Positions 1-64,000 of a stretch of DNA of 64,000 bases are shown here, in pieces. The stretch is from Flammeovirgaceae bacterium SG7u.111 (GTDB lineage: Bacteria; Bacteroidota; Bacteroidia; Cytophagales; Flammeovirgaceae): assembly GCA_034044135.1 (NCBI GenBank), contig CP139021.1, forward strand, positions 3,983,635 to 4,047,634, in the 5' to 3' direction. The translations under genes and the position numbers were made by a program. Each line of letters begins with the position of its first letter. Positions within the stretch are counted from its first letter, which is position 1. The notes under the pieces were generated by a model. It was not told the DNA's origin and searched no databases. It worked only from the letters and a program-made list of their open reading frames with translations.

Positions 1-2
1 AT

Positions 3-260
3 GAAATACGGTCACAATTACTAAACCTCAAAACGTATATATTACCCTTTCAATTTGGTATCTTAGGGTTTTACGATATTGGAAGAGTGTGGGTAAAAAA
101 TGATCCATCAACAGCAACAGGAAAATCATCTAAATGGCACAAAGGTTATGGTTTAGGAGTTTGGATCGAACCTATGGATGCAGTAGTGCTCTCCGTCGAT
201 TTTTCGAATTCTGAAGAAGAGCATTGGTATCCGTTCCTGAGACTTGGCTTTTTGTTTTAA
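3..260 (+). CDS. C-terminal end of a BamA/TamA-like outer membrane barrel protein (partial)
   Basis: The window opens inside this gene; 85 codons are readable up to the TAA. The visible part has alternating aromatic and polar residues typical of beta-strands (GFYDIGRVWV, then GYGLGVWIEP) and closes on LRLGFLF with a terminal Phe, the usual C-terminal signature recognised by the BAM complex. The spacing of the GRVW strand, a loop, and the final strand resembles the end of the bacterial surface antigen (Omp85-type) domain. It faces the convergent potassium channel gene with only 3 bases between stops. What lies N-terminal, for example POTRA repeats or a metallophosphatase, cannot be seen. Confidence 0.7.
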   Translation, partial: EIRSQLLNLKTYILPFQFGILGFYDIGRVWVKNDPSTATGKSSKWHKGYGLGVWIEPMDAVVLSVDFSNSEEEHWYPFLRLGFLF

Positions 261-263
261 AAA

Positions 264-1082
264 TCAATCATGTACATGCTCCCCTAGCTTTTCACCGCAA
301 TGGGGGCAGTACTTAATTTTTTTAGGAGCTGCATTGTCTTCATCTTCCAGTTCCCTCAGCTCGTCTTTACGCATTTTATCTACAAAAGCCGAACTGAGGA
401 TACCCGTTGGCAAAGCGACAATCCCTATCCCAAGCAAGGCGATAATCCCGCTCATGAGCTTTCCAAAGGGTGTGATGGGATACACATCCCCATAGCCTAC
501 CGTAGTGAGCGTGGCAACCGCCCACCAAAGCGATTCGGGAATATTGGGAAAGGCTTTGGGCTGAGCATCGTGCTCTACATAATACATCAATATAGAGGAA
601 AAAAGGAGCATGATCAACGTTACAAACATCGTAACGCCGAGGTCTTCCTTTTTATCTTTGAACACTTCCAATACCAAATTGAAGGACTTGGAATACCTCT
701 TGAGCTTAAAGATTCGCAACAACCTAAAAAGCCTAAGCGTCCGGAGAAACCGGAGGTCGGCATGAATAATAAGAGGAAGATAAAATGGAAGGATGGCCAA
801 GAAATCTACTAACCCTAAAGGGGAAATTACAAATTTGAAAAGAGACTTTATTTTCTTTCCCTTCGCCCCTTTCACCCAAGCCATGCGCAATCTCACAAGG
901 TACTCGACTGAAAAAACCATGACAGAAAACACGTCAAATGCATTGAAATACATATGATAATCATCGTACCAATCGTCAAACGATTCGAGTACAATCATCG
1001 TAATATTCATTAAAATAAGAAGCGTAATAAACCGCTCCAATCTATATTTAAGGCTTTTATTTATCTCCTTCTTTTTGGGCAT
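264..1082 (-). CDS. Voltage-gated-type potassium channel with C-terminal zinc-ribbon-like tail
   Basis: 272 residues, close to the usual length of bacterial six-helix channels. Hydrophobic segments lie near residues 18-33, 50-64, 84-107 and 148-168. An S4-like helix at 111-129 carries regularly spaced Arg/Lys. The pore helix WWAVATLT leads into the selectivity filter TVGYGD at 194-199, which is diagnostic of K+ channels. The last 15 residues hold CPHC (259-262) and a later HVH (269-271), which could bind a metal; this is inferred from Cys/His spacing only. The channel sits in the inner membrane. The gene stands alone, convergent with the preceding gene. Confidence 0.88.
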   Translation of the reverse strand: MPKKKEINKSLKYRLERFITLLILMNITMIVLESFDDWYDDYHMYFNAFDVFSVMVFSVEYLVRLRMAWVKGAKGKKIKSLFKFVISPLGLVDFLAILPFYLPLIIHADLRFLRTLRLFRLLRIFKLKRYSKSFNLVLEVFKDKKEDLGVTMFVTLIMLLFSSILMYYVEHDAQPKAFPNIPESLWWAVATLTTVGYGDVYPITPFGKLMSGIIALLGIGIVALPTGILSSAFVDKMRKDELRELEDEDNAAPKKIKYCPHCGEKLGEHVHD

Positions 1083-1197
1083 TCTATGGATGATTTTGGC
1101 TTGCTTTTGTAAAATCTTAGTTGCTACTTAAAGCATCTTTAAATTTCATCTATTCTAGTGAAAAACTATTAATTTTCAGGAAACTTTCCATAGTTTA

Positions 1198-2447
1198 AAG
1201 CTACGCCGCGAGCGAGTGGAGCTTCTGGGGCATACCAACTATGCGGTATGGCGCTTGCAAGATTGCATGGCAAAGACACCTGAAAATGCGACGGGATTGA
1301 TGGAAGCGGTGTGGCCAGCAACCATTGCCCGAGTAGCCGAAGAGGTTGCCGATATGCAAGCCGTTGCGGATAAAAATGGGGACAAGATTACCATTGAGCC
1401 TTGGGATTACCGCTTCTATGCAGAGAAAGTACGAAAAGCAAAATACGACCTTGATTCCGATGAGGTGAAGCAATACCTCCAGCTAGACAAACTGACGGAA
1501 GCGATGCTCTGGGTAGCAGGCGAGTTGTTCAACTATACCTTCACACCTGTTCCAGAAGGCTCTGTACCTGTCTTCCATGAAGATGTGAAGGTATGGGAGG
1601 TTACCAACAAAGATTCGGGCGAGAGCATCGGGCTTTGCCGTATGCGAGGCAAGGCAAGCGTTCGGGAGCGTGGGCAACTACCTACCGAAGCCACACTACT
1701 TTCGATGGCAAAACCAACGTACTGGCTTCTAACAACTCTAACTTTGTGAAGCCTGCTCCGGGGGAAGCCCTGCTCGTTTCTTGGGACGATGCCACTACTT
1801 TCTTCCATGAGTTTGGCCATGCGTTACACTTCTTCTCTTCCAATGTAAAATACCCGACCCTCAACGGCGGCGTGAGAGATTACACCGAATTCCAATCTCA
1901 GCTGCTAGAGCGTTGGCTCTCTACCGATGAGGTGATCAACACCTATTTGGTGCATAATGAAACGGGCGAGCCCATGCCTGCCGAATTGGTTGCTAAAATC
2001 AAAAATGCGGCTACGTTCAAGCAAGGATTCTCTACTACAGAATACTTGGCATCGGCGCTGATGGATATGAAACTCCACTTGGCTGACCCTAGCAATATTG
2101 ACATTGATGCATTTGAGCATGAAACACTTGCTGAATTAAACATGCCAAAAGAATTGCCGATGCGCCACCGCACACCGCAATTTGGGCACGTATTCTCTGG
2201 CGAAGGCTATGCAACGGCTTACTACGGCTACATGTGGGCAGATGTGCTCACAGCAGATGCAGCAGAAGCTTTTGCCGAAGCACCGGGCGGTTTTTACGAC
2301 GAGGAAATGGCGGCAAAACTCGTGAAGTATTTGTTCGCCCCAAGGAACTCGATGGATCCGGCTGAAGCGTATCGCCTGTTCAGAGGCCGAGATGCAAAAA
2401 TTGAGGCATTGATGCGAGACAGGGGCTTCCCTGTTCCTGCGGAGTAG
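1198..2447 (+). pseudogene. Decayed M3-family oligopeptidase (Dcp/PrlC type)
   Basis: The reading frame that starts around 1198 (LRRERVELLG, a conserved M3 segment) has no start codon or ribosome site, and the first 250-300 residues of the family are absent. Homology runs in frame 1 to about 1635, then continues in frame 3 from PYARQGKRSGAW to the stop at 2447. Comparison with the usual L-F-Y-x-D-x-x-A-R-x-x-K-R-x-G-A-W order suggests a small out-of-frame deletion near 1630-1645. The metal site HEFGHALH (near 1808-1831) and the C-terminal HVFSGEGYATAYYGY block are intact. Family members are cytoplasmic or periplasmic zinc peptidases that trim oligopeptides; this copy should not make a working enzyme. 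A sequencing error could explain the frameshift but not the missing 5' part. Confidence 0.85.
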
Positions 2448-2463
2448 CAATAGTATTCTTTTT

Positions 2464-2506
2464 AGCACATGGGTAAAGATAGAAAGCCTTTGCCCATGTG
2501 CTTTTT
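2464..2506 (+). terminator. Rho-independent terminator between convergent genes
   Basis: Ten-base arms AGCACATGGG (2464-2473) and CCCATGTGCT (2493-2502) continue inward with AAAG/CTTT and are followed by a T run. It lies between the peptidase remnant and the clpP operon, which converge here, and could serve both. Confidence 0.75.
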
Positions 2507-2530
2507 AAAAAATCGATTTTTAAGAGGCGG

Positions 2531-3178
2531 TCAATTCCCATTCCCATAAAAAGTAAACTCAGGTTCTTTTCCTTCAAATTTGATGAGGTTGGAGGTATCC
2601 CCCAACACTTCATCTACCAAGCCGTATTCTTTTGCTTCAATGGCATTTAAGAACTTATCCCTTCGGAAAAACTCGTCGATTTCGGTGAGAGTATGACCTG
2701 TGTTTTTACCCATGATGTGGGAAAGCTGAGCTTGAAGCCTTTCTTGTTCGTGCGTGGCAATCCGAACATCTTCAGTATACCCTTTCGCACCTCCTCCGGT
2801 AGGATGCTGATGGATGGTCGCTTGTGCCAAGGCATATCGGCGTCCTTTTTCACCAGAAGTGAGCAAGGCTGTCCCCATGCTCCCGCTAAACCCCACTGCA
2901 GTGGAGACTGGGGCGGTAATCATCTGCATGGCATCATAGATTGCCAATCCTGCATATACCGACCCTCCGGGGCAATGGATATACATATCGATTTGCCGCT
3001 TTTGGTCCTGGCTATTTAGATAAAGTAATTGGGCCACTATCAAATTAGCAACTTGGTCGTCAATAGCCGTTCCTAAAAAGATGATGCGCTCTTTTAAGAG
3101 CAAACTGAAAATATCATAAGACCTTTCCCCTCGGCTGGTTTGGTCGATAACCATAGGGATCACTTGCGAGTGTATCAT
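2531..3178 (-). CDS. clpP: ClpP-type serine protease subunit
   Basis: 215 residues from the ATG at 3178, chosen because it lies 4 bases after the stop of the preceding gene and gives the usual ClpP N-terminus; a longer reading to 3256 would overlap that gene. The triad is complete: Ser100 in GSMG, His123 in TIHQHP, Asp174 in RRDKF. The oligomer-forming handle helix region is present (AHEQ-like [10 protein letters not shown]). Around the catalytic Ser the usual Q-A-A-S-M-G is F-S-G-S-M-G, and no clpX is adjacent, so this may be a second, specialised ClpP rather than the housekeeping one. It is the third gene of an operon behind an ECF sigma factor. It degrades unfolded proteins fed by an AAA+ partner in the cytoplasm. 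Confidence 0.88.
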
Positions 3179-3182
3179 ATGT

Positions 3183-3452
3183 TTAGTATTTGAAAATGGT
3201 GCGAATACGTTCTTGAAATGTTTTGTGCTTTGTAGCAGTAAACAATCGGTGTTCAACTGCCTTTATCTCTTCTCTTAGCTTTTGCCGACCGTATAATTGT
3301 ACAAGCCTGTAGGTTCTTACTTGCCACTCAACTTTTTCTCTCAATTGGGGATTGAGTAGCAGTTGCACCTCAGTCACAAGCCTTTCCGAAGGATCTCCCT
3401 CTTGCTGTAGCCAATGCTCTATTTGTTGTACCTCAGTCAATGAAGTCTTCAT
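3183..3452 (-). CDS. Small helical protein between ECF sigma and clpP; possible anti-sigma or adaptor
   Basis: 89 residues, highly charged, predicted all-helical, with no Cys pair, no membrane segment and no signal peptide. The start overlaps the last 20 bases of the sigma factor gene and the stop is 4 bases before the clpP start, so all three should be translated together. I do not recognise a family. The N-terminal half ([15 protein letters not shown], then [14 protein letters not shown]) resembles the cytoplasmic part of Bacteroidota anti-sigma proteins, but the membrane anchor usual there is missing. A soluble anti-sigma removed by ClpP would fit the order of genes; that is inference. Confidence 0.7.
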
Positions 3453-3969
3453 AGCTCAATGATTTTTGTTTTACATTATCGCGCACCTTTTCCAGGCATT
3501 TGAATTTTTGTACGGTAGCTGATCGTTCGCTGCTATACCCAAATCGGGTGGCGACATCTTTCATATTTAGCCTTTCATAATAGAAAGACTGCAATAAATC
3601 CATGCATTTTTGCCCCGATTGCCTGAGGAACAAGAGCAACTTTTCTGTCAATGGTTTTGCCTCCTCCTCACCTTCCCATTCTATATTCTCAAGCCCAATT
3701 ATCGCCTTTTTTTTCTCATGGCTTTTTAGCCAAAGGTTCTTTACAATCCCTACTAAATAAGCTTTATCGCTTACTTCAGGCTGAAAAGTGTTGTCCACTC
3801 TCTTTTCATAATATAGAATAAGCGCCTCTTGGAAGAGCTCTTTGGCTTCTTCCAAATCTCCACCCCTTTTATGGAGGTACGAGCAAACCGATGGAAACAC
3901 CTCGGTATACCACTCGGTAAGTTGGTCTTCTCTTGTTGTTGGGGTTTTAGGTTTTTCTACTACAAGCAT
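3433..3969 (-). CDS. ECF-type RNA polymerase sigma factor
   Basis: 178 residues, normal for ECF (group 4) sigma factors. Region 2 is visible in the first 60 residues (YTEVFPSVCSYLH, then DLEEAKELFQEALILYYEK), and region 4 near residues 115-165 (LLQSFYYERLNMKDVA followed by a helix-turn-helix with FGYSSERSATVQ). It directs core polymerase to a specific regulon in the cytoplasm. First gene of a tight operon with the 89-residue protein and clpP. No zinc-finger anti-sigma is present. The upstream 300 bases hold no other gene. Confidence 0.85.
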   Translation of the reverse strand: MLVVEKPKTPTTREDQLTEWYTEVFPSVCSYLHKRGGDLEEAKELFQEALILYYEKRVDNTFQPEVSDKAYLVGIVKNLWLKSHEKKKAIIGLENIEWEGEEEAKPLTEKLLLFLRQSGQKCMDLLQSFYYERLNMKDVATRFGYSSERSATVQKFKCLEKVRDNVKQKSLSYEDFID

Positions 3970-4268
3970 GGCTAAGCTTTTTTACTATATGTCCTTGTTT
4001 TGAAAAAGTATCACCTCAAGATCAGCGTTTTTTTTCAAAGCCACAAGATTCAAGCAAAAAGTAAAACCTGTTATTTCCCTTCATACACCCTTTCACTATA
4101 AAGATACCTTTGTGGGAAACAAAGGATTTCCTATTCCTTCGAAATAGTCTTTTTGAAATATCATGTAAAGGCATTACTTTCGGTAGCATCTTTATTTTCA
4201 ACAAGCGTGACACTTACAAATAGTGTAGGCACGAGCGAGACGCTCGCGCTAGTTAACTATACAATCCC
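3970..4268. repeat. Divergent intergenic region with a small GC-rich hairpin at 4232-4246
   Basis: Between the divergent sigma factor and AraC genes. At 4232-4246 CGAGCG-AGA-CGCTCG forms a perfect 6-bp stem set in AT-rich DNA 22 bases before the AraC start. The surrounding GTAGGCACG...GCGCTAG looks like a dispersed repeat. Nothing else was identified; an open frame of 63 codons on the minus strand has no coding features. Confidence 0.45.
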
Positions 4269-5126
4269 ATGACAAGAGACATCATAGATATCAACGATTT
4301 TACCGTGATGGTGGAAACTGCCAATTCGGAAGTGGAAATAGTTGATTCCTGCTTTTTTGAAGAGCCTGTTATCGGGGTTGCTTTCTATGGTGCCGGCAAT
4401 GTTGATCTCACCGTTAAGTATGATGACAAGCAAAAAGAATTCAAGCACACAAAAGGCTTGGCGTTGTCTTTTTATGCCGATGAAAAGGTGGAGTTTATGC
4501 ACACCGTCTCTGCATCTAAACCACTTGAATGTATCTTAATAGCTACAAGAGCCAACAAGCTGGAAACTTTGCCCAACCTAGAGGGGGAATTGTTTGGGGA
4601 AATGCTTCATCAATTGGTTCATCCTAAAAACCATTTTGTACAAGGACCTAATTTTTTCATGAGCCCTGAGATGCATTCTATCATAGAGCAGTTGTTTCAT
4701 AGTAAGTACGAGGGAAAGGCTAAAATCATGTTTTTTAAGAGTCAAGTAACTTCCTTGCTTGCGCATTTCTTCGGTCAGCTTTCTTTATTTTCAGAAGAAA
4801 CTATTCCTGCCGATGAAAGGGAGAGGCTGCAACAGGCAAAAGAAATCCTTTCCACAAATCTGGAAGCCCCTCCTTCCCTATCGGAGCTTTCCAAGCTAAT
4901 AGGTTTGAACACCTTTAAGCTAAAAAAGAACTTCAAAGAATTATTCGGCGTCCCCGTGTTCAAATACCTGCAAAACGAACGGCTAACAACTGCCTACGAC
5001 CTTATTCGAAACCAAAAAATGACGATTCAAGAAGCTGCCTGGCACGTAGGCTACGATAGCCTAAGCTCTTTTTCCAATGCCTTCGCCAAAAAATTTGGCT
5101 TCCGCCCAAGTGAGATAAAGGGGTGA
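4269..5126 (+). CDS. AraC-family transcriptional regulator
   Basis: 285 residues. The N-terminal two-thirds is a beta-rich sensor region of no recognised ligand; the last 95 residues hold the double helix-turn-helix of the AraC/XylS family: LSELSKLIGLNTFKLKKNFKELFG, then the second motif with IQEAAWHVGYDSLSSFSNAFAKKFG and the closing RPSEI. This end of the protein binds DNA. The gene is alone on its strand, divergent from the sigma operon. Its target is not evident; the nearest downstream genes are separated by repeats. Confidence 0.88.
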   Translation: MTRDIIDINDFTVMVETANSEVEIVDSCFFEEPVIGVAFYGAGNVDLTVKYDDKQKEFKHTKGLALSFYADEKVEFMHTVSASKPLECILIATRANKLETLPNLEGELFGEMLHQLVHPKNHFVQGPNFFMSPEMHSIIEQLFHSKYEGKAKIMFFKSQVTSLLAHFFGQLSLFSEETIPADERERLQQAKEILSTNLEAPPSLSELSKLIGLNTFKLKKNFKELFGVPVFKYLQNERLTTAYDLIRNQKMTIQEAAWHVGYDSLSSFSNAFAKKFGFRPSEIKG

Positions 5127-5520
5127 ATCCTGGTTGCTAGTTGCTAGTTGCTAGTTAATAACGGCTATAATTTAGGCTAAAGCCATTTTGTTTTAACTTT
5201 CAAACGGGGCTTGAAAGCCCCGTCTAGTTAGTTTTTCATCACTAGCAACAAGCTTTAGCCTAAACTATGAGCTAGCTTGTGAAAAGAATAAAGCCTTTAC
5301 AAATCAAATTGTGATATATTCTAATAAAATAGTAGAATAACTCGTAACCTGTAACACGCAACCATCAGCCAAGGATAATACAGTGAAAAAAGGTCTTTTA
5401 AAACCCAAAAAGAATCCCTAAAACTCAGCTAATCCTTTTCGAACAAATCATGCTACTTTTCGGACAAGAGAAACCGTAGCCAAAGCCCCACATTTGTTTC
5501 ATCAATCATTTACAAAAGCG
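5127..5520. repeat. Repeat-rich gap: TTGCTAG triplet and a MITE-like palindromic element (5171-5264)
   Basis: Three direct copies of TTGCTAG occupy 5134-5154. From 5171 a 13-bp inverted repeat (TTTAGGCTAAAGC at 5171-5183, its exact complement at 5252-5264) encloses a nested perfect hairpin, ACGGGGCTT-GA-AAGCCCCGT, at 5204-5223. The left part recurs at 23237-23290, so this is a dispersed family. A Cytophagales-type small mobile repeat is the likeliest reading. No gene is seen in the remaining 250 bases. Confidence 0.7.
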
Positions 5521-5871
5521 ATGAAACAAAAAAGAATCTCCTTTCTGAACTCTATAGTCCTTCTTCTGGGGGCAGCATGTATGTTGGCTTTTCAACTGCA
5601 AAAGCAACCGAAGCTTAGGCAGGAAACCAGCCATTCGGATACCGAACTACTGAAGCAAGCTGCTTTTGAAGTACTACAAGCAAAATGCAATATCTGCCAT
5701 ATAAAGAAGAACCCTCGCAAAGTCTTTTCTAAGGAAAACATGTCTGATTTAGCGCCGAAGATCTACAAGCAAGTCTTTGTAAAAAAGCGCATGCCCAAGG
5801 GCAGGAAAATCCAACTCACCACTGAAGAATATGCCGCTCTTGAAAAGTGGCTTGACGTTCAACTAGAATAA
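5521..5871 (+). CDS. Small exported CxxCH (c-type cytochrome-like) protein
   Basis: 116 residues from the ATG at 5521; the alternative upstream ATG at 5494 only adds nine residues before the charged n-region. Residues 4-25 form a membrane or signal segment, with LLGAAC ending at Cys20 that could be a lipobox. CNICH at 56-60 is a single heme c attachment motif, and the later Met residues (FVKKRMPKGR) lie where the axial Met is often found. The length fits a monoheme domain, probably in the periplasm. No cytochrome oxidase or biogenesis genes are nearby, so the partner is unknown. Confidence 0.7.
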   Translation: MKQKRISFLNSIVLLLGAACMLAFQLQKQPKLRQETSHSDTELLKQAAFEVLQAKCNICHIKKNPRKVFSKENMSDLAPKIYKQVFVKKRMPKGRKIQLTTEEYAALEKWLDVQLE

Positions 5872-6174
5872 GTTTTATAGCAGGCTACAATTGTTGGCTT
5901 ACTCTATTTCACTTGCTGAAAGTTACTGGTTGCTGGTAAAAAAAGGAAATATCCTGCCCAGAAACCGATAACCCTCAATCGCAACGGCGAACCATAAGAA
6001 TCATCCGAAGAACTACAAAACGGATAAAAAATCAGGTCAAAAGCTTTTTGGTTTTAATATCAACTTAGAAATCCACGCTCTATGAGCGTGGTTAATAACC
6101 GCTCTGCGTGGCTAAGCCAGAAAACGGCCCAATGATTATATTCAAGAGTTGTCCCCACAACCGAAGAATATATT
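5872..6174. other. Gap before the IS200-type transposase
   Basis: Holds AGTTACTGGTTGCT at 5921-5934 (a motif repeated near 51.4 kb) and, at 6073-6091, the left-end hairpin of the insertion element. No coding sequence is seen. Confidence 0.5.
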
Positions 6175-6716
6175 ATGAGCCGTTTTCACAAATTGTCACA
6201 TTCGATCTGGTATTGCAAGTACCATATAGTTTGGACACCTAAATATAGGTATAGAATCCTCGAAGGAGCAATAAAAAGGGCAGCAATAGAGCATATAATG
6301 CAGTACGCCGCCCAAAAGAAATGTATTATCGATACGCTGAACGTCCAAAAGGACCATGTTCACTTGATTATCGATATCCCTCCCAAATATTCGGTTTCCG
6401 ATGTGGTGGGGATCTTGAAGGGCCGGACAGCCATACGGTTGTTTTCAAAGTTCAAGAAGCTGAAGCAACGCCCCTATTGGGGCAACCGTTTTTGGGCAAC
6501 AGGCTATTGTGTTGATACGGTAGGGCTTGACCCAGAAAAGATAAGGCTTTACGTGGAGTATCAAGAAGAACAGGAAAAAAAGAACGAGAGCTAAGAATAA
6601 CAAAGTAATAAAATAGATTTATAACCGGGGACAATGAATTCCTTTGCCTCCTTTGGGGGCAAGGGCAGTTTACCCCCTTACAGGGGTTATCACAATTCCC
6701 CGCCCTTTGGGTGGGG
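6073..6716 (+). mobile_element. IS200/IS605-type insertion element, TnpA only (ends approximate)
   Basis: A Y1 transposase gene is bracketed by subterminal hairpins: CCACGCTC-TAT-GAGCGTGG at 6073-6091 on the left and CCCCGCCC-TTT-GGGTGGGG (one G-T pair) at 6698-6716 on the right. Such elements lack terminal inverted repeats and move as single-stranded circles, so the true ends lie a few to some tens of bases beyond these hairpins. No tnpB is present. The right end lies about 30 bases before the start codon of the DUF1772 gene. Confidence 0.7.
6175..6594 (+). CDS. tnpA: IS200/IS605-family transposase TnpA
   Basis: 139 residues, the normal size of the Y1 HUH transposases. The HUH pair is His61 and His63 in DHVHLII; the catalytic Tyr is probably Tyr111 in WATGYCVDTVG, in the usual position after the NRFW block. 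It nicks and rejoins single-stranded ends folded into hairpins, and these are visible on both sides. The frame is intact, so the copy may be active. A REP-associated (RAYT) relative is less likely, given the short length and typical IS200 flanks. Confidence 0.92.
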   Translation: MSRFHKLSHSIWYCKYHIVWTPKYRYRILEGAIKRAAIEHIMQYAAQKKCIIDTLNVQKDHVHLIIDIPPKYSVSDVVGILKGRTAIRLFSKFKKLKQRPYWGNRFWATGYCVDTVGLDPEKIRLYVEYQEEQEKKNES

Positions 6717-6748
6717 ATCTTTTAATCATCAGAAAACAACTTTTAATA

Positions 6749-7249
6749 ATGGGAATCTCTATCAAATCAATCACTCTGTTCAGTGCCGTTTTGTTTACAG
6801 GTCTTTCGGCGGGGCTATTTTATGCTTGGGCTGTCTCTGTTATTCCGGGCACAAAAAAGGTCATAGATATGACGTATTTGGAAACGATGCAGTCGATTAA
6901 CCGAGCAATTTTAAACCCGGCATTTTTCCTTAGTTTCTTTGGAAGCTTATTACTCTTAACAATTAGTAGCATCCAGCAATATCAAACTGGTCTTACTTTT
7001 TGGATCATGCTAGCTGCTACGCTCACTTACTTGGTTGGCACATTTGGGGTCACAGCCTTTGGCAATATCCCCCTCAATAATACATTAGATGCACTTGCAC
7101 TCAACAAGCTAAACATCAATCAGCTTACCGAATTTAGGACTAACTACGAAGTCAAATGGAATAAGCTACACATGATCAGAACCGCTTTTTCGATTCTCTC
7201 ATTTTCACTCTCACTTATAGCGGTATTCTCTCATTCAAAAAATCTTTAA
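6749..7249 (+). CDS. DUF1772 (anthrone-oxygenase-like) membrane protein
   Basis: 166 residues from the ATG at 6749; a longer reading to 6644 would run through the right end of the insertion element and is not credible. Four hydrophobic segments lie near residues 5-27, 48-68, 73-95 and 142-160. The pattern of a first helix with LSAGLFYAWAVSVIPG and the later NIPLNN is typical of the DUF1772 family in the inner membrane. The function in bacteria is unknown. Since the insertion element lies just upstream, its native promoter may be lost or replaced. Confidence 0.75.
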   Translation: MGISIKSITLFSAVLFTGLSAGLFYAWAVSVIPGTKKVIDMTYLETMQSINRAILNPAFFLSFFGSLLLLTISSIQQYQTGLTFWIMLAATLTYLVGTFGVTAFGNIPLNNTLDALALNKLNINQLTEFRTNYEVKWNKLHMIRTAFSILSFSLSLIAVFSHSKNL

Positions 7250-7409
7250 GTAAAGAATTAGAAATAAACAGTCCAAAAAAACGCAGTAGTTTTTGTCCAA
7301 GCCTAGACGCAAAAAACGAGCATAGCCGTAGTTACGTGAGTCTTTTTGCAACGAAGGGTTGGGCAAAAAGAACAAGTTTTTCGGGCTTGGTTATTTCTAA
7401 TTCTTTACT
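7249..7409. repeat. Nested inverted-repeat element of about 160 bp (MITE-like)
   Basis: Perfect 19-bp arms at 7249-7267 and 7391-7409, beginning on the last base of the DUF1772 stop codon. Inside are further complementary pairs: CCAAGCC (7297-7303) with GGCTTGG (7384-7390), and GCAAAAA (7309-7315) with TTTTTGC (7343-7349). It has no coding capacity. It ends 33 bases before the next gene. Confidence 0.7.
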
Positions 7410-7442
7410 AATCATATTCATAACCTATAAAATCTAATAATT

Positions 7443-8282
7443 ATGGAACAATCTATTTTAGTAATTGGTGGAACTGGTAAAACTGGTAGAAAAGTAGTTC
7501 AACGCTTACAAGAACAAGGGCACAACCCTAGAATAGGCTCTCGAAACGCAGCTATTCCTTTCGACTGGCAAGACGCTACTACTTGGCAAACTGCAATGGA
7601 GGGAATAGAAAAGATGTATGTCACCTTCCAGCCCGATTTGGCTGTACCCGGCGCTGTAGAGATAATTACGGCATTGACCGAGCAGGCAAAACAAAGCGGG
7701 GTAAAAAAGATAGTCCTTTTGTCTGGCAAAGGAGAAATTGAAGCAGAGCGCTGCGAGCAAATAGTGATCAACTCGGGAATAGCCTATACTATCACTCGGG
7801 CAAGTTGGTTCAGCCAAAATTTCAGCGAAAGCTTTTTTATAGACCCTATACTCGCTGGGCATGTAGCCTTGCCCAAACCAGAAGCCAAAGTTCCTTATGT
7901 GGATACGGGTGACATTGCAGATGTAGTAGTTGAAGCTTTGCTAAATGAGAAGCACAATGGAAAGCTCTATGAGTTGACAGGACCTAGGTTGTTGACTTTC
8001 CCTGAGGTAGTGAATGAAATAGCTACGGCATCTGGAAGAGAGATTCCCTTCACTCCTATTTCCCTAGAAGCGTTTATAGATGCCCTAAAAAAGGCTGGTG
8101 TTCCTTCAGACTACACCTGGTTGATCAATTACCTCTTTGCCGAAGTATTGGATGCCAAGGGCAATGATATTGTTTCAAACGATATTGAAAAAGTGTTGGG
8201 AAGGAAGGCAAAAGACTTTAGCGAATATGCTCGGGAAACTGCCAAAACGGGCGTGTGGAATACTGTTTTGGAGCACAACTAA
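7443..8282 (+). CDS. NmrA-family NAD(P)-binding protein
   Basis: 279 residues. An N-terminal Rossmann motif GGTGKTG at 9-15 follows a hydrophobic beta-strand, and Arg residues at the end of the second strand suggest NADP(H). The order of segments (VLLSGKGEIEAE, then TRASWFSQNF and YVDTGDIADVV) matches atypical short-chain dehydrogenases of the NmrA/YtfG (quinone oxidoreductase 2-like) group. The catalytic YxxxK of classical members is not obvious, so it may be a redox sensor or reductase. Cytoplasmic. It is followed after 6 bases by a membrane protein gene, probably in one operon. Confidence 0.82.
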   Translation: MEQSILVIGGTGKTGRKVVQRLQEQGHNPRIGSRNAAIPFDWQDATTWQTAMEGIEKMYVTFQPDLAVPGAVEIITALTEQAKQSGVKKIVLLSGKGEIEAERCEQIVINSGIAYTITRASWFSQNFSESFFIDPILAGHVALPKPEAKVPYVDTGDIADVVVEALLNEKHNGKLYELTGPRLLTFPEVVNEIATASGREIPFTPISLEAFIDALKKAGVPSDYTWLINYLFAEVLDAKGNDIVSNDIEKVLGRKAKDFSEYARETAKTGVWNTVLEHN

Positions 8283-8288
8283 ACTACC

Positions 8289-8684
8289 ATGGATATAAAA
8301 CGATTAATTCTCGCAGCGGTCGTTGCGTGGTGCTTAGGAGTAAGTGCTTATTCTTGCTCTTACTTATTCACCTTGTTGAACGACCCTGAAATGCAAGCGA
8401 ATATTATACTTACCATTGCGCTAATTCCAAGCGCTATTATTGGAGCAAGATTTTACTATGCAAAAGAGGAAGTGAACGGCTTCAAACTAGGAAGTATGAT
8501 GTTTTTGGTCACCATGTGTTTAGATGCGCTAATTACCGTCCCCTTACTGATTATTCCAAGTGGAGGAAGCTACCTTTCCTTCTTCTCAGATCTTGGATTT
8601 TGGTTGATTGCCGTGGAGTATATTTTGGTAGTAGGAACCTATTCGGCTTATCTAGCTCGGTCTCGTAAAAGACAAGTTTTTTGA
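8289..8684 (+). CDS. DUF5367-like four-helix membrane protein
   Basis: 131 residues with four hydrophobic helices (about 5-25, 38-54, 67-88, 102-124), a short charged C-terminus and no catalytic motif. The size and helix pattern fit the DUF5367 family of Bacteroidota; no function is known. It is 6 bases behind the NmrA gene, so it is probably co-transcribed. Confidence 0.6.
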   Translation: MDIKRLILAAVVAWCLGVSAYSCSYLFTLLNDPEMQANIILTIALIPSAIIGARFYYAKEEVNGFKLGSMMFLVTMCLDALITVPLLIIPSGGSYLSFFSDLGFWLIAVEYILVVGTYSAYLARSRKRQVF

Positions 8685-8764
8685 TATTGACGAGACAATT
8701 TTCGCCTCAATTCAATTGGTTTAATATATTTGCTAAGTTTTGTAAACATCTAAAAACCAGTTAA

Positions 8765-9775
8765 ATGAATTTAATTGTATTTAAGACATTTGTAATGTTC
8801 ACAATGGCTTTTGCCTTCTCATTTCAAGTGAGCTCACAATCCTTCCAGTTTGATAATCCACTAGCTGAAGAACGTGCCGACCCTTGGGTATATAAAACTG
8901 AAGATGGTATCTATTATTTAATTGCCACCGTTCCTGCCTACGACCGTATTGTAATCAGGAAAGCTGACAGCATAAATGGTTTGAAAGGTGCAAAAGAAAA
9001 AGAGGTTTGGCACAAGCACGACAAAGGTGTGATGAGCCACCACATTTGGGCACCTGAGTTACACAGAATTGATGGCAAATGGTATATCTATTTTGCCGCA
9101 GGTGAAGCTGAAAATATTTGGAATATCAGAATGTGGGCGCTGTCCAATTCTTCGGATGACCCAATGGAGGGAGAATGGAAAGAAGAAGGAAGAATAATGA
9201 CCGACAGAGATTCTTTCTCTTTGGACGCTACCTCTTTTGTGCACAAAGGCAAAAGGTACATGATATGGGCACAGAACATTACAGAGGGAAAACAAGGAAC
9301 TGCTTTGGTGATGTCAGAAATGAAAGACCCTACTACGCTCAAAGGACCAGAAGTGGTATTGACAGAGCCTGAGTTTTCTTGGGAAAAAGTAAAATACAAT
9401 GTAAACGAAGGCCCTGCAGTGATCAATAGAAATGGGAAAATCTTTGTTACCTATTCGGCAAGTGCTACCAATTCCAATTACTGCTTGGGCTTGCTTTGGA
9501 TAGATGAAGATACCGACCTGTTGGACGTCAACAACTGGCACAAATCTCCTGGACCTGTTTTCCATTCCAATGAAGATGTAAAAAGGTTTGGCCCTGGGCA
9601 CAATTCATTCACCACCGCCGAAGATGGAGAAACCGTCATCATGATTTACCATGCACGTGATTATAAGGGAATAAAAGGAGATGAATTGTCAGACCCGAAC
9701 CGTGCTACTCGTGCCCGTGAAGTAAAATGGACACCAAGTGGTTTCCCTGATTTTATGCAAAAGAAGGAAGACTAA
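8765..9775 (+). CDS. Secreted GH43-family glycosidase (arabinanase/xylosidase type)
   Basis: 336 residues with a signal peptide of about 25 residues ending SSQS. The five-bladed propeller catalytic set of GH43 is present: base Asp39 in RADPWVY, pKa-modulating Asp154 in FSLDATS, acid Glu215 in NVNEGPAV. The family removes L-arabinose, D-xylose or D-galactose from plant or algal polysaccharides with inversion; the substrate cannot be set from motifs. A single catalytic domain without carbohydrate-binding module. A TATATTTG box lies at 8725-8732, but no clear -33 element was found. A strong terminator follows, so it is probably monocistronic though next to the GH28 gene. Confidence 0.88.
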   Translation: MNLIVFKTFVMFTMAFAFSFQVSSQSFQFDNPLAEERADPWVYKTEDGIYYLIATVPAYDRIVIRKADSINGLKGAKEKEVWHKHDKGVMSHHIWAPELHRIDGKWYIYFAAGEAENIWNIRMWALSNSSDDPMEGEWKEEGRIMTDRDSFSLDATSFVHKGKRYMIWAQNITEGKQGTALVMSEMKDPTTLKGPEVVLTEPEFSWEKVKYNVNEGPAVINRNGKIFVTYSASATNSNYCLGLLWIDEDTDLLDVNNWHKSPGPVFHSNEDVKRFGPGHNSFTTAEDGETVIMIYHARDYKGIKGDELSDPNRATRAREVKWTPSGFPDFMQKKED

Positions 9776-9798
9776 GTGAAAGCTTTTCGTGAAGAAAC

Positions 9799-9841
9799 AA
9801 AAGAGGGCATGGCAATTTAGTTATTGCTTATGCCCTCTTTT
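9799..9841 (+). terminator. Rho-independent terminator after the GH43 gene
   Basis: Twelve-base perfect arms AAAAGAGGGCAT (9799-9810) and ATGCCCTCTTTT (9830-9841) with an inner GCAAT/ATTGC pairing. Its position also rules out a start of the next gene at 9824. Confidence 0.85.
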
Positions 9842-9895
9842 CCAATTACTAAAATATATTTTAGAACATATTTCACCCAACCCATTAATAAGAAA

Positions 9896-11251
9896 ATGAA
9901 ACTATTATCGACATTAACTATCTGCATAGTAGGCTTAGCCCTATTTTCTTGCTCGCCCAAAACGGATACCCCACCACCCATTCCTCCTCTCACCGCCGAT
10001 GTATTTCCCGATGGCACAGAAATTCCTGACTGGTTTTCCGACACTACCAAAATTACCTTAGCTGAACTAGGAACACAATTCATCATTACTGACTATGGAG
10101 TGAAGGAGGACAGCACTGTGCTCCAAACCGAAGCTATTCAGCAGACAATTGACAATGCTGCCGAACAAGGTGGAGGCGTGGTCATAATTCCTAAAGGAGT
10201 TTATTTGAGCGGAGCTTTGTTCTTCAAACCGAAAACCTCTCTCTACCTTGCCGAAGGAGCTGTGCTGAAAGGCTCGGACAAGATTGAGGATTATCCTAAA
10301 ATACCTTCGAGAATGGAAGGGCAAAACTTGGCCTATTTCCCAGCCTTGATCAACGCCTATGGCGTAGATGGCTTTAGTATTTCGGGAAAAGGAACGCTCA
10401 ATGGAAATGGTATGAACTATTGGAAAGCTTTTTGGCAGCGCCGAGAAGAAAACCCTGACTGCACCAACTTAGAGGTTTCCCGACCTCGCTTGGTGTTCAT
10501 TTGGGACTGTGATAATGTCCAATTGCAAGATGTAAAATTGATCAATGCTGGATTTTGGTCAAGCCATTATTACCAGTGCAACAATGTGAAAATACTCGAC
10601 CTTTTTATCTACTCGCCTTACCAGCCCATAAAGGCGCCAAGCACCGATGCAATTGACCTTGACGTATGTTCGAATGTGCTAATAAAAGACTGCTACATGT
10701 CCGTGAACGACGATGCAATTGCCTTGAAAGGAGGAAAAGGTCCCTTAGCCGACAAAGACAGCCTCAACGGGGAGAACACCAATATCATTATAGAAAATTG
10801 TGAATTTGGCTTTTGCCACTCTGCTCTTACCTGCGGCAGTGAATCTATCCACAACAAGAACATCATTATGCGGGATTGTTTTGTGACCGAAGCAAAAAGG
10901 CTCTTATGGCTTAAAATGAGAGATGACACTCCACAGAAATACGAATACATCACCGTAAAAAACATCAAAGGACAAGTCCATAGCTGTATTTATGTAAAAC
11001 CTTGGAGTCAGTTCTTCGATCTTAAAGGACAAACAGAAAGACCCATTTCGACTGGGGAACATGTAACCATGAGCAACTTGGACTTGAAATGTGATATCTT
11101 TTTCGATGTGAAAACGAATGAGTTCAACCAGCTTTCGCATTTCGTTTTTGAGGACATGGTGATTGAGACTAAAAATCCTGAGGTAGATAAAAGCATCATT
11201 GAGGATTTTACACTCAAAAATGTAATGGTAAACAACAGTCTGGTTCAGTAA
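9896..11251 (+). CDS. GH28-family polygalacturonase/rhamnogalacturonase lipoprotein
   Basis: 451 residues from the ATG at 9896, which gives a lipoprotein signal ending LALFSC (Cys19). The right-handed beta-helix with GH28 active-site order is visible: STDAIDLD, NDDAIALKGG, then the CHSALTCGSE block in place of the usual G-H-G, and RLLWLKMR in place of R-I-K. The Asp residues needed for inverting hydrolysis are present. The family cuts galacturonan or rhamnogalacturonan; the altered GHG block points to an exo or rhamnogalacturonan branch rather than a classic endo-polygalacturonase. Probably cell-surface or periplasmic. Its neighbour GH43 could remove side chains of the same pectin. Confidence 0.85.
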   Translation: MKLLSTLTICIVGLALFSCSPKTDTPPPIPPLTADVFPDGTEIPDWFSDTTKITLAELGTQFIITDYGVKEDSTVLQTEAIQQTIDNAAEQGGGVVIIPKGVYLSGALFFKPKTSLYLAEGAVLKGSDKIEDYPKIPSRMEGQNLAYFPALINAYGVDGFSISGKGTLNGNGMNYWKAFWQRREENPDCTNLEVSRPRLVFIWDCDNVQLQDVKLINAGFWSSHYYQCNNVKILDLFIYSPYQPIKAPSTDAIDLDVCSNVLIKDCYMSVNDDAIALKGGKGPLADKDSLNGENTNIIIENCEFGFCHSALTCGSESIHNKNIIMRDCFVTEAKRLLWLKMRDDTPQKYEYITVKNIKGQVHSCIYVKPWSQFFDLKGQTERPISTGEHVTMSNLDLKCDIFFDVKTNEFNQLSHFVFEDMVIETKNPEVDKSIIEDFTLKNVMVNNSLVQ

Positions 11252-11271
11252 ACTAAAAAAGGATAGGCTTT

Positions 11272-11306
11272 AAAAAAAGACGTTACCCACCGTGGCGTCT
11301 TTTTTT
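11272..11306 (+). terminator. Rho-independent terminator after the GH28 gene
   Basis: Eleven-base arms, seven A plus GACG (11272-11282) and CGTC plus seven T (11296-11306), around a 13-base loop that contains CCAC/GTGG. Confidence 0.85.
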
Positions 11307-11588
11307 GTCTATTTTGCAACTTCCTTTTCATAAAAGTTTATAAACTGGATTTCCTTTCTAGGTAAACACATCGATTCAACATGATTTTACCCGGTACTTG
11401 GGGAGACCTAAGTTTATAGGTGATTGTCTAAGGTTTAAAAGAAGCTGGAGGCTAGAAATTAGAAAAATCATCTCTTGGAGTTTAACTTTTTTTCCCAACC
11501 TCTTCATTATCCATCTTAAATTACTTTCCTTTAAGCATCAAGTAGGTTCATAGAGAGTTTCTATATCACTAACAAAACCACAAATTGA
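11307..11588. other. AT-rich leader before the dikinase-like gene; no feature recognised
   Basis: No ORF, hairpin or consensus promoter was identified in this stretch. It probably contains the promoter of the next gene. Confidence 0.4.
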
Positions 11589-13538
11589 ATGGCGAATATC
11601 CCAGCAATAGTTAGAAGCTTTGGCTCAACGTACTTATTAATCTTCTTGCTCTCAACCTTTGGGTTTGCCCAAAATATCTATATAGAAAAGAAATTTCAAT
11701 TCTTGTCTTTTGAGAAAATACCAACTTGGGTTGGTGTAGCTGCTAACTGGGAAAAAGCCTCACCAAGCATTCACTTGTACGATGGCTCACGCTATAAAGG
11801 GCACGCAGAATATATCTCCAAAGGGCTACAAACAGGAATTTCCTTTCAGCAATTCAAAGACCAAGTAAGAAACCCTCAAACTCGGAAATACATGCCCTTT
11901 TTCCTCTTTGATCTCAGAGGAATGAACATCCAGCTTGGGGGAACGAACTACAACTGGGCACTCCGAATGGAAGATTACAGGTATCTTGACAACCCACAGC
12001 AAATGCAGGAAACTTGCCTGAGGTTGCTCAATACGGTCGCCCAATACATCAACCAACAAGCCGGGGGGCGTTCAAAGGGTATTCTCATTTTGCCTACCTA
12101 CGAAAAGGCAACGCCAAACACTTCCATTGCCCCCGCTATTAATCAGCGTGGATACCCGAATTTGACCCTTGGGCAACTAGCGAGCAAAGCTGGTGGTAAA
12201 AAAATTGAGGTGCTCAATGCGGGAACGGCATTTGGATACCTCCGATATGTTTCTAAAAACAACACTGAGTTCCAGCCCTCTCCTCAAGATATTTTGATTT
12301 ATGAAGAGCTTCCACAGCGTGTGCCACCCGTTGGGGGAATCATCACGTTACAACCACAAACTCCTCTTTCGCACATAAATTTACTCGCCAAAAACAGAGG
12401 TACTATCAACCTGTACGTTACGGACTTGAAATCACTTTTGCATGCCGACGAGCTTATCAATAAACTAGTGAAGATTGGATGTTCGGAGCGTAAGGTTTTC
12501 ATTTCGGAAGCTAGCATGGAAGAGGCGAAGGCGTTTTGGGCAAAACGAGTAGTCAAAGTTGCCATTCCGCAACCCAAGCTGTCGGTGAGTTCTATTGTTG
12601 ATTTGAACATGACCAATACTCAGCAGGGAATTCCTTTTGTAGGTGCGAAGGCAGCAAATTATGCCCTCATCCGCCAATCGCTCCCGGCATATGTTCGCCA
12701 AGGATACGCAATTCCGTTTACCCATTATTTTACCACTATCAAAAACTGCGGCGCAGATAAACTTATCCAAGCCCTAGCTAGCCAAAAACTTCAACGGAAT
12801 GATAGAAATGCCTTTTTGAAAAAGATACGAGAAACCATTCTTGCTGCCTCCATCGATAAATCATTGCTATTGGAGGTAAATACCCTGATCTCGCAAAAGT
12901 TCAACAACGCTAAAATCAGGCTGAGAAGCTCGACCAATTGCGAAGACTTACCAGAGTTCAACGGTGCGGGACTTTACGAATCCAAAGGCTTTAAGAAAGC
13001 AGATGGGGATGAGGTATTGGAACGAAAAATCCTTCAAGTGTATGCCTCTTTGTGGAGTCCATTAGCTTATGAGGAAAGAGAATACTACTTTATTGACCAC
13101 GCAAAAGTGGGGATGGCGATCTTGATTAACCAAGCATTTCCCGATGAATATGCCAATGGCGTTGCGCTTTCGATGGTAGAAAAGGAAAACATTTCTATCT
13201 ATATAAATTCACAGTTTGGAGAAAATGCAGTAACCAATCCTGAGAATGGGCAAATTCCCGAATCTATTATTTTCCCAAATGGGTTGAAGGACAATTATAA
13301 CGTCAGGACTCGTTCCAATATCCACGATGTCTTTGCACAACCTTTCTTAAAACATCACCTTTCTGTACTTAAAAAAGCTGCGTTGGAAATCCATTACCTC
13401 CTCACCCAAAGAGCTGAGAAAAGGGAAGACACTTCCTTTGGTATTGACATTGAGTTCAAGCTGATGGAAGAGGCAGGACAGCATAAACTTTATATAAAAC
13501 AGGCACGATTGCTACAAGTCATATTACCAAGCCATTAA
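11589..13538 (+). CDS. Secreted protein with swivelling phosphohistidine-like and PEP/pyruvate-dikinase ATP-grasp domains
   Basis: 649 residues with a hydrophobic signal segment at about 12-27 ending FGFAQ. Residues 250-290 carry TPLSHINLLAKNRGT, resembling the mobile phosphohistidine domain of PEP synthase relatives. After a linker, residues 350-640 match the PPDK N-terminal ATP-grasp fold: GAKAANYALIR, then IRLRSSTNCEDLPEFNGAGLYES and a late FGIDIEFKL and LYIKQARLL. The order His-domain then ATP-grasp is that of alpha-glucan water dikinases, not PEP synthase. An exported dikinase would lack ATP, so it may be degenerate or act otherwise. No neighbour explains it; the next gene is a lipoprotein 43 bases downstream. 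Confidence 0.7.
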   Translation: MANIPAIVRSFGSTYLLIFLLSTFGFAQNIYIEKKFQFLSFEKIPTWVGVAANWEKASPSIHLYDGSRYKGHAEYISKGLQTGISFQQFKDQVRNPQTRKYMPFFLFDLRGMNIQLGGTNYNWALRMEDYRYLDNPQQMQETCLRLLNTVAQYINQQAGGRSKGILILPTYEKATPNTSIAPAINQRGYPNLTLGQLASKAGGKKIEVLNAGTAFGYLRYVSKNNTEFQPSPQDILIYEELPQRVPPVGGIITLQPQTPLSHINLLAKNRGTINLYVTDLKSLLHADELINKLVKIGCSERKVFISEASMEEAKAFWAKRVVKVAIPQPKLSVSSIVDLNMTNTQQGIPFVGAKAANYALIRQSLPAYVRQGYAIPFTHYFTTIKNCGADKLIQALASQKLQRNDRNAFLKKIRETILAASIDKSLLLEVNTLISQKFNNAKIRLRSSTNCEDLPEFNGAGLYESKGFKKADGDEVLERKILQVYASLWSPLAYEEREYYFIDHAKVGMAILINQAFPDEYANGVALSMVEKENISIYINSQFGENAVTNPENGQIPESIIFPNGLKDNYNVRTRSNIHDVFAQPFLKHHLSVLKKAALEIHYLLTQRAEKREDTSFGIDIEFKLMEEAGQHKLYIKQARLLQVILPSH

Positions 13539-13581
13539 AAGATATTTTTACATTTTTTTTTCGATTACAAAACCACTACTC

Positions 13582-14355
13582 ATGCTTAAAAAACACCTCC
13601 TATTTTTCGTAGCTATTCCCTTGTTGCTTTGGCAATGTGCTGAAAAGAAAGATGATACAATTAGCAAAGGAGAGTTAGCCTTGTTATCTTCCCTTGAAGA
13701 ACTAGCAGGCTGGGACTGGAACCTGACTCCAGAAATAGATCCTGATAGCTTGGTTGAGGTAGCTAGCGAACAACTAACCAAGGTGTTGGCAACAAAAGTG
13801 TACGATGAAAATGATTCGATAGAAAACCTAAAAATCACGATCTCGCCTGACGGATTGGTAAGAGTGTTTACTTTCTCCTATTATTCTGGGGGGACACGGG
13901 GCGAAATCAATAATTCTGTAATTCAGTTTCAGCTTTCCAAGGGCAAATACCTTGTTGCTCCATCGGGTATTGAGGCTTCATTTCATCAAATACACAAGCT
14001 CCCTTCAGCCAATAAAACATTATATTTACTTATTGGAGAAGAGACTGGGGAAAGCAGGCTGTTAATTGGAGTTGCCAAAACCATTGAAATCACTCCTGAT
14101 AATATCCATCTTGAGTATCCAGGCTTTGCAGGTAAGTACCCCACGCTAATGTATTTTGACTACCTTAACCCTGAAGCAGATTGCTTTGCCTGTATTGACT
14201 ACAACCCTGATTCACATCAATTGGAGCTTGGTGTAATGGATGAAAATGATCATCTGAGAGGATGGGTAGGGAGAAAATTAATAGAAGAAGACAAAATAGC
14301 CTTTAGTCATTTAGTTTTTAAGGACGATCAATTTATTACCGAAAAGAAGAAATAA
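13582..14355 (+). CDS. Lipoprotein of unknown function
   Basis: 257 residues. A short signal (FFVAIPLLLWQC) ends at Cys19, a plausible lipobox. The rest is beta-rich and soluble, with no repeat and no recognised domain; two Cys in ADCFACIDY near residue 199 may pair or bind metal. It follows the dikinase-like gene by 43 bases on the same strand and may be co-transcribed. I do not recognise the family. Confidence 0.75.
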   Translation: MLKKHLLFFVAIPLLLWQCAEKKDDTISKGELALLSSLEELAGWDWNLTPEIDPDSLVEVASEQLTKVLATKVYDENDSIENLKITISPDGLVRVFTFSYYSGGTRGEINNSVIQFQLSKGKYLVAPSGIEASFHQIHKLPSANKTLYLLIGEETGESRLLIGVAKTIEITPDNIHLEYPGFAGKYPTLMYFDYLNPEADCFACIDYNPDSHQLELGVMDENDHLRGWVGRKLIEEDKIAFSHLVFKDDQFITEKKK

Positions 14356-14905
14356 ACAAACCTGTATTTGTAGAATATCAAAGCAAGAGCACGAAGTTAT
14401 AAACTAATCAGGAGATCATTTCTTTTAAACTTAATTAGCAAAGCAATTAAATAGTAAAAACAACCATAACATATATTAGCAAATATAAATACCTGAAGAG
14501 TGATTGAAATCATATTTCGCCTTCACAAACAAAAAACATATGTTCTTATGACTGTATAACAGTTGTTTTAAGAGAATATCCAAATGAACAAAACTACTCC
14601 CAACCCTTCTATTTAGGTTCTATAATTAGAATTTAACTAAAAAAACTGTCCGAAATAAAGAATTCCAAGCCACCTATTCGTGAAAGAAACTGGGGATACT
14701 CCCAAAAATCGGGTATGCAAATACATATCATATAGTTAATATGATTAACTTCATAGTACAAGCAAGTTTCCCGCTCTATAATTGTAATGTTGGTGAACAG
14801 AAAGACTCATTCAAATACAATTAATAGGGTCAAATCTAAACAGCCAGCCCCAGTTCAATTTATCATACTCCAAACCAATCGTGAAACTAAAGTTAAACTA
14901 TTACT
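14356..14905. promoter_or_regulatory. 550-bp leader of pflB with a 7-5-7 inverted repeat at 14727-14745
   Basis: No gene is seen. ATCATAT (14727-14733) and ATATGAT (14739-14745) form a perfect inverted repeat with a 5-base spacer, 160 bases before pflB; it could be an operator, although it does not match the FNR consensus TTGAT-N4-ATCAA. The long leader is unusual next to the compact spacing elsewhere in the window and probably carries oxygen or redox control of the fermentative operon. Confidence 0.4.
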
Positions 14906-17131
14906 ATGGTTGCTGAATTAAAATTTAAAGAAGGAATATGGGCAACTTCTATTGAGCCCAAAGATTTTGTTTCCCTAAACATCACTCCTTATTACGGAGA
15001 CCACCATTTTCTTTGCGGCCCTACCGACGCCACAAAAGCTTTGTGGGAAACTTGTAAGCAAGAACTCAAAAAAGAGCGTAGCAAAAAAGGCTTACACTCT
15101 GTAGACACCAGTACCATTTCTGCATCCAATGCATTTGCCGCTGGATATATCGACCAAGAAAAAGAAACAATTGTTGGCTTGCAAACAGATGCGTTGCTGA
15201 AGCGTGCCATGAAGCCTTTTGGAGGCTACAAGGTAGTGGAAAAAGCATTGTCTGAGCACGGCCTCAAACCTGCCGATAAAGTTGTAGAGGTTTTTAAATA
15301 TGCTAAAACGCACAACGATGGCGTTTTTGATGCCTATACCGATGAAATAAGGAAATACCGTTCTCTTGGCTTTTTAACAGGCCTACCTGATAATTATGCA
15401 CGTGGCCGTATTATTGGTGATTACCGTCGCTTAGCTCTATACGGCATCAACCGCTTGATTGAAGGAAAGAAAGAAGACCTTGCCAACATAAAAGGACCTA
15501 TGACCGAAAGTGTGATCCGTTTGCGAGAAGAAGTTTCGGAGCAAATCAGAGCACTTGGCCAAATGATAGAAATGGGCAAAACCTATGGGCTAGACCTTTC
15601 CCGCCCTGCACAAAATGCCCAAGAGGCTATCCAATGGACATACATGGGCTATTTGGCTGCCGTGAAAGAGCAAGACGGTGCTGCCATGTCACTAGGAAGT
15701 GTTTCTTCATTTTTTGATGTTTACATCCAACATGACCTTGAAAACGGCATAATCACCGAAGAACAAGCGCAGGAGTATATCGACCATTTTGTAATGAAAC
15801 TCCGCATGGTTCGCCATTTGCGCATGGAAGCTTACGATCAAATATTTGCCGGTGACCCAACTTGGGTTACAGAATCGCTTGGCGGCCAATTGATTGATGG
15901 GCGTACCAAAGTAACCAAAACGGCTTTCCGTTTCTTGAACACGCTTTACAACCTCGGTCCATCTCCTGAGCCAAACATTACCGTTCTTTGGTCACAAGAT
16001 TTACCCGAAGGGTTCAAAAATTACTGTGCGAAGGTCTCTATCGAAACATCGTCTATTCAATACGAAAACGACGACCTGATGCGTAACAACCGCAACAGCG
16101 ACGATTATGGTATCGCATGTTGTGTTTCCTTCCAAGAACTTGGCAAGCATATCCAATTCTTTGGTGCACGTACCAACCTTGCCAAAACGTTACTGTTGGC
16201 GATAAACAAAGGAAGGTGTGAAAATACAGGAACTGAAATTGTAGCAAGTATCCCTACGCTGAAAGATGGCTACCTTGATTACGATGAGGTAATGAAAAAC
16301 TTTAGACATGCAATGAAGGACGTTGCTCGTGTTTACAACGAGGCGATGAACATTATCCATTACATGCATGATAAGTACTATTATGAGAAAGCGCAAATGG
16401 CGCTGATTGATACCAATCCTCGTATCAACATTGCTTATGGAATCGCAGGCCTTTCTATTGTTGCCGACTCACTATCGGCTATCAAACATGCGAAAGTGAA
16501 GCCGATAAGAAACGAAGATGGATTAACCGTTGATTTTGCCATAGAAGGTGAATTCCCGAAATATGGAAACGACGACGACCGAGTGGATTATATTGCCCGT
16601 GATATTGTAGCAGCCTTCAATGCTGAGCTGGCAAAATTACCAGTGTACAAAGGCGCTTCTCCTACTCTTTCGGTACTTACCATCACTTCAAACGTGACGT
16701 ATGGTATGAAAACTGGGGCTACGCCAGACGGCAGGGCGAAAGGTGTTCCATTTGCACCGGGAGCTAACCCAATGCACGGACGAGACACTCACGGATTGAT
16801 TGCATCGTTGAACTCGGTTTCTAAAATCGATTACAAAGATTCACAAGATGGAATCTCGAACACTCTGTCTGTTGTGCCTAAATCTCTTGGAGGAAGCGCT
16901 GAGGAAAGGATTGGCAATCTTGTATCTACGCTCGACGGATATTTCGGCCGCAATGCTCAGCACTTGAACGTGAACGTACTTGATCGTAAGTTGCTGGAAG
17001 ATGCAATGGAACATCCAGAAGAGTATCCGCAACTCACCATTCGGGTTTCTGGATATGCGGTAAACTTTGTACGCCTAACCCGCGAGCAACAGCAGGAAGT
17101 ACTCACCCGTTCGTTCCACGATTCACTTTAA
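14906..17131 (+). CDS. pflB: Pyruvate formate-lyase (formate C-acetyltransferase)
   Basis: 741 residues, near the usual 740-760. It converts pyruvate and CoA to acetyl-CoA and formate by a glycyl-radical mechanism in the cytoplasm. The active-site pair Cys405-Cys406 is in YGIACCVSF, and the radical Gly716 is in RVSGYAVNF near the C-terminus, so the enzyme should be functional. pflA, its activating enzyme, and a FocA-type channel follow on the same strand. Presence of the set means that the organism can ferment or grow with little oxygen. Confidence 0.97.
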
Positions 17132-17158
17132 GGCAACCTGCCTTCCTATGATAAAAAG

Positions 17159-17195
17159 CATGCTGTTCGATGAAAGTTGAACAGCATGTCTTATG
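17159..17195 (+). terminator. Hairpin terminator between pflB and pflA
   Basis: Perfect 10-bp arms CATGCTGTTC (17159-17168) and GAACAGCATG (17179-17188), then a T-rich run. It ends about 20 bases before the pflA start, so it may act as a partial terminator that lowers pflA relative to pflB. Confidence 0.7.
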
Positions 17196-17213
17196 TTTTT
17201 TTACTTTTGTTTG

Positions 17214-17948
17214 ATGAACAAAAAGCTAAAAGTACATTCTATCGAATCTTTCGGGACTCATGACGGACCAGGCGTACGCATGGTAGTTTTTTTACAGGGC
17301 TGTAACATCAAGTGCCTATACTGCCAAAATGCTGATACCATACCGGGTAAAGGAGGGACAGAATACGATATAGATGATTTGGTAAAAAGAGCCGAGGGCA
17401 TGAAAGGATATTTCGGCAAAAAAGGCGGAGTTACGGTTTCAGGAGGTGAGCCTCTGCTTCAGGCTGATGCATTAATCCCGTTCTTTCAAAAACTTAGCGA
17501 AAAAGGAATACATACAAACATCGATACCAACGGTACTATAGTCAACCCAGATTCGGAGAAGATCATCACCGAAATGGCTGACCTAGTCATGTTCGATATC
17601 AAACACGCTACGCCCGAAGGGTTCAAAACACTGGTTGGCAGAAACTTGTATAAGAAGTCCGAAAAACTGATTGAACTGAGGGAGAAAAGTCAAAAGCCTA
17701 TTTGGTTTCGGTATGTATTAGTCCCAGGCTATACCGATAGCCACGAATACCTGCACATGATTGGCAAAAAATACAAAGACTACAAACAAATAGAACGCTT
17801 TCAGCTTCTGCCCTACCACAAGCTTGGCATCTACAAATGGGAAGCCTTGGGAGAGAAATATGAACTGAACGACACACCTGAAAATACGGAAGAACAGATT
17901 AAAGAAGCAGAAGGTATTTTAAAGAATTACTTTGAGAATGTAATCTAA
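17214..17948 (+). CDS. pflA: Pyruvate formate-lyase-activating enzyme (radical SAM)
   Basis: 244 residues from the ATG at 17214; an upstream in-frame start at 17193 lies in the T run of the terminator. The radical SAM cluster motif C-x3-C-x2-C is at Cys30, Cys34 and Cys37 (GCNIKCLYC), preceded by SIESFGTHDGPGVR, typical of glycyl-radical activases, and followed by a GGEPLL SAM-binding motif. It abstracts a hydrogen from Gly716 of PflB. The length is normal for PflA without extra ferredoxin domain. Confidence 0.96.
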   Translation: MNKKLKVHSIESFGTHDGPGVRMVVFLQGCNIKCLYCQNADTIPGKGGTEYDIDDLVKRAEGMKGYFGKKGGVTVSGGEPLLQADALIPFFQKLSEKGIHTNIDTNGTIVNPDSEKIITEMADLVMFDIKHATPEGFKTLVGRNLYKKSEKLIELREKSQKPIWFRYVLVPGYTDSHEYLHMIGKKYKDYKQIERFQLLPYHKLGIYKWEALGEKYELNDTPENTEEQIKEAEGILKNYFENVI

Positions 17949-18017
17949 AATGAGATAGGAAGTAACCAAATCGTATTCTTTCAAAAACACAACCAACTTT
18001 TTAAACTACTAAGAAGA

Positions 18018-18803
18018 ATGAGCTTATACTCACCCAAAGAAATAATTCACGAAGCTAGCAAACTAGCTATTGACAAAGCAGGGTATTCGACCAGAAAAAT
18101 TTTGGCACTTAGTTTTTTGGCAGGTGCTTACATCGCTTTTGGAGGGTTATTATCCATTTTGGTTGGCGGAGGAACTCCCGGAATTGCCGCAGAGAACCCA
18201 GGCATAGCCAAGTTTTTGTTCGGAGCAGCTTTCCCCGTAGGCCTTATGATGGTGGTAATGGCAGGCGCCGAGCTTTTTACGGGAAACAATGCCTATTTTA
18301 TACCTAACGTATTAAATGGAAAACAAAAATGGTCAGCTCCCCTGCGAAACTGGAGCTTGGTATATCTTGGCAATTTTATAGGGTCGGTTTTCGTAGCGTA
18401 CTTTCTCACACACCTAACCGACGTAGTAAGCCAAGAGCCATGGTCAAACACCGTACAAGCTATAGCCGAGGCAAAAACAAGCAACCCGTTCTACAAAACC
18501 TTCCTCAAAGGAATTGGGGCAAACTGGTTGGTATGCCTTGCCTTGTGGATGGGCATGTCAGCACAACATACCAGTGGAAAGATCATGGGACTTTGGTGGC
18601 CTGTCATGACCTTCGTGGCCATGGGTTTTGAACACTCCATAGCCAACATGTTCTTTATCCCGCTAGCCATGTTTGAAGGAGCAGATATCACTTGGACTAC
18701 ATTTGTAATCAAAAACCTAATTCCTGCAACTTTAGGAAATATAGTAGGCGGAGCTTTCTTTGTCGGCACACTCTATTGGTTTGCCTTTGGGGAGAAGAAG
18801 TAG
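18018..18803 (+). CDS. focA: FocA-type formate channel
   Basis: 261 residues with six hydrophobic segments. The start is followed by SPKEIIHEASKLAIDKA, a usual N-terminal helix of the formate/nitrite transporter family. The central His gate is in GFEHSIANM, and FTGNNAYF matches the omega-loop region. It exports or reimports formate made by PflB across the inner membrane. It lies 69 bases behind pflA, whereas in enterobacteria focA precedes pflB. Confidence 0.92.
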   Translation: MSLYSPKEIIHEASKLAIDKAGYSTRKILALSFLAGAYIAFGGLLSILVGGGTPGIAAENPGIAKFLFGAAFPVGLMMVVMAGAELFTGNNAYFIPNVLNGKQKWSAPLRNWSLVYLGNFIGSVFVAYFLTHLTDVVSQEPWSNTVQAIAEAKTSNPFYKTFLKGIGANWLVCLALWMGMSAQHTSGKIMGLWWPVMTFVAMGFEHSIANMFFIPLAMFEGADITWTTFVIKNLIPATLGNIVGGAFFVGTLYWFAFGEKK

Positions 18804-18870
18804 GATTTTCCCCAATAAGTAAAGAAACTAAACATAAAAAGGATTCACGCCTCCTATTTCCTATTGGTAA

Positions 18871-19164
18871 TTACCAAGACAAGATATTACTGACGTTACG
18901 CTCTCCTTCATGGTCAAACTTTTTGTTGTCACTTGGGCAGTTCACAACGCCCTCATTTTTACCCCAAAGGGTGGATGATCTTCCCTCATCAAGGTTGATT
19001 GCTTCTTCAAAACCCATTTTATACACAAAATCGCTCAAGTCATTGATGCTCATTCTCGTAGCATCAGCTGGATTACGACCATCTACTACTATAAATGAAA
19101 TGCTGTCACTTTTGACAGCTACCAACGAGCGTAGATGGGTTGCGGTGAAAAACCTTCTTTCCCC
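18871..19164 (-). pseudogene. C-terminal remnant of a phosphodiester glycosidase (NAGPA-like, DUF2233)
   Basis: About 97 codons in one frame, with an in-frame stop at 19165-19167 and no start. The segments SLVAVKSDSISFIVVDGR, then INDLSDFVYKMGFEEAINLD and EGVVNCPSD...ERNVSNIL follow the C-terminal half of the family. The usual N-L-D-G-G-G-S-S-T is NLDEGRSST, which fits loss of constraint. Intact members are about 300 residues and cut phosphodiester-linked GlcNAc or related sugars. It lies between focA and the divergent GH92 gene. Confidence 0.75.
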
Positions 19165-19287
19165 CTACTTTAGTTAAATGCATAGCAAAACATGACTGCT
19201 GCCTTCCTATTTTGGAAAGGCAACTGTATTTTACGTACAAATTGACGATCGATCAAATTATTGAACACAACAACCATAGATGAAACA

Positions 19288-21603
19288 ATGAAGAACATTT
19301 TCTTTTTAGGCTTAGTAATACTCTTACTAAACTCCTGCAAACAACAAGAATCACAAAATACCCAAGCACAAGAAACTGATACGTTTGATTACACACAGTA
19401 CGTAAACCCACTAATAGGCACCAGTAAAATGGGGCACGTATTCCCCGGAGCAAGCGCTCCTTTTGGTATGGTGCAACTCAGCCCGCAGTCCAACTTTGAA
19501 GTGATGCATCAAGAAGATGGCAGTTACAACAAGAATACTTACGAATACTGCGCTGGCTATCAATACCGAGACACTACCATCATCGGCTTTTCCCACACCA
19601 ACTTTAGTGGAACGGGGCACTCTGACCTAGGAGACTTTTTAGTAATGCCAACCACAGGCGACTTGGTGCTCGACCCGCTGGAAACAGAAGAAGGGGGAAA
19701 AGGCTTTTACTCGACCTTTTCCCACGAACAAGAAGCCGCATCTCCCGGCTATTACCAAGTAGCTTTGAAGAGTTACGGGATTAATGCGGAACTGACGGCA
19801 AGCGAGCGTGTGGGCTTTCACAAATACACTTTCCCAAAGTCTGAGGAGGCACATATTCTTTTGGACTTGGTCTATAATGTGTACCAACACGACAACAAGA
19901 ACGTCTGGGCGTTTATTCGAGTGGAAAATGACTCTTTGGTCACAGGATACCGCCAAACCAAAGGCTGGGCACGCACCAAACTGGTGTATTTTGCCATGCA
20001 GTTTTCCAAGCCTTTCAAAAGCTACGGGCACAAGAAATACGACCAAGTCAAATACAACGGCTTTTACGGCCGCTTCAACGAATTTGAGAACTTTCCAGAG
20101 ATGGCGGGGAAAAATATAAGAGCTTTTTTCAATTTCGATACGGAAGAAGGCGAAGCTATCGAGGTGAAATTTGCCCTATCGCCCGTGAGTGCCAAGGGAG
20201 CAATGAAAAACCTCGCTGCAGAAGTTCCGCATTGGGATTTTGACAAAACCCGTGAAGAAACGAGGGCAAAGTGGAACAAGGAACTCGCCAACATACAGGT
20301 AGAAACGATCACGGAAAAGGACAAAACGGTGTTCTATACCGCCATGTACCACGCTTCTTTGTCGCCAATTATCTACGAAGACGTGGATGGTCAATACAGA
20401 GGACTAGACCAAAACATCCATCAATCGGAAGGATTTACCAACTACACCATCTTTTCGCTGTGGGACACCTACCGTGCCTTGCACCCCTTGTTCAATATCA
20501 CGCAGCCCGAGCGCAACAATGACATGATCAAAAGCATGCTCGTCCACCAAAGCCAAAGCGTCCATCATATGTTACCCATTTGGAGTCACTATGCCAATGA
20601 GAACTGGTGCATGATCGGCTACCATGCCACCTCGGTCATTGCCGATGCGATGGCAAAAGGCATAGGTGATTTCGACAAAAAAGAGGCGTTGGCAGCTTCG
20701 GTTGCTACGGCTAATGTCCGCTATTACGAAGGCATAGGCGAGTACATCGACCATCAGTTTGTGCCCGATGACAAAAGCCACTCTTCGGTTTCAAAGACCT
20801 TGGAATATGCTTATAACGACTGGTGCATAGCCCAAATGGCGATGCAAGTGGGGGACAAAGCTGCCGAAGAAACCTTTATGAAACGCTCCCAGTATTTCAA
20901 TAATGTGTATGATCCGAGCATTGGGTACATGCGCCCCAAGCTTTCCGATGGTTCTTTCAGAAAAGAATTTGACCCGATGGATACGCATGGGCAAGGCTTC
21001 ATAGAAGGAAATGCATGGAACTACGGTTTGTATGTCCCCCAAGACATTGACAAAATGGTGAGCATGATGGGTGGAAAAGAGCAATTCACCGCACACCTTG
21101 ATTCCTTGTTCACCATGGAAATTGAGGACAAGTACATTGAGAAAAACGAGGACATCACCCGCGACGGAATCATAGGAAACTACGTGCATGGAAACGAGCC
21201 TGGCCACCATATCCCCTACCTCTACAACTGGACAGGGCATCCGAAAAAAACGCAAGAGCGTGTGCGGATGATTATGAGAAAGATGTATGGATCCACCATC
21301 AACGGCTTATGTGGAAATGATGATGCGGGGCAAATGAGCGCTTGGTATATCTTCAGTGCACTGGGCTTCTACCCAGTTACTCCTGGTTCCCCTTATTATG
21401 CATTGGGCAGCCCATTGTTGAAAGAAGCGACTATCCAATTGACAAATGGCAAGACCTTGACCATCAAAGCTACCAACCAAAGCGAAGAGAATGTCTATGT
21501 AAAAAGCGTGACAGTCAACGGAAAGAAGCTGGAAGGAACGATGCTCTCCCACCAAGACTTAATGAGCGGAGGGGAGATCATATTTGAGATGAGTGGGGAA
21601 TAA
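19288..21603 (+). CDS. GH92-family alpha-mannosidase lipoprotein
   Basis: 771 residues from the ATG at 19288, where a lipoprotein signal (LGLVILLLNSC, Cys17) begins at once. The N-terminal beta-sandwich has YVNPLIGT and HVFPGASAPFGMVQLSP, typical of GH92. The catalytic (alpha/alpha)6 part has FSLWDTYRALHPLFN, the GNAWNYGLYVPQD block with the putative acid, HGNEPGHHIPYLYN and GNDDAGQMSAWYIFSALGFYPVTPG. These calcium-dependent enzymes remove alpha-1,2/1,3/1,4/1,6-linked mannose by inversion. Probably on the outer membrane or in the periplasm. No SusC/SusD genes accompany it. Confidence 0.95.
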   Translation: MKNIFFLGLVILLLNSCKQQESQNTQAQETDTFDYTQYVNPLIGTSKMGHVFPGASAPFGMVQLSPQSNFEVMHQEDGSYNKNTYEYCAGYQYRDTTIIGFSHTNFSGTGHSDLGDFLVMPTTGDLVLDPLETEEGGKGFYSTFSHEQEAASPGYYQVALKSYGINAELTASERVGFHKYTFPKSEEAHILLDLVYNVYQHDNKNVWAFIRVENDSLVTGYRQTKGWARTKLVYFAMQFSKPFKSYGHKKYDQVKYNGFYGRFNEFENFPEMAGKNIRAFFNFDTEEGEAIEVKFALSPVSAKGAMKNLAAEVPHWDFDKTREETRAKWNKELANIQVETITEKDKTVFYTAMYHASLSPIIYEDVDGQYRGLDQNIHQSEGFTNYTIFSLWDTYRALHPLFNITQPERNNDMIKSMLVHQSQSVHHMLPIWSHYANENWCMIGYHATSVIADAMAKGIGDFDKKEALAASVATANVRYYEGIGEYIDHQFVPDDKSHSSVSKTLEYAYNDWCIAQMAMQVGDKAAEETFMKRSQYFNNVYDPSIGYMRPKLSDGSFRKEFDPMDTHGQGFIEGNAWNYGLYVPQDIDKMVSMMGGKEQFTAHLDSLFTMEIEDKYIEKNEDITRDGIIGNYVHGNEPGHHIPYLYNWTGHPKKTQERVRMIMRKMYGSTINGLCGNDDAGQMSAWYIFSALGFYPVTPGSPYYALGSPLLKEATIQLTNGKTLTIKATNQSEENVYVKSVTVNGKKLEGTMLSHQDLMSGGEIIFEMSGE

Positions 21604-21626
21604 ACTTTAACTTGTTGCCTCCACCA

Positions 21627-21657
21627 GCGACGATGTCATTGCAAATGACATCGTCGC
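21627..21657 (+). terminator. Perfect 14-bp hairpin after the GH92 gene
   Basis: GCGACGATGTCATT (21627-21640), loop GCA, and its complement (21644-21657). No long T run follows, but the position 24 bases after the stop suggests a terminator. The ATGACATCG core is also seen in the hairpin at 61270-61302. Confidence 0.6.
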
Positions 21658-21710
21658 CTTGGCATGCCCCATTTAGGTGTAGTCAAAACTACGCCTTCAT
21701 ATCTTAAAAC

Positions 21711-21983
21711 AGCAACCTCTGGTATCTAATCCCCCACATGGGGAATATATTCGGGCACTTAAGCGTTACGAACCTTCGCTTTGGGAGTCTATTCCGTCAC
21801 ATGTGGCATCCATTTCATCATGTTGGATACGTAATCTACCACTTCTGGAGCTTAATCAGCCACTTATGGGAGGCAATCGGCCGCCTCGGGAGGGCATTTG
21901 CCCTGTTTAGGTGTTTATTTGACTGGTTTAGGCACAACCATCGCCATGTTTGGCAAAATAATCCCCTACCCTTTTGTGAATTT
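21711..21983 (+). repeat. Array of 13 degenerate units with an exact 21-bp period (array 1)
   Basis: Units start at 21711, 21732, 21753 and so on to 21963. Per unit, C predominates at positions 3, 4 and 6, A or G at 5, T at 8, GG at 11-12, and A/T-T-C/T at 19-21. Clear units: 21795, 21837, 21858, 21879. Two weaker ones may precede, near 21669-21710. The units are too diverged for a recent tandem duplication and no indels break the period. One frame is open through the array as heptad-like peptides (SHLWEAI, YHFWSLI), but a start with ribosome site is lacking. It lies 414 bases upstream of the gene at 22398. It is not a CRISPR: no conserved repeat with unique spacers and no cas genes. Confidence 0.75.
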
Positions 21984-22397
21984 ACTCAATAAAGTTCGGA
22001 ATACGAAAAGCAAAAATCTTACATTATGTTAAATAGAAGGCTATTTTTGGGCTTTTTACGGTTCCCTTGTAAGTATTTGGACCCACTTGAGGGAATTGGG
22101 TTCTTTCCCCTCCAATAAGGACAAACTCTTAACATACATTACTTTCACTATCCTAAGAATAAGTAGTATATTTTGTACTTCAAACAAACAACTTACAGAC
22201 TAAATACCCCTATTTTCTGCTTTTCATTCAATTTCTTTTGATAAACCACTTATTATAAGATACTTACTGAGATTATAAAAAAGTAACGATTCTAATCTGA
22301 GTTGTTACATAAGTGAGATTTGGGGATATTTTACACTGCATACAAGGAGGGGCTTTGCGTTATAAAGGCAAAAATTTTTACCTTTAATTTATATGTT
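21984..22397. other. Leader between array 1 and its downstream gene
   Basis: AT-rich, no ORF with coding features. GTATATTTTGTA near 22167-22178 is promoter-like, and the same string occurs before the ROK kinase near 54764-54775. No -33 element was found. Confidence 0.35.
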
Positions 22398-23015
22398 ATG
22401 AAAGAATATTTTGACAAAAAGAAAGTCAATAGTATCGGAACATACATTGACCAGGTGCTTGGCACCCCAAGTGAGCTAGCCTTGGCAACTTCGGCGGGCT
22501 ATCCTAAAAAAGAATTTGACAATGCAGCGAAGCTCTACAAAGAGATTATGGAACTTAGGCAAGTCAGCAAGGTAGCCCTTGGCAGGCGCTTTAGCGCCAC
22601 CGATGCCTTTAACTATTCGGTAGAGCAACTGAAGGAGCATTATGGCCCTGTAAAGGAAATCGCCTATATCTTGTTTGAAGATGACAGGGAAGCCTACTAC
22701 AACCTAGACCTCAGCGGACCAAGGGACGACTCTTTTGACGGGATGAAAACCCAAGTGCGCATTCTCTACGAAGGAATTTTGGGCAATGCCAACTACCTCG
22801 CCGACTTGAATAAGAAAGGTATCAGCCAAGAGCACTTGCAAGCGGGGCTAAAGCTCCATGCCGATATGCTCGAACTCAAGCGCATCCAGCTCTTCGTCGA
22901 ACACGAGAGAAAGGAAGCAGTGCAGACACTCCTAGTAAAGGTGAACGAATTAGAGAAATGGCACTCCAAAGCCAAGCGGATCATCCGCGCCTACAGCAAG
23001 GTAAAACCTATCTAG
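22398..23015 (+). CDS. Helical protein of an array-associated family (copy 1)
   Basis: 205 residues from the ATG at 22398. The sequence is charged, without signal peptide, membrane segment or Cys, and should be entirely alpha-helical. I do not recognise a named family. It is homologous to the product of 61310-62029: both have L-A-x-A-x-x-AGY near the start, then a KE-rich helix, LFE (YILFEDDR here, RRLFESEE there), L-x-L-x-G-x-R, and a C-terminal W-H/L followed by basic residues. Both genes have a 21-bp periodic array on their 5' side. A DNA-binding or nucleoid role is one idea, from charge and context only. Confidence 0.75.
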   Translation: MKEYFDKKKVNSIGTYIDQVLGTPSELALATSAGYPKKEFDNAAKLYKEIMELRQVSKVALGRRFSATDAFNYSVEQLKEHYGPVKEIAYILFEDDREAYYNLDLSGPRDDSFDGMKTQVRILYEGILGNANYLADLNKKGISQEHLQAGLKLHADMLELKRIQLFVEHERKEAVQTLLVKVNELEKWHSKAKRIIRAYSKVKPI

Positions 23016-23043
23016 GGATAAATCTCCGTATTGACTTATTTCC

Positions 23044-23072
23044 AAAAGGGCTGCTCTGGCAGTCCTTTTTTT
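23044..23072 (+). terminator. Rho-independent terminator of the copy 1 gene
   Basis: AAAAGGGCTGC (23044-23054), loop TCTG, GCAGTCCTTTT (23059-23069) with one G-T pair, then more T. Confidence 0.85.
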
Positions 23073-23236
23073 GTTTGTTCTTCTCCCGAGGTTTGTGGTG
23101 CACCTTGGGTATATCACACCTTTTTAGAAAAACCTCGGAAAAGTTTCAGTTTTGTAGTTATGGGTATAAAAAAATAATCAACGCCGTAGGTGTTGCAGAA
23201 ACAAACATTTTACTCAAATTATGCATTAAAGTTTAG

Positions 23237-23290
23237 TTTAGGCTAAAGCCAATATCTTTTTTCCTTTCAAACGGGGCTTAAAAACCCCGT
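23237..23290. repeat. Second, partial copy of the 5171-5264 palindromic element
   Basis: TTTAGGCTAAAGCC (23237-23250) is identical to 5171-5184. After it, a TTTCAAACGGGGCTT...CCCCGTCTA segment matches the first copy with two changes. The right-hand inverted arm present at 5252-5264 is missing here. Confidence 0.7.
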
Positions 23291-23374
23291 CTATTGATTT
23301 TTTTTCAGAAACATCCTTACCGCAAACCGTGATATAGTCTATTGTATACAGGCTTTTCCATCTACCCCAAATCC

Positions 23375-23846
23375 GTCGTTCCCATGAAAGTGGGAATCTC
23401 TCTCCGACTATTCTGCAAAGCCCCAAGGTGCTCGATCCGAAATGCTTGCTGGTGCATCGGAGGGAGATCCCGGGTCTATGCCCGGGATGACTCAACTACT
23501 GCTGACTCCAGTGGTACTACCTTCATTTGAACGCCCCAACGTATTCGAGATACCTCCACAAACCAGTGTCATTCCCGGTCCGATCGGGAATCTCCCTCCT
23601 ATCATTCCACAAACCAACCCATTACAAAAAAGCAAAGCTCCACAATGCCTGTTGATGCGTGGGTAGGAGATCCTGCGTCGAAGCGCAGGATGACGGAAAG
23701 TAAGAGTCATTCCGGCCCTGAGCCGGAATCTCCCTCTTACTATTCAACAGGCCTACCCATTTCAAAAGAGCAAAGCTCTACAATGCCACCCAAAATACCA
23801 GCTCTTTGCACAATAGGTCGGAGATCCCGCATCTGCGTGCGGGAAG
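23375..23846. repeat. BIME-like array of six hairpins in alternating orientation
   Basis: Hairpin stems are at 23379-23396, 23467-23488, 23571-23591, 23670-23691, 23709-23729 and 23825-23844. The first, third and fifth have GTC before and ATCTC after; the second, fourth and sixth have the reverse, GAGAT before and GAC after. Stems differ in sequence yet stay paired (for example CCCGGG, CCTGCG, CCGGC, CCCGCA with their complements), so structure is kept. The spacers between hairpins 3-4 and 5-6 are also alike (AGCAAAGCTC...ACAATGCC). The whole 970-base gap from 23016 to 23986 holds no gene. Confidence 0.8.
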
Positions 23847-23928
23847 ACGAAGTGGGTGAGATGGGTGTTTTTCTTTTTTTATTCCTTCAAACTTGCCCAA
23901 ATCCATCGTCCCCCCCGCCTGAAAACAC

Positions 23929-23960
23929 AAAGCGGTTGCCACAAACATGGCAACCGCTTT
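23929..23960. terminator. Terminator downstream of the beta-galactosidase gene
   Basis: Perfect 13-bp arms AAAGCGGTTGCCA (23929-23941) and its complement (23948-23960) around CAAACA. It lies 26 bases past the lacZ stop on the minus strand; a T run exists on the plus strand too, so it may work in both directions. Confidence 0.8.
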
Positions 23961-23986
23961 TTAATGAATTGAGTGATAGCATATTT

Positions 23987-27389
<3,403 letters not shown>

Positions 27390-28961
27390 CTATGGATTTA
27401 ACACTATGGTCATAACAGAACGAGGAGGAAGTTCGATAGATGATGCATCAACTAAACCGACCTGTTCTAAGTCTTTGTCTTTGGAAGTGAGGTAGGCTTT
27501 TGAAGCTGCTACAGCTTGTTTATCTAACTCCAAATTGATGGAAAAAGCTTTACTGTCGGAGTTTACAAGTACTATTGTCAATTCGCCCGTATCCGGGCTT
27601 TTATATCCCGAGCACAAGAGGTTTTCATTAGGGTGACCACTACTCTGAGCAATATCTATTCGATTGAAACCTGGCCTAACAAACCTACTGAAATTCCCTA
27701 AAGCCCAGAGTATTTTACTTTCGTACACTTCCCCGTCCTCTTTTTGGTAATCCACATACACCAATCCATCTTTGTAGTTATAAGGTGATACAGCCAACCA
27801 CCATTGCCAAGCCGTCGCATTTGCAACTACCAAATCATTGTGAATCACCTTCGCCACATACAAAGCCGGGTCAATACCCAAATCCCGACCGTTCCCATTG
27901 ATTTCCCCATCATTTCCTCCAAGTATGCAGTATTCGGACATCCAAAACTTTAACTTTGGAACGCTACGCACAGAATTTGCTAAAGCTGCTCTTTTCTCTA
28001 CAGACTTAGTATTGGGGGAAGTAGTAAAATAGCTATGTCCCGAAATTACATTCCCTACATGGGATAAATCGCCCACGTAGTTTTCAGACGATTCATCAAA
28101 AAAATCGGTAATCTGGTTCGATCTACCCGGTCGGTTACCTTGTTCGTAGAGGTAATCTATTTGTCCCGCTTCGGCAATGTCTATTTTGGCACTGATAGCC
28201 TTCTCTTCAAACTCTTTGTTCAGCACTTTTACAAAATCGGCAATCTCATTGTTCCAATATGGGCAACCCTCTTGATTACCTTTAGACCAATCCCACTGCG
28301 GTTCGTTTATTGGGCTGACATAATCCACTGTCAAGCCTTTGTTTTCCAAGCCTTGCACTACATTGGCCAGGTATTCGGCAAAATCCGGGTATTTATCTGC
28401 TGCTAGGTTCGACTTACCATCGGATGAGTAAGCTTTCCCATTCTTGGTAAAGTTCACGTGAGGGCTGTTGGGGAAAAGCAGTAATTTCCCTACCCCTCTT
28501 TCCTTTGCCGCATTGGCAAACCACACTTGCCCTTTTTGCCTGTCCCAATTATAGGTTCCGTCAAGCTCCAAAAAAGACTCTGCCCTTCTCCATTCATCGC
28601 CAATTCCACTTTCACTACCTTGCTCCGCACTTCCAGCTCCTATGTTGAACCTCCAAAGCGAAAGACCGATGCCCTTGGGCGAGCCTTCCCCATCAAGCTC
28701 TTTGCTAAAAAGCAGATCGGCAATTTTTTCTCTTTTTTGGTCTGGCCATTGCCCTACAAACTGGCAAGCCCAAGCATCCGAAGCCCCAAAGTTGTCAATC
28801 GTTTGGTAAGACTTATTGCTGTTGATTTGAAGGGTGATTTTAGGCTGTTCATTTCCCAAACCGCCTTCTTGGCTGCTATCCGATTTGGTATTACATGAAA
28901 AAATAAAATGTAAAAGAAACAGACCTACCGCCCTCTTCTTTAATAAACTAAAATATTGCAT
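27390..28961 (-). CDS. GH30-family glycoside hydrolase lipoprotein (beta-1,6-galactanase-like)
   Basis: 523 residues with a lipoprotein signal ending LHFIFSC (Cys23). The (beta/alpha)8 barrel begins with IDNFGASDAWACQFVG, typical of the group of GH30 enzymes that act on beta-1,6-galactan. The acid/base Glu is in VSPINEPQWDW, the nucleophile Glu in KFWMSEYCILGG. A C-terminal beta-sandwich (residues 420-520) completes the family architecture. Together with GH2 and GH43 it could strip arabinogalactan-type side chains; the exact linkage is inferred. Confidence 0.85.
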   Translation of the reverse strand: MQYFSLLKKRAVGLFLLHFIFSCNTKSDSSQEGGLGNEQPKITLQINSNKSYQTIDNFGASDAWACQFVGQWPDQKREKIADLLFSKELDGEGSPKGIGLSLWRFNIGAGSAEQGSESGIGDEWRRAESFLELDGTYNWDRQKGQVWFANAAKERGVGKLLLFPNSPHVNFTKNGKAYSSDGKSNLAADKYPDFAEYLANVVQGLENKGLTVDYVSPINEPQWDWSKGNQEGCPYWNNEIADFVKVLNKEFEEKAISAKIDIAEAGQIDYLYEQGNRPGRSNQITDFFDESSENYVGDLSHVGNVISGHSYFTTSPNTKSVEKRAALANSVRSVPKLKFWMSEYCILGGNDGEINGNGRDLGIDPALYVAKVIHNDLVVANATAWQWWLAVSPYNYKDGLVYVDYQKEDGEVYESKILWALGNFSRFVRPGFNRIDIAQSSGHPNENLLCSGYKSPDTGELTIVLVNSDSKAFSINLELDKQAVAASKAYLTSKDKDLEQVGLVDASSIELPPRSVMTIVLNP

Positions 28962-29390
28962 TATTTGATAGTTAAGGTATTTGCTTTAGACAAGATTGCT
29001 CTAAGTAACCATTAATATTGAAAATAAAAAATTAACATCATATGAAATATGCACTTCTCTCGGGAAGAAGTGCATATGTTTAACTAGGTAAAAACATGTT
29101 CTCGTAGAGCTTTGTCTATATGCAATAATCGTAAATCCTTCTATTCTATAAGGGGTGTAAATCGTCAGGAATAGGTGGGTAAAATGATAAAACAAGGATT
29201 TGTATATGTTCTGAGAATCGTCTTCTCTTTTTTTGTAAGAAAAACACTAGCCCAAGGAGCGATAAAATCAAGATATTTTCCCCTTTCATTATTTATCAAT
29301 TAACTTTCTAACTCAAATCATTTTCCAAGCTTTTAGAGAATGTAGGCTGAAGGCTTTACACTTTTCACAACACACAATACCTCTAGTAAA
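28962..29390. promoter_or_regulatory. Divergent promoter region with a 12-bp hairpin at 29047-29077
   Basis: ATATGCACTTCT (29047-29058) and its complement (29066-29077) form a perfect stem with a 7-base loop. It lies between divergent genes, so it could be an operator or leader structure for the GH30 gene. No coding sequence is present. Confidence 0.45.
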
Positions 29391-30173
29391 ATGAAAAGAA
29401 GAAATTTTGTAAAGAATGCTGCAACGGCAAGTATGATTGTAGGAAGTCTCACAAGCTCTACACTTGCCAATGCGACACCAAAAGCAACCCGAGAGCTCTA
29501 CGAAATACGGGTTTACCAACTCAAAAACAGGGGTGGTCTCAACAAGTTTGGAGCATACCTGAAAGATGCCTTAATCCCTGCGATGAACCGAGCTGGAGTC
29601 AATAATATTGGCGTTTTCACCGAGCTGCACAGCCCCGAGCCTCCAAGAGTTTATGTTATCCTCCCCTATTCCTCCGAAGGCGAATTGGTAAAAGTCCCTA
29701 GCAAGCTGCAAAAAGATAGCGAGTTTGCCGAGGCAGCAAAAAAACATAACGAAACCCCTTCTGCCAATGCCGTTTATTCTCGAATGGAAAGCTCTCTATT
29801 GTATGCGTTTGAGGGAATGCCCCAAATGGAAAAGCCTACTGGGAAAGCGGGAATATTCGAACTTAGAGAGTACGAAAGCCATAATGCAGATGCTGGATTG
29901 CGGAAAATTGCCATGTTCAACAATGAAGAGATTGAGCTCTTTCGCAAAGTAAAATTGAACCCATTGTTTTTCGGACAGACGATTATTGGCAGCAAATTAC
30001 CGAGCTTGACCTACATGCTTTGGTTCGAAGATATGGATGCGAGGGAAGCAAACTGGAAAAAGTTTTTAGAACACCCAGATTGGAATGAAATGAAGAATAA
30101 AAAAGAATATAAAGATAGTGTTTCTAAAGTGAACAAAATCTATCTAGAACCTGTTGAATATTCTCAAATTTAG
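29391..30173 (+). CDS. NIPSNAP-family protein with a Tat-type signal
   Basis: 260 residues. The N-terminus MKRRNFVKNAATASM has a twin-Arg-like KRRNF motif and a signal ending ANA, so export in a folded state is likely. Two NIPSNAP-type ferredoxin-like repeats follow: YEIRVYQLKNRGGLNKF at about 34-50, and FELREYESHNADAG near 155-168. The protein family is small-molecule-binding or enzymatic, of unknown role in bacteria. Monocistronic; the following trxB has its own promoter. Confidence 0.82.
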   Translation: MKRRNFVKNAATASMIVGSLTSSTLANATPKATRELYEIRVYQLKNRGGLNKFGAYLKDALIPAMNRAGVNNIGVFTELHSPEPPRVYVILPYSSEGELVKVPSKLQKDSEFAEAAKKHNETPSANAVYSRMESSLLYAFEGMPQMEKPTGKAGIFELREYESHNADAGLRKIAMFNNEEIELFRKVKLNPLFFGQTIIGSKLPSLTYMLWFEDMDAREANWKKFLEHPDWNEMKNKKEYKDSVSKVNKIYLEPVEYSQI

Positions 30174-30280
30174 GTCTGATATATATATTATGAGTAACCT
30201 CAACCTATTCAAAAGATAGGTTTTTGTAGCCAAATATGTCTTCAGAACCCCAAACTCACATGATTGAACCTTCATATGAG

Positions 30281-30311
30281 TTTGTTTGTTCGGATAATGA
30301 AATTATTTTTG
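30281..30311 (+). promoter_or_regulatory. Bacteroidota-type promoter of trxB
   Basis: TTTG at 30281-30284 and TATTTTTG at 30304-30311 (consensus TAnnTTTG) are separated by 19 bases, the optimal spacing for the primary sigma factor of this phylum. The start codon is 44 bases further on. Confidence 0.75.
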
Positions 30312-30354
30312 CGGACGATTTCAGCACAAAAAATAGCATAACTAAAATCATACA

Positions 30355-31296
30355 ATGGGACAGGAACGAACTAAATGTTTAATTATAGGCTCAGGACCAG
30401 CAGGTTACACAGCAGCAATCTACGCTTCTAGGGCAGGTTTGCAGCCGGTACTTTATCAAGGAGACCAACCTGGTGGCCAACTTACTATCACAAATGATGT
30501 GGAAAACTACCCTGGCTACCCCGAAGGCGTAGTAGGGCCACAAATGATGATGGATTTCCAAAAGCAAGCCGAACGCTTTGGCGCAGACATACGCCTTGGA
30601 TTAATAACCAAGGTTGACTTCACTGGACCAGTCCACAAGGCTTTTACCGACAATGGAGAGGAAATTCACGCTGATACTATCATCATCTCAACTGGTGCTT
30701 CGGCAAAGTGGTTGGGTATTGAATCGGAGCAGCGCCTCAACGGAATGGGTGTTTCTGCCTGCGCAGTTTGCGATGGCTTTTTCTACAGAAATCAAGACGT
30801 AGCAGTAGTGGGTGGTGGCGATACCGCTTGTGAAGAAGCCAGCTACCTTGCCAAGATCTGTAATAAAGTTTACCTGATAGTAAGAAGAGACGAATTGAGA
30901 GCTTCTACCATCATGCAAAAAAGGGTGATGAACGACCCGAAGATCGAAATCCTATGGAACTCTTCTACCGATGAGGTTTTGGGCAAAGAAGGAGTTGATG
31001 GCGTAAGATTAATCAACAACATTACAAAAGAAACTTCTGAAATTAAAGTAACTGGATTCTTCGTTGCCATTGGTCACAAACCAAATACCGACATCTTCAA
31101 AGGTTGGTTGGAAATGGATGAAAATGGTTATTTGATAACTGAAAAAGGAAGTACCCTTACCAACGTGGAAGGTGTATTTGCTGCTGGTGATGCGCAAGAC
31201 CATATTTACAGACAAGCTGTTACAGCAGCAGGAACTGGCTGCATGGCAGCGTTGGATGCAGAACGCTATCTTGCTGCTAAAGAGGTTACTGCATAA
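30355..31296 (+). CDS. trxB: Thioredoxin-disulfide reductase
   Basis: 313 residues, normal for low-molecular-weight TrxB. FAD motif GSGPAGYTAAIYASRA at about 11-26, redox pair Cys136-Cys139 in SACAVCDGF, NADPH motif GGGDTACEEA after it, and the C-terminal FAD contact GVFAAGDAQDHIYRQ. It reduces thioredoxin with NADPH in the cytoplasm. A phylum-type promoter lies just upstream and a terminator just after, so it is monocistronic. Confidence 0.96.
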   Translation: MGQERTKCLIIGSGPAGYTAAIYASRAGLQPVLYQGDQPGGQLTITNDVENYPGYPEGVVGPQMMMDFQKQAERFGADIRLGLITKVDFTGPVHKAFTDNGEEIHADTIIISTGASAKWLGIESEQRLNGMGVSACAVCDGFFYRNQDVAVVGGGDTACEEASYLAKICNKVYLIVRRDELRASTIMQKRVMNDPKIEILWNSSTDEVLGKEGVDGVRLINNITKETSEIKVTGFFVAIGHKPNTDIFKGWLEMDENGYLITEKGSTLTNVEGVFAAGDAQDHIYRQAVTAAGTGCMAALDAERYLAAKEVTA

Positions 31297-31310
31297 GAAT
31301 TGAAGTTCGA

Positions 31311-31352
31311 AAAAAGGCTTTGGTGTGTGGGTCACATACTAAAGCCTTTTTC
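31311..31352 (+). terminator. Rho-independent terminator of trxB
   Basis: AAAAAGGCTTT (31311-31321) and AAAGCCTTTTT (31341-31351), 19-base loop. Confidence 0.85.
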
Positions 31353-31472
31353 TTTCGTTAGACAGTGAGTTTAACATCAAAAAGAACAAAATTGCATTTT
31401 AATAGAAAATCAGCGTATTTTGCGTTAAGTAACACGCTTAATATTCATATTATTAACCTAAGTACTATCGTT

Positions 31473-32528
31473 TTGAATCGAATAAAACAACTGTTTTTGA
31501 TAGCAGTACTTGTTTTTTCATTTGTATCTTCTTCTGAAGCACAGTTCTTTAAAAGGCTGAAAGCAAAGAAAAACAAGAAAAACATCGAGCAGGTAATAGA
31601 GCCTATTACCTACATCTCCGATTCTGGAGCCTATTGCTTGGATGAGCTTTTTACCGAAAAGCTTGAAGGATTAGTAGCTGACCAAGCCCAAATAGACTTC
31701 AACTTGTTGGCTAATACGCCAGCTCCTCCTCCCAAAAAAGTATGGAAAGACACATGCCTAGATGATTCTAAGGTAATGATCTACCGTAACAAAGGAGAAG
31801 ATTCTACTTTTATAGATAGGAAATGGTTGGAAAACGCAGATTATTATGCGATTTGGGATAGTTGGAATTTGAACCCTTATGGCACTAAAATTGGTGACTT
31901 CAATGACTCAGTCCCCCTCAAACTCTATGATGAAAACAATTGGTCGGCACCACTCCACAACACCGAAGTGAACTCCAAATTTGGTATGAGGAGATGGAGA
32001 TGGCATCACGGAACAGATTTGGGTTTGAACATTGGCGATTCGGTTTTTGCCGCTTTCGATGGAGTTATCAGAATTGCTAAATACAATTATGGCGGCTATG
32101 GCTATTACCTCATGGTAAGGCATGACAACGGTCTTGAAACGCTCTACGGCCACTTAAAGGAATACTTGGTACAAGTTGGAGATACGGTGAAGGCAGGTCA
32201 GCTCATAGGATGGGGCGGTAACACTGGCAGAAGCACAGGGCCTCACTTGCACTTTGAAGTTCGCTACAAAGGTTTTGCCTTCAACCCTACTTACCTATTT
32301 GATTTTGACAAAGATGCATTGGTAACAAGCAGTGACTTTGTTCTTACCAAAGATCATTACAAAAAACAAATAGAACAAAGCAAGGCACAATATCACCGCA
32401 TTAGAAGTGGAGATTCCCTTTGGGTAATAAGCCGCAGGTACCACACCTCCATTTCCAAAATTTGCAGGTTGAATGGGATATCTAGAAATTCGACCTTGAG
32501 AATTGGGCGTAGTTTAAGAGTGAGATAG
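31473..32528 (+). CDS. M23-family peptidoglycan endopeptidase with C-terminal LysM
   Basis: 351 residues if the TTG at 31473 is used, which gives a clean signal peptide (KQLFLIAVLVFSFVSSSEAQ); the open frame continues upstream to a GTG at 31365, so the start is uncertain. The M23 (LytM) domain near the middle has the zinc ligands HHGTDLG and HLHFEV, with the usual LYGHL between. The C-terminal 45 residues form a LysM domain (RIRSGDSLWVISRRYH). It cuts peptide cross-links of peptidoglycan in the periplasm and may help cell division or growth. It is monocistronic, with a very strong terminator after it. Confidence 0.88.
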   Translation: MNRIKQLFLIAVLVFSFVSSSEAQFFKRLKAKKNKKNIEQVIEPITYISDSGAYCLDELFTEKLEGLVADQAQIDFNLLANTPAPPPKKVWKDTCLDDSKVMIYRNKGEDSTFIDRKWLENADYYAIWDSWNLNPYGTKIGDFNDSVPLKLYDENNWSAPLHNTEVNSKFGMRRWRWHHGTDLGLNIGDSVFAAFDGVIRIAKYNYGGYGYYLMVRHDNGLETLYGHLKEYLVQVGDTVKAGQLIGWGGNTGRSTGPHLHFEVRYKGFAFNPTYLFDFDKDALVTSSDFVLTKDHYKKQIEQSKAQYHRIRSGDSLWVISRRYHTSISKICRLNGISRNSTLRIGRSLRVR

Positions 32529-32529
32529 T

Positions 32530-32590
32530 TTCCCAACAAAAAAGAGGGGCTTACAAATTAAATTTGTAAGCCCCTCTTTTTTGTTGGGAA
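32530..32590. terminator. Bidirectional terminator with 30-bp perfect arms
   Basis: Positions 32530-32559 are exactly complementary to 32561-32590, with a single A between. The stem has an A6 run and T6 run on its two sides, so it terminates the endopeptidase gene and the convergent aminotransferase gene 5 bases beyond. Confidence 0.92.
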
Positions 32591-32594
32591 CAAA

Positions 32595-33416
32595 TCATTT
32601 CTTCTCAAGTATTTCATCTATCAAATTCCATGTGGAGAATTTCTTGTTTTTTATAGCATTGATGTGCTTGATTGATGAGACATTCGAAATAAAAACACTA
32701 TCTGCATTCAATAGCTCTGCTCCTTTGGACTTGGTCTTGGTAACTAGCACGCCTTCTTTCCTGAGCTTCTTAATGATATTTTTCCGGGCAACACCTGCTA
32801 TACAACCTGTAGATAGTTTTGGGGTAAAGACTTTATTCTTTTTCACCCAAAAAATATTGCTACTCGAACATTCAGAAATATTTCCTTTATGATCTAATAA
32901 GATTACTTCATCAAGTCCCCTGTGTTGTTTTTCAATTCCTGCCATCACATATGGGAGGGAGTTGCAGGTCTTGAACCGGGAATAGTTAGTAGGAAAAATG
33001 GTGACATTAGTAGAAAAATCTACATTTTTAAGATGTCTTTTGCTCTGTGGTTTTGCATACGTTTTATCGATGGAAATAAACAGGTTAAAATGGTAGTTGT
33101 CAGGAATGTAAAGCCCTCCATCTTTCCTCCAAACCTGAATTTTAATACGTCCGCCACCTTCTTGGACATGGTTACGCTTCACCAATTCCCAAATCTGGTG
33201 CTCGATAATGTCTTTCTTTATACCATCTACCCCTTCAAAACGAAGGGCCGTCATTCCTTTTTTCAGCCTTTTAATATGGTCAGACAAATAACAAATCGAA
33301 TCATTTTTAAACATAATTGATTCGAAAAGCCCATCACCATATTTGAAAGCTCTGTTGACAAAAGGGATTTCTAGTTCGCGGTTGTCAATAAGTTTGTAAT
33401 TGAAACTTACTACCAT
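32595..33416 (-). CDS. Class IV aminotransferase (aminodeoxychorismate lyase / branched-chain type)
   Basis: 273 residues. The PLP fold type IV order is visible: NRAFKYGDGLFESI at about 21-34, the Lys in SRFKTCNSLPYV (PLP Schiff base), then EVILLDHKGNISECSSSNIFWVK and TGCIAGVARK. This pattern is shared by PabC-type lyases and branched-chain aminotransferases; the short N-terminus and DGLFES favour the PabC group, involved in folate synthesis. Cytoplasmic. It is behind smpB by 132 bases on the same strand, perhaps separate. Confidence 0.85.
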   Translation of the reverse strand: MVVSFNYKLIDNRELEIPFVNRAFKYGDGLFESIMFKNDSICYLSDHIKRLKKGMTALRFEGVDGIKKDIIEHQIWELVKRNHVQEGGGRIKIQVWRKDGGLYIPDNYHFNLFISIDKTYAKPQSKRHLKNVDFSTNVTIFPTNYSRFKTCNSLPYVMAGIEKQHRGLDEVILLDHKGNISECSSSNIFWVKKNKVFTPKLSTGCIAGVARKNIIKKLRKEGVLVTKTKSKGAELLNADSVFISNVSSIKHINAIKNKKFSTWNLIDEILEKK

Positions 33417-33548
33417 TTAAGGTTAAATTATACTGTGACTGTTAGAGCTTATTAAGAAGCTGCCCAAAGTAAAATTTTTCGGCTACGAATGACTGATTTT
33501 GCCCTAGGCGATCAATTCTCACCACGAAACCTCTTACTTTAGATAACT

Positions 33549-34019
33549 TCAATTGAACTTCATTCGCGAAAGCTCTCTTTTGTTATCTTTTTCTTTAATA
33601 TCGTTACGTTTGTCATAGAGCTTCTTACCCTTTGCCAAGGCTATCTCAACTTTGGCAAGCCCCCTGTCATTGATAAAAAGTTTGGTGGGAATGATGGTCA
33701 GCCCCACATCTTGCATTTTCATCTGTAACTTTTTCAATTCTTTTTTCTTTAGCAAAAGCTTCCTATCTGATTTGGAAACATGGTTCATGAAACCTGCGCT
33801 CAAATAAGGGCTCACGTGCATAGAACGAATCCAAAGCTCATCGTCTATGAAAAAGCAGTAGGCTTCTTGCAAATTCACCTTGCTCATTCGTACAGACTTG
33901 ATCTCTGTTCCCTTCAGCACAATCCCAGCTACATACTTATCGAGAAATATGTATTCATGAGATGCCTTTTTGTTTTTTATAACTACGGATTTTTTGAAAT
34001 CCAATTTATTACCTGCCAT
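33549..34019 (-). CDS. smpB: SsrA-binding protein SmpB
   Basis: 156 residues, as usual. Family blocks: NKKASHEYIFLDKYVAGIVLKGTEIKS at the start, then LQEAYCFF, the KLFINDRGLAKVEIALAKGKKLYDKR stretch, and the basic C-terminal tail. It binds tmRNA and brings it to stalled ribosomes. It begins 2 bases after the comB stop, so the two are co-transcribed. The tmRNA gene itself is not in the window. Confidence 0.96.
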   Translation of the reverse strand: MAGNKLDFKKSVVIKNKKASHEYIFLDKYVAGIVLKGTEIKSVRMSKVNLQEAYCFFIDDELWIRSMHVSPYLSAGFMNHVSKSDRKLLLKKKELKKLQMKMQDVGLTIIPTKLFINDRGLAKVEIALAKGKKLYDKRNDIKEKDNKRELSRMKFN

Positions 34020-34021
34020 TT

Positions 34022-34729
34022 CTACTCGTATTTAATCAATTGATTATTTTTGAGAACTGGTACGGAATCGAACTCATCGTGTTTGAGGCAAAAAGCAATG
34101 TCCTTTCCCCCATTAAGTTTCCCGAGCCTCTGAGCATGACTCGAAACTTCCAAAAAGCCCAACAAATTATTTTTAGCCTGCTCATAAAGCAACATAGCTG
34201 CTCTTGTTTCGTCTGATGAGACATCAAATTCTGAAGAGAGCATAGTAGCCAAAGCACCCGCAAATAATGTATCTTCTAAATTGAAACGGTTCTTCCAACC
34301 AGCACATAAGACCACAACATCTTTGCTGCTTTCGCGAAGAATTTTAGCAACTGCACTTATGTTCAAAAATGCTCCAATCAAAATCTCGTTCCCGCTTTTT
34401 GCACAATCAATGGCTTTTGTACCATTGGTCGTTGTCATCACTACCGACCTACCCTTGTACTCAGCTTGCATAAAATCGAATGGGGAATTACCAAAATCAA
34501 AGGCTGGGATTTTAACCCCGTTTCGCTCTCCTGCCGTGAGGAAGCCTTGCTCTTTGAAAGGAGGAACTTCTTCAAGCGTAAGTACTGGGACGATTGCCTT
34601 CAGCCCACTGGCTATTCCCGACACCATACAGGAAGTAGCCCTGAATATATCCGTCACTACTACTGTTTTTTCCTCAAAATCATAAGCTGGGGCTAACCCA
34701 GGCGAATAACAAATCTCTAGTTGTTTCAT
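34022..34729 (-). CDS. comB: 2-phosphosulfolactate phosphatase (ComB family)
   Basis: 235 residues from the ATG at 34729; a start at 34780 would add 17 residues with no family match. ComB blocks include VVVTDIFRATSCMVSG, LTAGERNGVKIPAFDFGNSP, VMTTTNGTKAI and CAGWKNRFNLEDTLFAGA. The enzyme dephosphorylates 2-phosphosulfolactate; the path leads to coenzyme M in archaea and to sulfolactate in bacteria, where sulfolipid or sporulation roles are known in some groups. No other gene of the path is nearby. Cytoplasmic, in an operon with smpB. Confidence 0.88.
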   Translation of the reverse strand: MKQLEICYSPGLAPAYDFEEKTVVVTDIFRATSCMVSGIASGLKAIVPVLTLEEVPPFKEQGFLTAGERNGVKIPAFDFGNSPFDFMQAEYKGRSVVMTTTNGTKAIDCAKSGNEILIGAFLNISAVAKILRESSKDVVVLCAGWKNRFNLEDTLFAGALATMLSSEFDVSSDETRAAMLLYEQAKNNLLGFLEVSSHAQRLGKLNGGKDIAFCLKHDEFDSVPVLKNNQLIKYE

Positions 34730-34884
34730 AAAAAGCCGGTCATGAAAGAGGTAACTAACTACCTCATCCCATATAGTCAAAAGTAATGATTTTTTAATCT
34801 TATTTTAACAAGCAGCAGTGCTAATTTCAGAAAAAAAGAAACCAAGAAACACTGGAGACTTGTTGTCAAATAATTAGCACTATT

Positions 34885-36264
34885 TTAGGCTTCTATTGGC
34901 TTTGCCAAAGATTGTCCGTATTGCAAAGACATTTTCTTATGCGTTTTGAAAAACCTCATCACCAAAAGTACCGATGCGATAGCCAAACCTATACAGAATC
35001 CCATCCAAACACCGTATTCGTTTAGCCCAAAATGGAAAGCTAACAAATAACCTGAAGGCAAAGAACAAACCCAATAAGAGAAAAAAGCAATGTAGGTTGG
35101 CGAAGTCACATCTGAAAGCCCTCTCAGTGAACCAATAGCTACTACTTGAACCCCATCGAATATCTGAAAAAATGCTGCGAATATCAGCAAATTAGCCGCA
35201 ACAGTCAGCACCTCAGGGTCTTCCACAAACATAACTGGCAGCTCCTTATTGAACAGATAAAAGAGGAGGCCACAGAAAGCCATATAAACAACCACCAGAT
35301 GTAAGGATGCTACACCAGCATTTCTCACTTCTTTGAAGTTATTTTCGCCATACAGGTTACTCACCCTCACAGTAGTGGCCGAGGCCAACCCATTGGCCAT
35401 CATGTAGGTTAGGGATGCCATGCTCAGGGCTATTTGGTGAGCGGCAAGTTGCACCTCTCCTATCCAGCCAAGCATAATAGTACCTATGCTAAAAGCAGCC
35501 ACTTCTAAGGTAAACTGAAAACCGATAGGCATCCCCATCTTTACCAAGTTGAGGGCTGTCTCCTTTTTCAGCAAAAGCCATTTGTAAAACTGAGTATAAA
35601 TTTTGCATTTTTTGGACTGGAACACCCATAAAGCCAACAATACTCCCATAGTCACACGAGAGATCAAGGTAGCCCACCCCGCTCCGTTCAAGCCCATTGG
35701 CTCAAAGCCCATCTTCCCATAAATAAGGATGTAGTTGAGTATGATATTGATAATATTGCTCGTAATGGTAGCTACCATTGCCGGTTTGGTAATGGAAAGT
35801 CCTTCGGTAAACTGCTTAAAAGTCAAGAAAAACATCATGGGAATAAATGAAAGCCCGATGATGTTGAAATAAGGTATTGCCAATTCCACCACGTTTTCAG
35901 GCTGGCTCATCAAATGAATGAGCGGAGATCCAAAAAACAATACGATGAAAATCAGCACTCCAAGTAACATGTTGATCAGCAGGCTTTGGCTAAGTAGCTC
36001 GCCCACTTTCCTTACCTCTTTCCTAGCCGATGCTGTCCCGATTAGAGGCGTAAGACCAAAGGTGAATCCGATACCAAAAATGATGATATTGAAGAATACA
36101 CTGTTAGCCAAAGAGGCCGCAGCAAGGGAGGTAGTTCCTACTCTTCCTACCATTATATTATCAACAATGCCCGTAAGCATCTGCCCTGCTTGAGATAAAA
36201 TTATAGGAATAGCTATCGCTAAGTTCCTCTGATAATGCGGTTTATATGTAGACAAAAAAGACAT
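34885..36264 (-). CDS. MATE-family multidrug efflux transporter
   Basis: 459 residues, twelve hydrophobic segments, the normal layout of MATE (NorM-type) antiporters. Typical blocks: IPIILSQAGQMLTGIVDNIMVGRVGTTSLAAASLAN at the start, and HQIALSMASLTYMMANGLASATTVRVSNLYGE in the second half. It exports cationic drugs against Na+ or H+ at the inner membrane. The gene is alone on its strand, 155 bases from comB. Confidence 0.93.
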   Translation of the reverse strand: MSFLSTYKPHYQRNLAIAIPIILSQAGQMLTGIVDNIMVGRVGTTSLAAASLANSVFFNIIIFGIGFTFGLTPLIGTASARKEVRKVGELLSQSLLINMLLGVLIFIVLFFGSPLIHLMSQPENVVELAIPYFNIIGLSFIPMMFFLTFKQFTEGLSITKPAMVATITSNIINIILNYILIYGKMGFEPMGLNGAGWATLISRVTMGVLLALWVFQSKKCKIYTQFYKWLLLKKETALNLVKMGMPIGFQFTLEVAAFSIGTIMLGWIGEVQLAAHQIALSMASLTYMMANGLASATTVRVSNLYGENNFKEVRNAGVASLHLVVVYMAFCGLLFYLFNKELPVMFVEDPEVLTVAANLLIFAAFFQIFDGVQVVAIGSLRGLSDVTSPTYIAFFSYWVCSLPSGYLLAFHFGLNEYGVWMGFCIGLAIASVLLVMRFFKTHKKMSLQYGQSLAKPIEA

Positions 36265-36769
36265 GACGATCTTCTTTTAAAAGGTGAAATCGAAAAATGA
36301 ATGAAGAGATTAAGAGGCTAGTGTGGAAAAAAACAATCCTACTTAGATAAAGTTGGGAATGTACCTCCTGTGGGAGATTGAATGCCACATCATTCCATAC
36401 ACCAGATCTGCTTGAAGGCTGGTGTTATTCCCTTGGGTAGGAATCATAATTTGTGGAATGAAGATTAACATAAAAGGCACTTTTGATTTAGTTTTTGAAC
36501 AAGAGCTAAACGCCCTCATAAATTTTGAATGCAAAAGAAAGGGTTTTCATCTTAATTCCTAGAAAAATCTCAACTTTTTGACCCTAGGTACATATCTGAC
36601 AAAATTCAGGACAATTTCTTGTTAAGAAATAATAGGGTTTGGAAGGTATAAAGAAACTACTATTGTTACGTTAGCATATCATCAGCTCCTTAAATGGATT
36701 GGACACATTTATCTAATCGCTTTTTCCATAGCTGGGCAAACACTCTTAATTGAACATTTTAAACCTATT
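36265..36769. other. 505-bp gap between divergent genes; no feature recognised
   Basis: AT-rich, no convincing ORF on either strand, no repeat or hairpin of note. It should contain promoters for the MATE gene and for the gene at 36770. Confidence 0.4.
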
Positions 36770-37330
36770 ATGACAAAAGTTAAAGGTACTGCAATAATTA
36801 CCACAAGGGATTATGTAAAAAGGGAATACTCTACTCAATATACCCAATGGCTAGCATCACTTCCTGCTGATAGCAGAATACTTCTTGAAGGAGTGATTGA
36901 TTCTTCTTCTTGGTACGATATGGAAAAAGCATACATAATTCCCTCTCAAAAAGTAATTGATTTATTTTTTGATGGAGACATGGAAAAAGGCTCAAAAGAA
37001 ATGGGGATCAATAGTGCCGCACATGCCCTCAAAGGAGTCTACAAAGCGTTTCTTCTTTTGTCAACCCCACAGTTTTTAATGACAAAAGCCTCGAAAATCT
37101 TCACTACTTACTTCGAGCCAACGGAAATAGTATTGAGCGAAAAAGGTCGTAAGCACCTAGCTGTTAGGATATTGAAATTTCCAATGATCAATGAAATAGT
37201 TGAATATAGAATAGCAGGATGGATGAACAAGGCACTTGAAATGGCAAACTGCAAAGAGCTTGTTTTTGAGAGAAGGGCTTCACTAGCTAAGGGAGATGAA
37301 TTCACAGAGTTCGCCTTCGAATGGAAATAA
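36770..37330 (+). CDS. Conserved protein, possibly of the DUF2378/heme-NO-binding-like group
   Basis: 186 residues, soluble, mixed alpha/beta, no signal. The layout (an opening V-K-G-T, a central LKGVYKAFLLLSTPQFLMTKASKIFTTYFEPTE, and a C-terminal EFTEFAFEWK) resembles the DUF2378 / HNOB-V4R superfamily, members of which end on such a beta-strand. This is a structural impression and not a firm match. Monocistronic, with its own terminator. Confidence 0.5.
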   Translation: MTKVKGTAIITTRDYVKREYSTQYTQWLASLPADSRILLEGVIDSSSWYDMEKAYIIPSQKVIDLFFDGDMEKGSKEMGINSAAHALKGVYKAFLLLSTPQFLMTKASKIFTTYFEPTEIVLSEKGRKHLAVRILKFPMINEIVEYRIAGWMNKALEMANCKELVFERRASLAKGDEFTEFAFEWK

Positions 37331-37352
37331 CAAACCTGATCTTCAGGATCAG

Positions 37353-37391
37353 AAAAAAGGCTTCGGCAAATAATTTACCGAAGCCTTTTTT
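37353..37391. terminator. Bidirectional rho-independent terminator
   Basis: Perfect 14-bp arms AAAAAAGGCTTCGG (37353-37366) and its complement (37378-37391). A small CTGATC-TTCAG-GATCAG hairpin precedes it at 37336-37352-37352-adjacent sequence. It separates convergent genes and ends 14 bases from the next stop. Confidence 0.88.
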
Positions 37392-37404
37392 AAACTATTC
37401 AAAC

Positions 37405-38502
37405 CTAGTTCTGAGGGATATTTTCTTCATTTTTTTTAGTTGGCTTTTTTACGCCAAACACTCTTTTGAGCCATTGAGGAAGTACAATTACGCCAATACC
37501 CAAGTAGGCATAATAAGTAAATAATCGCCAGAAAAGTGCCACAGCCAAACTAAAGGCAGCTACTTCGAAAAACTCTTTGAAGAATAAACCAAAGAAATAT
37601 TCGGCGGTGCCTGTGCTTCCTGGTGTTGGGGATATCAGCATGACGATCCACATAATGATTTGCCTTCCGAAGATCACGAAATGATCGTAAGGATTGATGT
37701 TGGTAAATGCCGCAATTAGGCAGTTGAGCATAAGATACCTAGCAGACCAAATGAAAATAGTCGAGACAATCGCCTTCGACCAATACTTCCATTGCTTTTC
37801 CCTCAACACTTCAGAAGCTGTAATCACATCATCTCCTATCTGAATAGCATTTTTCCTCCATTTTTTCAACCAACGAAGCCCCGTTATTCGGATCAAAATC
37901 CACTTGAACGCTCTGGGCTTAATAAACAAGCCGTAGCTCATTACCAACGTATAAAAAGCGATCAATCCTGAACTGAGCAAGTAAACTACGACCAATGAAG
38001 TTGCTCCAGCATCTACCATCTCTCCTAGCTGTGGAAATATAATGTTATTGGGAAGAAGCATAAAAACAACAACGGAGGAAATTACAAAAAACATATTGTC
38101 GAGCACGGCTGTCAGCATCACATATGCCAAGGATTTCCCAAAAGGTATTCCTTCTTTATTTATGATAAAAACAACAACTGCCGTACCTCCCACTACAGAT
38201 GGAGTAACCGCTGAGGCAAACTCCCAAAGCACGATCACAAAGGCACTTGCCCACCAGTTAAGTTGCTTATCGGTAAGGTGGCGAATACGGTAGATATAAC
38301 CAAAGTCACGAGCCAAAAGAACCAATATGGCAAGTACAATCCATTTTAAATCCGCATTTCCAAAGTATTGTAGTATTTCTTCTATACTTAGCTCATCCGA
38401 TGTCATAAACATAAAGATGGCTGCCCCTACTCCTATCATTACTGGAATAATGATTTTGTTAGGGCTGATAGATTTTAGTATTTTCGAGCTTTTATCATCC
38501 AT
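37405..38502 (-). CDS. UPF0104 (LPG synthetase transmembrane-type) membrane protein
   Basis: 365 residues with about eight membrane helices. Blocks typical of the YbhN/AglD family: ASAVTPSVVGGTAVVVFIINKEGIPFGKSLAYVMLTAVLDN and SPTPGSTGTAEYFFGLFF. It corresponds to the N-terminal flippase-like half of lysyl-phosphatidylglycerol synthase (MprF) without the catalytic domain. Inner membrane; the substrate is probably a lipid but is unknown. Alone on its strand. Confidence 0.85.
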   Translation of the reverse strand: MDDKSSKILKSISPNKIIIPVMIGVGAAIFMFMTSDELSIEEILQYFGNADLKWIVLAILVLLARDFGYIYRIRHLTDKQLNWWASAFVIVLWEFASAVTPSVVGGTAVVVFIINKEGIPFGKSLAYVMLTAVLDNMFFVISSVVVFMLLPNNIIFPQLGEMVDAGATSLVVVYLLSSGLIAFYTLVMSYGLFIKPRAFKWILIRITGLRWLKKWRKNAIQIGDDVITASEVLREKQWKYWSKAIVSTIFIWSARYLMLNCLIAAFTNINPYDHFVIFGRQIIMWIVMLISPTPGSTGTAEYFFGLFFKEFFEVAAFSLAVALFWRLFTYYAYLGIGVIVLPQWLKRVFGVKKPTKKNEENIPQN

Positions 38503-38790
38503 GAGGCGAAGCTGCTTTTCAGCTTAAATACGTAATCGAGCGTGTTAAATTAATTAGTTAATTACCTTGAAGAAAACAGCCAGAGGCCTTCAATGTTTAT
38601 TCTTCAACAATCGTTCGGTTTTCCAATGGCGTACCCGAGCATTTATTATGCTTTTTATTCATAAAAAACCTCTAATCCTTTAAAAAACTTGGCGAAAATA
38701 GATAAATACATCAGAAAGTAAAAATCCGATATGTAGGGGAGAGTTTGTTTAACAAACTATAGTATTACTGTGAATTTTTGCGAAAGAGCA
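38503..38790. other. Gap between minus-strand membrane protein genes; nothing recognised
   Basis: AT-rich with small A/T palindromes around 38545-38565 but no gene or terminator of clear form. Confidence 0.35.
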
Positions 38791-39930
38791 CTAGAATGCT
38801 TCAGCGAGGTTTATGTAAAAATTACTGACGTCCCTTCCCATGCCATAATCAACCCTTAAGTTTAGACTTTCTTTCTTATTTAATGTAAACCTTAGCCCTG
38901 CCCCCCACGATTCTTTCATCCTATCAAGGGTAAAGTTGGATGGGCTTGCAGCAACTTGCCCTACTCCACCAAACACCACCACACCAAACCTTGGGCAAAC
39001 AGAATAACGGTATTCAGCTTGCAAAGCCAGCGCATTTTTATCTCGATACCTTCCTCGGTAATACCCCCTCAAAAGCTTATCGCCACCTAGGTAGCCCATC
39101 TTCTGGAAGGGAACACTTCCGGTATTGAAATTCCCCAAACTTTGGAGCGCTACAACATGTTTTGAAGCTATCTTGAAGTATTTTCTAACATCTATCTTTA
39201 CCTCATTGAAATCGTGGCTACTGCCTAAAACCGAGCTGTAGAACCGGTTTGAGATTTCAAGGTACATACCCTTGCTGGCATTTAATGTATTGTCTCTCCT
39301 ATCGTATGTCATGATAAACCCTAAGCCCGATAAAGAAACCCCTTCCGAGCCCAAAATATTCAAATCTGCAAGCTCGCCACCTTCTTCAGGTTTGATATTG
39401 AACATGTTATAATAATTATATTGCAAGCCTACAAACAGCCCCTTTCCCAAGTTTTTAGTAAACCGAGTGCTGAAGTTGAAAATATTATTTTCATAAACCT
39501 CTTCGTTGCCCAAATCAGTATCGTTGCCAATTCCGTAATAGTTATCTGGGAATTTCAAAAACGAGATGGAGCCTCTTAACTGATAAGCCTCTTCTTTAAA
39601 GAAAATATTATAATCTGAGTTGGTTATAAACTGGTTACGAGTAGTGTAGATGAGCGCAGTACGCGCATTGGACGTTCTTGAAATTGTATCATTTTTATTC
39701 AGCTTAAAAAAATTCATCAGAACTGCACCGAATGCTAATTGCGTTTCAGGGCTATAAAAAGCCACAGGCAGCGGAACAATATTTCCCTTCCTCCAAATGT
39801 TTTCTTTTTTTACTTTAGTAACCGTATCCCCCTCAGCCAACCACTCCTCGCCTTTGCATTCAAAAGCCGCCACAAGTAGCAGCAGTAAAACTGGGACAAA
39901 CAATATCCCTTCCGATTTTTCGAAATTCAT
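38791..39930 (-). CDS. Outer membrane beta-barrel protein (bacterial surface antigen/Omp85-like)
   Basis: 379 residues with a signal peptide (LFVPVLLLLLVAAFEC, Cys25 perhaps coincidental). Alternating strands run through the whole length. The block GEELADLN...GLGFIMTYDRRDNTLNASKGMYLEISNRFY is the hallmark of the Bac_surface_Ag barrel, as is GGDKLLRGYYRGRYRDKNALALQAEYRY with the lid-lock-like L-R-G-Y. The C-terminus ends in Phe. It lacks POTRA repeats, so it is a small stand-alone barrel of the outer membrane, of unknown cargo. Confidence 0.85.
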   Translation of the reverse strand: MNFEKSEGILFVPVLLLLLVAAFECKGEEWLAEGDTVTKVKKENIWRKGNIVPLPVAFYSPETQLAFGAVLMNFFKLNKNDTISRTSNARTALIYTTRNQFITNSDYNIFFKEEAYQLRGSISFLKFPDNYYGIGNDTDLGNEEVYENNIFNFSTRFTKNLGKGLFVGLQYNYYNMFNIKPEEGGELADLNILGSEGVSLSGLGFIMTYDRRDNTLNASKGMYLEISNRFYSSVLGSSHDFNEVKIDVRKYFKIASKHVVALQSLGNFNTGSVPFQKMGYLGGDKLLRGYYRGRYRDKNALALQAEYRYSVCPRFGVVVFGGVGQVAASPSNFTLDRMKESWGAGLRFTLNKKESLNLRVDYGMGRDVSNFYINLAEAF

Positions 39931-40429
39931 AAATCAATCTTTTCGCGGTTAAATCTAGGTACGGCTCTATAACCTTGCGTTAACGTTAATATTGGGAGTA
40001 ACCATAGCCGAATACACTTCCTAAGGCTATTTCTCTCCTTACTAAAACCGTACAAGTTATGAAAATATTTGCGATAAAGTACAAAAGCCGATGAACCGAT
40101 GATGATTTTTGACAAGATTGCATTTTAGAATATTCTTTAGTTTCATTTCGAATACACTTAAAGATGAAAAACTAAGATTGTATATTAATGCATGGGCAGT
40201 GGCTGTGAAGTAATTGAAAGACGTTCAGAACGATTTATCGTGGAATAATATATTTCACTTTTTTCGAGAAAAGCCTTTTATCAGAACTTTAAATTTGGCA
40301 TATTTCACGCTAGGTATCAAGTTGCTATACCTAGCCTAAAACATAGCCCCATAGTGGTCATAACAAGACAACATGCCACTCAAGTGGTTAACAAGCAAGA
40401 TATTAGACAAAATATAAATCCTTAATAAT
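39931..40429. promoter_or_regulatory. Divergent intergenic region with a 9-bp hairpin at 40309-40335
   Basis: GCTAGGTAT (40309-40317) and ATACCTAGC (40327-40335) form a perfect stem with a 9-base loop, 95 bases before the saccharopine-dehydrogenase-like gene; it could be an operator or leader structure. No gene is seen in the 499 bases. Confidence 0.4.
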
Positions 40430-41635
40430 ATGAAGTTGGGAATAGTAAGAGAAGGAAAAGTGCCTATAGACAGAAGAGTGGCCTTAACGCCAGAGCAGTG
40501 CAAAGAGGTTATAAAAAAGTACTCGAACGTAGAGGTCAAAGTCCAAAAAAGCCCACTTAGGTGCTTTAAGGATTCTGAATATAGCAAAGCTGGTTTTGAA
40601 ATAGTAGATAGTGTAGCTGACTGCGACATTATTCTGGGCATAAAGGAAGTTCCTGTTTCCGACCTTCTATCAAAGAAAACATATCTATTTTTCTCTCATA
40701 CCATAAAGAAACAGCCCTATAATCGCCACCTTATGATCACCATTCTCAACAATAAGGTGAAGATGATTGACTACGAAACGCTTACCGATGACAAAGGAAT
40801 CAGGGTGATTGCATTTGGTAGGTTTGCCGGACTCGTAGGTGCTTACAATGGTATCATTGGTTGGGGGAAAAGATATGGTTTATTCGATTTGAAGCCAGCT
40901 TATCAATGCTTTGATATGGCAGAAATGAAGTCGGAATTTGCCAAAGTGAAACTCCCCCCAATTAAAATAGCCCTCACTGGAGGCGGAAGGGTTGCTAAAG
41001 GCGCAATGGAGACTTTGGAGGGGATGAAAATCAAACAAGTAAGTCCCAGTGATTTTTTGAAAAAAGAGTTTAAAGATGCTGTCTTTACACAACTCAACCC
41101 TGGTGATTATAATGAACATAAAGGGGGTAAAAAGTTTGAGATTGCCAACTTCTTTTCAAACCCACAAGACTATAAATCGACCTTTGCTCCTTTTACCAAG
41201 GTGACAGATATGCTCATTGCTGGCGCTTATTGGGACCCAAAAGCCCCTGTTCTTTTCACTAAAGAAGATTGCAAGCAAGAGGATTTTAGAATTAAGCTAA
41301 TTGCCGATATTACTTGCGACATTGACGGCTCTATCCCTTCTACCAAAAAAGCTTCAACGATCGATACCCCTTTCTACGATTACATGCCCGAAGAAGACCT
41401 GATCACGCCTGCTTTTTCATCTAGGAAAAACATCACTGTTATGGCAGTGGATAATTTGCCTAACGAACTCCCCCGGGATGCTTCCCAAAGCTTTGGGGAA
41501 CAGTTGATTGAAAATGTATTGGACAACCTGCTTGTGAAAGACGACGGGATGATTGAAAGAGCGACAATTGCCGAACATGGAAAGCTAACCGATAAATACA
41601 GCTACCTTAAGGATTACGTGGCAGGGCTTGACTAG
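40430..41635 (+). CDS. Saccharopine dehydrogenase/alanine dehydrogenase-like NAD(P) oxidoreductase
   Basis: 401 residues. The N-terminal AlaDH/PNT-type domain reads KLGIVREGKVPIDRRVALTPEQC, and the catalytic region has FFSHTIKKQPYNRHLM and DYETLTDDKGIRVIAFGRFAG, which match the lysine-forming saccharopine dehydrogenase (LYS1) branch. The nucleotide site is ALTGGGRVAKGAMETL near residues 184-199. It may act in lysine breakdown or another reductive amination; the partner enzymes are not nearby. Cytoplasmic, monocistronic. Confidence 0.8.
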   Translation: MKLGIVREGKVPIDRRVALTPEQCKEVIKKYSNVEVKVQKSPLRCFKDSEYSKAGFEIVDSVADCDIILGIKEVPVSDLLSKKTYLFFSHTIKKQPYNRHLMITILNNKVKMIDYETLTDDKGIRVIAFGRFAGLVGAYNGIIGWGKRYGLFDLKPAYQCFDMAEMKSEFAKVKLPPIKIALTGGGRVAKGAMETLEGMKIKQVSPSDFLKKEFKDAVFTQLNPGDYNEHKGGKKFEIANFFSNPQDYKSTFAPFTKVTDMLIAGAYWDPKAPVLFTKEDCKQEDFRIKLIADITCDIDGSIPSTKKASTIDTPFYDYMPEEDLITPAFSSRKNITVMAVDNLPNELPRDASQSFGEQLIENVLDNLLVKDDGMIERATIAEHGKLTDKYSYLKDYVAGLD

Positions 41636-41652
41636 AAAATAAGTTAAAGTAA

Positions 41653-41688
41653 AAAAGGTTCTGCACCAAAAGGGTTGCAGAACCTTTT
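41653..41688. terminator. Terminator between convergent genes
   Basis: Perfect 13-bp arms AAAAGGTTCTGCA (41653-41665) and its complement (41676-41688), 10-base loop. Confidence 0.88.
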
Positions 41689-41711
41689 CTTTATAAGAAA
41701 TAGAGAAATAT

Positions 41712-42791
41712 CTAAGCTAACGTATTCACGTTATTCAAATCCTCACAAGCTTTTTTAAGCCTTTCATTGAACGAAACCTCAGCCTTGCGAAGCCATACCC
41801 TTGGATCGTAGTATTTCTTGTTAGGAGAATCTTCACCGTCTGGGTTGCCAATTTGAGTCTGAAGATAGCCTTCATTCTCTTTATAGTAATTTCTCACTCC
41901 AGACCAGCTAGCCCATTGTTGGTCAGTATCGATGTTCATTTTTACCACACCGTAACCAATTGCTTCTCTGATCTCTTCTACACTTGATCCTGAACCACCA
42001 TGGAATACAAAGTCGATAGGGCGGTCATCTTCAGTTTTATACTTCTCTTTGATATACTCCTGAGAGTCTCTTAATATTTTCGGCTCTAGTTTTACGTTAC
42101 CTGGCTTGTACACACCATGAACATTACCAAATGCAGCTGCTATAGTAAATTTTGGGCTGATTTTAGAAAGTTCTTCGTAAGCATAAGCAACTTCTTCAGG
42201 TTGCGTATAAAGTTTAGAAACATCAACATCTGTATTGTCAACGCCATCTTCTTCACCACCCGTCACACCAAGCTCTATTTCCAAGGTCATACCTATTTTG
42301 CTCATACGCTCTAGGTATTTCTTACAGATCTCGATATTTTCCTCTAAAGGCTCTTCGGAAAGGTCAATCATGTGCGAGCTAAACAACGGCTTTCCATGCT
42401 CTTTATAAAAAGCTTCGCCAGCATCTAGCATGCCATCTACCCAAGGAAGAAGTTTTTTCGCACAGTGGTCAGTATGCAATACGATAACCGCACCGTAAAG
42501 TTCAGCTAGCGCGTGAACGTGCTTCGCACCAGAAACAGCACCTGCAATACAAGCCTTTTGCCCCTCGTTTGAAAGTCCTTTCCCTGCAAAAAATTGAGCA
42601 CCGCCGTTAGAGAACTGGATCATTGCCGGAGCGTTGAGGTCACGAGCAGTTTCCATTACCGCATTTACGGTGTTTGTGCCAATAACGTTCACGCCTGGTA
42701 GGGCAAATCCTTTAGTTTTAGCGTATGCATATAATGCTTGTAGATCGTCTCCGGTTACAACTCCGGGCTTAAATTCAGTTTTAGCTGCCAT
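41712..42791 (-). CDS. fbaA: Class II fructose-bisphosphate aldolase
   Basis: 359 residues from the ATG at 42791, the usual length of FbaA; the frame is open for another 48 codons upstream but that part has no family match. Zinc ligands lie in VLHTDHCAKKLLPW, ELGVTGGEEDGVDNTD, FGNVHGVYKPGNVKL and VFHGGSGSSVEEI; GVVKMNIDTDQQWA binds the phosphate. It cleaves fructose-1,6-bisphosphate to triose phosphates in glycolysis and does the reverse in gluconeogenesis. Monocistronic. Confidence 0.96.
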   Translation of the reverse strand: MAAKTEFKPGVVTGDDLQALYAYAKTKGFALPGVNVIGTNTVNAVMETARDLNAPAMIQFSNGGAQFFAGKGLSNEGQKACIAGAVSGAKHVHALAELYGAVIVLHTDHCAKKLLPWVDGMLDAGEAFYKEHGKPLFSSHMIDLSEEPLEENIEICKKYLERMSKIGMTLEIELGVTGGEEDGVDNTDVDVSKLYTQPEEVAYAYEELSKISPKFTIAAAFGNVHGVYKPGNVKLEPKILRDSQEYIKEKYKTEDDRPIDFVFHGGSGSSVEEIREAIGYGVVKMNIDTDQQWASWSGVRNYYKENEGYLQTQIGNPDGEDSPNKKYYDPRVWLRKAEVSFNERLKKACEDLNNVNTLA

Positions 42792-43062
42792 AAAAATTGA
42801 TTTACACGTATAATTAAAAATTCGATTGTATTTGAGTTTGCCAAGAAAGCTATAATTCTGCAAATTTTCAATTTTAATCTCAAAGTTCTTATGACCAACA
42901 TCAGGTTTGGTCTCTATACTTTGCCACGTTTTCAAAAACTTCCTCTACAGAAACATTTCATTAATAGCCCACAAAACTTTCTTTTTTATAATTTTGAAAT
43001 ATCTTGCTCGATTATAAGAGCCTCTAATTTCGATTATATTTTTTAACTTTCTATTATCTTAT

Positions 43063-43554
43063 ATGATTAATGTACTTTTCGTTTGCTTGGGTAATATTTG
43101 CCGCTCTCCTATGGCCGAAGGCGTATTTGCCCACTTGGTTTCAGAAAAAGGCTTGGAAGACCAGGTTGGTTATGACTCAGCCGGCATGATCGGCTTCCAT
43201 GCCGGAGAACTTGCCGACCGAAGGATGCGGAACACCGCTAGTAGCCATGGCATTGAGCTTACCCATCGCAGCAGACCATTTGAAAGCCAAGATTTTCAAA
43301 AGTTTGATTACATCATAGCAATGGATTCAAACAACAAAAAAGATATTGAAGCCGAAAAAAAAGGAGGTTTGGGAAAAGACCAGCATATTTACATGATGCG
43401 CGACTTTGATGACAAGCGCTCTGGAAAAGCTGTAGAAGACCCTTATTACCAAGGTGATACTGCCTTTGAAGATTGCTACCAAATCCTATTGGAAAGCAAC
43501 AGTAATTTTTTAGATTACCTTATTAGCAAACACAACCTTAACCCAAAAAGTTAG
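43063..43554 (+). CDS. Low-molecular-weight protein-tyrosine phosphatase
   Basis: 163 residues, the usual size. The P-loop VCLGNICRSPMAEG begins near residue 7, with nucleophile Cys8, Cys13 and Arg14. The general acid Asp is in VEDPYYQGDTAFEDCY near the C-terminus. It removes phosphate from Tyr residues; bacterial partners are often BY-kinases of polysaccharide export. A Wzz-like protein is coded 2.3 kb away, but no BY-kinase is in the window. The amidase gene follows after 57 bases and may be in the same operon. Confidence 0.92.
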   Translation: MINVLFVCLGNICRSPMAEGVFAHLVSEKGLEDQVGYDSAGMIGFHAGELADRRMRNTASSHGIELTHRSRPFESQDFQKFDYIIAMDSNNKKDIEAEKKGGLGKDQHIYMMRDFDDKRSGKAVEDPYYQGDTAFEDCYQILLESNSNFLDYLISKHNLNPKS

Positions 43555-43611
43555 GTCAAAAAAATGTTGATGAGCTTACGTAGAAAAAACATAGACCAGC
43601 TACAGACAAAT

Positions 43612-44553
43612 ATGAAAGTGTTTTTTTCGTATATATTTATATTTTTTGCTTGCACATTGCCTACATCCTTGTGGGCACAGCAGCAAGCAAGCACTACCCT
43701 TCCCGCTACCCCTGTAAAAAAACAATTGACACTGGTAATTGATGCCGGACACGGGGGAAGAGACCCCGGAAAGCCTCGAGGTTCTGCTAAAACCAAACAT
43801 GAAAAAGATCTTAACCTCGATATAGCCCTCAAGCTAGGTAACTATGTGGAAACCAAAATCCCCGAGGTAAACGTAATCTATACTCGCAAGACGGATAAAA
43901 CAGTCAGCCTAGATGATATTGTAGAAACTGCTAACAGCAATAAAGCTAATTATTTCATCAGTATTCACTGCAATTCTAACCCAAATAAAGCTATTTATGG
44001 TACCCGCACGCATATCCATAGCCACAAATTTAAGCCCAGCCAAACCTTAGCCATTCTTATTGAAAAGCAATTTTCTGAAAGGGCTGGAAGAAAGAGCCGG
44101 GGCATTATGGACGCTAGGGACAGGGGGTACAATTTACAAGTGCTGCAATACACGGAAATGTCGGGGGTATTGGTAGAAGTCGGCTTTCTTACCAACCCTA
44201 CTGAAGAAAAATACCTTAACTCCGAAAAAGGGCAGGATCTTATTGCCTCAGCAATTTTCAGGGCTTTTCGAGATTTTATATCGGTAAAGCACAACATTAA
44301 AAAGAAAGAGCCTCGAAAAACGGTTTATAAAGTTCAAATAATGGCTAGTATTAAGCCCATCGCACTCGATTATCATAAGTTTAAGGACATTGGTATGAGA
44401 GTAGAAGAACATAAAATAGAAGGTGCAAAAACGGCATACAAATACCGCTATATGGTAGGCCATGAATACGAACAAGCCCTTGCCTCTAAGCTTAAGGAAA
44501 AAATGAAGGATTTAGGGTTTAAAGATGCTTTCGTGGTAAAACTTAACAACTAA
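43612..44553 (+). CDS. N-acetylmuramoyl-L-alanine amidase (AmiC type) with SPOR-like C-terminus
   Basis: 313 residues from the ATG at 43612, which begins a signal peptide (FFSYIFIFFACTLPTSLWAQ); an ATG at 43564 adds 16 charged residues. The amidase_3 domain has the zinc His in VIDAGHGGRDPG, a Glu/Asp in HEKDLNLDIA, the second His in FISIHCNSN and the catalytic Glu in VLVEVGFLTNP. Residues 240-313 (YKVQIMASIKPI...YRYMVGHEYEQA) look like a SPOR domain, which targets denuded glycan at the division site. It splits daughter cells in the periplasm. Confidence 0.9.
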   Translation: MKVFFSYIFIFFACTLPTSLWAQQQASTTLPATPVKKQLTLVIDAGHGGRDPGKPRGSAKTKHEKDLNLDIALKLGNYVETKIPEVNVIYTRKTDKTVSLDDIVETANSNKANYFISIHCNSNPNKAIYGTRTHIHSHKFKPSQTLAILIEKQFSERAGRKSRGIMDARDRGYNLQVLQYTEMSGVLVEVGFLTNPTEEKYLNSEKGQDLIASAIFRAFRDFISVKHNIKKKEPRKTVYKVQIMASIKPIALDYHKFKDIGMRVEEHKIEGAKTAYKYRYMVGHEYEQALASKLKEKMKDLGFKDAFVVKLNN

Positions 44554-44566
44554 AAGTTAGTTATAC

Positions 44567-44617
44567 AAAAAGCCCCAAGCCCCTTCGATATTAATTATTG
44601 CGGGGCTTGGGGCTTTT
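44567..44617. terminator. Bidirectional terminator after the amidase gene
   Basis: AAAAGCCCCAAGCCCC (44568-44583) pairs fully with GGGGCTTGGGGCTTTT (44602-44617). It separates convergent genes. Confidence 0.9.
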
Positions 44618-44645
44618 CAATAGATGTAGAGCGTTTCTACTGTCT

Positions 44646-45185
44646 TTAAAATTGAGATTTATATGTTTTTTGAAAATCTTCCCATGGGGTTTTCTTGAAA
44701 TGATCCTCACCTATGTATTGAAGAATAGGCGCAAGGGACTGTGGCTGTTGGTAACCTGGAATTGGCTGAATCATCCTCATTTGCTCATCAAGAAACACTA
44801 CTGTGGGAAAGCTAAGTTTATTCTGTAAGAGTGCAGCAGCTAATTCGTGATACCCTCTCCTACCATTTGCTACAAACTTGAATGTATTCCCATCAAACTC
44901 GATAGCTTCTTTCTGCTCCGCATCAAGCTTTACTGCATAGTAATGTTTACTCAGCAATTTGGAAATCACTTCATTTTTAAAGGTAGTCTGATCCATCCGC
45001 TTGCACCATCCGCACCAATCGGTATAAACATCAATAAATATTTTCTTTGGCTCTTTTTTATTTCGCTCAATTGCCTCTTCAAAACTTATCCATTCAATTT
45101 CCTCAAATGAAGGTTTTTCAGGTGAAGCAACTGGAGAAAATGAAGTAAACACAAAAAGAGATATTAATAAACTGAGGATTTTCAT
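44646..45185 (-). CDS. Exported thioredoxin-like protein
   Basis: 179 residues from the ATG at 45185, which gives a signal peptide (KILSLLISLFVFTSFSPVAS); a start at 45236 would bury it. The redox motif is CGWC in YTDWCGWCKRMD, followed by a thioredoxin fold with cis-Pro in LSFPTVVFLDE. The sequence IDVYTDWCGWC is typical of the thioredoxin_7/DUF255 type found widely in Bacteroidota. A periplasmic disulfide reductase role is likely. Confidence 0.88.
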   Translation of the reverse strand: MKILSLLISLFVFTSFSPVASPEKPSFEEIEWISFEEAIERNKKEPKKIFIDVYTDWCGWCKRMDQTTFKNEVISKLLSKHYYAVKLDAEQKEAIEFDGNTFKFVANGRRGYHELAAALLQNKLSFPTVVFLDEQMRMIQPIPGYQQPQSLAPILQYIGEDHFKKTPWEDFQKTYKSQF

Positions 45186-45281
45186 ACGTAATTGATAGTG
45201 TCTTTTCTTAAATAATACTGGCTGATCAACAGCCATTTGCCTACTTTTGGAAAATCTATTTTAATATAAACTATTCTTAAA

Positions 45282-45773
45282 ATGAAGCCATTAGTCTTAA
45301 CATCAAAGAAAACAGCACTTCAAGCGGTATTAGTTCCTGTTCTTATTAGCCTTTTACTTTCTTCTTGTATAGCCTATAAAGAGCCCGAATTCAAAACTGT
45401 GAAAAACATAACTATAGCTAAGTTCGATCAAAAAGAAATTGAACTCCAAGCAGATGCGGTTTTGTTCAATCCCAATACTTTTTCATTAACGCTAACGGAG
45501 ATAGATCTTGCATTAAGTGTAAATGATATTGAGGTAAATAATATCAAGCAACTACGCTCTTCTAAGGTAAAAGCTAATTCAGATTTCGAGGTACCTCTCA
45601 GTATCAAGTTTCCTACGGAAAAGCTTTATGACAACTTCTTCACTGCCTTACAGTATATGACTTCAAACAAAAAAGTGGGGGTAAAGTATAATGGAGTGAT
45701 CAAAATGAAAGCCGCCGGTATAAAATTCAATGTCCCAATTGATTATACCGGCGAACTTAAGCTTTCAAAATAA
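45282..45773 (+). CDS. LEA type 2-like lipoprotein
   Basis: 163 residues with lipobox LLLSSC (Cys29). The rest is one beta-sandwich: VLFNPNTFSLTLTEIDLALSVNDIEVN with the conserved N-P-N turn and VPLSIKFPTEKL, typical of the LEA_2/WHy domain. In bacteria such proteins are linked to stress and envelope integrity. It diverges from the thioredoxin-like gene and converges on the Wzz-like gene. Confidence 0.83.
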   Translation: MKPLVLTSKKTALQAVLVPVLISLLLSSCIAYKEPEFKTVKNITIAKFDQKEIELQADAVLFNPNTFSLTLTEIDLALSVNDIEVNNIKQLRSSKVKANSDFEVPLSIKFPTEKLYDNFFTALQYMTSNKKVGVKYNGVIKMKAAGIKFNVPIDYTGELKLSK

Positions 45774-45801
45774 TTCTTCAGCAAACGATATATTTATATT
45801 G

Positions 45802-45832
45802 AATGGCTTCTGATTATTTTTCAGAGGCCATT
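45802..45832. terminator. Terminator overlapping the 3' end of the Wzz-like gene
   Basis: AATGGCTTCTGA (45802-45813) and TCAGAGGCCATT (45821-45832), one G-T pair, loop of seven bases containing the minus-strand stop codon. The plus-strand T run (TTTTCTTTTC) serves the LEA_2 gene. Confidence 0.75.
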
Positions 45833-46848
45833 TTCTTTTCTTCATTAGTAAGGTAATGATTGACAGCTAATAGCAAAAATATAGCTATAGTAGCTAAACC
45901 TCCATAAAGTCCACCATAAGCAACAGATTTTAATAAGAAGGCTTGTTTATTTAGTTTTACTCCATTAAACCCATTCACCACTTGCACCTTTTCCAACAAG
46001 GCTAATTCTGTATTAACTTCCTGAAGCTCTTGAAAAAATTGATAATCTTGGTCAAAAATTGATAACGGATTACTCACCACATCATCATTTTTATTTTCAC
46101 GAACTGAAATTTCTAATGAAGCAGCCGAAGTAAGTTCATTTTTCTTCAGCTTTTCTTTAATGATCGTTTTCAGCGAATCAAGGTTTGATAATTCTGTCTC
46201 AAGCTTCTTTTTCCTAGCTTGTAACCTACTTAACTCTGTATTATACAAACGATTGATATAAGGGTTTTTTTCAAAATAATGAAGCAAGCCCTTCTCTAAC
46301 ATACTCAAATTGGGAGTGGAATCTTCACTTTCAATATTGACACTTGCAGTAATTACAAATAAGCTTGACCCAAGCTCGGCAGCCAATATAACTGAGTCAA
46401 TATTTTCAGTAGAGTTATAAAATGAATATATATTATAGTAATTATTTACATTCTCAGATTCAAAGCCCTTTAGAAAAATCAGTTCTGCTTCTGGAATACC
46501 CAGCTCTTGAGAAAGAAGGTCGTAATTTTTGTTTCTACAATAGTCACTTAGTTTATCTACCTCAGCTTTGAAATAAAGCCCTCTCAAATAAGTTGACCGA
46601 ATGGTAATCCCTGTTTCATAACTTGGGTTTTGCATAGAATAATACCCGAAACCTAGCAAGCCTCCTAAAACACCTCCTAAAACCAAAAACTTAAACCTAG
46701 CTACCACAAAATTCCGAAGGAAAATCAGTAGTATTAAAAATGTTTTAAATATCCAACTCAAAAACTTAGCGATTCCATCTCGAATACTAAGCAAAAACTC
46801 CCTGATGTCTATTTCGTCACTAGCAGGTTTGTTCTTATTCTCTTCCAT
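45814..46848 (-). CDS. Wzz-like chain-length determinant/polysaccharide co-polymerase
   Basis: 344 residues. TM helix 1 near residues 53-70 (FLVLGGVLGGLLGFGYYSM), a periplasmic part with coiled coil near 205-235 (LSRLQARKKKLETELSNLDSLK), and TM helix 2 near 309-329. This two-helix layout fits PCP proteins (Wzz family), which set O-antigen or capsule length. The kinase domain of BY-kinases is absent. There are no other polysaccharide genes close by, so it is an orphan in this window. The exact polymer cannot be named. Confidence 0.72.
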   Translation of the reverse strand: MEENKNKPASDEIDIREFLLSIRDGIAKFLSWIFKTFLILLIFLRNFVVARFKFLVLGGVLGGLLGFGYYSMQNPSYETGITIRSTYLRGLYFKAEVDKLSDYCRNKNYDLLSQELGIPEAELIFLKGFESENVNNYYNIYSFYNSTENIDSVILAAELGSSLFVITASVNIESEDSTPNLSMLEKGLLHYFEKNPYINRLYNTELSRLQARKKKLETELSNLDSLKTIIKEKLKKNELTSAASLEISVRENKNDDVVSNPLSIFDQDYQFFQELQEVNTELALLEKVQVVNGFNGVKLNKQAFLLKSVAYGGLYGGLATIAIFLLLAVNHYLTNEEKKMASEK

Positions 46849-46988
46849 TCCTTATATGTTGATGTTTTTTGATTCAATTCTGAATGGCGCAATATTACCA
46901 TTTTTTATATATTTTCAAGTAATTTTTCCCCTTTTACTTGCTTGAAAAGCTCAGCAATATAACTTTATCAAACACCAAGACCACCTGA

Positions 46989-47375
46989 ATGAAAACAATT
47001 CTTGAAGAACCGAATGTAAGCGTTTATTTAAACGAGCAAAACGCAACAATTGTGGTGGATTGGAAAGGAGAAGCAACCTTCCCCCAATTCCAATTTGCCA
47101 ACGATCATGCCCTCCTCTTCGCAGCCAAGGGAGGGATAAAAAAAATACTTCTTAACCAGGCTCTACTCAAAAACCCGGACTATAAAACCAGGTCATGGTC
47201 TCTTTTCAGCTTTTTACCCAGAGTATTCAAAGAGCTTGGTTTCAATGCTAAAGTAGCTGTAATCCCAGCAGATACAGAAAGTTCTTTCACAAAGTTATTA
47301 GCTAAAATACAATCCGATATACTCGTACATATAAGCGATGATTCAAAGGAAGCAAATCAATGGTTAGATGCCTAA
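46989..47375 (+). CDS. Small STAS/SEC14-like protein (tentative)
   Basis: 128 residues, soluble, alpha/beta. A beta-strand pair (VSVYLNEQNATIVVDWKGEA) followed by helix, then a strand with KKILLNQALLKN, resembles the SpoIIAA-like STAS fold common in Bacteroidota. Tentative. The gene overlaps the 3' end of the convergent glycerate kinase gene by 4 bases. Confidence 0.6.
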   Translation: MKTILEEPNVSVYLNEQNATIVVDWKGEATFPQFQFANDHALLFAAKGGIKKILLNQALLKNPDYKTRSWSLFSFLPRVFKELGFNAKVAVIPADTESSFTKLLAKIQSDILVHISDDSKEANQWLDA

Positions 47376-48502
47376 CCTCTACTTACCAACAACAATTTCC
47401 CCACCTGAAAAGCAGCATTTTCAAGAAGTCGCCCACATTCCTTCATGGATTTCTCTAAACTCATTGGACTATCTGCAATTGCTAGAAGTGTGTCAAAAGC
47501 TTCAAACTTCTCTAACTCCGAAGGAGGGATAGCCCCTGCAAAAGCTACCGTCAATATCCCATGTTTCTTTGCTTCTATCGCTATTCCATAAGGACCTTTC
47601 CCATCCAGGGTCTGAAAATCTAATTTACCCTCAGCGGTGATTACTACATCTGCCCATGGGAGGTGCTCATCAAAACCAAGTTGATCCATTACCAAATCAA
47701 TGCCGTTGCAAAGTTCGGCGCCTAGCCACGCATAAAGCCCAGCGGCTATCCCTCCAGCTGCACCACCATGTGTTAAGCTACCTATTTCTTTTCCCAATTC
47801 TTTTTGAGTGAAATCCGCAAAGCTCTTTAAACTTTCATCAAGCTTTTGTACATCTAATTGCGAAGCCCCTTTTTGAGGCGCAAAAACTTTTGCTGCACTT
47901 CTTTCCCCTAATAACTCATTTTCCACATCGCAAGCAATTTTTATATCAACAGCTTCAAACCTAGTATCTAACCCACTCGTATCTACCGACTGGATTTTCC
48001 CAACAGCTTCACCACCCTGCCAAACTTCTTTTCCATCTTTATCAAAAAACCGAATTCCTAATGCTTTTAAAATCCCAACTCCTGCATCCGTTGTCGCACT
48101 CCCTCCTATTCCCAGAATAATTTCTTTACAACCCTCATCTACCGCTTTTTTCATCAGCTCGCCTGTGCCTATTGAACTAGCATTCAGCGCATCTAGCTCA
48201 TTCGGATTGAGCAAAGCAAGCCCAGAGGCTTTAGCCATTTCTATGATAGCTACTCCTTTCGGGGTTATTCCAAACTTAGCCTTCACTTTTGCCCCCAATG
48301 GGTCTGTAACTTCCGATTCAACGAACCTTCCTCCTAGAGCCTTTGTGAGCACATCAGCAAAATGGTCACCTCCATCGGCTATGGGCACGCAACGAGTTTC
48401 AAAACTTTTGCTGGCTTTTTTTAATCCTCTTTCTATCGCCTCGGCTACTTCAAAAGCACCTAAGCTTCCTTTGAACGAATTGGGGGAAATCAGAAAATTC
48501 AT
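47372..48502 (-). CDS. Glycerate kinase (GarK/GlxK type)
   Basis: 376 residues, the standard length for type II glycerate kinases. Blocks: NSFKGSLGAFEVAEAIERG at the start, CVPIADGGDHFADVL, IILGIGGSATTDAGVGILKALGIRF and THGGAAGGIAAGLYAWLGAEL. It phosphorylates glycerate to 2-phosphoglycerate in the cytoplasm, feeding glycolate/tartronate breakdown into glycolysis. No partner genes of that path lie next to it; upstream by 43 bases is a DUF445 gene on the same strand. Confidence 0.93.
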   Translation of the reverse strand: MNFLISPNSFKGSLGAFEVAEAIERGLKKASKSFETRCVPIADGGDHFADVLTKALGGRFVESEVTDPLGAKVKAKFGITPKGVAIIEMAKASGLALLNPNELDALNASSIGTGELMKKAVDEGCKEIILGIGGSATTDAGVGILKALGIRFFDKDGKEVWQGGEAVGKIQSVDTSGLDTRFEAVDIKIACDVENELLGERSAAKVFAPQKGASQLDVQKLDESLKSFADFTQKELGKEIGSLTHGGAAGGIAAGLYAWLGAELCNGIDLVMDQLGFDEHLPWADVVITAEGKLDFQTLDGKGPYGIAIEAKKHGILTVAFAGAIPPSELEKFEAFDTLLAIADSPMSLEKSMKECGRLLENAAFQVGKLLLVSRG

Positions 48503-48545
48503 GATGGCTCAGTTAGTGGTTGAAAATCTATAATCAGTTTTATAT

Positions 48546-49766
48546 TCAACTAAAGAAAATAAAATATTGAGCAAAACCTGCTAGACAGCCTAAGAGTGCT
48601 CCTACCAAAATCAACGTAAGTTCATCTTCTTGAAAAGCAGGTCTCAAAAAAGATTCGAATTCCTCTGGAGAAAGGGCTATCATGCGCTCGCTCAGAACTG
48701 CTCGAATGTTTAGCGCATCTTCCGCATACTTAAATATGGAGCGTATGGAGATTGGTAACTCCTGCCTAAACCTAAAAAAAACAATACTTTTGATCACTTC
48801 CATCTTTTCAGGTCCAGAAACCAAATCTATGAGATTACGAGCATTTCCAGCTATTTTATCTACCACATGGTCCACATGGTTTTTTACCAATTCAGCCAGG
48901 TTCTTTGAACCTGGGCCTCGAACCATGTACTCAAAAATAGCTTCCGAAGTCAGCAGTTTTGTGGCAATGATGTTGGCATATTCCCCTGCCACTTCTTGCT
49001 GCCTTTTAAGGAACAATCCTTGCACCACCACTGGTCCAAACTTACGGGGCTGAGTAGGCTCAAAAATAAGTTTTAATGCCAACCAGTTTGTTGCATAGCC
49101 AACCAAAACCCCAAAAAGAGGAAGCATCCACCAAGGACTATAAAAATAAAAAACAATCATCTGAACCAAGCCAAAGAGTGCCCCAAAATAGAAACCTGAC
49201 TTTTCAATAAAGCGAAATTCTTTTCGTCCACACTCGAAAAAAATCTGGTTTACAAGTTCCTTATCTTTCGAAAGCGTATTAACCGTAAGGGTTTTCAAGT
49301 CGATAAGTTGGTCGATATTATTCTTCATATCGTCCATAATTTGTTGGATGAGATGGGGCATTTCCTTCGCGACCGTTTCGTAAATAGCATCCCGCATACC
49401 TTGGGGAGCTTTCTCCCATAGGTCTGGAATCTGAGCCACCATCACCTCATCTATAATTTTCTTGGACATATCCTCTAGGGCGGGCTTCATTTCCTCTGAA
49501 ACTCGAATAGGATCAATCCGCTCAAACTCCACTTCCATGCTAAGCAGCTTTTGCGAAAGCAAATCTACCGCTTTCCCCCCCATCTTCTTTGCCTTGCTCG
49601 GGATAATCCCCTGCCAGCCCAAATAGGGTCGAATGCCTACAAACTCAATGGGGTAAAAAGTCATTTTCACCGCCATCACGTTCGTCCACCAGCCTACCAA
49701 ACCACTTACTAGCGGGATGGTCATGTACTGCAACAAGCCTACATAATCTTGGAAAATGTCCTGCAT
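48546..49766 (-). CDS. DUF445-family membrane protein
   Basis: 406 residues. The N-terminal helix with PLVSGLVGWWTNVMAVKMTFYP and the second block VGYATNWLALKLIFEP are the duplicated hallmark of DUF445. Membrane helices lie at about 14-34, 195-230 and the C-terminus. The function is unknown; possibly operonic with the glycerate kinase (43-base gap). Confidence 0.88.
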   Translation of the reverse strand: MQDIFQDYVGLLQYMTIPLVSGLVGWWTNVMAVKMTFYPIEFVGIRPYLGWQGIIPSKAKKMGGKAVDLLSQKLLSMEVEFERIDPIRVSEEMKPALEDMSKKIIDEVMVAQIPDLWEKAPQGMRDAIYETVAKEMPHLIQQIMDDMKNNIDQLIDLKTLTVNTLSKDKELVNQIFFECGRKEFRFIEKSGFYFGALFGLVQMIVFYFYSPWWMLPLFGVLVGYATNWLALKLIFEPTQPRKFGPVVVQGLFLKRQQEVAGEYANIIATKLLTSEAIFEYMVRGPGSKNLAELVKNHVDHVVDKIAGNARNLIDLVSGPEKMEVIKSIVFFRFRQELPISIRSIFKYAEDALNIRAVLSERMIALSPEEFESFLRPAFQEDELTLILVGALLGCLAGFAQYFIFFS

Positions 49767-49949
49767 TTATTTTCGGGAACAGATATGCTTTGTAGTCGTT
49801 TGGGAATGTGTTTTCAAAACAGCATCTAAAACAAATCACTTATTCCCACAGTTGCAAACATCAGAAGCAATTCCGCAAAACTTTATGCTACTCTGTTTCT
49901 AAAAACTTACCTAAATTGCAACATTGGAAGATATATTTATAGTAGAAAG

Positions 49950-50555
49950 ATGAAGAAAAAAATAGCCTTAACCTCCGTTTTGTCCTTCGCCGTCCTAGGC
50001 TTAGCCGCTTTTGTAGGGTATTCTAATAAATTTGATTTTAAAGAAGAAAAGCCCAAAGGCATGGTTTCCCAAGAAGAGGAAAGCAAGTTTTATAGCTTCA
50101 AAATGACTTCAATTGATGGAGAAGAAATCAGTTTTGAAAAGTACAAAGGCAAGAAGGTTTTGCTTGTGAATGTGGCTTCCAAATGTGGGTTCACGCCTCA
50201 ATACGAAGACCTTCAAAAGCTTCATAAAATGTACGAAGGAAAAGTAACCGTACTTGGGTTTCCCGCCAACAACTTTATGAAACAAGAACCTGGTACAAAC
50301 GAAGAGATAGCTTCTTTTTGCGAGAGAAACTATGGCGTTACATTCCAAATGTTTGAAAAAATATCCGTGAAAGGAAAAAAGCAACATCCGCTTTATCAAT
50401 GGCTTTCTTCCAAAGAAGAAAATGGCTGGAATGACAAAGCTCCGTCGTGGAACTTTTGTAAATACTTGGTAGATGAAAAAGGTACGCTTATCGGCTTTTA
50501 TGGTTCAAAAACAAAACCTACCGATGAAGAAATCATCTCGAAAATAATGCAGTAA
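49950..50555 (+). CDS. Exported glutathione-peroxidase-family protein (thiol peroxidase)
   Basis: 201 residues with an N-terminal signal or anchor (ALTSVLSFAVLGLAAFVGYSN). The peroxidatic Cys is in NVASKCGFTPQY, followed by the Gln in NFMKQEPGTNEEI and Trp/Asn in PSWNFCKYLVD, the GPx active-site set. The Cys of F-P-C-N is Ala here (FPANNF), so the resolving partner may be thioredoxin-dependent in another way. It reduces hydroperoxides, probably in the periplasm. Confidence 0.9.
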   Translation: MKKKIALTSVLSFAVLGLAAFVGYSNKFDFKEEKPKGMVSQEEESKFYSFKMTSIDGEEISFEKYKGKKVLLVNVASKCGFTPQYEDLQKLHKMYEGKVTVLGFPANNFMKQEPGTNEEIASFCERNYGVTFQMFEKISVKGKKQHPLYQWLSSKEENGWNDKAPSWNFCKYLVDEKGTLIGFYGSKTKPTDEEIISKIMQ

Positions 50556-50642
50556 GTTTCAGGTACGAGTTATAAGATTGAGAAATCTACTAGCTAGCTT
50601 TGCGACGGTTATTCCATTTGAATTTCAGACTAGCTTTGTTGT

Positions 50643-51311
50643 ATGATTCACATTAAAAATCTTCATTTCCAATACCCTTCGGGAGAGTTCAGCCTTCATA
50701 TTGAAGACTTTGAGCTTAAGAAAGCAGAAAAGGTCGCTATTATCGGACCGAGTGGTTCGGGAAAAACGACCTTGCTCAACCTGATTTCGGGAATTTTCCC
50801 CACCGAAAAAGGGGCGGTTGAGGTAGCCGAGCAACCCGTCCACCAACTGAACGATCAAGCACGAAGGGACTTCCGCATTTCCAATATCGGTTTCGTTTTC
50901 CAAGATTTTGAATTGCTCGATTACCTCAACGTGTTCGGCAATATTTTGCATCCCTACCGCATCACCAAAGCATTAAAACTAAGCTCTGAAGTGAAGGAAA
51001 GGGCAAAATTGCTTGCTCGGCAAATGGGCATTTCCGACAAGCTCAGCCGAAAACCATCGGAGCTTTCCCAAGGAGAAAAGCAACGCACAGCCATCTGCCG
51101 AGCGCTGCTGCCCAAGCCCAAGCTCATCCTCGCCGATGAAGCAACGGGCAATCTCGATCCAGTAAACAAAACCCGAATTTTAGATTTACTTTTTGATGCG
51201 GTGGAAAAGGAAAATGCAACGCTCTTAGCCGTCACCCACGACCACGAACTACTACCAAGGTTCGACCGAGTTTTCGATTTCAATACATTTACCAAAAGCA
51301 GTAATTCTTAG
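50643..51311 (+). CDS. ABC transporter ATP-binding protein (LolD/MacB type)
   Basis: 222 residues. Walker A GPSGSGKTTL near 36-45, signature LSQGEKQR, Walker B LILADEATGNLD and the switch His in AVTHDHELL. The short EATGNLDP form is that of the LolD/FtsE/MacB group, which work with FtsX-fold permeases; such a permease gene follows at 51581. Inner-membrane-associated. Confidence 0.92.
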   Translation: MIHIKNLHFQYPSGEFSLHIEDFELKKAEKVAIIGPSGSGKTTLLNLISGIFPTEKGAVEVAEQPVHQLNDQARRDFRISNIGFVFQDFELLDYLNVFGNILHPYRITKALKLSSEVKERAKLLARQMGISDKLSRKPSELSQGEKQRTAICRALLPKPKLILADEATGNLDPVNKTRILDLLFDAVEKENATLLAVTHDHELLPRFDRVFDFNTFTKSSNS

Positions 51312-51580
51312 TTAGCCGCAAAAGTATATTGAAGCTTTTTTTATTCGTTGATCATACTTTTCAGTTCCTGCTGAAGGTCCCGAGTTACTGGTTGCTAGTA
51401 TTAAATTAACCTTCAAAAAACCTAGAGCCAAACATCCTAATGATGAGAAAGTTTTAGGGCTTTTCTTAAGAAAAACTAGTAACGAGAAACGAGCAACCAG
51501 TAACTTTACGCCAAATCACAAAATGCTGCAAGGTGATAAAAACTATAAAAACCATTGCTGCTTACAATGTAGCTAATAGC
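51312..51580. repeat. Gap with 13-bp inverted repeat of the GTTACTGGTTGCT type
   Basis: GTTACTGGTTGCT at 51384-51396 and its exact complement at 51492-51504, 95 bases apart. The same motif is at 5922-5934 and partly in the TTGCTAG triplet at 5134-5154. It splits the ABC ATPase gene from its likely permease gene, which suggests insertion into an operon. Confidence 0.6.
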
Positions 51581-52762
51581 ATGAAAAACACTCTTTACAT
51601 AGCCTCCAAATACATTCTTCACAACAAGATAAAAACCAGTATTTTAGTTGCCTGCGTAACTATTATCCTGTTTTTACCTGCTGCGCTAGAAGTGCTGCTC
51701 AATGCCAGCGAGGAGCAGCTGATGTCACGGGCAAAAGCGACCCCGCTCCTTGTAGGCTCAAAAGGGAGTGCGCTCGACCTCTGTATGAATGCCTTGTACT
51801 TTGATAATGAATCACCCGAGCTGATCAGCTTAGAGGGAACAAAAAAGATTGATGCCTCTGAACTTGCTTCGGCCGTGCCTATTTACAACCGCTTTTCCGC
51901 TCAAGGCTTCCCCATCATCGGGACTAGCTTGGACTACTTCAAGTTCAGAAAGTTAAAACTGACAAATGGAAGAAAGTTTACGATGATAGGCGAATGCATA
52001 ATTGGCGCCAAAGTAGCCGAAGCTTTGCAACTTGGTGTGGGGCAAAGCATTGTTTCTTCCCCCGAAAACCTATTTGACCTAGCGGGAATCTATCCTCTCA
52101 AAATGAACATTGTGGGCGTGCTAGCTCCCTCTCATTCACCCGATGACCTCGGCATTTTTACCGATCTCAAAACCACTTGGATAATCCAAGGTTTGGGACA
52201 TGGACACCAAGATGTCACCAAACTGGAAGACGAAAGCCTCATTGCTTCCCGCTCCGATTCTGTTGTACAAACAACTTCCAAGCTCATGAACTATAATGAA
52301 ATCACAGAAGAAAACATTGGCTCGTTCCATTTTCACGGAGATTTGACCACCTACCCCATTACGGCAGTCATCGCTTTCCCCAAGGACCAAAAATCAGGGA
52401 CGTTGCTTCAAGGAAAATACTTGCAACAGGAAGAAAAATACCAGATAGTAAAACCCACTACTGTAATAGATGGCTTGCTCCAAAACATCTTCCGAATTAG
52501 AAATGTGCTCGATGCGGTTATAGCCATTGTATCATTCGCCACTTTCTTAGCCCTGTTCTTAGTCTTCGTACTTTCTACCCGATTAAGAGAAGCTGAAATC
52601 CAAACCACGTTTAAGATTGGAGGAAGAAAAGGAACGATCGCTAAGTTTTTACTAGCCGAAATCTTGATTTCAACTCTCATTAGCGCAACATTTGCAGCTC
52701 TGCTCATCGCTATTCTTCATTCCAATATTAATGAGCTGGTTCGTATGCTTTTTATGGGATGA
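51581..52762 (+). CDS. FtsX-fold ABC transporter permease
   Basis: 393 residues from the ATG at 51581; an in-frame GTG at 51533 adds 16 residues without a clear role. An N-terminal helix (SILVACVTIILFLPAALEVLL), a large periplasmic domain and three C-terminal helices with the loop FKIGGRKGTIAKFLLAEILIST give the MacB/FtsX layout. It should pair with the ATPase at 50643-51311. Substrate unknown; lipoprotein or peptide transport is typical of the group. Confidence 0.85.
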   Translation: MKNTLYIASKYILHNKIKTSILVACVTIILFLPAALEVLLNASEEQLMSRAKATPLLVGSKGSALDLCMNALYFDNESPELISLEGTKKIDASELASAVPIYNRFSAQGFPIIGTSLDYFKFRKLKLTNGRKFTMIGECIIGAKVAEALQLGVGQSIVSSPENLFDLAGIYPLKMNIVGVLAPSHSPDDLGIFTDLKTTWIIQGLGHGHQDVTKLEDESLIASRSDSVVQTTSKLMNYNEITEENIGSFHFHGDLTTYPITAVIAFPKDQKSGTLLQGKYLQQEEKYQIVKPTTVIDGLLQNIFRIRNVLDAVIAIVSFATFLALFLVFVLSTRLREAEIQTTFKIGGRKGTIAKFLLAEILISTLISATFAALLIAILHSNINELVRMLFMG

Positions 52763-52878
52763 AAAATTTATATTTAATATTTTGAGGCTAGAAGTTGAAA
52801 AACAATTTTGTCAATATTTTTCCAATCGCATTCGTCCTTTAAGACTATCACCTCTAAGCTTTAAACCTTTTACTACTT

Positions 52879-53760
52879 ATGAAATTCAATATCGAAAACG
52901 AAACTATAAGCGTAGCCATCAACCAAAAAGGAGCCGAATTTGCCGGAATCAAAAGCAAAGCCAGTGGCACCGAATACCTTTGGCAAGCCGACCCCGCCCA
53001 CTGGGGTCGCCACTCTTGTATCTTGTTCCCCTTCGTAGGCAGGTTAAAAAACGACGAATACAAATTTGAAGGAAAAACCTACCAACTCCCTCAACATGGC
53101 TTCGCACGAAACTTGGATTTTGAAATAGAAAGCCAAAGTAAATCCCACATTAGCTTGGTATTGAAAGAGAGCGAAGAAACACTCAAGACCTACCCGTTTT
53201 CATTCGTGCTAAAAGCAATTTACGAAGTAAAGGGAAATACCCTCAGCATAGGCTACGAAGTAGAAAACCCTTCGGACAACAAGGACTTGTATTTCTCCAT
53301 TGGCGCACACCCCGCCTTCAATTGCCCTATCGATCCTGCTAAAAAGCGTTCGGATTACCAATTGGTTTTTAGTGAAAAAGAAACAGCTAAAAGGTTGCTG
53401 ATTGGCGATGGAGGTTTGTACACAGGGGAAACAGAAAAGACACTTGACAATCAAGATTTTCTTCCTATCACCGACAACCTTTTCGCCCAAGATGCCTTGG
53501 TCTTCGATAGCTTAAAATCCGATACCATCAGCATTCAATCGGGAAGCGAGCTTCCAAAACTGAGCGTAGGCTTCAAGGGCTTCCCCCACATGGGCATTTG
53601 GTCTAAAAATTCAGAATCGCCTTTTGTATGCATAGAGCCTTGGTTCGGCTTAGCAGATTCCACTGACCACAATGGCGACTTCACCAAAAAAACAGGCATG
53701 ATAAAACTAGCACCTAAAGGGAAGTTTTCTTGTGAACATACGGTGAGTATTGAAGAGTAG
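52879..53760 (+). CDS. Aldose 1-epimerase family protein (LacX/YeaD-like)
   Basis: 293 residues, a galactose-mutarotase beta-sandwich. Blocks: GAEFAGIKSKASGTEYLWQADPAHWGRHSCILFPFVGRLKND, then LPQHGFARN with the catalytic His, and IGAHPAFNCP; the late CIEPWFGLAD holds the catalytic Glu. This order is that of the LacX/YeaD sub-branch. It interconverts anomers of aldoses or their phosphates in the cytoplasm. A hairpin at 53760-53790 may be the terminator. Confidence 0.88.
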   Translation: MKFNIENETISVAINQKGAEFAGIKSKASGTEYLWQADPAHWGRHSCILFPFVGRLKNDEYKFEGKTYQLPQHGFARNLDFEIESQSKSHISLVLKESEETLKTYPFSFVLKAIYEVKGNTLSIGYEVENPSDNKDLYFSIGAHPAFNCPIDPAKKRSDYQLVFSEKETAKRLLIGDGGLYTGETEKTLDNQDFLPITDNLFAQDALVFDSLKSDTISIQSGSELPKLSVGFKGFPHMGIWSKNSESPFVCIEPWFGLADSTDHNGDFTKKTGMIKLAPKGKFSCEHTVSIEE

Positions 53761-53939
53761 GGTTTAGGAGAAAAGCTCTTCCTTAAACCCTTAGTTCAAT
53801 CTTTCATATCAAAACCTTCAAAACAACCCTGTGTTAATTAAAAATGAATTAAACAATCGCAAACAGCTAAATCGACCTATTTTCCATAATATTGGCACGA
53901 AAAACAAGGACAACTTTAGACAACAATTTTACAACCTCT

Positions 53940-54521
53940 ATGAAAAACATCTGCATCTTTTGTGGCTCTAGCCCAGGAAAGGGAAAAACGTATAAGAAAG
54001 AAGCTAAAGCTTTCGGAAAACTTCTCGCCAAGAACAATTACCGTTTGGTATACGGCGGAGGAAGTACTGGACTGATGGGAGCAGTTGCCGATGGCGTGAT
54101 AGATGCTGGAGGAAAAGTGCTAGGCGTAATCCCGGAATTCCTCATCAAAAAGGAAATAGGGCACAACAAAATCCATGAGATGATAGTGACTGATACTATG
54201 CACGAGCGAAAGCAAAAAATGGCGGATATTTCCGATGCTTTTATAGCCCTACCAGGCGGAATGGGAACAATGGACGAGCTTTGTGAAATTGTTACTTGGT
54301 CGCAACTCGGCTTACATAAAAAACCTATTGGCATCTACAATATCAATGGCTTTTTCGATCTTCAACTAATGATGTTTGACAAAATGGTAGAGGAACGGTT
54401 TGTGAGCGAAGCACACAGGAAAATAATGATAAACGACTACGACCCTGTCAGACTTCTCGACAAATTGAAAAACTACAAATCCCCTGTTACAGAAAAATGG
54501 CTTGACCGAGAAAAAGTCTAA
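53940..54521 (+). CDS. LOG-family nucleoside 5'-monophosphate phosphoribohydrolase
   Basis: 193 residues from the ATG at 53940; the longer frame from 53892 has no match in its first 16 residues. FCGSSPGKGKTYKKEA opens the Rossmann-like fold, GGGSTGLMGAVADG follows, and PGGMGTMDELCEIVTWSQLG holds the P-G-G-x-G-T-x-x-E active site. The family releases ribose-5-phosphate from cytokinin-like or purine nucleotides. Cytoplasmic. Confidence 0.93.
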   Translation: MKNICIFCGSSPGKGKTYKKEAKAFGKLLAKNNYRLVYGGGSTGLMGAVADGVIDAGGKVLGVIPEFLIKKEIGHNKIHEMIVTDTMHERKQKMADISDAFIALPGGMGTMDELCEIVTWSQLGLHKKPIGIYNINGFFDLQLMMFDKMVEERFVSEAHRKIMINDYDPVRLLDKLKNYKSPVTEKWLDREKV

Positions 54522-54845
54522 GAAGATTTTCTTTGATCTGCACTACGCATACAGTAATGGTTCAATGACAAAACTCCCCCTAGACCAAGCTTTTCCACAA
54601 GTATCGGGAGCGTTTAAAACATATTTCTCGGCCCTCAGGCTTAACAATTTGTTAACCGATACTTCTCGTTGCATTTCTCAGATTTTATCATTCATTTTGC
54701 ACCTCGCTAATTCGACGACTGTAATCTCCACTACCTAATTTGAAAATCCTTCTGAAAAAGAAGGTATATTTTGTATTATTGTTATATCTGTACTTCACAA
54801 ATTATCTGCAGATAATTTTTTTATAAAGCATAACTCGTAACAAAC
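54522..54845. other. Gap before the ROK kinase-anmK operon; probable promoter near 54739-54773
   Basis: TTTG at 54739-54742 and TATATTTTG at 54765-54773 are 22 bases apart. This resembles the phylum promoter, though the -7 box has one extra base. No gene is seen. Confidence 0.4.
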
Positions 54846-55817
54846 ATGACAAGTCAAGAAGTAGCATTGGGCATTGACATAGGTGGAACCAACACCAAAC
54901 TAGGGCTGGTAAATAGCGTAGGTAATTGCCTTTCCGAATCATCTATCCCCACCGATTCCCACAAACCCATTGAAGATTTTCTCGATAGAATTGCCACTGA
55001 AGTTGAAAAACTTAAAGCAACTGCAGGGTTGGATGTCGATATTTTTGCAGTAGGCATGGGTGCTCCCAATGGAAATTACTACACAGGTACTATCGAAAAA
55101 GCACCTAACCTTGGCTGGGGAGAGATTGTCCCTATGGCGAAGTTGATTGAAGGAAAGCTTGGTCTAAAAACCACCCTCACCAACGATGCCAATGCAGCTG
55201 CCATAGGCGAAATGATGTACGGAGTTGCCCAAGGCATGAAAAACTTTGTAGTGATCACGCTCGGCACAGGGCTGGGAAGCGGCATAGTGGTAAATGGAGA
55301 TTTGGTCTATGGCCACGACGGCTTTGCCGGCGAAGTGGGCCATACCACCGTATTTTGGGGAGGTCGCGACTTGCCTACTGGCAGAAAAGGCTCGCTGGAG
55401 GCATACGCTTCAGCAACGGGAATTAGAAGAACGGTGTTCGAGCTGCTTTCTAAAAGGCTACACCCTTCCCCGCTCCGCAAAATGAGCTTTGAAGAATTAG
55501 AAGCGCATCATATTTCCGAAGCAGCCCTCAACGGCGACCCTATCGCTTTGGAAGCATTTGAATATACTGGTAAGATTTTGGGCATGAAGCTTTCCGATGT
55601 AGTTGCTATTCTTAGCCCAGAGGCTATTATCCTCTTTGGTGGCTTGGCAAAAGCAGGAGACCTCATCACCAAACCTACTAAAAAATACATGGAAGAATAC
55701 AACTTGAACATCTTCCAAAACAAGGTGAAAGTTTTGGTCTCCAACCTCAAGGGCAGCAACACCGCCGTATTGGGCGCAAGCGCCTTGGCTTGGAAAGAAA
55801 GGGATAAAGCAAAATAA
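54846..55817 (+). CDS. ROK-family sugar kinase (glucokinase-like)
   Basis: 323 residues. ATP site GIDIGGTNTKLGLV at about 8-21, then NDANAAAIGEMMYG with the catalytic Asp, and LGTGLGSGIVVNGDLVYGHDGFAGEVGHTTV. ROK kinases normally go on with a C-G-C-G-x-x-G-C-L-E zinc motif; here the matching stretch is GRDLPTGRKGSLEAYAS with no Cys. It phosphorylates glucose, GlcNAc or a related hexose in the cytoplasm. anmK begins one base after its stop, so the two are translationally coupled; N-acetylmuramic acid or GlcNAc recycling fits. Confidence 0.9.
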   Translation: MTSQEVALGIDIGGTNTKLGLVNSVGNCLSESSIPTDSHKPIEDFLDRIATEVEKLKATAGLDVDIFAVGMGAPNGNYYTGTIEKAPNLGWGEIVPMAKLIEGKLGLKTTLTNDANAAAIGEMMYGVAQGMKNFVVITLGTGLGSGIVVNGDLVYGHDGFAGEVGHTTVFWGGRDLPTGRKGSLEAYASATGIRRTVFELLSKRLHPSPLRKMSFEELEAHHISEAALNGDPIALEAFEYTGKILGMKLSDVVAILSPEAIILFGGLAKAGDLITKPTKKYMEEYNLNIFQNKVKVLVSNLKGSNTAVLGASALAWKERDKAK

Positions 55818-55818
55818 G

Positions 55819-56892
55819 GTGCAAAAAAAATACACAGTAGCAGGAATGATGTCGGGCACGTCATTAGACGGGCTCGATCTTACTTGCTGCGAGTTTGAAT
55901 TCGAGGCGGGAAAATGGATATATTCCATCCTCGCTGCCGATACCTTCCCCTACTCTGCCGAATGGAAAGCCAAACTCGCTGACCTCGAAAACCAATCGGC
56001 TCTAGCCTATGCCCAAGCCAATGCAGACCTTGGCGAATTGATGGGCACAAGACTCAAAGAATTTCTAGCAACCAACAAGCTAGAGGTTGACTTTGCCGCT
56101 TCGCACGGGCATACTGTTTTCCACCAACCTGAGAAAAAGCTTACTACCCAAATAGGTAGCGGAGCAGCCATAGCGGCTGCATCAGGCACCACTACGATTT
56201 GCGATTTCCGTACGCTAGATGTAGCCCTTGGAGGACAAGGTGCACCCCTCGTACCTATTGGCGACGAACTTCTCTTTGCCCAATACGATGCCTGCCTCAA
56301 CCTAGGTGGAATTGCTAATGTATCCTTCCAGAAAGACGGCAAAATGATAGCTGGGGACACTAGCGCTTGCAACATGATCTTGAACCACCTAGCAGGAAAG
56401 AAAGGTTTGGAATACGATGATAAAGGGCTACTAGCCAGAAGTGGGACGTTGGAAAATGCCCTTTTTGATCAACTCAATGCCCTACCCTATTTCCAAGAAC
56501 CCTTCCCAAAATCCTTGGGAAAAGAATGGGTGCTGGAACATATTTTTCCCCTGATGGAAAACTCTACCTCGCCCCTTGCCAATCTTGCTTGCACCTTTGT
56601 GCACCACATTGCTTTTCAGTTAAGCGAAGCTTTTAGCAAAGCAGGGTTTGATGGGAAAAACCTAATTGCCACAGGAGGTGGAACGTTTAACGAGTTTTTG
56701 GTGGAAAAGCTTCAAACCTACAACCCAAACATAAAAGTAGAACTACCCGACCCACAAACCATCAACTACAAAGAAGCCCTCATCTTCGCCTTCCTCGGCG
56801 TCTTGCGCTGGAGGAATGAAACCAACTGCCTTAGCTCTGTCACTGGAGCTAGCCATGATAATTGCGGGGGAGCTATTTATTGGGCAAAGTAG
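55819..56892 (+). CDS. anmK: Anhydro-N-acetylmuramic acid kinase
   Basis: 357 residues from a GTG start, one base after the ROK kinase stop. Blocks: AGMMSGTSLDGLDL (ATP site), AASHGHTVFHQP, TTICDFRTLDVALGGQGAPLVPIGDELLF with the catalytic Asp, and LATGG-like NLIATGGGTFNEF. It opens and phosphorylates 1,6-anhydroMurNAc to MurNAc-6-phosphate for peptidoglycan recycling in the cytoplasm. With the ROK kinase it forms a small recycling operon. Confidence 0.95.
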   Translation: MQKKYTVAGMMSGTSLDGLDLTCCEFEFEAGKWIYSILAADTFPYSAEWKAKLADLENQSALAYAQANADLGELMGTRLKEFLATNKLEVDFAASHGHTVFHQPEKKLTTQIGSGAAIAAASGTTTICDFRTLDVALGGQGAPLVPIGDELLFAQYDACLNLGGIANVSFQKDGKMIAGDTSACNMILNHLAGKKGLEYDDKGLLARSGTLENALFDQLNALPYFQEPFPKSLGKEWVLEHIFPLMENSTSPLANLACTFVHHIAFQLSEAFSKAGFDGKNLIATGGGTFNEFLVEKLQTYNPNIKVELPDPQTINYKEALIFAFLGVLRWRNETNCLSSVTGASHDNCGGAIYWAK

Positions 56893-56958
56893 GGCATTTC
56901 TAAAGAACACTTCTGATATCCTAAAACACATCGTCTCGAATGCTTTGAGCGACCGGGA

Positions 56959-57028
56959 CAAGGTATCAATCGGGAGATTGACTGTTTTGCTTACATCGTA
57001 GAGGGAAAAACTCTACGATGAACGTTGG
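56959..57028 (+). repeat. Structured repeat, copy A
   Basis: Starts with a TCAATC-GGGA-GATTGA hairpin (56966-56981) and goes on to CATCGTAGAG (56994-57003), loop GGAAAAA, CTCTACGATG (57011-57020), then AACGTTGG. Copy B at 57818-57884 has the same layout with changes in the stem that stay paired. It begins the cassette-like region downstream of anmK. Confidence 0.75.
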
Positions 57029-57103
57029 TGGACTATAGACGAAACACAGACGACGTGGTCGTTTTATAGAGAAGCCAAGGTCCGGCCTGAGTAGGTTTCA
57101 AAT

Positions 57104-57171
57104 CGACGGGGGCTTTTGAAAAGACCCCGTCGTGAGCCTGTAGGTAAAATGTAACCTAGCTGTCTTTCAAG
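57104..57171 (+). repeat. GACGGGG hairpin followed by a partial third copy of the structured repeat
   Basis: CGACGGGG (57104-57111) and CCCCGTCG (57125-57132) enclose CTTTT/AAAAG, a hairpin also found at 62788-62816. From 57141 the sequence matches 57791-57822 (ACCTAGCTG then TTCAAG), that is the part just before copy B. The 327-base gap 56893-57219 holds no gene. Confidence 0.65.
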
Positions 57172-57219
57172 CAGCATCTGTGGTAAGCCAATGCTTTATG
57201 AGCCAATGTTGTGTGGCGT

Positions 57220-57678
57220 TTATTCCAATTCAAAATATAATTCTTTCACTTCAAAGTCGACCAGTTCATTTGCCTCATTAAGAAAAATAGTATAAATATC
57301 ACTCTCCCCGAAAGTAATTGAATCCATGTTTTTTGAGAAAGTTAATGAGTCAAAGATAAACACGTTGCCCTTTGCTAGCTTGAGTATTAAAGAATCACCT
57401 ATCGGAAGAAAATAGTGTATAAAAAGATTAGAAGTGTCAATATCAATCAAATCTGCTCCACTCTTTAAACTCATTTTCTGGATACAATTGATTTGAGATT
57501 CTTTTTTTGTGCTATAAAAGTCTAATAAGCTTTCATCGCACCGAATACCTACTTCAATCGGATCACTGCATTTATTTATAATGGTGATTTCTTTTAATGA
57601 GAAACATGCTGAAAGAGTTGAGGATACAATGAAAATCCAAATAAAACTCCGACTAATAAATTTTGGGAATAATCTCAT
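57220..57678 (-). CDS. Lipoprotein of unknown function, first gene of the cassette-like region
   Basis: 152 residues from the ATG at 57678 (an ATG four codons earlier is possible). The signal (FIWIFIVSSTLSAC) ends at Cys25, a plausible lipobox. The rest is beta-rich with Cys residues in INKCSDPIEVGIRCDESL, and no recognised domain. It lies alone between palindromic repeats on both sides. Function unknown. Confidence 0.7.
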   Translation of the reverse strand: MRLFPKFISRSFIWIFIVSSTLSACFSLKEITIINKCSDPIEVGIRCDESLLDFYSTKKESQINCIQKMSLKSGADLIDIDTSNLFIHYFLPIGDSLILKLAKGNVFIFDSLTFSKNMDSITFGESDIYTIFLNEANELVDFEVKELYFELE

Positions 57679-58023
57679 GATACTCAGCAAATTAATGATA
57701 TACTTTTTCTATCCCCACTTCTTTTGAGAGTTAGTGAAGCATCCTCTCAGAAGTTTTTATTGGGCAAATCTCCCGATTTGCAAAACTCTGTGGGCAAGAC
57801 GTGACCTAGCTGCCCTTCAAGGCGTCAATCAGAAAATTGACTTGGCTTACTCCGTAGAGAGAAAAACTCTACGGAGAACGTTGGGCATAATGTCTCGTAT
57901 AAGAATAGTAGCGGTTTTTTATACACTTACCATTCCGTTTGCTACTGTCGTTTAATTTATAGATTCCATTTTGTTTTAGCGATTAAACCGCTATTATTTT
58001 TATACAATGTTTTGCGTAGACAT
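57679..58023. repeat. Structured repeat copy B and left direct repeat around the DUF2262 gene
   Basis: 57791-57822 matches the partial copy at 57141; 57818-57884 matches copy A. The main stem is CTCCGTAGAG (57850-57859) with CTCTACGGAG (57867-57876); relative to copy A the two changed positions are compensated on the other side. Then GTTGGGC (57880-57886) and CTCGTATAAGAATAGTAGC (57894-57912), which recurs exactly at 58923-58941. No gene in this gap. Confidence 0.75.
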
Positions 58024-58887
58024 TTATCCTTCAATCTGAGCGCTTTCCAATCCACCTTTCAAATTTCCGTAAACTGTTATAATATGACCATTGAACATAT
58101 CATCATCGTTATAGTAGGCTGTAAAATCTCCACCATCATAGCTTATTACTAATTCAGAGAGTTTAATTCGTCTCTCAAATTCGTCATTTGTTATTTCTTT
58201 ATTTTCATCTTGAAGCCAGTCATTTGCTAAATGCGTCAACTTTTCTCCTGCAAAATTTTTGAATTCTAAATCTTTTTGTTTTTGTTCATTGAATAAAACT
58301 TTTAAAATATTCAGAGTGTCATTCCAAGTTTGCTTATCATCAATATCTACTTCTAGCGAGACACTAACATTTTCATTCAACCAGTCCATACTTCCGTCCA
58401 ACATTCCATAGTCCTTATTTAGTTCAAATTCGCCCAATACTTCATCAGTGAATTTTACTGGTTTCCTATATTCTTTCAATACTTCCAATAGTTCATCATT
58501 CTGAACATTTTCCTTGACAACTTTCACAACCATAAATCGATTGTAAAAGGAAGGCAATCTTCCTTCGGGAACAGTTTTGTCTTTTAGCTCTCTAACTTTA
58601 AGGTGATAAATCGTTCCTGATTTGAAATGATATGGATAAGTTGTTCCGTGTTCATTACATTCTTTATCTGTCAAAAGCCAATTTATTCTTCCGTTACCTT
58701 TTTTAAGTTTATTTTTTTCTAAGTCGAAGTATGCTAAGAAATATTGTGAAGCATCCCAAGAATTATTTAGTTTTCCAGCTCCACCAGATTGGTCATTGGT
58801 AAGTACAAGAATTTCTTTTTCTTCTTTTCTATATTCATTTGCGAATACTTCAAAATCTTTATTTTTCTTTCTGAATAGATTTATCAT
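58024..58887 (-). CDS. DUF2262 domain protein
   Basis: 287 residues, soluble, no signal. The C-terminal half fits DUF2262: FTDEVLGEFELNKDYGMLDGSMDWLNENVSVSLEVD, then LANDWLQDE and FERRIKLSELVISYDGGDFTAYYNDDDMFNGHIITVYG. The N-terminal 130 residues are not recognised. The family is of unknown role and often occurs in polymorphic toxin/immunity and accessory gene sets with DUF1963 proteins; a DUF1963 gene is next here. Flanked by 19-base direct repeats. Confidence 0.8.
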   Translation of the reverse strand: MINLFRKKNKDFEVFANEYRKEEKEILVLTNDQSGGAGKLNNSWDASQYFLAYFDLEKNKLKKGNGRINWLLTDKECNEHGTTYPYHFKSGTIYHLKVRELKDKTVPEGRLPSFYNRFMVVKVVKENVQNDELLEVLKEYRKPVKFTDEVLGEFELNKDYGMLDGSMDWLNENVSVSLEVDIDDKQTWNDTLNILKVLFNEQKQKDLEFKNFAGEKLTHLANDWLQDENKEITNDEFERRIKLSELVISYDGGDFTAYYNDDDMFNGHIITVYGNLKGGLESAQIEG

Positions 58888-59123
58888 TTTGGAACTTGAG
58901 TTCTTTGGTTACGCCCAACGACCTCGTATAAGAATAGTAGCCGAATTAAAAGCACATCACTATCCTAGTGGTACAAGCCGAAGCTATTGTTTTGGTTGTT
59001 AATTTAAACATTTATAATAGCCGAAGCAATAGCTTCGGCAGTGCTCATTACTTGCACAATGTAAAGCGCCTTAAACATCATGACTATTATTTTTTACATT
59101 GTTAGTTACTCGTTATTTATGAA
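58888..59123. repeat. Palindrome-rich spacer between cassette-like genes
   Basis: GCCCAAC (58913-58919), the direct repeat CTCGTATAAGAATAGTAGC (58923-58941), a 13-bp inverted pair GCCGAAGCTATTG (58977-58989) with its complement (59027-59039), and a 10-bp pair ACAATGTAAA (59056-59065) with TTTACATTGT (59093-59102). No gene. Confidence 0.7.
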
Positions 59124-60152
59124 TTAGTTATAAATATGGCAATAAATATCATCATAATTACCATTCTCTAAATCGTCTGAGTTTGCAAAAAATTCCATTT
59201 TACCATCACCAAATTTAATTTCTGCATCATAGTAAGAAGATAGTGAAAGTAGCATTGACCACTTTTTACTCTCTGATTTATGATACTCTAGGTTGGACAT
59301 AAATTCATCTATATATAATTTTGTATACTCCATGTCAACCAAATCCTGTTCCCAATATGGATAAATAGCTAATGTTTTATCATACTTTGCCAAACTCTCT
59401 TTCCTTTTAGCAATCACACCTTCCAATTCATTCTTTACCCATTGTGTCAAATCAATATTCTTTTCTTTTAGATATTTAATCTTATAATCTGTCGTTAAGT
59501 AATATAAGCTCTGAAATCTCCTTTTTGTTAGGTAAGCACTCCAAGGAGCTTCACTTATCCCCCAAGTTGTTGTAAACCCCCAAACTTGATCCATCGTGAA
59601 AAATTCCTCAATATCAAAATCTGCCATTGATGTTTTTTCTTTAATAATGTAATTGTCAATTACATTATCAATAAGCTCTTGTTTAATGGTATATGCTTTA
59701 GAAATAGAAAGTTTAAGTTCAGTCGTCTCGGTTCTATCCATGAACGCTTCACATCGACTTTTTTTATTCTCAGGTGGCTTTTTAATTTGAAGGTTACGAG
59801 GTTCAATATCTAGGTAAATAACCTTAGCATTCACATTTCCAACATTAAAGTCATCATCAATAAAGAAGTACAGCATACCCGTGTTTGGCAGGTAAGATAT
59901 TTCATTATCATATAAGTCAGACAATTTTAATTGACCAACGAATTCGTAATAATAATCTACCTCTTGTGGATATTCGTAATCTCTCGGAAGATGTGGAAAA
60001 CCACCAATCTTTGAATCACCGATCTGAATATTTTCCTTACGGGGTTCAATTAAATACCTACAGGTTAAGCTATTAATTACTTCATGCTTTATATTATCTG
60101 GTAATTCAGTCGATTTTATTCCCTTTATTACGTCTTCCTTCATGTTTATCAT
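59124..60152 (-). CDS. DUF1963 (YwqG-like) protein
   Basis: 342 residues, soluble. SKIGGFPHLPRDYEYP near residues 47-62 and TGMLYFFID near 111 are DUF1963 hallmarks; the end has WSMLLSLSSYYDAEIKFGDGKMEFFANSDDLENGNYDDIYCHIY in the right order. Members are linked to toxin immunity and cell-wall-related contexts, but no enzyme activity is known. Own palindromic flanks on both sides, same strand as its neighbours. Confidence 0.85.
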   Translation of the reverse strand: MINMKEDVIKGIKSTELPDNIKHEVINSLTCRYLIEPRKENIQIGDSKIGGFPHLPRDYEYPQEVDYYYEFVGQLKLSDLYDNEISYLPNTGMLYFFIDDDFNVGNVNAKVIYLDIEPRNLQIKKPPENKKSRCEAFMDRTETTELKLSISKAYTIKQELIDNVIDNYIIKEKTSMADFDIEEFFTMDQVWGFTTTWGISEAPWSAYLTKRRFQSLYYLTTDYKIKYLKEKNIDLTQWVKNELEGVIAKRKESLAKYDKTLAIYPYWEQDLVDMEYTKLYIDEFMSNLEYHKSESKKWSMLLSLSSYYDAEIKFGDGKMEFFANSDDLENGNYDDIYCHIYN

Positions 60153-60270
60153 ATAACTTTATATTAGGATTGGGCAATGGCTGTGATTTAATGACCGCTA
60201 ACGGTCAGGCTATGCGCAGTGTGCCTGTGTTGCGCCTGCGGCAGAAAATATGCTGTGACCAGCCCATGTT
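60153..60270. repeat. Palindrome-rich spacer, possible attC-like site
   Basis: GATTGGGCAATGG near 60166, a GACCG-CTAA-CGGTC hairpin (60191-60204), a GCGCAGTG...TTGCGCC stretch and GCCCATGTTCTATGGCG at the far end. The last motif returns inverted (GCCATAGAAC) at 61004-61013 on the other side of the next gene. Confidence 0.5.
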
Positions 60271-60957
60271 CTATGGCGTTTTCTTTTTTATTATTTCTTC
60301 TAAACTATTTGCTTTCATTTTTTGAAGAATTGATTTTTCATATTCATCTGTTAATGGAGTGATTATTCCATTTGAGATGTTGTTTTTTAGGTATGATATT
60401 CCGTCCCTTCCAATTTCTACTTTATCAGATTTGAAACTTGCAATTGCTAAGTCAGCCAGAATCTCTGGAGTGATTTCAGTTAAATTCTTTCCAAAATTTG
60501 CTGTCAAAACTGTTTCTACGTTTCTAATGTTATTGTAGATACCAATTGCTAATTGATTGGGAGTTGGATTTTTTCTTTCAGTATAAGTACTATCGCTCCC
60601 TACTTTATTTAATTCTCTTCTGTAAAGCATATTTTTGGCTTCAATAATTCCTAATTCATCCGACAGAATTAATAGTGTTGCTTTAGCCTTTTTTCCACCT
60701 TCTGTAATTGGAATTAGAGTTGGAGCGTCTCCTCGACCACTACTTTTTCTTCCATACTCAATTTTAAATGGGGTTTCAACATTATTTATCCGCTTAGTTA
60801 TGAATTTCTTCAATTCACTTCCTGGGTCGTCGATTAAAGAACCGAAAGCTAAAATTCCGAGTTTTGATACTTTATCTTTCATTTTTCTTTTTCTCTTATT
60901 TCCATACGATTTTCTCCAAATTTTTCCCTTCCTAGTTTTTCTATCACCTTTCCCCAT
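60271..60957 (-). CDS. Gamma-glutamylcyclotransferase-like protein with an N-terminal THX-like segment
   Basis: 228 residues from the ATG at 60957. Residues 1-25 (MGKGDRKTRKGKIWRKSYG then NKRKRK) match the Bacteroidota 30S ribosomal protein THX almost over its full length. From Met26 (60882) begins a different, globular protein: LGILAFGSLIDDPGSELKKF recalls the first strand and Y/F-G-S-L motif of the gamma-glutamylcyclotransferase/AIG2 fold, but the catalytic Glu was not located with confidence. A purine-rich stretch before Met26 could be its own ribosome site, so the THX part may be a separate short ORF read through in frame. Confidence 0.65.
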   Translation of the reverse strand: MGKGDRKTRKGKIWRKSYGNKRKRKMKDKVSKLGILAFGSLIDDPGSELKKFITKRINNVETPFKIEYGRKSSGRGDAPTLIPITEGGKKAKATLLILSDELGIIEAKNMLYRRELNKVGSDSTYTERKNPTPNQLAIGIYNNIRNVETVLTANFGKNLTEITPEILADLAIASFKSDKVEIGRDGISYLKNNISNGIITPLTDEYEKSILQKMKANSLEEIIKKKTP

Positions 60958-61309
60958 TCTTAGAAGTTTTTCATCGTCTTTGGTTGTTTTTTATTTTTTT
61001 TAATGCCATAGAACTTGCTTATATATGCAATTGCATATATATCTATTATATCTTTTCTCCTAAATATAGTACAGAAGAATTAGTTGATTAGGGATAAAGC
61101 TTAAAATATTTAAAAAAATAAGCCCTTAGTTGCTTAGGAGGACATTATTTGAGGTTTTATTGTACTTCTCTCCTTTTCCTTTATTGAATATACAAAAAAG
61201 CTGCTTTTGTAGCCAAAACAACCGTAAGTTTATACGTTTATTTTACGTTTAATTCTACGGTTATAAAAGAGCGATGACATCGTTTGAAACAATGTCATCG
61301 CTTGTAGTA
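60958..61309. promoter_or_regulatory. Spacer with a 22-bp perfect palindrome (61020-61041)
   Basis: ATATATGCAA followed by its complement TTGCATATAT, extended by one T-A pair, at 61020-61041. GCCATAGAAC (61004-61013) is the inverted partner of the motif at 60266-60280. The palindrome may be an operator for the THX-like gene. No gene in the 352 bases. Confidence 0.45.
61270..61302 (-). terminator. Terminator of the array-associated gene, copy 2
   Basis: AGCGATGACAT (61270-61280) pairs with ATGTCATCGCT (61292-61302); inner GTT/AAC. On the minus strand it is followed by CTTTTAT. It lies 8 bases past the stop of the gene. Confidence 0.75.
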
Positions 61310-62029
61310 TTAAGCCTTTACCGCAGCAGTTTTTTTCTTACTGCTGGCAGGGGCTCCATCATCTGCCAAACCTGTTGGCGCTGGAGTTCTTTTATAGATC
61401 GCCTTAAAATCCCTTAGCCATTTGTGGAAAGCTTTGAGCTTTCTGTTACGGTCGGTAGTAGCATCTTGAGCTATCTTTTCTTTCTTCTTGGCCAAGTGGT
61501 GGAGTTCTACTACTTCTTCCACCATCTGCAGCATTTGCTCCACTAGCTCCGTGCTCACACTCCTTGTCTTTAGCTTATTGCTAATTTCCTTTTCTTGCAG
61601 GGCAAATTGGTAGAACTTGCTGATATAATTGATGATGAGGGTAAACTTGCGCGGCCTGTCCCCTTCTAGCTTCAGCTGCCGAGCAATGCCCCTGTCCTCT
61701 TCCGACTCAAATAGTCTCCTGGCCTTTGTGAGGTGCCCCATGTATTCTTTTTCTAAGTTTCGGAAAGACTGCTTGAAAACCTTATACTGTTGGTCTTTTT
61801 CAGACTGCTTGTTTTCCCATACAAGGTCTGCTGCCCATACCTCTTTTACCATTACCTGAGCATTTACTAACTCCGCACGGCTATAGCCAGCATTGTTTGC
61901 CCTAGCTAGGGTATCCTCCTTGCCCACTATGGTGCTCAGGAAGGTATCTGCTTCCATTAGTTCTGTTTGCCAATCATTACTCTCTTTTCTTTTAGCAGTA
62001 GAGTTGATCGTGTCGTTTGTTGGATCCAT
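61310..62029 (-). CDS. Helical protein of an array-associated family (copy 2)
   Basis: 239 residues, no signal, no membrane part, entirely helical by composition. Residues 40-215 align with copy 1 (22398-23015): TLARANNAGYSRAELVNAQ with ELALATSAGYPKKEFDNAA, ARRLFESEEDR with YILFEDDRE, LKLEGDRPRKF with LDLSGPRDDSF, and LKAFHKWLRDFKAIYKR with LEKWHSKAKRIIRAYSK. The C-terminal 25 residues (PAPTG...SSKKKTAAVKA) are a basic low-complexity tail lacking in copy 1. Array 2 lies 268 bases upstream of its start. Family unknown to me. Confidence 0.75.
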   Translation of the reverse strand: MDPTNDTINSTAKRKESNDWQTELMEADTFLSTIVGKEDTLARANNAGYSRAELVNAQVMVKEVWAADLVWENKQSEKDQQYKVFKQSFRNLEKEYMGHLTKARRLFESEEDRGIARQLKLEGDRPRKFTLIINYISKFYQFALQEKEISNKLKTRSVSTELVEQMLQMVEEVVELHHLAKKKEKIAQDATTDRNRKLKAFHKWLRDFKAIYKRTPAPTGLADDGAPASSKKKTAAVKA

Positions 62030-62296
62030 TTTTTTAGGATTTTTATGAAAATTAAAATATCATCCTGTAAACGAGGTACTTAAAAATTGTTGCCACTATT
62101 CCTATCCAATATGTTCCACAATATTACATGACTACATATTGTGTTAGCCCCTACAAAAACAGTGAAATGTAAAATATAAGCAATAATAGAATTGTATTTT
62201 GCAGTTAGTTACAGGATCTTACATAAAAAACCTTGTACTTTTCCTGCGAAATATTACAGCTTGTGAAGAGACTATACATATGCAGCTGCAACTGAT

Positions 62297-62652
62297 GCGG
62301 CTTTGCTTATAAAATTAGCAGCTTGCCCTCAAAATGATGCGCGATAGGGCTATCGGATGAGGCATTGTTTAAAATATTAGCGGCGCATGCTCCAACTCAT
62401 GCGGCGCACGCTCCAAATTGTTCGGCATCTTACATGATCGAAGCGGCGCACCCTTTATTCCATGCGGCGGCCGCTTCAAATTGTCTTCCAATCGCTCAAA
62501 ACGATGCCGACATGTAAGAAATAGGTGCGTACAAGGGGCTATCTCAAGCCACTTTGTTTATAAAATTAGCAGACACCCCTCCAGCCCATGCCGACAGTGC
62601 AGTAACCCTAGCGGACAACGCTATAAACGATACCTGCATCCCCCGGTTTGCC
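62297..62652 (-). repeat. Array of 17 degenerate units with a 21-bp period (array 2)
   Basis: Units begin at 62297, 62318, 62339, then (one base short) 62359, 62380, 62401, 62422 and on by 21 to 62632. On the plus strand a unit starts GC-G/C-G-C, has C-T at 11-12, an A-run at 15-18 and ends A-T or T-A. The clearest are 62380, 62401, 62443, 62464. Units 62297 and 62548 differ at only 4 of 21 positions. Stop codons appear in all frames read with the period, so it is not coding. It lies on the 5' side of the gene at 61310-62029, as array 1 does for its homologue. Confidence 0.75.
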
Positions 62653-62922
62653 AAAGATTATGCCCCAAGCCCTCTTGACAAGCCAAAAGTGGGTAATGTA
62701 AGGAAAATGAACATCTCGGTCGTTTTTTTCACGCCTACGACACTTGGAAGGTAAAACGAAGCCCTAGTTGGAGTGTAGGTAGCCGAGCGACGGGGGCTTT
62801 TAGAAAGACCCCATCGATATCGATCCCATTGTGAGTTTTTCGCGTAACACTCTCCCAGGGTCTGCCTGCCACAGACTGTGGGAGTTTTATTTTTGTCATG
62901 TACTAAACTACAAATTATAATT
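62653..62922. other. Spacer with two hairpins before the DUF1593 gene
   Basis: CGACGGGG (62788-62795) and CCCCATCG (62809-62816), one mismatch, related to 57104-57132; then ATCGATATCGAT, a perfect 12-base palindrome, at 62813-62824; then CTCCCA...TGGGAG with inner TCTG/CAGA at about 62852-62884, followed by a T run, a likely plus-strand terminator. No gene. Confidence 0.55.
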
Positions 62923-64000
62923 TCACTTTAGCCATTCCCACCGTTCAGCCCAATCTAATAAAACATTTCTACGCCATTTCAATACTGTTTTTGCTCCTTG
63001 CCACCCATTATCAAACAATGCTGGATCAGAGGGGTCTGTATACCAATTATCCCCTAATTTGTAATCATGCTCAGAAGAATTCCCAGGCCACACATTACTA
63101 ACCACAAGCTGACCTTTTTGCCCATTTAACTCAGGTATCCCCGAGCTTATTTCATAAGATAATGTTTCTGCCTTTTTTGGAGCATAACGTACTACATATT
63201 CACCATTACCCAGGTGATACCCTGACCAGTTTTGTCCACCGACAGACATAATAAGGCAAGCAGAGTCTGTAGGTATATTTAAGTCTTTGCTTTTAAAATG
63301 GTACTCAATAATTGAATATACAGGTATTGTATCACTCAATGTTGTATTGCAGTTTAAAATAGATCTTGAGCTATGTGTGAATTTCTCAAAACTACCACCC
63401 CAACTTTCTGTCAATGGATTTAAAGGATTGCCGTTCATTGCATATAACAGAGAAGGCGTATCCCCCATTTTTATTCCACCTCCGTAATAATTTTTGAACG
63501 CATTTGCCATATGTCCAGCGCCATCTATAAAGTTAGCATAGTACTTTTCATTTCTTAAACTATCTGGACTGTCTGTATTTGAGAAAAACCCACGGTATAC
63601 AGCATTTGCTTCAATAAACCATAGGTCAGGGAAATTTTCGACTATATATGCATAACTGTTTGTACTCCATTTTTTATTTGGTCCACCAATCCAGTATACT
63701 TTTATTTTATGCCGAATTTCGGGAGCATCGTGTAAAGCCTGTGCCACATCGTCCAAACCACCCCATACTAATACCCACAATGGCTGCTCGCTTTCTTTTT
63801 GAGCACATTTAATAATCCAGTCCGACCCTTCAGTTGCTGTTTGGTAACCCACAAAGGGGGCTGCACCTTTTCTTCCCTGCTTGCAAATGGCTCGTAAACT
63901 TTCCGGTGTTGGAAACCTATCAGAGTGCTCTTTTAATTTAGGCAAATCCTTCTGGTAAAGGTCTATCATTTTGATAATTTCCTCCTTAGAGCCTTCGCCA
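62923..64000 (-). CDS. DUF1593 nucleoside-hydrolase-like protein (partial, 5' end beyond window)
   Basis: The frame stays open from the stop at 62923 to the window edge, 359 codons. The visible part has LWVLVWGGLDDVAQALHDAPEI, IKVYWIGGPNKKWS and LWFIEANAVYRGFF, matching the DUF1593 core, a nucleoside-hydrolase-like Rossmann fold, followed by a C-terminal beta domain with PAL-like VWPGNSSEHDYKLGDNWYTDPSD. Members of this family are usually secreted and occur in polysaccharide-use loci of Bacteroidota. Its substrate is unknown. Confidence 0.85.
   Translation of the reverse strand, partial: GEGSKEEIIKMIDLYQKDLPKLKEHSDRFPTPESLRAICKQGRKGAAPFVGYQTATEGSDWIIKCAQKESEQPLWVLVWGGLDDVAQALHDAPEIRHKIKVYWIGGPNKKWSTNSYAYIVENFPDLWFIEANAVYRGFFSNTDSPDSLRNEKYYANFIDGAGHMANAFKNYYGGGIKMGDTPSLLYAMNGNPLNPLTESWGGSFEKFTHSSRSILNCNTTLSDTIPVYSIIEYHFKSKDLNIPTDSACLIMSVGGQNWSGYHLGNGEYVVRYAPKKAETLSYEISSGIPELNGQKGQLVVSNVWPGNSSEHDYKLGDNWYTDPSDPALFDNGWQGAKTVLKWRRNVLLDWAERWEWLK

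Follow-up and report, generated by a model that had tools for sequence, protein, structure and literature searches.

PQLLE-family genes are often paired with an upstream array of 21-bp units that may serve as a platform for protein assembly on DNA

Introduction

Why do two homologous genes of one bacterial chromosome each lie beside a row of degenerate units spaced 21 bp apart? The question is raised by a window of 64,000 nucleotides (the whole stretch of DNA analysed here) from Flammeovirgaceae bacterium SG7u.111 (contig CP139021.1). An earlier note, made from the sequence alone, had claimed that the window holds two homologous genes, each with a 21-bp array on its own 5' side, and had suggested that the array is a phased binding platform, a variable recognition element or a structured RNA read by the neighbouring protein. 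Both genes belong to NF052641 (NCBIfam, "PQLLE family"), known beforehand as a named family. The name "PQLLE family protein" carries no function, the scans performed here added none, and nothing on NF052641 or its arrays was found in the open-access literature searched. What is new is a statistically strong array partner in cis.

Results

Positions 61310-62652 of the window comprise gene A and array A. Gene A (61310..62029, minus strand) encodes a basic protein of 239 aa (pI 9.4) and is homologous to gene B (22398..23015, plus strand; 205 aa, pI 8.8), with a BLASTP E-value of 8e-9 and 24% identity over 176 positions. Scores of 106.6 and 90.4 bits against NF052641 place genes A and B, respectively, above the curated cut-off of 80, so that family membership is met. 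Array A (62279..62634, minus strand) consists of 17 degenerate 21-bp units without an excess of open frames, separated from gene A by a spacer of 249 bp (62030..62278, minus strand), and array B (21718..21927, plus strand) has 10 such units 470 bp upstream of gene B. These distances to the ATGs are from our segmentation; the earlier note had given 268 and 414 bases. In the segmentation, which favours 21-bp steps, 15 of the 16 steps of array A are 21 bp and one is 20 bp, and in array B all steps (9/9) are 21 bp. The best period among 14-30 was 21 in each of the 800-bp stretches upstream of the two genes, and none of 1000 dinucleotide shuffles reached the observed scores of 0.191 (A) and 0.238 (B) at any period from 14 to 30, the largest null scores being 0.096 and 0.102, respectively. 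At period 21, no site in the 64-kb window other than arrays A and B scores 0.10 or higher. Both arrays are missing from the Tandem Repeats Finder output, presumably owing to the strong degeneracy of their units, and an Rfam scan of the window gave no match. Given the family membership and the shuffle tests, the claim of two homologous genes with an array on the 5' side of each has held.

The arrangement is also more widespread than had been noticed, with arrays at many copies and homologues. The window's own genome has 16 PQLLE matches, 11 of which are above the curated cut-off, and one relative has 36. Matches were present in 11/18 genomes of the same family, 14/390 genomes drawn from the order and 10/395 drawn from the phylum (the own genome being counted in each), as well as in 52/295 genomes of one other family; the four draws overlap and use different E-value limits. 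Copy number differs strongly within one genus, three genomes of which hold 36, 11 and 20 matches, including fragments and copies interrupted by stops. A full-length relative (L139) was found on a MAG contig labelled Chloroflexaceae, possibly owing to a binning error or to transfer. No relative was found in viral contigs using alignment A2 and no match in plasmids and phages using relative L133, both searches reaching close relatives of the query only.

The pairing of gene and array was assessed at 138 loci, which remained from 169 oriented loci after removal of 16 fetched twice and of 15 with a gene below 190 aa or less than 500 bp upstream; the array-bearing L021/L030, L055, L080 and L082 were among the 15 excluded for size. 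No two of the 138 genes are identical, but close relatives among them are not independent. For both statistics, the threshold was placed at the 97.5th percentile of the downstream regions, whereby about 5% of these pass by construction (6/136). A strict rule based on lag autocorrelation detected an upstream array at 79/138 loci (Fisher 2e-23) and a tolerant rule based on spacing-tolerant segmentation at 94/138, leaving 44/138 genes without an upstream array by the latter. Where the upstream score exceeded 0.12, the best base period was 21 in 58 cases, 20 in one and 28 in one. In the own genome, 9 of the 15 counted copies passed the strict rule and 10 the tolerant rule; the five copies without an array by the tolerant rule are L003, L009 and L013-L015, and the close relatives L023-L026 are likewise array-less by this rule. 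Some of the downstream passes are genuine arrays, as at the distant homologue L035, where a clear 21-bp array with a TCAGGAA core directly follows the stop codon. Homologues found mostly without arrays, which the earlier note had named as an outcome that would refute the link, thus failed to appear, although a sizeable minority lacks an array.

The other refuting outcome that it had named, arrays equally frequent next to unrelated genes, was not met either: control DNA of four genomes, 1.2 Mb in total, contained two non-coding 21/42-bp arrays. Two of the genomes contributed 20 stretches apiece, each 20 kb long (800 kb together), and a further 400 kb came from the other two. Six clusters scoring at least 0.115 at period 20-22 were found in the 800 kb, four of which overlap long open frames that look coding. 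One of the remaining two lies upstream of a PQLLE gene and the other is an orphan non-coding 42-bp array (L211:7411-7620, genome G458). The orphan precedes by about 330 bp a codirectional gene that we take to be TPR-like, and no PQLLE-like frame was seen near the array within 7 kb on one side and 19 kb on the other. Three PQLLE matches (one truncated) fall inside the 800 kb, with an array above threshold at one of the three, and the further 400 kb contained neither a cluster nor a PQLLE match. At the control threshold of 0.115, an upstream array is present at 57/127 loci. In G458, repeats with a 23-bp period were also observed outside long open frames (L181:18911 and L185:12121, scores 0.35 and 0.21, respectively), unlike the 21-bp arrays.

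Segmentation delimited 57 arrays, or 56 when one array seen twice is counted once, with 8-18 units each (median 11) and a distance from array end to ATG of 5-529 bp (median 180). With a spacing penalty, 587/605 steps were 21 bp, the penalised segmentation imposing 21-bp steps even on L002, which has a best period of 20. Without the penalty, 577/620 steps were 21 bp, followed by 20 bp with 19 steps; this count was seeded from the penalised segmentation. Periods of 41 bp and steps other than 21 bp do occur. Two unit types alternate in 17/57 arrays, forming a 42-bp superunit, and in L040, L090, L063, L101 and L110 the signal at lag 21 is near background and the repeat is seen at 42 only.

Unit sequence varies between loci and is similar mainly among close relatives. 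Motif similarity of z>4 was observed in 12/46 pairs with more than 200 protein bits, 10/97 with 120-200, 6/399 with 60-120 and 7/719 with 1-60 bits, and in 0/334 pairs without a protein match. No 4-mer is common to most arrays, the most frequent one occurring in 11/56 consensus units. Within the 21-bp unit, the longest variable block spans a median of 4 columns, and blocks of at least 9 columns occur in 2/56 arrays, or in 8/50 when the arrays are cut as 42-bp units, where fewer units make the columns noisier; with such short variable blocks the arrays are in all likelihood unlike guide arrays. Palindromes exceeded permuted columns at p<0.05 in 8/57 units, a signal too weak for a general dimer-palindrome model, which was rejected. 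The arrays are non-coding, as open frames are near chance (45 vs. 40.8 expected from column shuffles) and codon-position bias was seen in 1/57. RNA folding, computed for 28 of the 56 arrays, was slightly better than that of shuffled sequences, to the same degree on either strand (mean z of -0.68 on one and -0.74 on the other, with 6 and 5 arrays, respectively, below -2), and the conserved columns lean towards A/C on the gene strand in 30/47 arrays (p 0.08).

Conservation within the unit carries a helix-face signature. The 10.5-bp (second) harmonic of column conservation in the 21-bp unit was 0.2365 compared to 0.0996 in column permutations (z 10.8), and it was present in each of five groups tested apart (z 2.5 to 7.9), the observed value being reached by 4/500 permutations in the own genome and by 0/500 in the other groups. 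Profiles of 42 columns gave an isolated peak at 10.5 bp (0.142), with 0.054 at 14 bp and 0.038 at 8.4 bp, and control non-array DNA cut in 21-mers gave a 10.5-bp harmonic of 0.115. The detector used only multiples of 20-22 bp, and we see no route from it to an artefactual 10.5-bp harmonic. Counting against the helix-face reading, the 7-bp harmonic (0.241) is larger than the 10.5-bp harmonic (0.175) in the own genome. Contacts along one face of B-DNA are the plain and likely reading of the 10.5-bp harmonic, inferred here without binding data.

Array orientation and constraint were compared between related loci. Orientation is kept in 16/22 of the pairs that reach motif z>4 together with 120 protein bits or more; five of the six inverted pairs involve L050 and the sixth is L089/L123. 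The L050 array is clearly inverted relative to its gene, and its unit motif is kept compared to L124, L047, L049 and L055, which supports recognition of double-stranded DNA; L089/L123 may represent a second inversion. Between L052 and L054, the array differs at 12/294 sites compared to 13/73 fourfold gene sites (Fisher p 2e-4). In the paralogues L088/L095, gene (88%) and array (76%) align and most of the intervening DNA does not; here the array is hardly more conserved, differing at 44/190 sites compared to 26/83 fourfold sites.

AlphaFold models of the protein of gene A (pLDDT 89.5) and of a relative from Reichenbachiella versicolor (pLDDT 94.4) are all-helical and contain no strand, and in each of them the helix order short, short, 55-56 residues occurs twice. 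From this order and the sequence pattern we read the predicted PQLLE protein as a rod-like tandem duplication. Foldseek gave no match in the PDB at E<0.001 (best E 0.035), and the Z values of 8 to 9 obtained by VIA-align with unrelated helical proteins are within the noise stated for helical bundles. No convincing family match was found in Pfam, PHROG and PADLOC scans; weak matches to a PHROG tail fibre (E 0.0011), DUF4473 (E 2e-4) and EzrA (E 2e-4), and of one of six array-linked proteins to Cas7d in PADLOC (E 0.0073), were read as helical-type or chance similarity. The median pI of 119 proteins is 8.9, and a pI below 6.5 was found in 25/79 array-bearing proteins compared to 13/59 without an array. 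The acidic pI of many members is odd for a DNA binder and counts against binding.

The array-gene segment of L052 and L054 is 91.6% alike between flanks that are unrelated except for one 60-bp piece. In a sister genome, where the downstream flank is retained at 99%, a search for the segment was negative (40/51 candidates scored); as the other flank was not recovered there either, no clean insertion with an empty site has been shown. At the orthologous site L034/L209, conserved flanks enclose PQLLE genes whose proteins share 45.5% identity, and the stretch from flank to gene aligns poorly. The family is likely to turn over and diversify fast.

All 16 genes of the own genome (G000 contig C1) are located within 1.73-4.56 Mb, an arc of 2.83 Mb in 7.66 Mb (37%), which was matched by 0/20000 random sets, and in G458 a stretch of 1.88 Mb holds at most one of 36 genes (33/5000 random sets). 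According to GC-skew signs and rpoB strands, the gene arc of G000 is terminus-side, surrounding the GC-skew switch taken as terminus, and the gene-poor stretch of G458 is origin-side. However, dnaA adjoins neither inferred origin and in G000 lies near the switch taken as terminus, the skews of G440 and G492 are ambiguous, and a 16S search gave no match. Accessory genes often lean to the terminus. The scarcity of the genes on the inferred origin side of two genomes is possibly a hint of chromosome organisation and maybe plain accessory-gene behaviour. Given the dnaA conflict, the ambiguous skews and the terminus lean of accessory genes, a terminus organiser remains a lead only.

Discussion

Here we have shown the pairing of PQLLE genes with arrays, the 21-bp spacing, the helix-face conservation, a motif private to each locus and alike mainly in close relatives, and very different PQLLE copy numbers within one genus. 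The mechanism that we propose for these features is inferred. An array-bearing locus would be a self-contained pair, one member being a gene whose product is an all-helical rod with an internal duplication and the other a non-coding row in cis, which comprises about 8-18 DNA sites at intervals of two helical turns (21 bp). The PQLLE protein would bind the array as double-stranded DNA along one face, each 21-bp unit being contacted by one tandem module or each 42-bp pair by one protein. Cooperative assembly of adjacent proteins may produce an extended filament or cluster of nucleoprotein at the locus. Such a complex would mark, bridge or sequester the locus in a centromere- or satellite-like manner and would probably not be a plain promoter operator, which is unlikely given that arrays end anywhere between 5 and 529 bp from the ATG and that one of them follows its gene instead of preceding it. 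No binding data exist for this mechanism, and our main reading, that PQLLE or a partner assembles on the array as a DNA platform, is given a probability of about 0.5. A protein of two modules would match a 42-bp stretch of two units, a suggestive fit though no more than a possible one. Against the main reading, a relation between motif and protein similarity is also expected from joint descent.

Among the options raised in the earlier note, the phased platform is favoured by the 10.5-bp conservation harmonic, the one clear array inversion and the rarity of spacer-sized variable blocks, and the structured RNA is disfavoured, since folding shows no strand preference. The variable recognition element holds only insofar as the motif differs from locus to locus, and that the neighbouring protein reads the array has not been shown.

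A bolder reading goes beyond the platform in a claim that we consider more apt to fail than to hold. In this reading the loci would be a new chromosomal element in Bacteroidota, comprising single-gene loci, up to 36 per genome, each with a rod protein and a private helix-phased platform, and protein and platform would co-diversify like a satellite and its centromere protein, the address being read only by its own protein. Terminus-side chromosome organisation, incompatibility between rival copies or defence are conceivable roles. The helix-face signature predicts a sequence-specific assembly on double-stranded DNA, an inference for which there are no binding data, and the chances seem evenly balanced that the arrays point to an undescribed kind of protein-on-DNA complex. 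If this is true, orthogonal pairs of protein and DNA array would be numerous on each chromosome, forming a natural collection of addressable loci, and the family would provide a bacterial parallel to the evolution of satellites and centromere proteins.

Several other explanations could account for the arrays. Possibly they are rows of sites for another host factor, such as a nucleoid-associated or partition protein, with PQLLE being an effector or adaptor that does not touch DNA. The acidic array-bearing members (25/79), the absence of a significant fold match for PQLLE and the orphan array without a PQLLE gene are in favour of this, whereas a motif that differs per locus, with no 4-mer in more than 11/56 consensus units, is hard to explain by one common reader, and array and gene of L052/L054 are conserved together between unrelated flanks. 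A selfish or mobile cassette, in which array and gene spread and diversify as a parasite or driver and the array is its end or target, would fit the 36, 11 and 20 matches per genome in one genus with copies carrying stops, the L052/L054 segment that was not found in the sister genome, and the L034/L209 site with conserved flanks and genes 45.5% identical. We nevertheless find it unlikely, as no transposase or integrase family was found among the PQLLE proteins scanned, no clean empty site was shown where the sister genome also lacks the other flank, and the searches of plasmids and phages (L133) and of viral contigs (A2) gave no match.

An RNA platform or a TIGR-like RNA-guided system, in which transcripts of the array would supply units for binding or for use as guides, appears very unlikely, in the absence of RNA data. 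It could draw support from the gene-adjacent array of similar length and the locus-specific motif, a feature also described for TIGR (PMC12045711), from 42-bp superunits of two similar halves in some arrays, and from the slight A/C lean and the 11/56 strand folds with z below -2. On the other hand, variable blocks are short (median 4; at least 9 in 2/56, or 8/50 as 42-bp units), no motif is common to most arrays, folding is equal on both strands in the 28 arrays, the L050 array is clearly inverted, conservation follows a 10.5-bp helix-face pattern, and Pfam scans of 12 proteins revealed no Nop family. The arrays could also be a coding relic, 21 bp being seven codons of a heptad-repeat protein and indels being few, but this is all but excluded and was rejected, since open frames are at chance and codon-position bias is limited to 1/57; in addition, non-21 steps and 41-bp periods occur.

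The DNA platform can also be compared to known systems. In the type II and III partition systems ParR/parC and TubR/tubC, tandem direct repeats lie upstream of the operon of their binder in one locus and support cooperative helical assembly (PMC5016525). PQLLE loci share the tandem direct repeats beside a gene, without the gene product having been shown to be the binder. In contrast, ParR is a strand-bearing ribbon-helix-helix protein and the PQLLE models contain no strand; TubR has an HTH motif, and no winged-HTH match is among the fold rows listed for PQLLE, although absence from these lists excludes nothing. ParR and TubR each use a motor protein, whereas no partner was identified for PQLLE, without a systematic neighbour scan, and PQLLE genes differ from these partition loci by having many copies on one chromosome-size contig. 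Plasmid iterons are direct repeats of about 20 bp near the gene of the Rep protein that binds them. PQLLE arrays resemble them in this respect, but no Rep family is among the Pfam matches, there are 16 to 36 copies in two genomes, and the motifs are locus-specific. The F-plasmid sopC consists of 43-bp repeats, each unit containing an inverted repeat; PQLLE arrays are similar in having about four turns per unit and roughly a dozen units, and dissimilar in palindromes (8/57 at p<0.05). TIGR-Tas is a single-gene system with an adjacent array of usually 5 to 15 units and repeats that vary between loci, its guide units being 36 nt long and holding two spacers of about 8-12 nt, and its protein carrying a Nop domain (PMC12045711). 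With 21/42-bp units and spacer-sized blocks being rare, the 36-nt two-spacer unit is not met in PQLLE arrays, nor was a Nop family found in the window proteins (E up to 1) or ten relatives (E up to 0.1). Likewise, the near-identical repeats and long unique spacers of CRISPR are not met, the longest variable block having a median of 4/21 columns. The nearest systems are ParR/parC-type centromeres by their working and TIGR-Tas by layout only, and PQLLE loci lack at least one defining feature of each.

Two minor observations on the window were made by eye. A dispersed intergenic repeat (GGGATCTCC / GTCATCCC type) is located at 23380-23600 and is also seen upstream of the array-less L014 and L015, and a short transposase-like ORF of the IS200/IS605 TnpA kind is located at 6175-6594 (plus strand), a similar piece apparently lying upstream of L016.
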